Assembly: GCA_001657295.1 (NCBI GenBank)
Contig: LYSW01000021.1
Location: forward strand, 1 to 41,173
Direction of reading: 5' to 3'
DNA from: Oceanicaulis sp. BBD 1991-10
GTDB taxonomy: Bacteria; Pseudomonadota; Alphaproteobacteria; Caulobacterales; Maricaulaceae
DNA: 41,173 bases
This document shows positions 1 to 41,173 of the stretch, one piece after another. The notes under the pieces were generated by a model that searched no databases, was not told the DNA's origin, and saw only the letters and a list, made by a program, of their open reading frames with translations. Made by a program: the position numbers and the translations under genes. Position 1 is the stretch's first letter. The number at the start of each line of letters is the position of its first letter.

Positions 1-476
1 TGATCTTGCTGGATTCCATCACCCGCCTCGGCCGCGCCTACAACACGGTCGTGCCCAGCTCCGGCAAGGTGCTGACCGGCGGTGTCGACGCCAACGCCCT
101 GCAGCGCCCGAAGCGGTTCTTCGGCGCGGCGCGCAATATCGAAGAAGGCGGATCGCTGACCATCATCGCTACGGCCCTGATCGATACAGGATCGCGCATG
201 GATGAAGTGATCTTTGAAGAATTCAAAGGCACGGGCAATTCCGAGCTCGTCCTCGACCGCAAGGTCGCCGACAAGCGCGTCTTCCCGGCCATCGACATCC
301 TCAAGTCCGGGACCCGGAAGGAAGAATTGCTGGTCAACAGAGTTGATCTGCAGAAGACCTATGTCCTGCGCCGCATCCTCAATCCGATGGGCACCCAGGA
401 CGCGATCGAATTCCTGCTCAGCAAGCTGAAGGAAACGAAGACGAATTCGGACTTCTTCGATTCCATGAATACCTGA
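1..476 (+). CDS. rho: Transcription termination factor Rho (3' part)
   Basis: This is the C-terminal ~157 residues of Rho, the hexameric RNA-dependent ATPase that ends transcription of untranslated RNA; the gene begins upstream of the window. The frame opens directly into the Walker B region ([13 protein letters not shown]) and continues through [13 protein letters not shown] (Q-loop area), the R-loop/arginine-finger region ([20 protein letters not shown]) and the conserved end ([17 protein letters not shown]). Rho is about 420 residues in most proteobacteria, so roughly 60% of the protein is missing to the left. It is the first gene before the mnmE-parAB block, an arrangement familiar from alphaproteobacterial origin regions. 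The identification is secure; only the 5' end is unseen. Confidence 0.97.
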
Positions 477-498
477 TATCTGGTTAGTCTCTTAATCA

Positions 499-514
499 GA
501 CGCCGCGCGGCGTC
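499..514 (+). terminator. GC-rich palindrome after rho
   Basis: The sequence GACGCC-GCGC-GGCGTC is a perfect inverted repeat 23 bases after the rho stop codon. No T-run follows it, so it is at best a weak or Rho-assisted terminator, or simply a hairpin in the leader of the next gene. Confidence 0.3.
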
Positions 515-536
515 CCGATCTTGGAGCGTGACCGGC

Positions 537-1040
537 ATGGGTGTTCTGACGATCTTGACGATGACGGTGGTGCTGGCTGGCGCAGCGATTGAGGAGTCCG
601 CTGAAACTCCCAATGCGCCCTACGAGGCGTTGGCCGCGGCCTATGATGCGCTGGACCCGGAAATGGCGGCCGACGCCTATGCGCCGGATGCCGTTTATGC
701 GCCGCCGAGCGGCTCCGCATTTCTGGCGGGCCATGAGATCGAGACGGCTTTCGGCTTTCTCGCCGCGGCGGCGGAGCAGGACGCCCGTCTCCATCTAAGC
801 TTCCGTGTTATACGTCGCACGGTCTCCTCTCAGAGCGGCGGCGATGCCGGCTATTACCGATTGATCTGGGTTTCAGCGGACGGCGAAGAGCGCGTCAGCT
901 ACGGCAAATTCCTCACCTTGCTGAGCCACGATCCCCTCGAAGGGTGGCGCTTCCTCGCCGACGGATTCACCGGGGCCGATGCTGCGGCGTGGGACGCAGC
1001 GCTCGCCCAATGCGTTGACGGCGCGCCCTGCGCGCTCTGA
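537..1040 (+). CDS. Secreted NTF2-like (SnoaL/DUF4440-type) protein
   Basis: This 167-residue protein has an N-terminal hydrophobic signal segment (residues 1-17), then a single ~120-residue domain with the pattern of small NTF2-like folds: a first helix (APYEALAAAYDALDPEMAADAY), the strand motif APDAVYAPPSG, then FLAGHEIETAFGFL and alternating strands ending in DPLEGWRFLADGFTG. Such domains bind small molecules or serve as enzymes, and no specific activity can be read here. A GTG lies at 528, but the GGAG at 523-526 is only one base from it and sits ten bases before the ATG at 537, so the ATG is preferred. It is separated from rho by 60 bases. Family assignment is by fold pattern only. Confidence 0.6.
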   Translation: MGVLTILTMTVVLAGAAIEESAETPNAPYEALAAAYDALDPEMAADAYAPDAVYAPPSGSAFLAGHEIETAFGFLAAAAEQDARLHLSFRVIRRTVSSQSGGDAGYYRLIWVSADGEERVSYGKFLTLLSHDPLEGWRFLADGFTGADAAAWDAALAQCVDGAPCAL

Positions 1041-1100
1041 CGTGAGCGCGACGAGACCGATCACCGGCGGATAATGACGCTGACGGCCCAGGAGTATTTC

Positions 1101-1745
1101 ATGACCGACGCCCCCAAGCTCACCCTCTTCCATGCGCCCCAATCGCGCTCGGTTCGGCCGCGCTGGTGTCTGGAGGAGATGGGGTTGCCGTATCAGATCG
1201 AGCGCCTGTCCGTGATGGGCGCGGCGCGGGGCGATGTGGGCGGCGCGGCCTATAGGGCGGTCAATCCGCTCCAGAAAGTGCCCGCGCTGACGGATGGGGA
1301 CCGGATCATTCTGGAATCCCTGGCGATCTGCGAGTATCTCGCGAACCGATATGGGCCGAGTCCGCTGGTCGTCGGCGTCGATGAGGACGATTATGCCCGC
1401 TATCTGGAATGGCTCCATTTTGGCGAGGCCACCATGTCGACGACCGTCAACATGATGCTCGCCCAGCTGGTTTTCCTGCCCGAGGAGCATCGCAATCCCG
1501 GCACGGCGAAATGGGCGGTCCAAACAATTGGTGAGCAGCTCAGTTTGCTCGCGACACGCGGTCTGGAGGAAGGTAAGCGCGAATTTCTCGCCGGCGATCG
1601 CCTGACGCTCGCCGACATGTCATTGGGATACATGCTTTTTCTTCTAAAGATCACAAAGCAGTTTCACGTCGCGCCCGACAGCGTCGGTGAGTATTTCAAC
1701 CGGCTGCGCGCGACCGAAAGCTGGAAACGCGCAACCGCGGATTGA
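1101..1745 (+). CDS. Glutathione S-transferase family protein
   Basis: This is a 214-residue cytosolic GST. The N-terminal thioredoxin-like domain reads KLTLFHAPQSRSVRPRWCLEE, with candidate catalytic Ser/Arg residues around 15-17, the cis-proline segment NPLQKVPAL (residues 55-63, cis-Pro 61) and the gamma-glutamyl binding pair Glu72-Ser73 (LESLAICEYL). The helical C-terminal domain contains the N-capping segment LTLADMSLGY. An upstream in-frame ATG exists at 1074, but AGGAG at 1090-1094 is placed correctly for the ATG at 1101. Its TGA shares one base with the ATG of the RDD gene, so the two are probably co-transcribed. Substrate is unknown; bacterial proteins of this type detoxify electrophiles or handle aromatic intermediates. 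Confidence 0.9.
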   Translation: MTDAPKLTLFHAPQSRSVRPRWCLEEMGLPYQIERLSVMGAARGDVGGAAYRAVNPLQKVPALTDGDRIILESLAICEYLANRYGPSPLVVGVDEDDYARYLEWLHFGEATMSTTVNMMLAQLVFLPEEHRNPGTAKWAVQTIGEQLSLLATRGLEEGKREFLAGDRLTLADMSLGYMLFLLKITKQFHVAPDSVGEYFNRLRATESWKRATAD

Positions 1746-2248
1746 TGGACCGGATCGGCGTCTTCCTGCGCCGCGCGGCAGCCTATGCGATCGATTATGT
1801 CGTCATCGCGCTGTACGCGGTCCTGCTTGCGCTTGTAACCATCACCATTGCGCCGGACGTTCAACTGGCGAAATCTCAAGCCTACTGGCTGTCCGTCGCG
1901 ACATTGACCGGCCCGGTCGTTCTGGTCTTCTCAGGGCTTGAAGCCCGCTTCGGGGTCAGCCCCGGCAAGGCGCTATTGGTCCTTCGGATTCAGGGGACGG
2001 GCGGTGATATTCCGCTTTCGCGTGCGCTGGTTCGCAATGTCGGAAAATTCCTGCCCTGGGAACTCGCGCATATCGGAATCTGGACCGTGCCCGGCCAGCC
2101 CTTCGTGGATCCGCCGACCGGATTGAACTGGGCGATTTGGGCGATGTCCGGAGGCCTTGTGCTTGTTCAGATACTCCTGGTGTCGGTCACCGGCGCCGGG
2201 CTGCATGACCGTCTCGCCGGGCTGCGGGTGGTGCGCCGGAGCGCCTAG
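1745..2248 (+). CDS. RDD family membrane protein
   Basis: This 167-residue inner-membrane protein carries the features that name the RDD family: Arg in the first segment and Asp17 (RRAAAYAIDYVVIALYA), the loop motif SPGKALLVLRI (residues 72-82), and the conserved end HDRLAGLRVV with the Asp155-Arg156 pair. Three hydrophobic spans are visible at about 14-36, 46-66 and 127-149. RDD proteins are poorly characterised and some have been linked to ion exchange or transport. The start codon overlaps the stop of the GST gene (TGATG), which points to translational coupling. A TTG directly upstream at 1742 is a less likely start. Its stop codon overlaps the stop of the convergent phosphodiesterase gene. 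Confidence 0.85.
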   Translation: MDRIGVFLRRAAAYAIDYVVIALYAVLLALVTITIAPDVQLAKSQAYWLSVATLTGPVVLVFSGLEARFGVSPGKALLVLRIQGTGGDIPLSRALVRNVGKFLPWELAHIGIWTVPGQPFVDPPTGLNWAIWAMSGGLVLVQILLVSVTGAGLHDRLAGLRVVRRSA

Positions 2249-3162
2249 GGCCGGGCGGCCGGGCAGGCGGCCAGGAGCGCATCGGCCGTTGCGGCGGCGT
2301 CCAGGGCGGCGGCGGCGGCGGGCACGTCATCGACGCTGATCACCTCAGCGCCGTTCCTGGCCATCAAGGCGTAATCGGCCGTTCCGTTGCGCTCGCCGCG
2401 AAAATCGCCATAGCTGGTTTCAATCCCGAGCCGTGTCAGCTCCGCGTCCCAATCCGGGTTCCCGGCGCCAAGGCCGAGCCAGGCCTGAATGCGTGTGAGA
2501 TCAACGCCGGCGTCGGTCAAGGTTTGCACATCGCCTTGATCGCGCAGGCCCACCGAGATCATCACGTCTGGCAGGCGCTGGTGAAGCGCGATGGCGTCCT
2601 CCAGCGTATAGGTGATCACCACGGCGCGATCAGCCGCGCCTTCCGCTTCGAGCACGTCCGCGATCTCCTCGAAACGCGTTGGGCGCTTGCGATCGATCTG
2701 CGCGATTCCGCGACCGTCAAGCGCCGCCAGGGCGTCGGCGAGGGTCGGGACGGTCTCACCTGTCGGCTGGCCGTCGACATCCACCAATTCCAGATCCGCC
2801 AAGGCCGCGAAGGTCAAACCGTCAATGGGACCGCTGCCGGTCGTCGTGCGATCCAGCGTGTCGTCATGCATCAGGATCAAGACGCCATCGGCGGTGCGGG
2901 CGACATCGATTTCGATGAAGACCGCGCCGTCCCGAAGCGAGGCGTTGAGGGCTGCGAGGCTGTTTTCTGCAGCGCCCGGGCGATCGCCCGCCCGGTGCGC
3001 CTGAAGCAGGGTGACGCGTTGCGTCCGGGCGCAATCAAGATAGGCGGCCAGATCAATGCCGGCATAGGGCGCCGGTGCGGCCTCTTGGCCATGCACCGCT
3101 TGCGGAACTGCGCATGCGGCGAGAAGAAGGGCTGAAACGGCTACAGTTTGTGTACGGATCAT
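2245..3162 (-). CDS. Glycerophosphodiester phosphodiesterase, predicted lipoprotein
   Basis: This 305-residue protein should hydrolyse glycerophosphodiesters to glycerol 3-phosphate and an alcohol in the periplasm. The metal and catalytic residues of the GDPD TIM barrel are visible: His56-Arg57 (QAHRAG, where many relatives have HRG), Glu66-Asn67, Glu84/Asp86 (FIEIDVARTADG) and His99-Asp100 followed by TLDRTTTG. The N-terminus is a signal peptide with a lipobox (LLAAC, Cys17), so the protein is probably membrane-anchored. It converges with the RDD gene, and the two stop codons overlap within 2245-2248. A dienelactone hydrolase gene ends at its start with no gap, so the two are likely one minus-strand transcript. 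Confidence 0.92.
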   Translation of the reverse strand: MIRTQTVAVSALLLAACAVPQAVHGQEAAPAPYAGIDLAAYLDCARTQRVTLLQAHRAGDRPGAAENSLAALNASLRDGAVFIEIDVARTADGVLILMHDDTLDRTTTGSGPIDGLTFAALADLELVDVDGQPTGETVPTLADALAALDGRGIAQIDRKRPTRFEEIADVLEAEGAADRAVVITYTLEDAIALHQRLPDVMISVGLRDQGDVQTLTDAGVDLTRIQAWLGLGAGNPDWDAELTRLGIETSYGDFRGERNGTADYALMARNGAEVISVDDVPAAAAALDAAATADALLAACPAARP

Positions 3163-3843
3163 TTAAGCGAGATGCTCCTTGAAGAAGGCAAGGGTGCGGG
3201 CGTTTGCGGTCTGGGCGTCGGCGTCGTGATAATGCGCGCCCCCCCGCCGCGCGAAGGCATGGTCGCGCCCGGCATAATCGTGAAGCGTGACATGGCCATG
3301 ACGGTCGAGCGCCGCGTGGATTTCGGCCTGCGCCTCAGGCGGGACGAATTCGTCCTGGCCGGCGATGTGAAGCAGGAGCGGCTTTGTGATCGTGTTCGAT
3401 TCATCAAGCGCGCGCTGAATGCCGACGCCGTAATAGCCGACGCTGGCGTCCGCGTCGGTGCGGGCTGCGGTCAGGTAGGCGAGGAAACCGCCCAGGCAAT
3501 AGCCGACGGCGCCGACTTTGGCGGCCCCTTCACGCCGTGCATGGGCGATGGTGGCCGCGATATCTTTGACGCCCGCGTCCGGATCAAAGGCTTGGTAAAG
3601 CTCGAAAGCGCGCGCCCACTCTTCTTCAGTTTTATCGGTCAGCTGGATGTTGGGCTCGATGCGCCAGAACAGGTCGGGGCAGATGGCGGTATAGCCTTCG
3701 CCCGCCAGCCAGCCGCACAGATCGCGCATGACGGCGTTCACGCCGAAAATCTCCTGAATGACGATGATGGCGGGGCCTTCGCCGTCCGAGTATGCCATGA
3801 AGTCCCCGTCAGGACCCTGGATCGTGATCTCCCGTCCGCTCAT
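3163..3843 (-). CDS. Dienelactone hydrolase family protein
   Basis: This 226-residue alpha/beta hydrolase has all the marks of the dienelactone hydrolase family: Glu31 in QEIFG, the nucleophile Cys116 in GYCLGG, Asp164 in AGQDEFVPP and His195 in GRDHAF, giving the Cys-Asp-His triad. Family members open lactone rings in chlorocatechol-type pathways, but many genomic copies act on unknown esters, and nothing nearby suggests a catabolic cluster. There is no signal peptide, so it is cytosolic. The stop codon abuts the start of the phosphodiesterase gene, so the two probably form a short operon read from the left-facing promoter near 3850-3930. Confidence 0.92.
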   Translation of the reverse strand: MSGREITIQGPDGDFMAYSDGEGPAIIVIQEIFGVNAVMRDLCGWLAGEGYTAICPDLFWRIEPNIQLTDKTEEEWARAFELYQAFDPDAGVKDIAATIAHARREGAAKVGAVGYCLGGFLAYLTAARTDADASVGYYGVGIQRALDESNTITKPLLLHIAGQDEFVPPEAQAEIHAALDRHGHVTLHDYAGRDHAFARRGGAHYHDADAQTANARTLAFFKEHLA

Positions 3844-3934
3844 GTCGTCCTCCCTATGGTCTGATTTCCTTCAGCGCCGATGCAGCGTAAGTTCGGCTTA
3901 TGCCCGTGTGGGCGGAAGAGAAGGCGAGGCGGCG

Positions 3935-4171
3935 ATGAAGGTCAATATCAATATCGAATGCACCCCGGAGGAGGCGCGGACCTTCATGGGTCTGCCGGAT
4001 GTCAGTGCACTGAACGCCCAGATGGTTGAAGAGATGAGCAAGCGCATGGTCGGCAATCTCGACGCCATGGAGCCGGAAGCCTTGATGCGCAACTGGATGA
4101 CGCTGGGCGGGGAGTGGCAGAAGCAGATGATGGGTCTGATGACCCAGGGCGGCTCCGGCGGAGAGCGCTGA
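3935..4171 (+). CDS. DUF6489 family small protein
   Basis: This 78-residue protein begins MKVNINIECTPEEARTFMGLPDV, a pattern I associate with a small alphaproteobacterial family of unknown function (DUF6489) often found just before mnmE. The rest is a predicted amphipathic helical stretch rich in Met (NAQMVEEMSKRMVGNLDAMEPEALMRNWMTLGGEWQKQMM). The frame is open further upstream to 3758, but that extension overlaps the dienelactone hydrolase gene, whereas a GGCGAGGCGG purine tract precedes the ATG at 3935. It ends seven bases before mnmE and is likely co-transcribed with it. No enzymatic motif is visible. Membership of the family is from memory of the N-terminal motif. Confidence 0.8.
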   Translation: MKVNINIECTPEEARTFMGLPDVSALNAQMVEEMSKRMVGNLDAMEPEALMRNWMTLGGEWQKQMMGLMTQGGSGGER

Positions 4172-4178
4172 AGCGTCC

Positions 4179-5504
4179 ATGTCCGACACCATTTATGCGT
4201 TGGCGAGCGCGCCCGGCCGGGCCGGCGTGGCGGTGATCCGCGTCAGCGGCCCGATGGCGGGAGAGATGCTGGACCGGCTGTGCGGCGGGCGCCCGCAGCC
4301 AAGGAAGGCGAGCTTGCGGCGCTTCACGGATGTTGATGGCGGCCTCATAGACGAGGGTCTGGCGTTATGGTTTCCAGCACCCGCGAGCTTCACCGGCGAG
4401 GACAGCGCTGAGTTTCAGGTTCACGGAGGCCCGGCGGTCATCGCCGCCCTGCTGGGGTCGTTGTCCGACGCCGGGGCAAGGGCGGCCGAAGCGGGTGAGT
4501 TCAGCCGGCGGGCGTTCGCCAACGGCCGGATGGATTTGACGGAGGCGGAGGGCCTCGCGGATCTGATCGACGCGGAGACCGAAGGACAGCGCGCCCAGGC
4601 TCTGGCTCAGATGACGGGTTCGCTGAAAGCGGTGTATTCGAGCTGGCGCGAGACGCTGATCACCATCCTCGCGGCGCTGGAGGGGGAAATTGACTTCCCC
4701 GATGAAGAGGACGTGCCTGAGGATTTGTCCTCCAGGGCGTCGGCGCCGCTTGCGGCTTTGATGGAGGAGCTGTCTCAGCATCTCGATGATGATAAGCGGG
4801 GCCAACGTGTCCGCGAGGGCTTCGTCGTCGCGCTGATCGGCGCGCCGAATGCCGGGAAGTCTTCGCTGTTGAATCGTCTGGCGCGGCGAGACGCGGCGAT
4901 CGTCACGGACATCGCCGGCACGACGCGCGATGTGGTGGAGGTCCGTCTGGTGCTCGGCGGATTTCCGGTGATCTTGGCGGATACGGCGGGGGTGCGCGGA
5001 GCGTCAGACGGGGGGGAGGCGGAGGGCGTGCGGCGCGCGCTCGCTCGGGCCGAAGACGCGGACCTTCGGATCGGCGTGCTCGATGTTTCACGTGAAACAG
5101 GGCTGGGGACGCTCGAGAGGCGTCTGACACCTGGCGATGGACTGGCGCTGAACAAGGCGGATCTCGCGGCGGTGGAAATCCCCGTGCCGCAGGGCGTCTG
5201 CGCGCACCGGGTGTCCGCCCGGACCGGCGAAGGGCTCGAGAAGCTCGAGCAATGGCTGGAGGCGGTTGTCGTGGAGCGCTTGTCCTCTCGGGAGGCCCCG
5301 GCGCTGAGCCGCGCGCGGCACCGGGAGGGCGTAAGCCGGGCTCTGGCCCATTTGCGGGCGGCGTCGGCGCAGGTCGGGAGCGCGCCGGAACTGGCTGCGG
5401 CGGAGATCCATTTGGGCTTGCGGGCGATTGAGGGCCTGACCGGGCGGATTGATGTTGAAGACGTGCTGGACCAGGTCTTCAGCCAATTCTGCATCGGGAA
5501 ATAG
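4179..5504 (+). CDS. mnmE: tRNA modification GTPase MnmE
   Basis: This 441-residue protein works with MnmG to install the carboxymethylaminomethyl group on U34 of certain tRNAs. The N-terminal tetrahydrofolate-binding domain ([21 protein letters not shown]) is followed by helices and the inserted G domain: G1 GAPNAGKS (221-228), G2 TDIAGTTRD (243-251), G3 DTAG (268-271), G4 NKAD (325-328). The protein ends in the conserved FCIGK with the functional cysteine near residue 438. A perfect parS site lies inside the gene at 5084-5099 and encodes residues 303-307 (VSRET) between G3 and G4. The gene follows DUF6489 and precedes mnmG by 100 bases. Confidence 0.98.
5084..5099. promoter_or_regulatory. 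parS centromere site 1 (inside mnmE)
   Basis: TGTTTCACGTGAAACA is a perfect 16-base palindrome identical to the classical chromosomal parS consensus bound by ParB. It is read through as D-V-S-R-E-T-G in mnmE. The parA and parB genes lie about 3-4 kb downstream. Confidence 0.95.
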
Positions 5505-5604
5505 ACACAAAGGGCCGGCGCGCTCGACTCCGGCGTCGGGACTGCCTATATCGGCGCTCCACGGCGCGCTCCGGCCAGCGCCCGTTTTGTCTCCTGGATG
5601 TTCG

Positions 5605-7494
5605 ATGCGCACACTGGATCCAAATCTCGCTCAGGCGAAGACCTGGGATGTCATCGTCATCGGCGGTGGTCACGCCGGTTGCGATGCGGCGAGTGCGGCT
5701 GCGCGTCTCGGCGCCATGACGCTCCTTTTAACCCATAAGGCGGCGACCATCGGCGAGATGAGCTGCAATCCGGCGATCGGCGGGCTCGGCAAGGGCCATC
5801 TCGTTCGCGAGGTGGACGCCATGGACGGCCTGATGGGCCGGGTCGCCGACGCCAGCGGAATTCAGTTTCGACTGCTGAACCGGTCCAAGGGTCCGGCCGT
5901 GCGTGGTCCGCGCACGCAATCGGATCGCCGGCTGTACCGCGAGGCGATGCAGGCGGAGCTCGGCGCGCTCGACGGGCTCTCCATTGTCGAAGCCGGCGTC
6001 GAGGACCTGGTCGTCAAGGATGGCCGCTGCATTGGCGCGATCGACGACGCCGGGCGATGCTATGCGGCCGGAGCCGTTGTTCTCACAACGGGGACATTCC
6101 TGAAGGGCGTGATTCATCGCGGCGCTGAACGCATTCCAGCCGGACGCCACGGGGAGAGGCCGTCGATCGGATTGTCGGATCGCCTGTATGGTCTTGGTTT
6201 GCGCATGGGCCGGCTGAAGACCGGCACGCCGGCGCGGCTGGACGGCTCGAGCATTGATTGGGCCAGCCTGGAGATGCAGGCTGCGGATGCTGAGCCGGCT
6301 CCCTTTTCCTTCCTGACTGACCGGATCACCGTGCCTCAGCTGGCTTGCGGCATCACCCGCACGACAGCTGAGACGCACAGGATCATTGCGGAAAATCTTG
6401 ATCAGTCGGCCGTGTATGGCGGCGGCGTGTCCGGGCGCGGACCGCGCTATTGCCCCTCCATTGAAGACAAGGTCGTTCGGTTTGAGGATCGGTCCAGCCA
6501 TCAGGTCTTCCTCGAACCGGAAGGGCTGGATGACGACACCGTCTATCCGAACGGCATCTCCACCTCCCTTCCGACCGATATTCAGGACGCGTTTCTCAAA
6601 ACGATACCGGGCCTGGAGCGGGCCGTCGTGCGCCGCCATGGCTACGCCATCGAATATGATTATGTGGATCCGCGTGAGCTATCGGTCACGCTTGAGGTGA
6701 AGGCGTTGCCGGGGCTCTGGCTGGCGGGTCAGATCAACGGAACGACGGGCTATGAGGAGGCGGCCGCTCAGGGTTTGATGGCGGGGTTTAACGCAGCGCT
6801 GAGCGCCGCGGGGTCCGAGCCGCTGATCCTCGATCGCTCGCAAGCCTATATTGGCGTGCTGATTGACGATTTGACGACGCGGGGTGTGACGGAACCGTAT
6901 CGCATGTTCACATCGCGGGCCGAATACCGGCTTACGCTTCGCGCGGACAACGCCGACCAGCGCTTGACGGAAATCGCCATCGGTTTGGGGGCCGCCAGTG
7001 TTTCACGTGAAACATCCTGGCAAAAAAAGGCCGCCGCGCTGGCGGACGCCCGGGCGCAGGCGAGTGCGCTCAATCTGACGCCGGCTGAAGCCTCACGCCA
7101 TGGGCTGAGAGTGAATGAAGACGGCAAGCGTAGGAATCTGTTCGAGCTTCTCAGCTACCCGAACACCAGCTGGGCGGACATTGTCCGAATATGGCCGGAT
7201 CTGGGTGCTTGGCCGGCCGCGGTGGTCGAGCAAATTGAAATCGACGCGGTCTATCACGGCTATATCGATCGCCAGCAGGCCGACATCATCGCCTTCCGGC
7301 GCGATGAAGCGGTCAGGATCCCGACGGCGTTCGACTATGCCGCTGTGGGCGGTCTGTCGAATGAGGTGCGCGAGAAGCTCGAACTGGCGCGGCCCGGGAC
7401 GTTGGGGCAAGCGGCGCGGATCGAGGGCGTGACGCCTGGCGCGCTCACGGCGTTGCTCGCCGCGCTGAAGCGAAGAAACCGTCAGTCCGCATGA
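5605..7494 (+). CDS. mnmG: tRNA uridine 5-carboxymethylaminomethyl modification enzyme MnmG (GidA)
   Basis: This 629-residue FAD enzyme is the partner of MnmE. The dinucleotide-binding motif GGGHAG is at residues 20-25 ([16 protein letters not shown]), followed by GidA signatures: the Cys-containing [23 protein letters not shown]-like stretch, [32 protein letters not shown] and the second motif [15 protein letters not shown]. The open frame extends upstream to 5449 but would overlap the end of mnmE; the ATG at 5605 matches the family's usual N-terminus and length. A perfect parS site at 6999-7014 encodes VSRET at residues 466-470. Its TGA overlaps the rsmG ATG by four bases. Confidence 0.98.
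6999..7014. promoter_or_regulatory. parS centromere site 2 (inside mnmG)
   Basis: This is a second exact copy of TGTTTCACGTGAAACA, 1,915 bases after site 1. It is read in mnmG as S-V-S-R-E-T-S, the same codon phase as the other two sites. Confidence 0.95.
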
Positions 7495-8129
7495 GCAAGA
7501 CCGGCTTCGGGCCCGCTGAATTTCAGCGCGAGACTGGTGTTTCACGTGAAACACTCGATCGCTTCGAGCAATGGCGCGCCCGACTCGCAGAGGTGAACGC
7601 CCACACCAATCTGGTGGGCCGGTCGACCCTTGAACAATTCTGGCACCGCCACGCCCTCGACAGCTGGCAGGTTTATCAATTGGCGGCCGATGCCCCGCGC
7701 TGGGCCGATCTTGGCTCCGGCGCCGGCTTTCCCGGCCTCGCCATCGCCTTTGGCCTGATGGGCCGCGGCGTGCCTGAGCCGATGGTCCACCTTGTGGAAT
7801 CCGTCGGCAAGAAAGCCCGCTTTCTCAGCGCGGTCGCGGAGGCCGCCGCCGCTCCGGTCCGCGTCCATCCGGTGCGGGTCGAGGCGCTGGCTGAAATCCC
7901 CGAAGTCGACGTCGTGACCGCCCGCGCGATGGCGCCGTTGCCCAGACTCCTGGGATATGTGCAGCCCTTTGTGGAAAAGGGGGCGGTCGCGCTTCTTCCC
8001 AAGGGTCGAAACGCGAAGGAAGAATTGACCCTCGCGCGCAAAAGCTGGACCTTTGAGGCCAAGGTCATTCCGAGCCATACCGACCCGGAAGCCTCGATAT
8101 TGGAAATCAGGGGGCTTCATCGTGCCTGA
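7491..8129 (+). CDS. rsmG: 16S rRNA (guanine527-N7)-methyltransferase RsmG (GidB)
   Basis: This 212-residue SAM-dependent methyltransferase modifies G527 of 16S rRNA. The family landmarks are HTNLVG (38-43), the HALDS motif and the SAM-binding loop [10 protein letters not shown] (73-82), with [14 protein letters not shown] further on. It begins within the mnmG stop codon (ATGA) and its own last codons overlap the predicted GTG start of parA. The third parS site at 7538-7553 encodes residues 17-21 (VSRET); the preceding residues 13-15 happen to be RET as well. Loss of this enzyme in other bacteria gives low-level streptomycin resistance. Confidence 0.97.
7538..7553. promoter_or_regulatory. parS centromere site 3 (inside rsmG)
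   Basis: This is a third exact copy of TGTTTCACGTGAAACA, 539 bases after site 2 and about 0.6 kb before parA. It is read in rsmG as G-V-S-R-E-T-L. Confidence 0.95.
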
Positions 8130-8958
8130 CTCAGCATCGGATTCCTCGCCGAAGGTCATCGCCGTCGCCAACCAGAAGGGCGGGGTGGGCAAAACCACCA
8201 CGGCCATCAATCTGGCCACGGCGCTGGCGGCGATCGGGCAGAATGTCGTGGTCCTTGATCTTGATCCCCAGGGCAACGCCTCCACCGGCCTGGGCGTCGG
8301 CCGCGCCGAACGCACTGCGACGAGTTACGACATACTGGTCGCCGACAAACCGATCGAAAGCGCGCTGATCGACACCAGCGTGCCCGGCCTGTCCATCATT
8401 CCGTCCGATGTGGATCTGTCCGGCGCCGAGCTGGAATTATCCAATGCGCCGCGGCGTTCCTATCGTCTGCGCCATGCCATTGAGCGCTTCCGCAAGGCGC
8501 TTCGGGCCCAGGGCGAGACCTGCGATTATATCCTGATCGACTGCCCGCCCTCGCTGAACCTTTTGACGGTCAACGCCATGACGGCGGCGGATTCGGTCAT
8601 GGTGCCGCTGCAATGCGAATTCTTCGCGCTGGAAGGCTTGAGCCAGCTGATGCGGACGATCGAGCTGGTCCGCAGCAATCTCAACAAGTCACTGGTTATT
8701 CAGGGCGTGGTCCTGACGATGTATGACAAGCGCAACAATCTCTCCGGCCAGGTCGCGGCCGATGTTCGCGAGCATTTCGGCGACAAGGTGTATGACACGG
8801 TCATACCGCGCAATGTCCGTGTCTCCGAGGCGCCCAGCTTCGGCAAGCCGGTGCTCCTATACGATCTGGAATGCGCCGGCTCGCAGGCCTATCTGGGCCT
8901 GGCGCGCGAGGTCGTCCATCAAGAGCGCAGCGGCGCGGAGGCGCTGGCCCCGGTATGA
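8122..8958 (+). CDS. parA: Chromosome partitioning ATPase ParA
   Basis: This 278-residue deviant-Walker ATPase drives movement of ParB-parS complexes during chromosome segregation. The signature-lysine Walker A box KGGVGKTT is at residues 19-26, followed by VVLDLDPQGNASTGLG and the Walker B segment YILIDCPPSL. I place the start at the GTG at 8122, preceded by a GGGGG tract at 8110-8114, because the longer open frame (from 8053) runs far into rsmG and adds residues that ParA proteins lack. The gene therefore starts eight bases before the rsmG stop and its TGA overlaps the parB ATG, so rsmG, parA and parB look translationally coupled. Confidence 0.96.
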   Translation: MPDSASDSSPKVIAVANQKGGVGKTTTAINLATALAAIGQNVVVLDLDPQGNASTGLGVGRAERTATSYDILVADKPIESALIDTSVPGLSIIPSDVDLSGAELELSNAPRRSYRLRHAIERFRKALRAQGETCDYILIDCPPSLNLLTVNAMTAADSVMVPLQCEFFALEGLSQLMRTIELVRSNLNKSLVIQGVVLTMYDKRNNLSGQVAADVREHFGDKVYDTVIPRNVRVSEAPSFGKPVLLYDLECAGSQAYLGLAREVVHQERSGAEALAPV

Positions 8959-9884
8959 GCAAGGATGAGGAGCGCCCGCGCACGCGCGGCCTTGGCCGTG
9001 GATTGTCCGCCCTGCTTGGTGAGGGCGAAGCGGTCGACGCCGCGCGCGATTACGACGCGGCCGAGCCTGGCGCCCCGGCTGGCGGGCTCCGCATGGTGCC
9101 GATTGAATATCTTGAACCGAATCCGGATCAGCCGCGTCGAAGCTTCGGCGAGGCGGAGCTCGCGGAACTGGCCGAATCCATAGCGGAAAAAGGCGTCCTC
9201 CAGCCCATTCTGGTCCGACCGCTCGCCGGTGCGGACGAGCGCTATCAGATTGTTGCGGGCGAACGGCGCTGGCGCGCCGCGCAACGGGCGCGCATCCACG
9301 AGGCGCCGTGCATTATTCGCGAGCTGACCGATCGAGAAACGCTGGAAATCGCCATTGTCGAGAACGTCCAGCGGTCCGATCTTAATCCGGTCGACGAAGC
9401 CCGGGCGCTGCGCCAGCTGGTGGAGACTTTCGGTCATACCCAGGAAGAGGTCGCCCAGGCGCTCGGCAAGTCCCGCGCTCATATCGCCAATACGCTGCGC
9501 CTTCTGGCTCTGCCGCAATCGGTATTGACGCGTCTGGAGGCCGGTGAGATTTCAGCCGGACACGCCCGCGCCATCCACAGCGCGCCCGATCCCGATGCAT
9601 TGGCCGGCCAGATCGTCCGCGATGGATTGTCTGTGCGCGCAGCCGAAGCGCTCGCACGGTCCGCCGCCGGCCGCACGGAGAAGAAGGGCGGCGCCGCGCC
9701 GCCGACTCCGCAAAAGGACGCGGACACTCGAGCGCTGGAAACGGATTTGTCGACCCGGCTCGGCCTCGATGTCGAAATCCTTCATTCCGGCGAGCGAGGG
9801 GAGGTGCGGGTCAGATTTCGCTCGCTGGAGCAGTTGGACGACATATGTCGCCGCCTCACCCAGGACGGGAATATCAATCACTGA
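8955..9884 (+). CDS. parB: Chromosome partitioning protein ParB
   Basis: This 309-residue CTP-dependent DNA clamp loads at parS. The N-terminal ParA-stimulating peptide is RGLGRGLSALLG (11-22). The ParB/Srx CTPase domain carries LEPNPDQPR (53-61), the C motif GERRWRA (102-108) and ENVQRSDLNPVDEA (136-149). The helix-turn-helix lies around 162-183 (TQEEVAQALGKSRAHIANTLRL), and a C-terminal dimerisation domain starts near residue 250 after a charged linker. The frame is open upstream to 8871, but the ATG at 8955 overlaps the parA stop (ATGA) and gives the normal N-terminus. Its three targets sit 1.4-3.9 kb upstream. Confidence 0.97.
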   Translation: MSKDEERPRTRGLGRGLSALLGEGEAVDAARDYDAAEPGAPAGGLRMVPIEYLEPNPDQPRRSFGEAELAELAESIAEKGVLQPILVRPLAGADERYQIVAGERRWRAAQRARIHEAPCIIRELTDRETLEIAIVENVQRSDLNPVDEARALRQLVETFGHTQEEVAQALGKSRAHIANTLRLLALPQSVLTRLEAGEISAGHARAIHSAPDPDALAGQIVRDGLSVRAAEALARSAAGRTEKKGGAAPPTPQKDADTRALETDLSTRLGLDVEILHSGERGEVRVRFRSLEQLDDICRRLTQDGNINH

Positions 9885-9968
9885 AACCGCTATTGATTGC
9901 GCCTGTCAGGCGGCGTGAATCTCGATTGGGTCGGGTTGCTGTGCGGTCGAGAATCCCGAATCGTCGGC

Positions 9969-9988
9969 AACACTAAAAAGTGTTTTAA
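9969..9988 (+). terminator. AT-rich hairpin between convergent parB and holA
   Basis: AACACT-AAAA-AGTGTT followed by TT lies in the 121-base gap between parB and the oppositely read holA. The six-base stem is weak and the T-run is short (TTTT in all), but no other terminator-like structure is evident in this gap, and the local A+T richness is unusual for the window. Confidence 0.4.
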
Positions 9989-10005
9989 ATCATAATCTTC
10001 TAATG

Positions 10006-11049
10006 TTAGCGTTTGCTCGCACCAACGCGGGATAACCGCTGGAGCAGCTGGCCGACGATTCCCTCCGCGGGCGCGCCTGATCGTTTCACCGACCGCTCCG
10101 CCTCAAACGCCAGCCGCCGCGCTTGCGCGAGTCTGCGCCCGGACCAAATTCGAGCGCTTCGCTTGAACGCGTCCGCCGCCGGGCCGAAACGCGGGGCGCC
10201 CGTGCGCGCCAGGGCCGACGCATCGGCACCGGAAGCGTGAAACACCTCCAGCTGATCAATGCGCCTTTGAAGGACCCGCAAAATCCCGACCGGATTGGCG
10301 CCGGCGGCGACCGCACGGGTGAATGCGGTGTCGAGACCGGCTGGATCGCCGCCCAGAGCCGGTTCCAGGATCGCGTCCAGCGCCGCCTCCGCGCCGACGG
10401 CTGAAACCGCCGCGATATCCTCCGGCGCTATGACACCGTCGGCCCCGCCCCGCTGCTCGGCGGTGCCTTTATAGAGGATGAGTTTTTCAATCTCCGACCG
10501 CGCCAGCGCCCGGTCGCCTTCAAGATATGGCGCCAGCGCGGCGCGAGCTTCAGCGGGCAGCTGCAGCCGCTCCTCGCGGAAAGCCGACTCTGCAAGAGCA
10601 AGGGCGTCGCGCGCATTGTCTGCGAAGCACGGCGCGGCGAGCGCGCTTTTAGCCGTTTCGGCGATCTTGCGCAGCTTGGAGGCTGGCCGGAGCATGCCTG
10701 ATTCAACGACCAGCCTGGCTTCGGCGATGAGCGAGCCCTCTTCGAGGGTCCGGATGGTGTCGGCGACCGCGGCGTTGTCGCCCGACAGCCGGACGCGGAC
10801 CAGGCGATCGCCCCCTGTGAGCGAAAGCGCCGCAAGGGAATCCGCCAGACCCGCCGGGTCGGCCTTTATATCCTCTTCGGTCAGCCGGGTGACGGCGAAA
10901 GGATCATCGAGATCGGGTACGATCCGGCGGGCCAACGCCTCCGCGCGTTCGCGCACAAGGCCTGTATCATCGCCATAGATCAGAAATACGCGGATCGACG
11001 CAGCAGGACTTTGAAGCGCGCGATCGACCTCATGCGCTTTGAGCTTCAA
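10006..11049 (-). CDS. holA: DNA polymerase III delta subunit
   Basis: This 347-residue clamp-loader subunit opens the beta clamp. The N-terminus reads MKLKAHEVDRAL with the delta-typical segment RVFLIYGDDTGLVRERAEAL, then FAVTRLTEEDI, LVRVRL and the domain III region PVGILRVLQRRIDQLEVFH. These match HolA in order and length (about 340 residues). The gene overlaps the end of lptE by four bases, so it is translated from the lptE transcript, a pairing seen across alphaproteobacteria beside parB. It converges on parB. Confidence 0.95.
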   Translation of the reverse strand: MKLKAHEVDRALQSPAASIRVFLIYGDDTGLVRERAEALARRIVPDLDDPFAVTRLTEEDIKADPAGLADSLAALSLTGGDRLVRVRLSGDNAAVADTIRTLEEGSLIAEARLVVESGMLRPASKLRKIAETAKSALAAPCFADNARDALALAESAFREERLQLPAEARAALAPYLEGDRALARSEIEKLILYKGTAEQRGGADGVIAPEDIAAVSAVGAEAALDAILEPALGGDPAGLDTAFTRAVAAGANPVGILRVLQRRIDQLEVFHASGADASALARTGAPRFGPAADAFKRSARIWSGRRLAQARRLAFEAERSVKRSGAPAEGIVGQLLQRLSRVGASKR

Positions 11050-11543
11050 GGCTCCAGCCCAAGCGCTGCACGCTGCAGCACGGTCGCAAATTCCTGGGCC
11101 AATTGCTCCGCCACGCGATCGGCGGCGCGTTCTTCCGCCGCGCTCCGGGCCGCGATCAGGCTGTAGGGATCTGAAGGCGCATCATAGAATACGGGTTCGC
11201 TCACGCGCCCGGAATGCTCAAACCCATCCGGACCGGTCAGCGTGTAGTCGACGCGAATCTCACCGCTGAATCGACGCGCCCGGCCGGTCGCCGAAAGCCC
11301 GATCGCGGATTCCCGAAAGTCGGTCTCCAACACGGCGTGATAGGGGCTGCGGCCACTGCCCAGCGTGTCGCGCAGCGCGTCCTCGACCAGATAACCGATC
11401 CGGCCGTCCTCGGCCTCAATGGTCAATCCGGGCAGGGCGCTGAAGCCCGGCCCGGCATAGAGCGGCTGAAATCCGCACCCGGACAAAAGGCCGACGCAGC
11501 ATAAGCCCAGAGCCAGCGCAGAATGGCGTGCAGCTTTGACCAT
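11046..11543 (-). CDS. lptE: LPS assembly lipoprotein LptE
   Basis: This 165-residue outer-membrane lipoprotein plugs the LptD barrel that delivers lipopolysaccharide to the cell surface. The signal peptide ends in the lipobox LSGC with Cys23, followed by GFQPLY, a motif conserved at the mature start of LptE. The remainder shows the alternating-strand pattern of the family (LSATGRARRFSGEIRVDYTLTG) and a C-terminal helix rich in Ala/Glu. GAGGTGA precedes the ATG with good spacing. It lies 21 bases after the DUF3576 gene and overlaps holA by four bases. The usual leuS gene is not between DUF3576 and lptE here. Confidence 0.95.
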   Translation of the reverse strand: MVKAARHSALALGLCCVGLLSGCGFQPLYAGPGFSALPGLTIEAEDGRIGYLVEDALRDTLGSGRSPYHAVLETDFRESAIGLSATGRARRFSGEIRVDYTLTGPDGFEHSGRVSEPVFYDAPSDPYSLIAARSAAEERAADRVAEQLAQEFATVLQRAALGLEP

Positions 11544-11564
11544 GGCGCGTCACCTCAAGACGAA

Positions 11565-12056
11565 TCAGCTTTCGATTTGTGAGATTCGAAGCTGGCGGGC
11601 CCGGGTCAGGATGGCGTTCTCGATCTGAATCCGCGTCGCGGGATCCACCGCCGCGTCCACCCAGCGCCCGTCTTCAGCGGCGAGCTGCTTGAAGATCTGA
11701 ACGGAGAGCGCATCGGCGCGAAGGCGCGTGTCGAGAATGAATACGGTCGCCCGAAACCGTTCGGTGGGAACTTCGGGATTGGCGTACCAGTCCGTAATGA
11801 TGACCCCGCCGAAGGGGTCGACCTCGGAGAGCGGCATGAAGGACAGCACATCAAGGCTCGAGCGCCATAGATAGCTGTTGACGCCAATTCCGGCTTCGGC
11901 CTGCTCCGAAACGGACGCTCCGCCGCCGCCGCCGAACAGGCCGCCCAAAAGGCCGCTGTCGCTGGATTCCGCCCGGTCGCGAGATTGACAGGCCGAAACC
12001 GCCAAGGCTGCGGCCGACGCTGCAACGGTCAAACGGAAAATGCGGGGGGAAATCAT
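11565..12056 (-). CDS. DUF3576 domain lipoprotein
   Basis: This is a 163-residue predicted lipoprotein with signal peptide and lipobox VSAC (Cys23), followed by a Gly-rich stretch (GLLGGLFGGGGG) and the conserved DUF3576 core: GIGVNSYLWRSSLDVLSFMPL, DPFGGVIITDWY and RFRATVFILDTRLRADAL, ending in ILTRARQLRISQIE. The function of the family is unknown; its constant place near lptE in alphaproteobacteria suggests an envelope role (inference). The frame stays open another 918 bases upstream, but the ATG at 12056 follows GGAGGCGCC and starts a good signal peptide, so the extension is rejected. Confidence 0.9.
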   Translation of the reverse strand: MISPRIFRLTVAASAAALAVSACQSRDRAESSDSGLLGGLFGGGGGASVSEQAEAGIGVNSYLWRSSLDVLSFMPLSEVDPFGGVIITDWYANPEVPTERFRATVFILDTRLRADALSVQIFKQLAAEDGRWVDAAVDPATRIQIENAILTRARQLRISQIES

Positions 12057-12180
12057 GGGCGGCGCCTCCGACAAGGCCTTGGAAATCAAACGCGCCAGCA
12101 TGCGCGCAGTCTTACCGGCCTCTATACCATGCTCTGCCCCGCTGGCCAGCCGTTCAGGCGCATACCGGCCCCAATCTCGC

Positions 12181-12198
12181 CGTGACATTTCTGACACG
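12181..12198. promoter_or_regulatory. Imperfect inverted repeat in divergent promoter region
   Basis: CGTGACATTTCTGACACG is a near-palindrome (one mismatched pair, four-base centre) in the 256-base gap between the DUF3576 gene and the porin-like gene, which are read away from each other. It could be an operator. Nothing else in this gap is recognisable. Confidence 0.25.
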
Positions 12199-12312
12199 GT
12201 CGCCGCGCCGCCTCGCGAATGACAGCGCAGGCCGCTTGATTTGCCGCAAACACCGATTGAAAACAGTGTCGCACGTCCGGGGGGACGGGGCCGACCGGTG
12301 AGGCCGCGCACC

Positions 12313-13485
12313 ATGATAAAACCCTGCGACGCCGCTTGGCTGTGCGTCGCGGCGATATGGAGCGCGGCCACGCCGGCAGCAATTGCGTCAGTCCAAATCA
12401 ATAGTTCGACCGCCGCCGGCTTATCGCCGGGCTTTGAGACAGAGATCGCCGTTGATCTCGACATGCTCTTCGCCGCCGGCGATCTGCGCGCATCACGTGA
12501 CGATCCGATCATCGACGCGCGAATTCGCCTGGCCTCCGAGACTGTGCGCGATGACGGCCGGCGCTGGGGTGTGCGCGCGGGCTTCGCCATCAATAGCGGC
12601 GACGGGCGACGCGGCTTCTCGCAACTCCAGCTCCAGGGACCGGTGGAACGCGGCCAGGCGCTGACCGGACTGGCGACGGGTTTCACCGCCGCACGGGGCC
12701 TGGACGCCGGATCCGGCCGCGCGGCGATTGACCGTGCGGAACTCTTCCTCATTGGCGACTTCATCGAATGGCGCGCCGGAGTGGGCGAGACGGCGGCCCG
12801 GTCCTCCGACATTCGGCCGACCTTGGCCCTGCGTCTGGTTCGCGCTGACGGCGCGATCTCCGATCTGGCGGGCGGAGGCCTTGCCACCACGACTTTGAGC
12901 CTGTCGGCGCCGGCGCCCCGTATCCATGTGGAATCGCGGCGCTTGCTGGGGATTGCGGCCGCGGCGTCCTTCACTCCGGACGCCGCCAGGTGCGGTGTCG
13001 ATCAATGCCGGCCCGGCGCCACAGGCGCGGTGGCGAGCCCGGACCTCGACAACATCATCTCCGTCGCCGCCAGTTTCGATCGCCGGTCCCGCCAGAGCGG
13101 AGTTCGGTGGCGCATCCATGGCGGCTTTGAACGCGGCGCCGTGTCGTCGCCCCTTGCATCCTATGAAGACCCCTGGATCGCCACCATTGAAGCCGCGCGC
13201 GAAGCGGACGGCCTGACGCTCGGTGTTCGAGGCCTGAGATCCAATGACGGTTTTAAGGGCGACCAGTATTCCGCCGTGTCGGCCATGGGCGCGGTCGAGC
13301 GCGAGGATTGGCTGTACAGCCTCGAGCTCGCCTATGGCGAATCCGGCGTCTTTGATGTTGACGGTGCGAGCCTGGCGCTCGGCGCATCGCGGCTGGTGGG
13401 CGATAGTGGCCTGATCTCGCTTGGCTATGTCGGTCACGACAGCGGCGGCGCCGGCGTGGTCGCCGAGATTGGGTTGCGTTTTTGA
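12313..13485 (+). CDS. Porin-like outer-membrane beta-barrel protein
   Basis: This 390-residue protein has a signal peptide (residues 1 to about 30, ending ATPAAIAS), then a long series of alternating hydrophobic/polar strands rich in Gly, Asp, Ser and Arg, and a C-terminal phenylalanine (AEIGLRF), the BAM recognition signature of outer-membrane barrels. Strand-like segments such as WRIHGGFERG, GLTLGVRGLRSNDG, YSLELAYGES and GLISLGYVGHD recur with barrel spacing. One cysteine pair (RCGVDQC) may form a periplasmic or loop disulfide. The ATG at 12313 follows GGTGAGG; upstream start codons would add a non-signal leader. Substrate and exact porin family cannot be told. Confidence 0.7.
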   Translation: MIKPCDAAWLCVAAIWSAATPAAIASVQINSSTAAGLSPGFETEIAVDLDMLFAAGDLRASRDDPIIDARIRLASETVRDDGRRWGVRAGFAINSGDGRRGFSQLQLQGPVERGQALTGLATGFTAARGLDAGSGRAAIDRAELFLIGDFIEWRAGVGETAARSSDIRPTLALRLVRADGAISDLAGGGLATTTLSLSAPAPRIHVESRRLLGIAAAASFTPDAARCGVDQCRPGATGAVASPDLDNIISVAASFDRRSRQSGVRWRIHGGFERGAVSSPLASYEDPWIATIEAAREADGLTLGVRGLRSNDGFKGDQYSAVSAMGAVEREDWLYSLELAYGESGVFDVDGASLALGASRLVGDSGLISLGYVGHDSGGAGVVAEIGLRF

Positions 13486-13596
13486 CACGACGGGTCAGGA
13501 AGTGGACCTCGTGGTGGCCGCGCCCCTTACGCTTAAGCCTTTGTCCAGCTATATCTGTTTGGATGCATCCGCGTGTGGATGCCGAGAGGGGCTTTG

Positions 13597-14172
13597 ATGC
13601 CGCGCACACTGGGTAAATCCGCGTTCATCGCCGCCGTCGCGATCGGCGCCGCCATGTCGGCGGCGACGGGCGCGGTTGCGCAGAGCGCCGACAGTGAAGT
13701 GCGTTTGTCCGGCGCCGTTCGCTTCGCCACCGATTTGCCGCGTATCGAGATCACGGCTCCCGCCGTCGATTTCGCTGCATCCGAACCCCAGGTCTCGGAA
13801 AGCACGGGTGATGAAGGGCGGTCCGTGACCGCCGTCGAGCCCGCTCAAACCGGAACCGCGAGCGCCATCGCCTGGTACGAGCGCTTCACTGTCGCCCCGT
13901 CCGAATCCCACGCGGTCTGGGGTGTGCGGCAGCGCGAATTCCAGCTGCAGGGCGGCGATCGCTGGGGCGTCACGCTGGGTTATTCAGAGTCGGACCGCGT
14001 CCCGCATGATTTCAGCTTGGACGATATCCGCGCCGGCGCCTTCTATGATTTCTCTGACCGCTTCCGTTTCGGCGGCCAGCTTCGCTTCACCTCACCGGAA
14101 GAAGAAATCTTTGGTGAAGACAGCGACCAGAAAGAGCCGGAATTGCGCTTCGAGAGCGCCTTCCGCTTCTAG
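13597..14172 (+). CDS. ntrZ: NtrZ-family periplasmic regulatory protein
   Basis: This 191-residue secreted protein has a clear signal peptide (to about residue 29, GAVAQ). The C-terminal ~85 residues fit the NtrZ pattern: RWGVTLGYSESD, DFSLDDIRAGAFYDFSDRFRFGGQLRF and an ending FESAFRF. In Caulobacter, NtrZ is a periplasmic protein acting on the sensor kinase NtrY. Between signal and NtrZ region lies a stretch of about 55 residues rich in Ala, Glu, Ser and Thr without clear structure. AGAGGGG at 13585-13591 supports the ATG at 13597 over the in-frame GTG at 13573. It is 111 bases after the porin-like gene. No ntrY gene is in the window. The family call rests on recognised motifs. Confidence 0.75.
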   Translation: MPRTLGKSAFIAAVAIGAAMSAATGAVAQSADSEVRLSGAVRFATDLPRIEITAPAVDFAASEPQVSESTGDEGRSVTAVEPAQTGTASAIAWYERFTVAPSESHAVWGVRQREFQLQGGDRWGVTLGYSESDRVPHDFSLDDIRAGAFYDFSDRFRFGGQLRFTSPEEEIFGEDSDQKEPELRFESAFRF

Positions 14173-14176
14173 GCGA

Positions 14177-14782
14177 TCAGCCCGACAATCCGTCGATCGC
14201 CGCGGCGCCGGCTAGTCCCAGACCATTCAATCTATTGATGTTTTTGATGTTTATGCCACCCAGCGCATAGACAGGGGCCAGGCTTCGGCGCGCATATGCT
14301 GCAAGGCGGAACGGGCCCAGCGCCCGCTTCGCGCTGGAACTGCGCGAATGAAAGGCGCTCGATACGAAGACGGCGTCGACATGCCGGGCGGCCCGGCGCA
14401 GCGCGGATGGCGAATGAGCGCTCGTCGTCACGATCCCGTCAAAGCGTGATCGCGCCGCCTGGCGAAACCGGGCCTCCGGCCAATGCACGCCATCGGCGCC
14501 GCACCGTTCCGCGAGCTCCGTGTTGGCCGCGACCAGGAAGGTGAGACCTCTGGCTTGCGCGATCGCCGAAAGCTCCGGCGCCTGGCGCTCGATTTCCGGC
14601 CGGCCGAAGGTGCGAAGCACCACGCCGGCGCCGGCGGGTAAGCCGTTAACGAGCGCGGGCAAGTCCGGCGTGCGGACCGGGTCGGTGAAAGCGAAAAGCG
14701 CGGGAAGTCCGCGTCGATCGCCGCCCAACCGCGCCGCCCGGCTTGCCAGCCTGCGCGCCCCGTCATAGGTGACGTGCGTCAT
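14177..14782 (-). CDS. ThiE/TenI-like TIM-barrel protein
   Basis: This 201-residue protein resembles the thiamine-phosphate synthase / TenI superfamily: LPALFAFTDPVRTPDL, VVLRTFG, CGADGVHWPEA, IVTTSAHSP, DAVFVSSAFHSRSS and APVYALGGI follow the order of ThiE strands. However, key ThiE residues are changed: the GVHLGQ motif reads GVHWPEA, the Asn-Asp of the pyrophosphate/metal site reads ANTE, and the T-x-TK loop is SSSAK. It may therefore be a TenI-like or otherwise diverged enzyme. The start ATG at 14782 overlaps the divergent yggS start. It converges on ntrZ with only four bases between the stop codons. Confidence 0.75.
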   Translation of the reverse strand: MTHVTYDGARRLASRAARLGGDRRGLPALFAFTDPVRTPDLPALVNGLPAGAGVVLRTFGRPEIERQAPELSAIAQARGLTFLVAANTELAERCGADGVHWPEARFRQAARSRFDGIVTTSAHSPSALRRAARHVDAVFVSSAFHSRSSSAKRALGPFRLAAYARRSLAPVYALGGINIKNINRLNGLGLAGAAAIDGLSG

Positions 14783-15473
14783 GACCGCACCTGCATCGCC
14801 TTCCGATATTCCCGCCGCCCGATCCGCCATATTGAGCCGGCTCGCCGAAGCCGCCAAGCGGTCTGGGCGGCCGCCCGAGGCCGTGACCCTCGTTGCGGTT
14901 TCAAAGAAGCAACCCGATGATCGGATTGATGCGATGCTGGCGGCCGGCCAGCGAGTCTTCGGCGAGAATCGAGTCCAGGAAGCGCAGGCGCGCTGGGCGG
15001 AGCGCCGACGGCTCCATTCTGATTTGGAGCTGCGCCTGATCGGCCCCTTGCAGACCAACAAAGCCGAAGACGCCGTCGCTCTGTTTGACGTCATCGAGAC
15101 CCTGGACCGGCCCAAGCTCGCAGCGCGCATCGCCGCCGCCATGGAGACGCTGAACCGGCGTCCGCGGCTCTACATTCAGGTCAATACTGGCGAGGAAGCG
15201 CAAAAATCCGGCATCCGTCCTGAAGACACACGCGCCTTTGTTGATCGGTGCCGGAATGAGTTCGGGCTTCAAATTGAAGGCCTTATGTGTATTCCACCGG
15301 TCCAGGAGCCAGCGTCTTTACATTTTGGCCTCCTCGCCAGGCTCGCCGCCGACGCCAAGGTGGAGGGGCTCTCCATGGGGATGAGCGCTGATTATGAACT
15401 GGCCGCCGAGATGGGCGCGACCTCGGTGCGGGTCGGTTCCGCCCTGTTCGGCGCCCGGCCTGCGCCGGTCTAG
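14781..15473 (+). CDS. yggS: YggS/PROSC family PLP homeostasis protein
   Basis: This 230-residue protein binds pyridoxal 5'-phosphate and keeps its free level in balance; it has no known catalytic activity. The PLP lysine is Lys42 in TLVAVSKKQP. Other family landmarks are VFGENRVQEAQ, LRLIGPLQTNKAEDAV, LYIQVNTGEEAQKSGI, GLMCIPP and the end GLSMGMSADYELAAEMGATSVRVGSALFG. An in-frame GTG lies at 14769 but the ATG at 14781 fits the family better. Both start codons of this gene and its divergent neighbour fall within the CATG at 14780-14783. It converges with the L,D-transpeptidase gene, with a four-base overlap of stop codons. Confidence 0.95.
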   Translation: MTAPASPSDIPAARSAILSRLAEAAKRSGRPPEAVTLVAVSKKQPDDRIDAMLAAGQRVFGENRVQEAQARWAERRRLHSDLELRLIGPLQTNKAEDAVALFDVIETLDRPKLAARIAAAMETLNRRPRLYIQVNTGEEAQKSGIRPEDTRAFVDRCRNEFGLQIEGLMCIPPVQEPASLHFGLLARLAADAKVEGLSMGMSADYELAAEMGATSVRVGSALFGARPAPV

Positions 15474-15991
15474 CGCGCAATCTCAATCTCGTCTCCGGGT
15501 TCAAGCCGGCGGACGAGTTCAATGAGATCCTGGGGCGGCAGGGCCAGGCAGCCCAGAGTCGGCCGGCCGTCCGGGTTCTGGCAATGCAGGAAGATCGCCG
15601 AGCCCCGCCCCGGAACCGGCGGATCGTCGTTATGACCGAGAATCACGATCAGGTCGTAGAGCTGATCCGTTCGGGTGAGGACTTCGTGCCGGCCCCGGTA
15701 AGGCAGGCGCACCTGACGGTTATATCCGGCGTCGTTTGGGTCATCACACCAGCCGTCCTGCGGGTCGATCCGATCAAGGCGCAGCGCCGTATCTGGCGCC
15801 TCCATTCGGTCCGCGCGAAACAGAGCCCGGCGGACCGGCCAGATTCCGATCGGGCTCGCCTTATCCCCCTCCCGCTTTTCGGATGCGTCGATCAACCCGG
15901 CTTCGCCGAAGACGCACGGGGCGGAGAATTCAGGCCCGGTCAGCTGCGCGTCGCGGAGGCGCGCGATATAGCGGGTCGGGGCATGCGGCAT
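15470..15991 (-). CDS. L,D-transpeptidase (YkuD-fold) family protein
   Basis: This 173-residue protein carries the YkuD active-site signature: His136 in AIFLHCQNPDGRPT and Cys148 in TLGCLALP, with GDKASPIGIWPV as the preceding substrate-side segment and LIVILGHNDDP before it. Family members cross-link peptidoglycan 3-3, attach proteins to it, or cleave such bonds. There is no signal peptide in this reading, which is common in the short group of YkuD proteins with an N-terminal barrel start such as this one; location is therefore uncertain. AGGAGA precedes the ATG correctly. Position 145 is Thr where many family members have Ser. Confidence 0.85.
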   Translation of the reverse strand: MPHAPTRYIARLRDAQLTGPEFSAPCVFGEAGLIDASEKREGDKASPIGIWPVRRALFRADRMEAPDTALRLDRIDPQDGWCDDPNDAGYNRQVRLPYRGRHEVLTRTDQLYDLIVILGHNDDPPVPGRGSAIFLHCQNPDGRPTLGCLALPPQDLIELVRRLEPGDEIEIAR

Positions 15992-16093
15992 GGGAGTTCT
16001 CTCCTGCGCTGGCGGCGATGAGCTTCACGCCCCAGACGGCGCCGTCAAGCGATCACGCTGCTCGCGGCGCGCTCACGGAAATATCAGCGCTCT

Positions 16094-16117
16094 CACGCAG
16101 GCGTGACGCGCGCGTCA
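16094..16117. promoter_or_regulatory. Overlapping inverted repeats upstream of the response regulator
   Basis: CACGC-AG-GCGTG (16094-16105) overlaps the perfect 14-base palindrome TGACGCGCGCGTCA (16104-16117). Both lie in the 260-base gap between the divergent L,D-transpeptidase and response regulator genes, about 135-158 bases before the regulator's ATG. This is a candidate operator, perhaps for autoregulation; in GC-rich DNA some chance palindromes are expected. Confidence 0.35.
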
Positions 16118-16251
16118 ACGAAATCTCGCGTATTCCGCCCGCCATCCAGTTCGCGCCTTGTCGCATTTGCCTTGTGGCGCGGATCGGGCAAGCTCGCCGC
16201 TGACATGGGAATCGATCCCGGTTCAGCGGCGTGCGCTGAAAGGACAGGCAC

Positions 16252-16932
16252 ATGACTAAAAAGACCATTCTTCTTGTTGATGACGACGACACGCTGCGTG
16301 AAGCGCTGGCCGAGCAGTTCGGCTATGAGGACGACTTCCAGGTCCTGACGGCGGATTCGGCCCGGCCGGGCATGGAGCTCGCCAAGGATGAGGCGGTCGA
16401 CCTCATCATCTTCGATGTCGGCCTGCCCGATATGGACGGACGCGAAGCCTGCCGGCATTTGCGCAAGGATGGCGTGACGGCGCCGATCATCCTGCTCACC
16501 GCCCAGTCCGGCGACGCCGATCATGTGCTCGGCCTGCGCTCGGGCGCGGATGACTTCCTGGCCAAGCCGATTAGCTTCGTCGTGCTCCTCGAGCGGGTGA
16601 ACACCCAGCTGCGCCGGCACCAGCAAAGCGAAGACGCCGTGCTCCAGCTGGGACCGTACCGCTTCAAGCCGGCGATGAAGCTGTTGGTCGACGGCGAGGA
16701 CAAAAAAATCCGTCTGACCGAGAAAGAAACCAATATTCTCAAATATTTATACCGCGCCGGAGGCAAGCCTGTGGCGCGTGAGGAATTGCTGGATCAGGTT
16801 TGGGGCTATCACCGCGAGGCCAACACGCACACGCTGGAGACCCATGTCTATCGCCTGCGCCAGAAGATCGAGCCGGAAGGCAAGGCGCGCCTCCTGATCA
16901 CCGAAAGCGGCGGCTATCGGCTGCAAATGTAG
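16252..16932 (+). CDS. cenR: OmpR-family response regulator, CenR-like
   Basis: This 226-residue protein has an N-terminal receiver domain with acidic pocket Asp10-Asp12, phosphoacceptor Asp55 (IIFDVGLPDMDG), Thr83 and Lys105, and a C-terminal winged helix (KKIRLTEKETNILKYLYRAGGKPVAREELL, THTLETHVYRLRQKIE, GGYRLQM). The linker SEDAVLQLGPYRFKPAMKLLVD and the whole winged-helix text match my memory of Caulobacter CenR, an essential regulator of cell-envelope genes; the class is certain, the orthology probable. AAGGACAGGC lies before the ATG. No partner kinase is adjacent; in Caulobacter CenR is also an orphan with respect to its kinase CenK. Downstream lie a CtrA-boxed membrane protein and eipA. 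Confidence 0.8.
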   Translation: MTKKTILLVDDDDTLREALAEQFGYEDDFQVLTADSARPGMELAKDEAVDLIIFDVGLPDMDGREACRHLRKDGVTAPIILLTAQSGDADHVLGLRSGADDFLAKPISFVVLLERVNTQLRRHQQSEDAVLQLGPYRFKPAMKLLVDGEDKKIRLTEKETNILKYLYRAGGKPVAREELLDQVWGYHREANTHTLETHVYRLRQKIEPEGKARLLITESGGYRLQM

Positions 16933-17014
16933 CGAAGGCGTTTCGGTCCTCCCGCCCCTCGGTGCAGCCGGTCCGCGCCCGATCGAGCCGAGGTGCGCGG
17001 GGACAAGAAAAAGC

Positions 17015-18361
17015 CTACAACCCGCCGCCGCCGATCCGGTTCTTCCAGTATCCGACATCTTCCGCGTATTTGCCGACGACCTCGCCCAGCACTTGATTGA
17101 GTCGCAAAGTGTGGAAGCTGATCCACTCGCCCTGATCGATTTCGCTTAAAGAGTTCAGAGCGTTGGACAGGAAGAATGAATAAAGCAGCGCGACCAGCAA
17201 AAACAGCGCGATGAAGACCCATCCCAGCGACAGGATCGGATCGAAGGGCGAAAGACCGGTGAAAGCCGACAGCGCGCCGAGCACGAGGCCGGTGGCGACC
17301 ACGACGCCCAGGGGCACGAACATCAGGTAATAATTCGAATTGCGCCGGATCTGGAACACCACATTGCGGACATAGGTCTCCACGAAGAAGACGCGCAAGG
17401 CGATCCAGGTGATGTTCAACGTCCAGAGCTTGGCCTGTTCGGCGAGCTGTTTGGAATCGCGTTCCTGACCCACCGTGACGGATCGCGCTTTGCCGACCGC
17501 CGTGCGGTAATGATCATTCACCCGCGCCAGATAGCGCGTCAGCAAATTCGCCATTTCGCGCGCGGTGTTGCGCTGGTAGGGCGCGTATTCGGCATAGTAG
17601 AGCGCCCACATCACCATGGCGCCCAACACGCAGGTCGCAGCGCCGAACACCAGGGAGCCGGCGATATCGCCGCTGATCGGGCCGATCCCGCCGGGGAACA
17701 GGCCGAGCATGTCCACCAACCCGAATTCATTGGCGAAAACATTGCCGATCAGAACCAGGCCAAGGATCACGGCGAACAGGCCGGACAGGATGAATACATT
17801 CCGATTCATCAGCTTGCGGCCTTCATTGAGCAAATAGATGACGCCGGCGTCGCTCTTGTGGAATTGCCGGGCGATGACCTGGCCTTCGACATCCTCGAAC
17901 AGGGCGCGCTGATCGGCTTCGACCGGCACGGCGCGGCCGAGAAACTCTTCGGCGAGCCCGGCATAGGTCGCCGCGGTCGCATCATCGAGCTCTTCGGGCA
18001 TGCGCATGAAGCCGACCCGGACGGAGAGCCATTTGAAGATGAAGCCCTGCCGATTCATATGCTCTTCTTCTTGCGCGAAGGTCTCGCCATCCGCTGAAAG
18101 CGCGTCTTCGGTCAGGGTCTGATGGCGGGTGACGACCTTGGAGGCGACCGCCTCGACCGTGTCGGAACCCACCGCCTCGGCGCTGATCTTGCGGCCGACG
18201 CCCAGGCGGCGAAGGCTGAAACGTAAGGGAAAGCTGAGCACGCGGAACACGCCGGAGCTGAGCTGCCAGACCCAGCGCCGCGCCAGATAGGCCAGGCCTG
18301 CGGCCCCCAGTCCCAGTGCCAGGCCGAAAACAAAGACCGCGCCGGCGGACCACTCGCTCAT
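17015..18361 (-). CDS. Polytopic membrane protein of unknown function
   Basis: I do not recognise this 448-residue protein. Five hydrophobic spans are visible: about 6-27, 188-210, 231-254, 345-367 and 378-399. Between the first and second lies a charged region of about 160 residues (DTVEAVASKVVTRHQTLTEDALSADGETFAQEEEH), between the third and fourth about 90 polar residues (YQRNTAREMANLLTRYLARVNDHYRTAVGKA), and the tail after 400 is soluble, ending in five Gly-rich residues (RIGGGGL). Alternative starts at 18367 and 18382 exist, but GAGAGGG is correctly spaced for the ATG at 18361. A consensus CtrA box lies 34-49 bases upstream, and eipA lies just beyond, on the same strand. An envelope role is plausible but unproven. 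Confidence 0.8.
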   Translation of the reverse strand: MSEWSAGAVFVFGLALGLGAAGLAYLARRWVWQLSSGVFRVLSFPLRFSLRRLGVGRKISAEAVGSDTVEAVASKVVTRHQTLTEDALSADGETFAQEEEHMNRQGFIFKWLSVRVGFMRMPEELDDATAATYAGLAEEFLGRAVPVEADQRALFEDVEGQVIARQFHKSDAGVIYLLNEGRKLMNRNVFILSGLFAVILGLVLIGNVFANEFGLVDMLGLFPGGIGPISGDIAGSLVFGAATCVLGAMVMWALYYAEYAPYQRNTAREMANLLTRYLARVNDHYRTAVGKARSVTVGQERDSKQLAEQAKLWTLNITWIALRVFFVETYVRNVVFQIRRNSNYYLMFVPLGVVVATGLVLGALSAFTGLSPFDPILSLGWVFIALFLLVALLYSFFLSNALNSLSEIDQGEWISFHTLRLNQVLGEVVGKYAEDVGYWKNRIGGGGL

Positions 18362-18394
18362 ATCCATCCCTCTCTCGTGCACCCCCCGCGGGCG

Positions 18395-18410
18395 TTAACC
18401 CTGTCTTAAC
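18395..18410. promoter_or_regulatory. CtrA-binding consensus TTAA-N7-TTAA
   Basis: TTAACCCTGTCTTAAC matches the full CtrA box TTAA-N7-TTAA, with a further TTAA at 18411-18414. It sits in the 81-base gap between eipA and the membrane-protein gene, 34-49 bases before the latter's ATG, which fits promoter control of that gene. Full matches are rare in DNA of this G+C content. Confidence 0.7.
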
Positions 18411-18442
18411 TTAAGGAGGGCGCGCGCCGGAGGCGAGAGGGA

Positions 18443-19036
18443 TCAGAACGGAATCCAGCTTCTGCGGCGCGAATAGGCCACATAGCCCACATTGGCGCCG
18501 GCGCGCAGGCCGACGCCGGAGCGGATGGGCGCCAGCGTGACATTGTCGGCGCGCTGATAATTCACCGCCAGCCCGGCGATGAAATAGGCCGAACCCTCGA
18601 CGCCGGGATAGCGCTGATAAAGCCGGTCAGTGTCGTTGAGATTATACACCAGGGTGAAGACCCGGCTGGCGTCGCCGCCCGCATCGAACCCGATGCTGGG
18701 TCCGGTCCAGTAGACTTTTCGGCTCTCGTTTTCGCCCTTCAGGGTCAAATGACCCTCGCCATAGCGCAGGCCGACGCCGGCGGCTCCGGAGACTTCTTCG
18801 CCCGCGATATATCCCACCGGCCGGCCCAGATCGGCGAAGACGCGCTCCAGCGCGCTGGCGGCGACTTCGGCGGTCACACCGAAAAAGTCGGACGTGACTT
18901 CGACCATCTCTTCGCGCGAATAGGTGTCCAATTGTTGCGATTGGGCGCCGGAACTCGGCGGCGGGGCGCTCTGGGACGCGCAGGCGGTGAGCAGCAAGGC
19001 GGCGGGCAGCGCGAGCAGAGCGGGCAGACGGAACAT
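18443..19036 (-). CDS. eipA: EipA (DUF1134) envelope integrity protein
   Basis: This 197-residue exported protein has a DUF1134 domain: YSREEMVEVTSDFFGVTAEVAASALERVF, VGYIAGEEVSGAAGVGLRYGEG, then the hallmark IGFDAGGDASRVFTLVYNL, RYPGVEGSAYFIAGLAVNY and LAPIRSGVGLRAGANVGYVAYSRR. Brucella EipA is a periplasmic barrel-like protein needed for envelope stress resistance, and its gene is reported to be activated by CtrA. Here the N-terminus carries a lipobox (LLTAC, Cys19), so this version is probably a lipoprotein. A near-consensus CtrA motif lies about 75-90 bases upstream of its start. It precedes the unknown membrane-protein gene on the same strand. Confidence 0.9.
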   Translation of the reverse strand: MFRLPALLALPAALLLTACASQSAPPPSSGAQSQQLDTYSREEMVEVTSDFFGVTAEVAASALERVFADLGRPVGYIAGEEVSGAAGVGLRYGEGHLTLKGENESRKVYWTGPSIGFDAGGDASRVFTLVYNLNDTDRLYQRYPGVEGSAYFIAGLAVNYQRADNVTLAPIRSGVGLRAGANVGYVAYSRRRSWIPF

Positions 19037-19108
19037 GGCATGACCTCCCGGACCAATTGGACGTGTCTCACCCTGCCGGGAGACTATGTCCGGGATGCGG
19101 CGAAAGCC

Positions 19109-19123
19109 TTATCAAGGCGTTAA
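19109..19123. promoter_or_regulatory. Near-consensus CtrA motif upstream of eipA
   Basis: TTATCAAGGCGTTAA matches TTAA-N7-TTAA at seven of eight specified positions. It lies 73-87 bases before the eipA ATG in the 95-base gap to the BLUF gene. The known CtrA control of eipA in Brucella makes the match more credible than sequence alone would. Confidence 0.45.
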
Positions 19124-19131
19124 TGGCCACA

Positions 19132-19572
19132 CTATTCCGCGGCGTAGCTGTTCGCCGTCTTCATGGTGTTAAAGCTTTGAAATAAAATCTTCAAATCCGG
19201 CGCCATGGTCTCTGGAAGAAAAGCCTTCAGGGTTTCGTCATCGACCTCGAACACCGATTCCGGCCCATAGTCCGGCGTGTCGATCACCTGCAGCGCCATC
19301 GTCCAGTTCGGACAAGACCGCTCACGGGTGGGCTCCGCGATCAGGCGCGCCACCGAGTGGTGCCGCGGATCGCTGCAAATGCCGGCGAATACGGCTTCCA
19401 CAGCATCCCGGGGGCCCTCCAGCAGCTGCATGAACTGGCTTCCCGTGTAAACCAGCAATCCGGTCAGATTGTTGGCGGCGTTGTTGATCTGAGCGGTGTG
19501 AAGGATCGCCTCGAGGTCGTCGGCGGTCAGCCTGGCGTCAGCCGTGCTGACATAAAGCAATCGATAAATCAT
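19132..19572 (-). CDS. Short BLUF-domain blue-light photoreceptor
   Basis: This 146-residue protein consists of one BLUF domain (residues 1 to about 95) and a helical tail of about 50 residues. The flavin-site residues are present: Tyr7 (RLLYVS), Asn31 (QINNAANNLTG), Gln49 (SQFMQLLEG) and the Trp at position 90 (NWTMAL), corresponding to Tyr21, Asn45, Gln63 and Trp104 of AppA. BLUF proteins sense blue light through FAD and pass the signal to a partner protein or an attached output domain; none is attached here, so a separate partner is expected. It lies upstream of eipA on the same strand, 95 bases away. The ATG at 19572 gives the standard BLUF N-terminus. Confidence 0.93.
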   Translation of the reverse strand: MIYRLLYVSTADARLTADDLEAILHTAQINNAANNLTGLLVYTGSQFMQLLEGPRDAVEAVFAGICSDPRHHSVARLIAEPTRERSCPNWTMALQVIDTPDYGPESVFEVDDETLKAFLPETMAPDLKILFQSFNTMKTANSYAAE

Positions 19573-19732
19573 GGCGCAGGCGGTTCAGCGGCCGGGCCCC
19601 CATGCGTGCCCGTTTGAAGCTAAGCACATAAAACCGCACCCGAAAAGGGGTTTATGCGACACCCTGCCGCACCCGGCGCGCCACCGTGCATGATGCTTGG
19701 CGCAAGCCATGCCCAGTGCTAACTCCCGCGCC

Positions 19733-21541
19733 ATGAGCACAAATCCGTCCCGCATCCGCAATTTCTCCATCGTGGCGCATATCGACCACGGCAAGTCCAC
19801 GCTCGCCGACCGGCTGATCCAGGTCACCGGCGGTCTCACCGACCGTGAGATGAAGGAGCAGGTGCTCGACAATATGGAGCTGGAGCGCGAGCGCGGCATC
19901 ACCATCAAGGCCCAGACCGTGCGCCTGACCTATACGGCCAAGGATGGCGAGGAGTATGTCCTCAATCTGATCGACACGCCGGGCCATGTGGACTTCGCCT
20001 ATGAAGTCAGCCGCTCGCTCTATGCCTGCGAAGGCGCGCTTCTGGTCGTCGACGCCGCCCAGGGCGTGGAGGCCCAGACGCTGGCCAATGTCTATCAGGC
20101 GATCGATGTCGATCTGGAGATCGTGCCGGTCCTCAACAAGATCGATCTGCCCGCCGCCGAACCCGACCGGGTCAAAGCCCAGATTGAAGATGTGATCGGT
20201 ATTGAAGCGACTGACGCGCTGGAAATCTCCGCCAAGACCGGGCTGGGCATTGAAAACGTGCTTGAAGCCATCGTCACCGATCTGCCCGCGCCCGAAGCGG
20301 GCGATCCCGCCGCGCCCTTAAAGGCGCTGCTGGTGGACAGCTGGTATGACCCCTATCTCGGGGTGATCTGCCTGGTGCGGATCATGGAAGGCACGCTGAA
20401 GAAGGGCATGCGCGTGCGCATGCTGGGCACCGGCGCCAGCTATGGCGTCGACGGCGTCGGTTTCTTCACTCCCATGAAGCAGGATGCGGCCGAGCTGGGC
20501 CCGGGCGAGATCGGCTTTTTGAACGCGTCGATCAAGCAGGTGCGCGATGCGCGCGTCGGCGACACCATCACGGAAGAAAAGCGTCCCACCGCCAAAGCGC
20601 TGCCCGGTTTTGAACCCGCCGTCCCGGTGGTGTTCTGCGGCCTCTTCCCGGTGGACTCGGCCGAATTTGAGGATTTGCGCGACGCGGTGGAGCGTCTGGC
20701 GCTTAATGACGCCAGCTTCAGCTTTGAGATGGAGACTTCGGCGGCTCTGGGCTTCGGCTTCCGCTGCGGCTTTTTGGGGCTTCTGCATCTGGAGGTCATC
20801 CGCGAACGGCTTGAGCGCGAATACGGCGTCGACCTGATCACCACCGCGCCGTCCGTGGTTTACAAGATGGGCCTCACCGACGGCACGGTGCTCGACCTGC
20901 ACAACCCGGCCGACATGCCCGATCCGGTCAAGATCGACTCGATTTCCGAGCCCTGGATCAAGGCGACCATCCTGGTGCCGGATGAGTATCTCGGCGGGGT
21001 GCTGAAGCTGTGCGAGGACCGCCGCGGCATACAGCGCGAGCTGACCTATGCCGGCAGCCGCGCCATGCTGGTCTACGAGCTGCCGCTAAATGAAGTCGTG
21101 TTCGATTTCTACGACCGGCTGAAATCGGTCACCAAGGGATATGCCAGCTTCGACTATCAATTCATCGAGTATCGCGAGGGCGATCTGGTGAAGATGTCGA
21201 TCCTGGTCAATGAAGAACCGGTCGATGCGCTCTCCATGATCGTGCACCGGGGCCGGGCCGAAATGCGCGGCCGGGCCATGTGCGAAAAGCTCAAAGAGCT
21301 GATCCCGCGGCACATGTTCAAAATCCCGATCCAGGCCGCCATCGGCGGCCGTGTCATCGCGCGCGAGACCCTGTCCGCCATGCGCAAGGACGTGACCGCG
21401 AAATGCTATGGCGGCGACGTCACCCGGAAGCGCAAACTGCTGGAAAAGCAGAAAGCGGGTAAGAAGAAGATGCGCCAATACGGCAATGTCGAGATCCCGC
21501 AAGAGGCCTTCATCGCCGCCCTGAAGATGGATCAGGATTAG
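19733..21541 (+). CDS. lepA: Elongation factor 4 (LepA)
   Basis: This is a 602-residue translational GTPase that acts on stalled or misassembled ribosomes. The G domain shows AHIDHGKST (15-23), the switch segment [20 protein letters not shown] and NKIDLP. Domains follow in the LepA order, and the C-terminal signature is [23 protein letters not shown]. In-frame ATG (19709) and TTG (19697) codons precede the chosen ATG at 19733, which gives the usual length near 600. It is read alone, divergent from the BLUF gene, with 160 bases between them. The neighbourhood downstream changes to a lower-G+C gene. Confidence 0.97.
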
Positions 21542-21741
21542 GGGGCAAGCCGACGCGCTTTGCGCTGGTCAGCTCGAACTTGTCTGCGAACCACGCAACG
21601 AACTAGTCGGGCGTGTCGCCATCGCTGTGTAATTGCCGCAACTCCGCCTCGTCCATACCAGCCTATTCAAGTGCTATGGAGTACTGCCTCGTCAGGAGTT
21701 CCCCAGCGCGACGTTTCCAGCCGGCAAATTCTGACATTCGC

Positions 21742-22641
21742 CTACCCCTTGAAGCAATTCTCGCGGTGCCAGCGAAGAAAGAGCGGATTGGGCCGTTCCC
21801 GCTCAGCCTCGGGCACATTAACCATGCCACTCGGGTCGAAAAGGCGCTCGATACCTTCTGGCAGCCGCCCCTTGGCTTTCAGAAGCGTATAGTCATCCTC
21901 TATACTGAGGAGGCCGCGGTCGAACATCCAATGCACGGTTCTAGAAAGCGCAATGCCGTTCCGCACCGAGTCTGGGCCTTCCTTTGCCACCGGGCGGATG
22001 TGAGCAGCCTCCATCTCGGCTCGTCCACCACCATTGATGATCTTCAGGCCAGTGATCGCGCATCTGGAGTCATATGCGGCCCGCACCTGCGCCGAGAAAG
22101 CCTTGTCTCGAAACCTCCTGTTTGTCAGCTGGGCGATTACCGGCCGTTCAAAGCTTGCTTGCTCTTCGCGGACACCCCAGTCGTTGGATGTGGAGTCGGA
22201 GATGTCGGGCTCACCCAATATCGGCGCATACCCAGCCGCCCAGATAAGTGAGAATTCGTGATCAGGGATGCGTCTGATGGACCAGCCCATCGCCCCTTTG
22301 CTGACCTGACCATGGCCGCGATCAAGCTTGCTTTCCCAGAATCCACCGTCGCCGCGCTTGAACGAAACCGGATTTGGGAACGGAAGGAAATGCTCAAGCT
22401 CAGCGTAAAAAAGGTCGGATCGATTGAGGTCTGGAAAAACTCGCTTAATCGATGCGGCCGCCCAATAGGCCTGACGGCCAGATGAATGGCCGCCCTCCCC
22501 AAGCCGAGGTTCGTACAGAAGGCATCCATCTCCAACAGCCTCTTGCGCGGCGCGCAGATACCGTCTTGGAAAGTGATAGAGCTGGCCCGTGACGTCGTCG
22601 TAACCCGAGTCTGCGCGCTCAGATAACACAACTTTCGCCAT
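21742..22641 (-). CDS. HNH endonuclease with N-terminal reader-like domain
   Basis: This 299-residue protein ends in an HNH nuclease module: RAAYDSRCAITGLKIINGGGR, Glu211-Ala-Ala-His214, Asn228-Gly-Ile-Ala-Leu and His237-Trp-Met-Phe-Asp-Arg-Gly. It finishes FLRWHRENCFKG, as related HNH proteins do. The N-terminal 135 residues (YHFPRRYLRAAQEAVGDGCLLYEPR, GRQAYWAAASIKRVFPD, FLPFPNPVSF) look like the EVE/PUA-like modules seen in front of such nucleases, which may read modified bases (inference). Hand counts of two 60-base lines gave 28 and 34 G+C, well below the flanking genes, which suggests acquisition. The 200 bases between lepA and this gene hold nothing I recognise. Confidence 0.85.
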   Translation of the reverse strand: MAKVVLSERADSGYDDVTGQLYHFPRRYLRAAQEAVGDGCLLYEPRLGEGGHSSGRQAYWAAASIKRVFPDLNRSDLFYAELEHFLPFPNPVSFKRGDGGFWESKLDRGHGQVSKGAMGWSIRRIPDHEFSLIWAAGYAPILGEPDISDSTSNDWGVREEQASFERPVIAQLTNRRFRDKAFSAQVRAAYDSRCAITGLKIINGGGRAEMEAAHIRPVAKEGPDSVRNGIALSRTVHWMFDRGLLSIEDDYTLLKAKGRLPEGIERLFDPSGMVNVPEAERERPNPLFLRWHRENCFKG

Positions 22642-22785
22642 CGGACGTCCGCGAACTCCACTTCTTAGTACGCAACTCTTCCCTGGCGTCAGGCCCGAGT
22701 CCAGCCCTCAACCTCTCGCCTCTTGCCTCCACCACTTTCCACCCCCACCTTCTCCCCATAGCCCCGCGTCACAAGGAGTTCCGCC

Positions 22786-23625
22786 ATGGCCCGCCGTTTG
22801 GTTCTCGTCACCGGAGCCTCTTCCGGCATTGGGGCGGCCTTCGCCCGGGTGTTTGCGCGCAAAGGCTGGGATTTGGCGCTGGTGGCGCGGCGTGAAGACC
22901 GGCTGACGGCGCTCGCTGAAGAGATGAAGGCGCAGTTCGGCGTCGACAGCCTGATCATCGCGGACGATTTGTCCGATCCCGAGGCGCCGGGCCGCATCGT
23001 GAAAGCCGTCGCCGACGCCGGCCGGCAGATCGACGGCCTGGTGAATAACGCCGGGGCGGGCGAGCCGGGCTTTTTCGCCAACAGCCAGTGGGATGATCAG
23101 GCGCGCTTTATCGAATTGATGGCGACCAGCTATCTCAAGCTGATGCATCTTGTGGCCGGCGCCATGGCCGAGCGCGGCTTTGGCCGCATCGTCAACATCT
23201 CCTCGGTCTCCGCCCTTCTGCCCACGGCGAAGGCGCACATGGTCTATTCCGGCACCCTGTATCCGGGCCTGAAATCCCTGCTGATCAAAGCGTCCGAAGG
23301 TCTCGGCGCGGAACTCGAGGATAAGGGCGTTCACGTCACCGCCGTGGCGCCGGGCTATACCTATTCGGAATTCCACGATGTGAACGGCGCGCGCTCGACC
23401 GTCTCCAAGCTGCCCTCCTACTGGATGCTGACCGCGGAAGAGGTCGCAGAAGCCGGCTATGATGCGGTGGAGCGGAATGTGCCGCTGCGCGTGCCGGGCG
23501 CCTGGTATAAATTCCTGGTCGGCCTGATGCGCGTCCTGCCCGATCCGATCGGCCGTTTCCTGATCCGCCGCCAGGAAGGCAAAATGGCGAGCGAAGCCGG
23601 TCAGACGGCGTCCTCGGGCGCTTAA
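22786..23625 (+). CDS. Short-chain dehydrogenase/reductase
   Basis: This 279-residue Rossmann-fold NAD(P)-dependent oxidoreductase has the cofactor loop TGASSGIG (9-16), Asp60-Asp-Leu after the fourth strand, NNAG (87-90), Ser140 in VNISS and the Tyr-x3-Lys pair. Aligning the following SEGL helix places the catalytic pair at Tyr159 and Lys163 (YPGLK), which implies about five extra residues after Tyr154, where many relatives have their YSATK motif. AAGGAG precedes the ATG. Arg34-Arg35 after the second strand suggest NADP preference (inference). Substrate is unknown. It is read alone between the HNH gene and pyrF. Confidence 0.9.
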   Translation: MARRLVLVTGASSGIGAAFARVFARKGWDLALVARREDRLTALAEEMKAQFGVDSLIIADDLSDPEAPGRIVKAVADAGRQIDGLVNNAGAGEPGFFANSQWDDQARFIELMATSYLKLMHLVAGAMAERGFGRIVNISSVSALLPTAKAHMVYSGTLYPGLKSLLIKASEGLGAELEDKGVHVTAVAPGYTYSEFHDVNGARSTVSKLPSYWMLTAEEVAEAGYDAVERNVPLRVPGAWYKFLVGLMRVLPDPIGRFLIRRQEGKMASEAGQTASSGA

Positions 23626-23640
23626 AACCCTCAACCTCTC

Positions 23641-23720
23641 TTTCCCGGCGAAAGCCGGGATCCAGAGCCGATCAAGCGTTCGGCTCCGTGATCTCCTGGG
23701 CCCCGGCTTTCGCCGGGGAA
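23641..23720. repeat. REP-like palindromic repeat element
   Basis: This element has two hairpin units, CCCGGCGAAAGCCGGG (23644-23659) and CCCCGGCTTTCGCCGGGG (23701-23718), which are also complementary to each other and flank GAGCCG ... CGGCTC. Elements of this make-up are scattered in many alphaproteobacterial intergenic spaces and, read in one frame, give the spurious peptide WIPAFAG, which occurs here on the minus strand. It fills most of the 173-base gap between the SDR gene and pyrF. Confidence 0.75.
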
Positions 23721-23798
23721 GAGCGCGCGGGTGCTCGGGACCATCTTTACGCTCCCCCATGCCGCGCTCTAAAACGCGGCGAGCCTCAGGAGCGCGCC

Positions 23799-24488
23799 AT
23801 GACCGATCCCCGCTTGATCACCGCCCTGGACCTGCCGAGCGTGGTGGAGGCCGAGGCCATGGCCGAGGCCATCGGCGAGGCGTGCGTCTTTCACAAGATC
23901 GGGCTCCAGCTCTTGCCGGTCGGCGGCATGGATCTGGCGCATCGCCTGAAGGCGGCCGGCAAATCCGTCTTCCTGGATTTCAAGCTCCACGACATCCCCG
24001 CCACCGTCGAGAAGGCGACCCGCTCCATCGCGGACGCCGGCGTGGGCGATCTGCTGACCGTGCACGCCGAACCGCCGGTCATGCGCGCGGCGGTGGAAGG
24101 GCGAGCGAGGTCTGACTTGAAAATTCTGGGCGTCACCGTGCTGACCGCCTATGACGACGCCATGCTGGCCGAGATGGGTTATGGCTGCGGCGCGCGCGAG
24201 CTGGTGCTGCGCCGTGTCGATCAGGCGGTTGAAGCGGGGCTGAACGGCGTCGTGTCTTCGCCGCTGGAGGCGGAGGCGATCCGGGCGCGCGCGCCTGAAG
24301 ACTTCCTGATCGTCACGCCGGGGGTGCGGCCGGCCGGCGCCGCGTTGGGCGATCAGAAACGGGTCGCGACGCCGGCCGATGCGCTGAAGGCCGGCGCGAG
24401 CCATCTGGTGGTCGGCCGACCGATCACCGGCGCCGCCGACCCGAAGGCCGCCGCTCAGGCGATCACCGCGGAAATGTCGAGGGCCTGA
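23799..24488 (+). CDS. pyrF: Orotidine 5'-phosphate decarboxylase
   Basis: This 229-residue enzyme makes UMP, the last step of de novo pyrimidine synthesis. The catalytic array is intact: Asp11 (TALDLP), Lys33 (FHKIG) and the Asp60-x-Lys62-x-x-Asp65 charge network (FLDFKLHDIPATV). The phosphate-binding region is TPGVRP and VVGRPIT. The frame is open upstream to 23688 through the repeat element, but the ATG at 23799, preceded by AGGAG, gives the standard N-terminus. It converges on trxA across a strong terminator hairpin. Confidence 0.97.
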   Translation: MTDPRLITALDLPSVVEAEAMAEAIGEACVFHKIGLQLLPVGGMDLAHRLKAAGKSVFLDFKLHDIPATVEKATRSIADAGVGDLLTVHAEPPVMRAAVEGRARSDLKILGVTVLTAYDDAMLAEMGYGCGARELVLRRVDQAVEAGLNGVVSSPLEAEAIRARAPEDFLIVTPGVRPAGAALGDQKRVATPADALKAGASHLVVGRPITGAADPKAAAQAITAEMSRA

Positions 24489-24492
24489 TACG

Positions 24493-24528
24493 AAAAGCCC
24501 CGGCGCTGGCTCCAGCGCCGGGGCTTGA
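24493..24528. terminator. Strong hairpin between convergent pyrF and trxA
   Basis: A 15-base stem (24495-24509 paired with 24512-24526, arms beginning AAGCCCCGGCG) with a minimal loop lies in the 62-base gap. On the minus strand it ends in TTTT, as expected of an intrinsic terminator for the trxA operon; it can also stop pyrF transcripts. Confidence 0.85.
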
Positions 24529-24550
24529 TGTTTGGCGGTGAGGCGGGGTC

Positions 24551-24871
24551 TTAGACGGAACCGTCGATCCACTCGACAATCTTGCCCTTGGCCATGGCGC
24601 CGACCTGGCGGGCGGTCTCTTCGCCATCCTTGAAGATCAGGAGTGTGGGGATGCCGCGCACGCCATACTTGCTCGGCGTCATCGGATTCTGGTCGATATT
24701 CACCTTGGCGATGGTGATCTTGCCGTTCATCTCCGAAGCGATTTCTTCAAGCGCCGGGCCGATCTGCTTGCAGGGGCCGCACCATTCCGCCCAGAAGTCC
24801 ACGAGGACCGGGCCGGAGGCTTTCAGGACTTCGGCGTCAAAAGAATCGTCGGTGACAGCAATGGTCGACAT
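24551..24871 (-). CDS. trxA: Thioredoxin
   Basis: This 106-residue general disulfide reductase has the active site Trp30-Cys31-Gly-Pro-Cys34 and the cis-proline Pro75 (GIPTLL). Length and sequence are those of a standard cytosolic Trx1. It lies 87 bases after addA on the same strand; addA-trxA adjacency is common in alphaproteobacteria. A run of T and A before the gene (24885-24895 region) could hold its own promoter. The strong hairpin 23 bases past its stop codon ends the transcript. Confidence 0.97.
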
Positions 24872-24958
24872 CTGTGTCGCTCCTTAAACATATCGAGCCG
24901 CAAGGCTCAGACCGTTTGGTGCGGCACACCTAGGAAGCCGAACCCGGCTGGTCAAGTT

Positions 24959-27900
24959 CTAGGATCGCTTCGCCGCTGCGTTGAGGACCGCGTCGAGCTG
25001 ATCGCCCGGCAATTCCATCAGGCGAGGGCCGTCGGTCCACAGCAGAGCGGTCCGGACCGCCTTGCCGGGCTCAAGCGCTTGTAACAGCGCGCGATAGGCC
25101 GCCATCTGCGCCAGATAGGCGGGCGCGACATCCTGCACCTGCGTGGGCGGCGGACGATTGGTCTTGTAGTCGACGATCATCACTTCGTGATCGGTGATCA
25201 CCAAGCGGTCGATCTGGCCGTTGATCACCACCCCGTCCGGCAATCCGGGCGCCCGGCCGGACAGGGCGACCTCAGCACGCGAGCCCTCGCCGAACAAAGC
25301 GGCGAAGGTCGGATCGTCCAGTACGCGTAAGGTTTCGGCGGCGATCTCGGCGCGCTGCGCGTCGGTCAGATCGGGCTTGGCGGCCAGGAACGCTTCGGCC
25401 GCGCCGGGGCGGCGCTCCGCCGGCAAATCCGGCAGCGTTTGAAGCAGCTTGTGGATCAGCGAGCCGCGCCGGAATCGGTCCGGCCCGCCGTCCGCCAGCG
25501 GGGACAGGCTCGGCGGCTCGAACCCGCCCGTCTCGTCATCGAGAAGGCGCGACGGCGCCAGGACGCGCTCGCCGGCGGCCTCTTCCGGCGCCGCGCCCAC
25601 CCAGTCCGGCAGGGCCACCGGTTCAGCCTGGTCATCGTCCGCCGCACCCAGCCTTTGCGGCGCCGGGCCGAGGCGCAGCCCAGGCGCGGCCGGCCAGCCG
25701 TTTTCCTCGGCCTGGGCGTCCAGCGCCGTATCGCAGCGCCGCCAGCCGTCGCGCTGGGCGGTGCGGAGCACGCGGTCATGCCAGCTGCCTTCATCGACTT
25801 TGCCGGAGGCGCCATGGCTATGACCGCACACCACCAGCCTGTCTCTGGCACGCGTCATGGCCACATAGAGCAGGCGCTGATACTCGCCGTCGCCCTTAAG
25901 GTCCGCCTGTTCCTTCAGCGCGTCCACCAGCGGCGGGCGCATCTTGCTGTCCGGAGCCCAGACCAGGCCCGCCCGGTCATGGGCGTAGAGCCCTCCCGCG
26001 CGGTCCGCCGGCGTCTGTGTGGTGTCGGGCAGAAAGACGATGGGCGCTTCCAGGCCCTTGGCGCCGTGCACCGTCATCACGCGCACTTCGCCGCGCCCGG
26101 CGTCCATTTCACGCTTGATGTCCGAGGCGTCGGCCTGCAGCGCCTGGACAAAGCGCGCCAGCGAGGGAGCGCCCTCGCGTTCATGATCGAGCGCGCGGGC
26201 GAGGAACTCCTCCACCGGATCGCGCGCCTCTTCGCCAAGGCGGGCGTAAAGCCGGCTGAGCCGGCTTTCCCCGGTTGCGGACGTCTCGGTCAAGAAGGCG
26301 GCGAAAAAGGCGTAAGGCGCGATCGTCTCCACCCGCGCCCGCACCCGTTCCAGCGCGTCGCGCGCTTCGGCGAAGCGCGGATCATCGCTATGGCGCAGCT
26401 TCTCCCACAGGCTCTGGCCAGGCCGGCGTGACAAGTCGAACAACGCGTCGTCATCAATGCCAGGTCTTGGCGCGCCCGCCTCCTGGAAGGCCGGGCTCTT
26501 GAGCATTTCGGCGAGGGACAGATCGTCTTCGGGCAGCAGGGCGAAACGGGCGAGCGAAAGCAAATCCTCGACCACCAGCTGATCCGGCAGCGTCATCCGG
26601 TCGGCCCCCGCCACCGGCACGCCTTTCAGCTTGAGGCGACGGATGATCTCTTCGAACAGCCCGCCGCGTTTGCGCACCAGGATCAGGATGTCGCCGGGCC
26701 GGGCCGGGCGGAGCGTCCAGCGAGCGCCCTCCTGCCAAACGCCGTCGCCGCGCTTTAAAAGCGCTGCGATCTCGTCGGCGACGGCGCCGGCCAGCTGATT
26801 GCGCGCGCTGTCCTTGCGCTCTTCATCCACCGGCCGCAGCTCTAGCGTATCGCTCTCAGGCGCTTTCGGCTTGGGAATGGCGGGCCAGATTTCGACGCAG
26901 CCCGGCGCGTCTGCGCGCGCCGCGCGGTGCCCGTCATAGCGGTGAAACGCGAGAACATCGCGCACCCGGTCGGTCTCCGGATCCGCCATGAGCAGCTTGG
27001 TCTCCAGCGCGCCGGTCAAATCCTTGCGTTCGGGCGCGGCGAGCGCGGCGGCTTCAGCGGTGAAGGCCGCGTCGACCGCCTCCAGCACTTGCTCGGCGGA
27101 GCGAAAGGACACGTCGAGGCCCGGGCTGTCGAAGCGGAGCCCTGCCTCGCCGGCCTCACGCTCGAGCCGCCGGCGCTGAGCCAGAAACTCGGCCGGATCC
27201 GCGTTCTGGAAGGAGTAGATGGATTGTTTTTCGTCACCCACGCAGAACACGCTGCGCGGCAGCGCGTCGCCGGCTCGCGACCCCTCGCCGGCGAAGAATT
27301 CTTCGGTCAGAGCGTTGATCACCGCCCATTGATCGGGCGCGGTGTCCTGGGCCTCGTCGACCAGAACGTGATCGAGCCCCTGATCGAGCTTGTAGAGCGC
27401 CCAGGCGCGCGCGTCGGCGTCGGTGAGCAGGGTGCGCGCGCGTTCGACCAGGTCGCTGAAGTCCACCCGGCGCAGGCGCTGCAGCCGGTCGGCGTAATTG
27501 CGCACCAGCGCGCTGGCCAGCGTCAGACCGGCCCGGGTGACTTCATTGGCCCTGGCGTTGGCGAGGAAATCCAGAACCTCCCCGTCCATGCGGTGACGCT
27601 CGGAACCTTCCTCACCAAACAGCGTCACCAGGATTTTGTAGGTGTCACCGGTCTTTTTGCCATAGATCGACCGGGGCTTTTTCAGCTCGCCCTTTCCGGT
27701 AAGCCAGAAGTCTAGATAGCGCCGCGCCGCCTCGACTGGAGAGCGTTCGCTTACTTCAAGAACCGCCGCCAGCCTGTCCGCGCTGGCGACTTCGGTCTTG
27801 GACCCGCCGGCCGCCAGTCCGCTCAGCGCGGCGTCCAGATCCTCGACAACCGTTTCCGCCCAGATGGTCTCAAGCGCCAGCGTCTCAGTGAGCTCCGGCG

Positions 27901-28603
27901 GAACACCAAGCGCCAGGCTGGCCCGGTCTGCGAGCGCCTCGACCGAGCCGGCCTCATCCAGCAGCTCGGTCAGGCGGCTGCGATGGCCGAGTGCAAAAGC
28001 GGCAAGTTTTTCAACGCCATCTGCACCCGCCGCCGCAAGCACTGTCTCAACGGCGGTCGCGATGGCGCCGTCGGGCGCGATGTTTGCGTTTGCAAACAAA
28101 GCATCAAGGCTGCTCTGGCGTAAGGCGGCGGCGCCGGCGTCATCCTGCACGTCGAAGCCGGGCGACAAGCCGGCCTCGAGCGGGAAACGGCGCAGCAGGC
28201 TTTCGCAGAACGCGTGCAGGGTCTGGATCTTCAGCCCGCCCGGCGTCTCCAGAGCGCGCGCAAACAGGCGCCGCGCGGACGCCAGATCCGGACGCGCGCC
28301 GCCGCCGGTCAGCGCGTCGAGCTGGGCGGTCAAAGCCGCGTCGGGCAAGGTCGACCAGTCGCCGAGCTTCTTGAACAGGCGGGTCTGCATCTCTCCGGCG
28401 GCGGCCTTGGTGAAGGTCACGCACAGCATGCGGTCGGGCGCCGCTCCGGCCAGCAGCAAGCGCGCGACCCGGTCGACCAGCACCCGGGTCTTGCCCGAGC
28501 CGGCGTTGGCCTCCACGAAGACGGTCGCGCGCGGATCGGATGCCGCGCGCTGCGCGGCGCTCGCGCTTTTTACGATGTCGGGATCAAAGCCGGGCGCGGT
28601 CAT
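24959..28603 (-). CDS. addA: Double-strand break repair helicase AddA
   Basis: This 1,214-residue UvrD-type helicase-nuclease works with AddB to resect double-strand DNA ends for RecA. The Walker A motif is ANAGSGKT (32-39), Walker B VDEAQDT lies near residue 412, later helicase motifs include RVMTVHGAKGLEAPIVFLPDT and YQRLLYVAMTRARDRLVVCG, and the C-terminal nuclease motif IVDYKTNR lies near residue 1142. The frame extends upstream to 28675, but the ATG at 28603 overlaps the addB stop codon (ATGA) and gives the normal N-terminus. It is the fifth gene of the tsaE-amgK-murU-addB-addA-trxA run. Confidence 0.96.
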   Translation of the reverse strand: MTAPGFDPDIVKSASAAQRAASDPRATVFVEANAGSGKTRVLVDRVARLLLAGAAPDRMLCVTFTKAAAGEMQTRLFKKLGDWSTLPDAALTAQLDALTGGGARPDLASARRLFARALETPGGLKIQTLHAFCESLLRRFPLEAGLSPGFDVQDDAGAAALRQSSLDALFANANIAPDGAIATAVETVLAAAGADGVEKLAAFALGHRSRLTELLDEAGSVEALADRASLALGVPPELTETLALETIWAETVVEDLDAALSGLAAGGSKTEVASADRLAAVLEVSERSPVEAARRYLDFWLTGKGELKKPRSIYGKKTGDTYKILVTLFGEEGSERHRMDGEVLDFLANARANEVTRAGLTLASALVRNYADRLQRLRRVDFSDLVERARTLLTDADARAWALYKLDQGLDHVLVDEAQDTAPDQWAVINALTEEFFAGEGSRAGDALPRSVFCVGDEKQSIYSFQNADPAEFLAQRRRLEREAGEAGLRFDSPGLDVSFRSAEQVLEAVDAAFTAEAAALAAPERKDLTGALETKLLMADPETDRVRDVLAFHRYDGHRAARADAPGCVEIWPAIPKPKAPESDTLELRPVDEERKDSARNQLAGAVADEIAALLKRGDGVWQEGARWTLRPARPGDILILVRKRGGLFEEIIRRLKLKGVPVAGADRMTLPDQLVVEDLLSLARFALLPEDDLSLAEMLKSPAFQEAGAPRPGIDDDALFDLSRRPGQSLWEKLRHSDDPRFAEARDALERVRARVETIAPYAFFAAFLTETSATGESRLSRLYARLGEEARDPVEEFLARALDHEREGAPSLARFVQALQADASDIKREMDAGRGEVRVMTVHGAKGLEAPIVFLPDTTQTPADRAGGLYAHDRAGLVWAPDSKMRPPLVDALKEQADLKGDGEYQRLLYVAMTRARDRLVVCGHSHGASGKVDEGSWHDRVLRTAQRDGWRRCDTALDAQAEENGWPAAPGLRLGPAPQRLGAADDDQAEPVALPDWVGAAPEEAAGERVLAPSRLLDDETGGFEPPSLSPLADGGPDRFRRGSLIHKLLQTLPDLPAERRPGAAEAFLAAKPDLTDAQRAEIAAETLRVLDDPTFAALFGEGSRAEVALSGRAPGLPDGVVINGQIDRLVITDHEVMIVDYKTNRPPPTQVQDVAPAYLAQMAAYRALLQALEPGKAVRTALLWTDGPRLMELPGDQLDAVLNAAAKRS

Positions 28604-31600
28604 GCCTCGCCCCCCTCGTCCGCGGGCGCGCTCGCCCATTCCTTGCGCCGGGCGAGATGGTCGTAATCGCCCCATTGATTGACGAATTTGACCCGCGGCT
28701 GGCTGGGATAGGTGCGGCGCGCATCGTCGAACTTCGCGATCCAGTCTTGCAGCGCGGCGAGCGCGCCCTCCGCCATGTCCACGGGTTCTTGAGTGCCCGG
28801 CGCTTTGACCGCGGACCGGATGTCTCCGGCGACCCGGCCGCCCGAGACCCGCACATGGAGCAGGTCGCCCGCCTCATGGCTCGGCGCGCCCGCGAACGCG
28901 CCGCGCGCCGCCATGGCGGCTTCCAGCGGCAGCTGCGGCGCGAACCCGGCCAAAATCTCCTTCTGGGACGGCGCAGCGCCGGTCTTGAAGTCGATAATGT
29001 CCAGGGCGCCGTCCGGGCGGAGATCGATCCGGTCGGCGCGCGCGGTCAGCGTGAACGGGCCGGCCGGCGCATCGATCACGATCTCGCCTTTGGCCTCAAT
29101 GGCGACGGGCCGGTGCAAATTGTCGGCGTCGGACCGGCGGGCCGCCTCCCACGCGACCAGAAAGCCGGCGGCGCGGGCGAAGCGGGGCAGTTCAAGCCCC
29201 AGGCGGCTTTCCGGGAAGCCCGCCTCGGCCAGCGCGATGCGCCCCTGTTCGATCAGCCGCTCCAGCGCGTCGCCGGGCAGTCCGACCGCATCGGGCAGGC
29301 TGCGCGTCCAGCGCTCAATGGCCTGATGATAGGCTTGCCCGCGTTCGGCCGGTCCGGGCTCGCGGTCCAGCGCGTCGAGGGGTTCGAGCCGTAAAATCTT
29401 ACGGGCGAAAATGGCGTAGGGATCGCGAATCCAGGTTTCGATCTGGGTGACCGAAAGCTGACGTGGGCGCGCATCGACCGGCGGCGCGGGCGAAGGCGCG
29501 CCGATGCCGGATTGTCCGGCCGGGGCGTCCAGCGCGCGGGCGAGGCGCAGATAGTCCGTCGCCGGCGCCATCAATGCGGCCGCCCGGTCGTCTCCCAGCG
29601 CCCCGCGCGCCAGCGTCTGGAGCCGCCACAACCAGCGCGAGGCGACCGTCGGCGCCCCGTCCTGGCGGGTGGCGCGAGTCAAGATCACCTCTCGGCAGCA
29701 GGCCAGCTGTGCGAAATCGTGGGCGGCCAATCCGAAGCGCCGCTCCGGAGCGCTCAAGCCCGCCGCGAGGCGCATGCCGCGGCTGAGGAAGGGATCGGCG
29801 ACGCCGCCCGTCGGCCAGACGCCTTCGTTGAGCCCGGCCAGGATCACCCGGTCGGCGTCGATCAGGCGCGCTTCCAGCGGGCCAAGGATTTGCAGACGCG
29901 GGTGCGCGCCATAGCGGGGTCGAACCAGACGTGACCGGGCGGTCTCCAGAAAGGCCTGCCTGAAGGCGGTCAGGGTGAGCGGCGGCAACGCCTCGGCCTC
30001 ATGGAGAAATTCTGCGACCAGTCCCGCCGCCGCTTCACCGGCGTCTCCGGCCCATATGCGCTCCGCGCCGCTCTGCTCGGGTCCTCGCGCCAGCGTCTCG
30101 GCCGCTTGCGCCAGCGCGCGCGCCCAGTCCGCCGCATGGCGTTCCGCGGCCGGATCGGCAAAGCCGCCCAGCGCGTCGGATGTCGCGCTGATCACGCCGC
30201 CCCAACGCTCCGCCAGGGCCTCGTCGGAACCGGCGGCGTCCATCGCTGCGTCGTAGAGCGCCTCAAGGCTGTCGCCGGGCCGGCGGCCGCGCAGCGCGCG
30301 GCGCTCGAGACGGTTCAGCACCGCGGCCAGCGGTCCGCGCGCCTCGCCGAGCGCGAACAGCGGCGAGGCCGACAACGCGACAAATCCCAGCGCAGAGCCG
30401 GGATCGAGCGCGGCGTCGAGAATGCGGATCAGAAATGCGCCCGGCGGGGTGTCGGACAAAGGCGTGCCGGCGGAATCATCCAACGTCACGTCAAAGCGCT
30501 GCATCTCCACGCTGACCCGGCGCGCCAGACCCCGGTCCGGTGTGACCAGAAGGGCGCGGGCGTGCGGCGTCGCCAGCGTTTCGCGCAAAGCCAGCGCGAT
30601 CGTCCGGGCCTCGTCCGCGGGTCCAGGCGTTTCAATGACGGACAAGCCCTTAAGCGCGGCCTCGAACACCGTCCCGCCGAGGGCTTTTTTGAGCGTGTCC
30701 ACACGGTTGAGCCAATCGGCGGTCGCCTCGGCGGGGCGCAGCGCCTCCGCGATCAGGCGCGCGCGGGGCGCGTCGGCGGTGCGCTCGGCGAATCCGGGCC
30801 AGAATTTCACCGCCTTTCGATCAAGCTTCAGCGTCTCGACCAGGCGTTTCATGGCGCATTGAGGATGGGCGTCGTCGATCGCCGCCCAGGCGCGATCGTC
30901 GAGATCTCGGGCGAAGCCAGGCAGCACGACGCAGCCCTGGGGCAGGCGGGAGACCACGCCGAGCAGCGCGGCGGCCGCCGGAATGGAGCCGGTGGAGCCC
31001 GCGGTAATCACCGGGCCGTCCGGCGGCGCCGCGCGCCAGCGCGCGGCCAACGCCTTGAGCAAGGCCGAGCGCCGCCGCCCCGGATCGGTTTCGCCGCGCT
31101 CGTCCAGCCTGGCGGGCCAGGCCTCGAGCACGATGTCCAGGAATAGCGCCGCTTCCTGCATGTGAGCCGGCAGGGCCGCGCGGATCTCATCGGATAGTGC
31201 GGAAAGATCCTCGACGTCCTCGGTGGCGAGGTCGTCGATCAGGCGCGCCAGGTCGTCAGCGAGCGCTAACGCGCCGCCGACGCCCATGGAGCGGTCCGCG
31301 GACTCTTCCCGCGCCAGAATCAGTTTCGCCAGTTCGAATCGTCGGCGGGCCGTTGAAACCGGATCCGCCGCCAAGCTTGCGAGTTCGCCTGGTTCGAAGG
31401 GCGGATCGTCAGCATCAACATCGCCGATGGCGCGGATCATGGGCAACAGCGCTGCGCCGGCCTCCAGTCCGGCGAAGGCGGTCGCGAGCTCGCGGCCGGC
31501 CCGCCGGGTCGGCACCAGCACGGTCGCCGCGCTGAGTTGGGCGGGATCGGGAAAAGCGTTTGCTAACCCTTGCGCCAATGCGCCGACAAAGCCGCGCCCC

Positions 31601-31656
31601 GGCGGAATGGTGAACAGCCGGGGACCTTCGCCCGCGAAGAGATCAATCCCGGTCAT
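28600..31656 (-). CDS. addB: Double-strand break repair protein AddB
   Basis: This 1,018-residue alphaproteobacterial-type AddB is the second subunit of the AddAB helicase-nuclease. It starts FTIPPGRGFVGALAQGL, contains ATVLVPTRRAGREL in place of an active Walker A, and has ILGPLEARLIDADRVILAGLNEGVWP followed by the C-terminal nuclease domain with RADRIDLR and IIDFKTG near residue 886. Both junctions (with murU upstream and addA downstream) are four-base ATGA overlaps, so the subunits should be made in step. In this group the AddB subunit has lost a working helicase site (family knowledge). Confidence 0.95.
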   Translation of the reverse strand: MTGIDLFAGEGPRLFTIPPGRGFVGALAQGLANAFPDPAQLSAATVLVPTRRAGRELATAFAGLEAGAALLPMIRAIGDVDADDPPFEPGELASLAADPVSTARRRFELAKLILAREESADRSMGVGGALALADDLARLIDDLATEDVEDLSALSDEIRAALPAHMQEAALFLDIVLEAWPARLDERGETDPGRRRSALLKALAARWRAAPPDGPVITAGSTGSIPAAAALLGVVSRLPQGCVVLPGFARDLDDRAWAAIDDAHPQCAMKRLVETLKLDRKAVKFWPGFAERTADAPRARLIAEALRPAEATADWLNRVDTLKKALGGTVFEAALKGLSVIETPGPADEARTIALALRETLATPHARALLVTPDRGLARRVSVEMQRFDVTLDDSAGTPLSDTPPGAFLIRILDAALDPGSALGFVALSASPLFALGEARGPLAAVLNRLERRALRGRRPGDSLEALYDAAMDAAGSDEALAERWGGVISATSDALGGFADPAAERHAADWARALAQAAETLARGPEQSGAERIWAGDAGEAAAGLVAEFLHEAEALPPLTLTAFRQAFLETARSRLVRPRYGAHPRLQILGPLEARLIDADRVILAGLNEGVWPTGGVADPFLSRGMRLAAGLSAPERRFGLAAHDFAQLACCREVILTRATRQDGAPTVASRWLWRLQTLARGALGDDRAAALMAPATDYLRLARALDAPAGQSGIGAPSPAPPVDARPRQLSVTQIETWIRDPYAIFARKILRLEPLDALDREPGPAERGQAYHQAIERWTRSLPDAVGLPGDALERLIEQGRIALAEAGFPESRLGLELPRFARAAGFLVAWEAARRSDADNLHRPVAIEAKGEIVIDAPAGPFTLTARADRIDLRPDGALDIIDFKTGAAPSQKEILAGFAPQLPLEAAMAARGAFAGAPSHEAGDLLHVRVSGGRVAGDIRSAVKAPGTQEPVDMAEGALAALQDWIAKFDDARRTYPSQPRVKFVNQWGDYDHLARRKEWASAPADEGGEA

Positions 31657-32366
31657 CCGCCTGATGTCAGCCTCTGCTCGGCGGCGTCCCGGGACGCCGG
31701 ATCGCCGACATGCATCCAGAAGGCGTCCATCACGCGGGCGAACAGCCGGCCTGATTCAAGGGCTTCGTCCCAGAGACGGTTGGTGGAGAAGGGCTCGATG
31801 CGTCGACCGCGCAACACACGAGGATGCAGGACCTGCACCCCGGCATAGGCGTAAGGCGCGCGCGCCGCCGCGCCGCGCCGCCGAATGCGGCCGTCGGCCT
31901 CCAGGAAGAAATCGCCCGCCCCGTCAAATCCGAGCTGGCGGCTGAGGGGCGAGAGCATGAGCAGGAAATCCATGCGCTCAGGATCGAAGGCGTCGGCCAG
32001 CTGATCGAGCTCGCCGCGGCGGCCGTCACGCCAGACCGCGTCGATATTCGCCACAAAGATCGGCTCGTCGCCCAGACGCGGGGCCGCCTTCACAAGCCCG
32101 CCTCCGGTATCGAGCAATTGGTCGCGTTCGTCCGAGATCAGGATTTCAGGCCGTGTCCGCGCCGCCAGATGCGTTTCCAGCGCGTCGGCGAAATGATGGA
32201 CGTTGACGACGGCCTGCTCGACGCCGGCGGCGGCGAATTTGTCCAGCGTCCAGTCAATGAGCGGCTTGCCGCCCAGCTCCACCATGGCTTTGCAACGCGT
32301 GTCGGTGAGCGGCCGCATGCGCGTGCCCAGACCCGCCGCCATCGTCATCGCGCGTGTAATGCTCAC
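31653..32366 (-). CDS. murU: N-acetylmuramate 1-phosphate uridylyltransferase (MurU)
   Basis: This 237-residue sugar-phosphate nucleotidyltransferase has the nucleotide-binding loop AAGLGTRMRPLT (10-21), Lys26, the segment VVNVHHFAD, the DTGGGLVKA motif and ANIDAVWRDG. It converts MurNAc 1-phosphate plus UTP to UDP-MurNAc in the recycling route that bypasses MurA. The immediate upstream gene encodes the matching kinase, AmgK, and the two overlap by ATGA, which makes the specific assignment stronger than the family call alone. Downstream it overlaps addB in the same way. Confidence 0.9.
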   Translation of the reverse strand: MSITRAMTMAAGLGTRMRPLTDTRCKAMVELGGKPLIDWTLDKFAAAGVEQAVVNVHHFADALETHLAARTRPEILISDERDQLLDTGGGLVKAAPRLGDEPIFVANIDAVWRDGRRGELDQLADAFDPERMDFLLMLSPLSRQLGFDGAGDFFLEADGRIRRRGAAARAPYAYAGVQVLHPRVLRGRRIEPFSTNRLWDEALESGRLFARVMDAFWMHVGDPASRDAAEQRLTSGG

Positions 32367-33493
32367 CGGTCCGCCTCCGCGAAGACATGGGGCGCCAACT
32401 CGCGCACCGCCGCACGCACCGGTCCAAGGGCGGGGTGGCTGATATCGCGGACGAAATGACCGGCCACCCGGGGCAGCAGATCAAGATAGCGCGGCTTGCC
32501 GTCTCTCCGGGCCAATCGCACGAAGATGCCCAGAATCTTCGCATTGCGCTGGGCGGCCAGGATCGCCGCGGCGGCGTCGAAGGCGTCCCGGTCCGCAAGG
32601 CCGGCGGCGTCGAAGAAACGATCCGTCACCGGACCGGTCAAATCATTGCGCACGTCGCGGCGGGCGTCCTCGATCAGCGAGATGAGATCATAGGCGGGAT
32701 GACCGAACAGCGCGTCCTGAAAATCGATCAGGCCGACGCGCGCTTCGGCCTCGCGTTCCGGCAGCCAGAGCAGATTCTCCGCATGATAATCGCGCAAGGA
32801 CAAACCCGGCGCGTGGCTGTCCAGCGCCGGCAGGACCTGGCGCCAGGCCTGGGCCCAGTCTGCGCGCGCCGCCGCGCCGGGGGCGTCGCCGCGTTCAGGC
32901 GCATACCAGTCCAGGAAGAGCTCCGTTTCGGCCAGAAGCGCCGTGTCGTCATAGGCCTGGATGCGCCACCGCGCGCCGAAGGCTTCCGGCTCGTCCTCGA
33001 AGCTGGAGCGGTGGATCGCGCCGAGCGTGTCGGCCGCCGCGAGATAGAGCTGAGCTTCGTCCGCGCCGCCGGGAATGGCGCGCGCATAGAGCGCATCGCC
33101 GAGATCTTCCAGGATCAGGAAGCCGGCCTCAAGGTCCGCCTCGAACACGGTCGGCGCCGAGAAGCCCCGCGCCGTAAGCGCACCGGCGAGCGCGGCGAAG
33201 GCGGCGGTGTTCGGGCCGGCGAGCCGGGCGAGGGCGTTATAGCCTAAGGCCGCGCGCGTTTCCGGATCCGCGCCGGGCGGGCAGGCGGGCGCTTCGGCGC
33301 CGGCCGGCGCGTCCATCAGGATCGCCGCTCGCGCCCCGTCGCGCAGGCGGAAATAGGCCCGGGTCGAGGCGTCGCCGGGAAAGGGCGCGACGTCGGCCGC
33401 GCCCCAGCCGGCCGCCTTCAGGAAATCGGCGCGCCGTTCGGCGCGTGCGGGATCAGAGCTTGATGCGGTCAATCGCCTTGCTCCATCGTCCAT
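32363..33493 (-). CDS. amgK: MurNAc/GlcNAc anomeric kinase AmgK
   Basis: This protein of up to 376 residues has an aminoglycoside-phosphotransferase fold: GDASTRAYFRL (nucleotide-binding strands), LILEDLGDALYA, the catalytic loop LSLRDYHAENLLWL and metal site LIDFQDALFGHPAYDLISL. With MurU it salvages cell-wall MurNAc through MurNAc 1-phosphate. The ATG at 33493 lies inside tsaE and has no clear ribosome-binding site; a TTG at 33472 preceded by GGAGCAAGG is an alternative that still overlaps tsaE. Overlapping reading frames at both ends place it firmly in the operon. Confidence 0.9.
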   Translation of the reverse strand: MDDGARRLTASSSDPARAERRADFLKAAGWGAADVAPFPGDASTRAYFRLRDGARAAILMDAPAGAEAPACPPGADPETRAALGYNALARLAGPNTAAFAALAGALTARGFSAPTVFEADLEAGFLILEDLGDALYARAIPGGADEAQLYLAAADTLGAIHRSSFEDEPEAFGARWRIQAYDDTALLAETELFLDWYAPERGDAPGAAARADWAQAWRQVLPALDSHAPGLSLRDYHAENLLWLPEREAEARVGLIDFQDALFGHPAYDLISLIEDARRDVRNDLTGPVTDRFFDAAGLADRDAFDAAAAILAAQRNAKILGIFVRLARRDGKPRYLDLLPRVAGHFVRDISHPALGPVRAAVRELAPHVFAEADR

Positions 33494-33914
33494 GGCCGGT
33501 CAGCGTCGCCTTTCGCCCCCCGGGGCCGGTTTCCTCAAGCCTGAGATCAAGGCGGTCGGCTGGAAGAAAGCCGGGCGCCCGGCCGGGCCATTCTATCAGC
33601 GCCATGCCATGGTCGAGCGCCTCGTCCAGGCCCAGCTCCGCGAGCTCGTTCTCATCGTCGAGCCGATACAGATCGGCATGGGCGAGCAGCCGGCCATCTT
33701 TCGTGTCATAGCTCTGGACCAGGGTGTAGGTTGGGCTCGGCGCATCGGCTTCGCCGGTCAGCGCTTCGATGACGGCGCGCGCCAGCGTGGTCTTGCCGGC
33801 GCCCAAATCCCCGAACAGGCGCACCGCATCGCCCACCTCAAGGGCGTCTGCGATCGCCGCCCCCAGGTCTGCGGTCGCGTTAGGATTGGGCAGGTCGACA
33901 ATGCGCGCGCTCAT
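33453..33914 (-). CDS. tsaE: tRNA t6A threonylcarbamoyladenosine synthesis ATPase TsaE
   Basis: This 153-residue P-loop protein cycles the TsaB-TsaD complex that makes t6A37 in ANN-decoding tRNAs. The Walker A region is FGDLGAGKTTLAR (GDLGAGKTT at 35-43), followed by APSPTYTLVQSY, HADLYRLDD and the EWPGRAPGFLP motif. The frame is open back to 34010 across the start of the divergent reductase gene; the ATG at 33914 with AGGA upstream is the sensible start. It heads the long minus-strand operon and overlaps amgK by 20-41 bases depending on the amgK start. Confidence 0.95.
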   Translation of the reverse strand: MSARIVDLPNPNATADLGAAIADALEVGDAVRLFGDLGAGKTTLARAVIEALTGEADAPSPTYTLVQSYDTKDGRLLAHADLYRLDDENELAELGLDEALDHGMALIEWPGRAPGFLPADRLDLRLEETGPGGRKATLTGHGRWSKAIDRIKL

Positions 33915-34024
33915 GTCCTGAGCTGTAAGATGGGCCGCCGCAACGGGCAAGCGGCGCGGCATGCTTGACTTCAACGTCTTCAGGCGGCGTCTTGCAAGCC
34001 TTGGCAGCAAGGCAGTTCAAACCC

Positions 34025-35239
34025 GTGCCCCATACCTTGATCATCGGCGCCGGACAGGCCGGCCTGTCCGCCGCGGCGGAGCTGAGAAAGCGCGGCTATG
34101 AAGGCGATGTCACGCTCCTGGGCGCGGAACCTGTTCCGCCCTATCAGCGACCGCCCTTGTCCAAGGCGTATTTGTCCGGCGAAACGCCGCTGGAGCGCCT
34201 CTGGCTGAAGCCGGCGGCCTGGTATGACAAGGCCGAAGTGACGGTGAAGACCGGCGTTCGAGCCAGCGCCATCGACCGGGCGGCCGGCGAGGTGATCACG
34301 CAGGACGGCGACCGGCTGGGCTTTGATCATCTCATCCTGGCCACCGGCGGCGAGGCGCGACGCCTTGATTTGCCGGGCGCGGACCTGCCCGGCGTCCACG
34401 TTCTGCGCAATCTGGCGGAAGCGAACGCATTGTCCGCCGCGCTGGAAAGCGCGAAGCGCCTGGTGATCATCGGCGCGGGCTATATCGGTCTGGAAGTCGC
34501 CGCCTCGGCGCGCAAGCGCGGATTGGAGGTCGCGGTTCTGGAAGCTGCAGACCGGCCCATGGCGCGCACCGCGAGCCCGCTTCTGTCGGGTTGGTTCGGC
34601 GCCGTCCATCGCGGTTATGGCGTGGATTTGCGTGTCAGCACGCCGGTGGCGGGCGTGACGGGGGAGGCGAAAGCCGACGGCGTCGCGCTGGCGGACGGAG
34701 AGATGATTTCCGCCGACCTGGTTTTGGTGGCGGCGGGCCTTTGCGCCTCGACGCATCTGGCGGAAGCCGCGGGCTTGGCTTGCGATGACGGCATTTTGGT
34801 CGACGCCCAAGCGCGGACCGAGGATGAGCGCATCTTCGCCATCGGCGATGTCGCGCGCTTTCATCTGCCCCGCTATGGCCGCAGCGTCCGTCTGGAGAGC
34901 GTTCACAACGCCATTGAGCAGGGCAAGGCCGCCGCGGCCGCGATCTGCGGCGTCGAAGCGGTCTATGACCCCGTGCCCTGGTTCTGGTCTGATCAATATG
35001 AGTTGAAGCTGCAGATCGCCGGACTGATCGAGGGCGCGGACCAGATGGTCCGCCGCGGCGATCCGGAAGAGGGCAAGTTTGCGCTGTTCCACCTGTTGAA
35101 CGGCCGCCTTATCGCGTGCGAGGCGGTCAATAGCGCGCCGGAATACATGGCCGCACAGCGCATGATCGCCGCCGGGTCGGCGCCCGATCCTGAGCGCTTG
35201 CGGGATCAAAGTGTGGCGATGCGCGACTTCCTGTCCTAA
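34025..35239 (+). CDS. NAD(P)H:ferredoxin reductase (FAD-dependent pyridine nucleotide-disulfide family)
   Basis: This 404-residue flavoprotein has the FAD loop GAGQAG (8-13), the NAD(P) loop GAGYIG (150-155), ILATGGEARRL and the second FAD motif IFAIGDVARF, and the C-terminal Trp-rich segment WFWSDQYELKLQIAG of ferredoxin/rubredoxin/putidaredoxin reductases. It passes electrons from NAD(P)H to a small iron-sulfur protein. I take the GTG at 34025, since earlier in-frame starts add a leader not found in the family. A [2Fe-2S] ferredoxin gene follows by 60 bases and is its likely partner. No P450 or ring-hydroxylating oxygenase gene is in the window. Confidence 0.92.
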   Translation: MPHTLIIGAGQAGLSAAAELRKRGYEGDVTLLGAEPVPPYQRPPLSKAYLSGETPLERLWLKPAAWYDKAEVTVKTGVRASAIDRAAGEVITQDGDRLGFDHLILATGGEARRLDLPGADLPGVHVLRNLAEANALSAALESAKRLVIIGAGYIGLEVAASARKRGLEVAVLEAADRPMARTASPLLSGWFGAVHRGYGVDLRVSTPVAGVTGEAKADGVALADGEMISADLVLVAAGLCASTHLAEAAGLACDDGILVDAQARTEDERIFAIGDVARFHLPRYGRSVRLESVHNAIEQGKAAAAAICGVEAVYDPVPWFWSDQYELKLQIAGLIEGADQMVRRGDPEEGKFALFHLLNGRLIACEAVNSAPEYMAAQRMIAAGSAPDPERLRDQSVAMRDFLS

Positions 35240-35620
<381 letters not shown>

Positions 35621-35690
35621 CCTGCCGATTCACCGTCGCCGGCCGGTCCGCGAAGAGCTGCGGGGGCGGCTCCGGGACGAGGGGATGGCG

Positions 35691-36272
35691 ATGGCGAAAG
35701 GCGTTGGCGCCTTTGCGAACCGGATCGCGGTGCTTGGCCTGAGCGCGCTGACGCTGTCAGCCTGCGCCGGCGAGGGCGACGCGCCGCAGACCGCCCTGAT
35801 CGGCGAAGAGCAGGTTCCGGTTCACCGCCTGGTCAATCTGACTGACCCCTATGGCGATCTTTATGTGTCCATGGACCGCGACGTCGTGCTCGATTTCGGC
35901 CGCGCGGAAGCGGTGATCGAGTGCGAGCGCCGGGGCTATATCTGCCTGGAATGGCCCTTTGTCTTCTCCTTTCCCGAAAACGGCGAACCGCCCGCCAGCG
36001 GCTGGTCGGCCGGGGGCTATGAGTTCAAGACGCTCGCGCGCGCCGAACGCGATTTCTGCGGCCGCACCCGCCGCGCCTATCTGGTGGAAGGCTCAAACGC
36101 CGTCGGCTGGGCGACCCGGGTCTGGTACCATCCCGATTTCGGCGTCTATGCGGTGATGACCGGCCAGGCCGAAGGCGGCGATCTGATCACCGTGGAACGC
36201 GCCTACACCACGTGCGACCGCGGCCTTCTTGCGCGCGAGGGCGGCGGCTTGAGCGGCGTGTTCGGAAGATAG
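35691..36272 (+). CDS. Lipoprotein of unknown function
   Basis: I do not recognise this 193-residue protein. The signal peptide ends in the lipobox LSAC (Cys25). The mature part has four more cysteines (78, 85, 123, 175) that could form two disulfides in the periplasm, and aromatic stretches such as YICLEWPFVFSFPENG and GWATRVWYHPDFGVYAVMTG. The frame is open upstream through the ferredoxin gene in another phase; GAGGGG at 35679-35684 fits the ATG at 35691 better than the one at 35685. It follows the ferredoxin gene by 70 bases on the same strand and converges on polA. Confidence 0.75.
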   Translation: MAKGVGAFANRIAVLGLSALTLSACAGEGDAPQTALIGEEQVPVHRLVNLTDPYGDLYVSMDRDVVLDFGRAEAVIECERRGYICLEWPFVFSFPENGEPPASGWSAGGYEFKTLARAERDFCGRTRRAYLVEGSNAVGWATRVWYHPDFGVYAVMTGQAEGGDLITVERAYTTCDRGLLAREGGGLSGVFGR

Positions 36273-36343
36273 CGCCCGACATTTCGCGGGCCGCGCCCCT
36301 TCGCCTCCCCATACGGGGAAGGATTGTGAGAGCCTCTAAATGC

Positions 36344-39121
36344 TCAGTGCGCCTGTCCCCAGGTCGCCGCGGCGTTGGCGTCCACCTCCAGCGGCACGGA
36401 GATGTCCTGGGCCGGCAGGGCTGCGCCGGACATCACGTCTTTGACCAGATCGATCAGGCGATCGGCTTCGTCTTCGGGCGCCTCGAACACCAATTCGTCG
36501 TGCACCTGCAGCAGCATGCGTGATTTCAGGTCCGATTTCGCCAGCGCTTGGTCCATCCGGATCATCGCCCGGCGCATGATGTCGGCGGCGGCGCCCTGAA
36601 TCGGCGCATTGATGGCCTGGCGCTCGGCGAATTGGCGCACGGCGGGGTTTTTGTCCTTGATGCCGGGCAGGTGGACGCGGCGGCCGAACAGGGTCTCCAC
36701 ATGGCCGCGCTCCTTCGCCTCGGATTTCATGGCGTCCATATAGGCGGCGATGCCCGGGAATTTCTCGAAATAACTGACGATATAGGCCTTCGCCTCATCG
36801 CGTCCGATGCCCAGATTATTCGCCAGACCGAAGGCGGAGATGCCGTAAATGATCCCGAAATTGATCGCCTTGGCGTTCCGGCGGGTCATCGGGTCCATGT
36901 CCTCCAGCGGCACGCCGAACATCTCCGAGGCTGTCATGGCGTGGATGTCCTGGCCCTGCTTGAAGGCGTCCTTGAGGGCATCGACGTCGGCGATATGGGC
37001 CAGCAGACGCAATTCAATCTGGGAATAGTCCGCCGCGACGATGACATTGCCGTCCTCCGCGATGAAGGCCTCGCGAATCTTGCGGCCTTCCTCGGTGCGG
37101 ATCGGGATGTTCTGCAGATTGGGCTCCGAACTCGACAATCGGCCGGTGGAGGTCGCCGCCAGCGAGAAGCTGGTGTGCACCCGGCCGGTGTCCGGATTGA
37201 TCGCGGCCTTCAGCGCATCGGAATAGGTCGATTTCAGCTTGGAGAATTGCCGCCAGGTGAGCAGCGCCTTGGGCAAGTCATGGCCCTCTTCCGCCAGCTT
37301 GTCGAGCACCGCGGCGTCCGTGGACCAGGCGCCGGTCTTGGTCTTCTTGCCGCCGGGCAGACCCAGCGTGCCGAACAGGATTTCGCCGATCTGCTTGGGG
37401 CTGCCCAGATTGAAGGGCCCGCCGGCGGCCTTGTGGGCGCTCTCTTCAGCCTCGGCCATTTTTTGCGCGAAGTCGGATGACAGGCGCGAGAGCTGGGCCA
37501 CGTCCACCTTCACGCCGTTCAGCTCCATGGTCGACAACACGCCCGGCATCGCGCGCTCCAGGGTTTCGTAAACCGTGGCTTTCTGGCGCGCGGCGAGGCT
37601 GGGTTTCAGGATCTCCCAAAGCCGCAGCGTCACATCGGCGTCTTCGGCGGCGTATTCCGTGGCGCGGGGCAGATCGACTTCGGCGAAGCTGATCTGCTTT
37701 TTGCCCGTCCCGCAGACCTCTTTAAAACTCAGCGGCTTGTGGGCGAGGTGCATTTCGGACAATTCGTCCATGCCATGCCCGTGCAGCCCGGATTCCTGCA
37801 CATAGGACAACAACATAGTGTCGTCATAGGGCTTGGGGTCGATGCCGTAGCGGCGGAAGACCGCGATATCGTATTTGAAATTCTGCCCGACTTTCAGAAC
37901 CGCCGGATCCTCCAGCAGCAATTTCAGCCGCCCCAGCGCTTCGGCTTCCTCGATCTGCTCCGGCCGCGCCCCGGTCAGGCCCAGCGCGTCGCTCGAACCG
38001 TGGTTGAGCGGGATGTAGCAGGCTTGGCCCGGCGCGGTCGCGATGGACACGCCCACCAGCCCCGCCGCGGTCGCGGACAGGGCGTCGGTCTCCACATCCA
38101 CCGCGATGACGCCGGCCATGCGTGAGCGTTCGATCCAGGCGTCGAGCTGGTCGAGCCGGGTCACGCAGTCATAGGCCTTGCGGTCGATCGGCGCGGTCGC
38201 ATCGCCGGTCGGATCCGCCGGGCCCACGCCCAACGCCTCTTCCACCCGGCGGGTGATGGTCCGGAACTCCATGGATTTCAGGAAGCTGATCAGCGCATCC
38301 CCGTCCGGATCGGCCTTGCCGAACCCCTCCATGGCCTCCACGTCCGGCACGTCGTCTTTCAGGGTGACCAGCACTTTTGAGACGCGCGCATCTTCGGCGT
38401 GATCGGTCAGCTTTTCGCGGCGCTTGGGTTGTTTGATGTTGGAAGCGTTTGCTAACAAACCCTCCAAGTCCCCATATTCATTAATCAATTGAGCCGCGGT
38501 CTTGACGCCGATGCCGGGCACGCCCGGGACGTTGTCCACGCTATCGCCCGCTAACGCCTGCACGTCGATCACCTTGTCCGGCGTCACGCCGAATTTCTCG
38601 AACACCTCGTCGGGGCCGATGCGTTTGGATTTCATGGGGTCGAGCAGGCCGACGCCGTCCTCGACCAGCTGCATCAAATCCTTGTCCGACGACGCGATGG
38701 TGACGCGCGCGCCGAGCGCCTTGGCCTGTTTGGCGTAAGTGGCGATCAGATCGTCGGCCTCATAGCCCTCCATCTCGATGCAGGGCAGATCAAAGGCTTT
38801 GGTGGCGTCGCGGATGATCGCAAATTGCGGGACCAGATCTTCCGGCGCGGGAGGCCGGTGGGCCTTATACTGGTCGTATATCTGGTTGCGGAAGGTTTCC
38901 GCGGAGTGGTCGAAAATCACCGCCAGATGGGTCGGCTCGTCCTCGCCCTTCAGATCCTCGAGCAGCTTCCACAACATGTTGCAAAAGCCCTGCACCGCGC
39001 CCACCGGCGTTCCGTCCGAGCGCGTCAGCGGCGGCAGGGCGTGATAGGCGCGGAAAATATAGCCGGAGCCGTCTACGAGATAGACATGAGAATCGGCGTC
39101 GACGGGACGGGAGATGGCCAT
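36344..39121 (-). CDS. polA: DNA polymerase I
   Basis: This is a 925-residue enzyme of lagging-strand maturation and repair. The N-terminal flap-nuclease domain starts VYLVDGSGYIFRAYHALPPL and includes YEADDLIATYAKQA. The 3'-5' proofreading domain keeps its metal ligands: DVETDALS near 339, GQNFKYDIAVF and YAAEDADVTLRLW near 487. The polymerase domain shows RLSSSEPNLQNIPIR, AADYSQIELRLLAHI near 696, RRNAKAINFGIIYG and QVHDELVFEAP near 870. All three activities therefore look intact. It is read alone, converging on the lipoprotein gene. Confidence 0.98.
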   Translation of the reverse strand: MAISRPVDADSHVYLVDGSGYIFRAYHALPPLTRSDGTPVGAVQGFCNMLWKLLEDLKGEDEPTHLAVIFDHSAETFRNQIYDQYKAHRPPAPEDLVPQFAIIRDATKAFDLPCIEMEGYEADDLIATYAKQAKALGARVTIASSDKDLMQLVEDGVGLLDPMKSKRIGPDEVFEKFGVTPDKVIDVQALAGDSVDNVPGVPGIGVKTAAQLINEYGDLEGLLANASNIKQPKRREKLTDHAEDARVSKVLVTLKDDVPDVEAMEGFGKADPDGDALISFLKSMEFRTITRRVEEALGVGPADPTGDATAPIDRKAYDCVTRLDQLDAWIERSRMAGVIAVDVETDALSATAAGLVGVSIATAPGQACYIPLNHGSSDALGLTGARPEQIEEAEALGRLKLLLEDPAVLKVGQNFKYDIAVFRRYGIDPKPYDDTMLLSYVQESGLHGHGMDELSEMHLAHKPLSFKEVCGTGKKQISFAEVDLPRATEYAAEDADVTLRLWEILKPSLAARQKATVYETLERAMPGVLSTMELNGVKVDVAQLSRLSSDFAQKMAEAEESAHKAAGGPFNLGSPKQIGEILFGTLGLPGGKKTKTGAWSTDAAVLDKLAEEGHDLPKALLTWRQFSKLKSTYSDALKAAINPDTGRVHTSFSLAATSTGRLSSSEPNLQNIPIRTEEGRKIREAFIAEDGNVIVAADYSQIELRLLAHIADVDALKDAFKQGQDIHAMTASEMFGVPLEDMDPMTRRNAKAINFGIIYGISAFGLANNLGIGRDEAKAYIVSYFEKFPGIAAYMDAMKSEAKERGHVETLFGRRVHLPGIKDKNPAVRQFAERQAINAPIQGAAADIMRRAMIRMDQALAKSDLKSRMLLQVHDELVFEAPEDEADRLIDLVKDVMSGAALPAQDISVPLEVDANAAATWGQAH

Positions 39122-39191
39122 GAAACGGCTCCGCGCGAAGGGTGTGCAGGACGGAGCGCGAGACTAGGCGGCGTCGGGGGCAGGGGCAAAT

Positions 39192-39216
39192 GGCGGCGTC
39201 TGTCTTTTGCGCCGCC
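39192..39216 (-). terminator. Hairpin after the transporter gene
   Basis: GGCGGCG (39192-39198) and CGCCGCC (39210-39216) form a seven-base stem in the 100 bases between the transporter stop codon and the polA start. There is no clear T-run on the minus strand, so terminator function is uncertain. Confidence 0.3.
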
Positions 39217-39221
39217 CGAAC

Positions 39222-40754
39222 CTAACCCGGAAACGCCACCGAACTCAGCACACTCGCCACCAGCGCGATGATCGGGGCGGCGATGAGGTTGATCCGGAAG
39301 CCCGCCTTGATCATCTGGCCCATCCGCGCCGCGCCTGAGGCGTAGACGATGGCGTTGGGCGCTGTGGCGACCGGCAGCATGAAGGCGCAGCTGGCGGCCA
39401 GGGCGACGGGAACGATCAGGTGCGCTGGCGGCACGCCGGCCTCCAGCGCCACGGCGGCGAGCACCGGCAGGAAGCCCGAGACGGTGGCGACATTGGAGGT
39501 CAGCTCGGTTAAAAACACCACGATCAGCGCCAGGATCAGCACGGTGACCGGCAGCGGCAGGGCCGCCACCCAGGCCAGGTGCGAGCCGATCCATTCAGCC
39601 AGCCCCGTCGCCTGAATCGCCGCGGCGAGCGAGAGCCCGCCGCCGAACAGGATGATCACCGCCCAGGGCAGTTTCTGAACCGTCTCCCAATTCATCAGGG
39701 CCTGGCCCTTATTCTCCTTTCCGCCCGCCGGGATCAGAAACATGGCCAGCGCGCCCGCCATGGCGATCTGGGCGTTGCCCAGCGCGAGGGTGATCGGCAG
39801 ATCCAGCTGTGCGCTGACCCAGGCCAATAGCGGATTCCAGCCAAAGGTGATGTCCGGCAGGCCGATCAGAAAGCCCGGCAAAGTCCGGCCCATCCACAAA
39901 ATGGCGACCGTGCCGAAGGCGAGCGCGACGCGCAGCTCCGCCGTGGTCATGCGCCCGAGCTGACGTTTGTGCTCCAGCACCACTTCGCGGCCGGCGGCGC
40001 TGGGCGCATGGCCGGCCACCTTGAACACCCAGCGGGTCAGGATCAGCCAGATCGCCGGGATGATCAGCAGCGCGGCGGGCACGCCCAGCATCATCCATTG
40101 CGGAAAGCTGATCGTCATGCCGAATTCGCTTTCCATAAAGCCCATGGCGATCAGATTGGTCGGCGTGCCCACCGGCGTCATCACCCCGCCCACCGAGGCG
40201 GCGTAGGCGACGGCGAGCGCGAGGGCCGGCGCGAAGATCGTGGCGTCCAGGCCTTCCTCCCCGACCGCTTCGGCGACCTTCAGCGCGATCGGGATCATCA
40301 TCAGCGTCGTGGCGGTGTTGGAGATCCACATGGACAGGACCGCGCTCGCCGCCATGAAGCCGAGGATCATCAAAGCCGGCCGGGAACCGAATGCGGCGAC
40401 GACATTCAGCGCGATGCGGGCGTGCAGATTCCAGCGCTCGATCGCCAGCGCGACGATGAAGCCGCCCAGAAGCAGCATCACGATCGGGCTGGCGTAAGGC
40501 GACGCGGCCTGGCCCATGGAGATGATCCCGAAGAAGGGGAACAGCGCGAGCGGGATCAGCGCGGTCGCTGCGATCGGAATGGCTTCCGTCGCCCACCAGC
40601 TCGCCATCAGCAGCGCCAGAGAGGCCAAGATCCAGGCTTCCCGGTTCAAACCCTCCGGCACGGGGAGCAATTGCAGACCGGCCGCCAGCACGACGCCCGT
40701 GATCAAACCGATGCGCTGGGCGCGCGTGCGCGCAGGCTTGGCCGCTTCCGCCAT
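39222..40754 (-). CDS. DASS-family (SLC13-type) dicarboxylate/anion transporter
   Basis: This 510-residue inner-membrane protein has about a dozen hydrophobic spans and the two diagnostic Ser-Asn motifs of the family: SNTATTLMMIP near residue 141 and TSNVATVSG near residue 416. Other landmarks are WWATEAIPIAATALIPLALFP at the start, GVMTPVGTPTNLIA and the closing MLPVATAPNAIVYASG. Relatives take up dicarboxylates, citrate or sulfate with sodium ions; the substrate here is not evident. GGAGGGAC before the ATG at 40754 decides the start over an in-frame TTG five codons upstream. It is upstream of polA but probably a separate transcript. Confidence 0.92.
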   Translation of the reverse strand: MAEAAKPARTRAQRIGLITGVVLAAGLQLLPVPEGLNREAWILASLALLMASWWATEAIPIAATALIPLALFPFFGIISMGQAASPYASPIVMLLLGGFIVALAIERWNLHARIALNVVAAFGSRPALMILGFMAASAVLSMWISNTATTLMMIPIALKVAEAVGEEGLDATIFAPALALAVAYAASVGGVMTPVGTPTNLIAMGFMESEFGMTISFPQWMMLGVPAALLIIPAIWLILTRWVFKVAGHAPSAAGREVVLEHKRQLGRMTTAELRVALAFGTVAILWMGRTLPGFLIGLPDITFGWNPLLAWVSAQLDLPITLALGNAQIAMAGALAMFLIPAGGKENKGQALMNWETVQKLPWAVIILFGGGLSLAAAIQATGLAEWIGSHLAWVAALPLPVTVLILALIVVFLTELTSNVATVSGFLPVLAAVALEAGVPPAHLIVPVALAASCAFMLPVATAPNAIVYASGAARMGQMIKAGFRINLIAAPIIALVASVLSSVAFPG

Positions 40755-40896
40755 GAAGTCCCTCCCCAATTCGCCGGGGAGTTAAGCGAGGTTTGCCGAG
40801 ACGGGCAATGCGAAGCGGCGTGAAGCCGCAAGCGCCCGGGTCCGGCTCGGGACATTCGAACGTCGATGCAGAGGAGACGCCGTTCTGGGTCAACTC

Positions 40897-40922
40897 GGCC
40901 CGCGGCGCTGTGCCCGCGGGCC
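40897..40922 (-). terminator. GC-rich hairpin after the zinc-finger gene
   Basis: GGCCCGCGG and CCGCGGGCC form a nine-base stem with an eight-base loop, 25 bases past the stop codon of the minus-strand zinc-finger gene, in the 193-base gap before the transporter. No T-run follows on the minus strand, so it is only a candidate terminator. Confidence 0.4.
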
Positions 40923-40947
40923 GCCCGGACTGGTCTTGTCTTTGAGG

Positions 40948-41154
40948 CTAGCCGTCGGTGTCGGCAGCTGAGCCCTTCATGACGAAGCGCCGGTCGCAAT
41001 AGGGGCATTCGACGAAATCGTCCTGGCCCATCTCCAGATAAACCAGCGGATGGCCCAGCGCGCCGCCGCCGCCATCGCACTTCACCCGCTTGGTTTCGAC
41101 CACGAGGGTCTCGGGCGGGGGAAATCCGGTCGGGGCGGGGCTGGACTGGCTCAT
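40948..41154 (-). CDS. Small zinc-finger (zf-CHCC) protein
   Basis: This 68-residue protein carries a single CHCC zinc site: Cys26 (KRVKCDGGG), His35 (LGHPLVYL), Cys50 and Cys53 (VECPYCDRRFV). This domain is shared with the mitochondrial complex I accessory subunit NDUFS6, and alphaproteobacterial single-domain copies are thought to be related to it; a role with complex I is an inference from that kinship. The N-terminal 20 residues are Pro/Ser-rich and without structure. The gene lies at the window edge but is complete. Confidence 0.9.
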   Translation of the reverse strand: MSQSSPAPTGFPPPETLVVETKRVKCDGGGGALGHPLVYLEMGQDDFVECPYCDRRFVMKGSAADTDG

Positions 41155-41173
41155 GGTCTGACCATTCTTGCGT

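What the first reader, a model, noticed from the sequence alone, without database searches (positions are those of the whole stretch)
5084..7553. Three perfect parS sites, each encoding Val-Ser-Arg-Glu-Thr in the same frame of three consecutive genes
The exact 16-mer TGTTTCACGTGAAACA occurs at 5084-5099, 6999-7014 and 7538-7553, inside mnmE, mnmG and rsmG. Each time the phase is the same (GTT TCA CGT GAA ACA), so each protein carries VSRET at a different structural place: residues 303-307, 466-470 and 17-21. Three independent gains in one of six possible readings is possible by chance, but selection for a tolerated peptide, or copying of a short cassette, is also possible. It shows that a DNA site can impose a recurrent peptide on unrelated proteins.
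Basis: seen in the sequence. Interest (0 to 1): 0.7.

Follow-up and report, generated by a model that had tools for sequence, protein, structure and literature searches.

The report
Centromere sites writing VSRET into proteins
Three ordinary bacterial centromere (parS) sites lie inside three neighbouring genes and each writes the same five amino acids into its protein; a survey of relatives indicates that the DNA is what is selected, and that the host protein limits where, and in which of only two readable frames, such a site can settle.

Summary
In detail: the exact 16-mer is at 5084, 6999 and 7538 and nowhere else in the genome at up to 2 mismatches, giving VSRET at MnmE 303-307, MnmG 466-470 and RsmG 17-21. 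But the site is a perfect palindrome with three readings, not six; one contains TGA, leaving only VSRET and FHVK. Three alike is P=0.25 under even choice and about 0.41 at the measured frequencies: unremarkable alone.
In 181 alphaproteobacterial loci, 185 of 186 VSRET peptides in five proteins are parS DNA at up to 2 mismatches: the DNA is selected, the peptide is a by-product. Genic parS do prefer VSRET: 28 against 10 distinct positions in Alphaproteobacteria, 13 against 5 elsewhere (not significant alone; combined p=0.0007), without clear help from near-matches or codon usage. Sites sit where site-free relatives carry similar residues in that register. MnmG became parS in both frames six residues apart, each on conserved residues. 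No sign of a copied cassette. This is a normal ParABS cluster; the measured protein filter is the mildly new part.

The parts
5084..5099 (.). parS site 1, inside mnmE; encodes VSRET at residues 303-307, in the loop after the strand 296-302 of the model
   Evidence: AlphaFold2 model, mean pLDDT 88.1, block 301-310 at 86
6999..7014 (.). parS site 2, inside mnmG; encodes VSRET at residues 466-470, the first turn of the modelled helix 466-488; Arg468 falls on a near-invariant Arg of MnmG
   Evidence: model mean pLDDT 91.6; column 681 is R in 154 of 155 loci without this site
7538..7553 (.). parS site 3, inside rsmG; encodes VSRET at residues 17-21, near the N-terminus; the commonest parS position in the alphaproteobacterial loci examined
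   Evidence: 125 of 181 RsmG carry the site here at up to 2 mismatches; structure not modelled
4179..5504 (+). mnmE (tRNA-modifying GTPase), host of site 1
   Evidence: ORF; aligned with relatives
5605..7494 (+). mnmG/gidA (tRNA-modifying enzyme), host of site 2
   Evidence: ORF; aligned with relatives
7491..8129 (+). rsmG/gidB (16S rRNA methyltransferase), host of site 3
   Evidence: ORF; PF02527 match at 7560-8063
8122..8958 (+). parA (partition ATPase); exact start uncertain
   Evidence: ORF; tblastn matches to it in 180 of 181 loci, window included
8955..9884 (+). parB, the presumed binder of the three sites; carries Arg/Thr/Ala/Gly at the four positions that set parS preference in Caulobacter ParB
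   Evidence: PDB 6t1f at E=1.4e-76; specificity residues from passages of PMC7383237; positions matched by eye on the alignment

Best explanation
The three sites are functional parS, the nucleation sites of the ParABS chromosome-segregation system encoded immediately downstream. Shown here: selection holds the DNA sequence, because the peptide is practically never written with other codons. Shown statistically: the site can be read in only two frames, and the VSRET frame is taken about three times as often. Sites sit where the protein already has, or readily accepts, the encoded residues in that register (for example R on a conserved Arg of MnmG, or F..K on a conserved aromatic..Lys). Inferred: sites arise one at a time by point mutation under pressure to keep several parS near parAB in a gene-dense operon, and proteins veto positions and frames that harm them. 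VSRET (polar, suited to a loop or helix start) passes the veto more often than FHVK. Inferred from breadth: in this genome the RsmG site is the oldest, the MnmG site younger, the MnmE site the most restricted. ParB binding itself was not measured.
For: The sites lie 0.6 to 3.0 kb upstream of parA and nowhere else in the genome at up to 2 mismatches. ParB has the parS-type specificity residues. 302 of 398 genomes of the order hold the exact 16-mer, with 0 for the backwards-read control in the rows listed; 12 of 13 other genomes of the genus hold exactly three. 185 of 186 VSRET in five proteins are parS DNA at up to 2 mismatches. Mismatches at the RsmG column are bimodal: 125 loci at 0-2, 6 at 3-4, 46 at 6 or more, 4 not scored. 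Frame counts are 28:10 distinct positions and 72:23, 44:11 or 37:11 parsimony gains depending on costs, plus 13:5 from Pfam-confirmed genes outside Alphaproteobacteria. Opportunity is about even: 335:288 windows at 6 mismatches and 1427:1753 at 7; codon usage favours FHVK. Register fit: mean percentile 0.82 against 0.57 shuffled, 0.49 shifted and 0.45 for the other frame, n=34; ungapped subset 0.85 against 0.60, n=14.
Against: No binding was measured. 13:5 alone is not significant (p=0.096). In mnmG the raw counts lean the other way (25 VSRET to 34 FHVK genome-sites). Near-matches at 4-5 mismatches favour VSRET (98:66), so part of the bias could be opportunity, unless these are decayed sites; 8-mismatch windows favour FHVK (4542:6393). 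The MnmE position of the window fits poorly (AAAGA in the nearest site-free pair of that cluster, percentile 0.67), and some other positions do not fit at all (0.24-0.49). Part of the fit may be a relic of lost sites: it falls to 0.67 (against 0.54 shuffled, p=0.012, n=17) when only relatives with 11 or more mismatches are used. Aligners favour similar residues in gapped loops; only 14 of 34 positions were free of that. Parsimony gains rest on one approximate tree.
Confidence: 0.85

Rival explanations
1. Chance with no peptide-level effect: the sites are parS, the palindrome has two open frames, and three sites happened to share one.
For: P(3 alike)=0.25 under even choice; FHVK sites are common in mnmG (34 genome-sites at up to 1 mismatch); loci mix frames freely, with 4 of 11 loci that have exactly three genic sites in the five genes being all VSRET; 13:5 outside Alphaproteobacteria is not significant alone.
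Against: Pooled frame counts depart from even (41:15, p=0.0007), although opportunity at 6-7 mismatches is about even and codon usage leans the other way; the register fit exceeds shuffled, shifted and other-frame controls.
Confidence: 0.25
2. Peptide first: VSRET is itself useful in these proteins (for example a shared binding motif) and the DNA site is secondary.
For: It recurs in unrelated proteins (MnmE, MnmG, RsmG, ParA, ParB and others).
Against: VSRET is almost never written with other codons (1 of 186 beyond 2 mismatches). Homologues without the site carry other residues there. The peptide lies in different structural contexts in MnmE and MnmG. The other reading, FHVK, also occurs.
Confidence: 0.02
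3. A short parS cassette was copied from one gene to the others by local recombination.
For: The three sites are identical, close together and in one phase.
Against: Exact identity extends 0-1 base beyond the 16-mer in every pair, and the flanks are no more alike than random phase-matched pairs from mnmE and mnmG. In other lineages mnmG has its site in the other frame at a neighbouring column. The three columns have very different breadth.
Confidence: 0.03

Closest known systems
Chromosomal ParABS of Caulobacter crescentus
   Same: ParB is a close homologue (PDB 6t1f) with the same four specificity residues; its parS sites are clustered within the roughly 10 kb occupied by ParB near the origin and lie within essential genes or genes of high fitness cost (passages and section 16 of PMC5815017). 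That these genes are around parAB is recalled.
   Different: Seven putative sites there, three exact ones here. The passages and the section that I read do not discuss the encoded peptide or the frame.
Intragenic parS of Pseudomonas aeruginosa
   Same: One of ten parS is predicted to be intergenic and the nine others most likely lie in coding sequences; those were mutated without altering the proteins (passages of PMC4368675).
   Different: No frame or peptide statistics in the passages read.
DNA uptake sequences of Pasteurellaceae and Neisseriaceae
   Same: A short DNA site spread through genes with an uneven reading: one orientation is commoner in reading frames, and some annotated ORFs start with the site because it holds an ATG (passages of PMC2346458), as with MFHVK here. 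That such sites leave recurrent peptides is recalled (Karlin 1996, seen only in that paper's reference list; Findlay and Redfield 2009, recalled, not held).
   Different: Hundreds to thousands of copies there (abstract, listing), and orientation matters; parS are few, clustered and palindromic, which leaves exactly two usable frames.

Membership tests
parS of the ParABS system | 16-bp palindrome matching the parS consensus | tested here: met
   three exact matches; that this 16-mer is the parS consensus is recalled and given in the finding
parS of the ParABS system | cognate ParB with parS-type specificity residues | tested here: met
   Arg, Thr, Ala, Gly at the positions equivalent to 173, 179, 184 and 201 of Caulobacter ParB (alignment, positions, matched by eye)
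parS of the ParABS system | clustered near parAB, and rare elsewhere in the genome | tested here: met
   all three within 3.1 kb of parA; none elsewhere in the held assembly at up to 2 mismatches
parS of the ParABS system | conserved as DNA in relatives | tested here: met
   302 of 398 genomes of the order have the exact 16-mer; RsmG column bimodal
parS of the ParABS system | bound by ParB and needed for segregation | not testable with these tools
   needs ChIP-seq or mutagenesis
parS of the ParABS system | close to the replication origin | not tested
   the assembly is in 89 contigs; oriC was not sought

The most novel reading that the evidence does not exclude
Across bacteria the placement and frame of centromere sites inside genes is governed by the host proteins: parS DNA settles where the residues it encodes already match or are tolerated, with a roughly threefold preference for the VSRET reading. 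A chromosome-segregation element thus leaves a recurrent, predictable peptide signature in unrelated proteins, and protein structure in turn limits where centromeres can evolve.
Probability: 0.6. Interest if true: 0.5.

Novelty: new member of a known kind. Interest (0 to 1): 0.38.

Why it matters
parS inside genes are known, but I saw no count of what they do to the proteins in the listings of my searches of the held library. It also suggests a rule for annotators: VSRET or FHVK[HQ] near parAB is probably a parS footprint and not a protein motif.

Tried and rejected
Cassette copying: rejected for lack of flank similarity (seen, computed). Peptide-first: rejected on codons. A first broad frame count by greedy ORF choice (80 loci; 29 VSRET to 11 FHVK at 150 aa or more) was replaced by stop-to-stop ORFs in all 118 stretches with Pfam confirmation, because many FHVK ORFs begin at MFHVK and are doubtful starts. 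In one search the printed lines 'VSRET/VSRE with >=3 mm' are not valid for RsmG, because alignment gaps split the peptide; the ungapped count is used instead. One search timed out and was rerun faster.

Rows dropped before counts. Alphaproteobacterial frame count: sites at up to 1 mismatch and inside the tblastn-homologous body only; sites in the ORF but upstream of the homology were left out (32 exact ones: 16 mnmG, 15 rsmG, 1 mnmE), as were sites outside the five genes; 1 of 181 loci was too short for the tree. Broad count: only ORFs of 120 aa or more with the site at least 12 residues from the start and 8 from the end were sent to Pfam. Of 87 such ORFs, 36 had a Pfam match at E of 1e-6 or better. 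Dropped from these: 9 alphaproteobacterial ORFs of mnmE, mnmG and rsmG (a group covered by the other set), 1 other alphaproteobacterial ORF (L343, VSRET), and 3 with doubtful N-termini (L246 FHVK; L303 and L309 VSRET). The remaining 23 ORFs (17 VSRET, 6 FHVK) were collapsed by gene and approximate position, judged by residue number and not by alignment, to 13:5; counting the three sites of L306 and the two of L330 apart gives 15:6 (p=0.078). Register fit: 37 of 38 positions had a usable relative, 34 a full aligned peptide.

Full report
Observation. The exact 16-mer occurs three times in the window and is absent elsewhere in the held assembly at up to 2 mismatches. Each copy is read GTT TCA CGT GAA ACA. 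It gives VSRET at MnmE 303-307, MnmG 466-470 and RsmG 17-21. Because the site is a perfect palindrome, both strands read alike. The three readings are CFT*, VSRET and FHVK, so a gene can use only two. Three alike is P=0.25 under even choice.

What it is. The genes run mnmE-mnmG-rsmG-parA-parB. ParB matches Caulobacter ParB (PDB 6t1f, E=1.4e-76). By that alignment it has Arg, Thr, Ala and Gly at the four positions that set parS preference (passages of PMC7383237). 302 of 398 genomes of the order hold the exact site; 12 of 13 other genomes of the genus hold exactly three and one holds two. These are ordinary parS by every feature I could test; binding was not testable. Named neighbours suggest that the organism is in the order of Brevundimonas (B. 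terrae, L327, whose MnmG is 87% identical to that of a member of family f3). The window's own family f1 holds the closest match of a Robiginitomaculum contig (L249, 80%).

Relatives. I fetched the locus from 180 further genomes: 80 of the order and 100 of the class, chosen by hand from the 130 and 117 genomes with a match (which include the window's own). 136 of the 181 loci (window included) hold at least one exact site. Of 263 exact sites, 171 lie in an ORF of mnmE, mnmG or rsmG (32 of them upstream of the homologous part) and 92 do not. At the RsmG column 125 of 181 have the site at up to 2 mismatches, 6 have 3-4, 46 have 6 or more, and 4 could not be scored. The MnmG VSRET column has 12 sites in 167 aligned; the MnmE column has 7 in 156. 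So the three sites differ greatly in breadth, which argues that they did not arise together. Their flanks are no more alike than random phase-matched pairs, and exact identity extends 0-1 base beyond the 16-mer.

DNA or peptide? In the five proteins VSRET occurs 186 times: 129 on the exact DNA, 37 at one mismatch, 19 at two and 1 at four. Among the 125 RsmG sites the 16 positions are 0.83-1.00 conserved, while most flanking positions are 0.3-0.7 (the rows were chosen at up to 2 mismatches, which inflates this, but the distribution is bimodal). Selection is on the DNA.

Which frame? Inside the homologous body of the five genes, at up to 1 mismatch, 38 distinct positions split 28 VSRET to 10 FHVK. 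Parsimony gains are 72:23, 44:11 or 37:11 for gain:loss costs of 1:1, 2:1 and 5:1. Two-sided p for 28:10 is 0.005. The TGA frame appears only in two degenerate matches of 2 and 3 mismatches. Opportunity, as numbers of coding windows near the site in the VSRET and FHVK phases, is 98 against 66 at 4-5 mismatches (some may be decayed sites), 335 against 288 at 6, 1427 against 1753 at 7 and 4542 against 6393 at 8. With an expected VSRET share of 0.55 the one-sided p is 0.014. Codon usage favours FHVK (geometric mean 0.92 against 0.54; in the window 0.57 against 0.30). After dropping alphaproteobacterial and doubtful rows and collapsing homologous positions, the count is 13:5, p=0.096 alone and 41:15, p=0.0007 combined. 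Raw mnmG counts lean to FHVK (25:34 genome-sites). At the pooled ratio, three alike has P=0.41; 4 of the 11 loci with exactly three genic sites are all VSRET.

Why these places? For each position I took the nearest site-free relative and ranked its aligned peptide against all peptides of that protein. The mean percentile is 0.82 (n=37, p=5e-7). For the 34 with full peptides it is 0.82, against 0.57 for shuffled peptides, 0.49 for shifts of 1-3 residues and 0.45 for the other frame's peptide. Using only relatives with 11 or more mismatches, to reduce relics, it is 0.67 against 0.54 (n=17, p=0.012). In ungapped surroundings, to reduce alignment bias, it is 0.85 against 0.60 (n=14), and 0.78 against 0.55 with 9 or more mismatches (n=9, p=0.014). 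The cluster that includes the window's MnmE position is a weak case (0.67), and a few positions fall below 0.5.

The MnmG hot spot is the clearest example. In 12 loci, mostly of the own family, VSRET lies at column 679. In 34 loci FHVK lies six columns further, at 685. Among loci without the first site, column 681 is Arg in 154 of 155; among loci without the second, the FHVK columns are Phe, Tyr or Trp in 123 of 131 at the first place and Lys in 114 of 131 at the fourth (each set includes loci with the other site). So each frame puts its own residues on conserved ones. In the model this is the start of helix 466-488. In MnmE the peptide lies in the loop after strand 296-302. RsmG was not modelled; among 46 RsmG without the site the first place is A, L, V or I in 39 and the second S or T in 27.

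Known or new. parS within essential or costly genes of Caulobacter (PMC5815017, passages and section 16 read) and in coding sequences of Pseudomonas (PMC4368675, passages) are known. Uptake sequences show uneven reading in genes (PMC2346458, passages). I saw no count of parS reading frames in the listings of my searches; the 2007 survey of parS by Livny and colleagues is recalled and was neither sought nor read. The finding is a new member of a known kind, with a modest new measurement.

Noticed in passing
L306: 18-33, 301-316, 535-550, 754-769: A Paceibacterota contig has four exact parS within about 750 bp; three lie in one O-antigen-ligase-like ORF, all in the VSRET frame.
   Followed up: no
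G322, G339, G321, G228, G356: A few genomes of the order have 8-13 exact parS where most rows show 0-4; whether these are chromosomal, duplicated or plasmid-borne was not checked.
   Followed up: no
L265:4749, L277:7068: Two betaproteobacterial MnmG carry VSRET at or near the start of the C-terminal helical domain, close to the alphaproteobacterial hot spot; a recurrent landing place for parS is suggested but was not aligned.
   Followed up: partly
L245:4748, L254:4946, L274:1107, L289:1550: Several FHVK sites sit at the very start of an ORF (MFHVKH or VFHVKH): when A or G precedes the site, parS itself supplies an ATG or GTG, which may mislead start annotation.
   Followed up: partly
L319:1447, L336:1030, L346:4803: Streptomyces parA ORFs as called here carry a parS-encoded VSRET in an N-terminal stretch ahead of the ATPase domain; the true start was not checked.
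   Followed up: no
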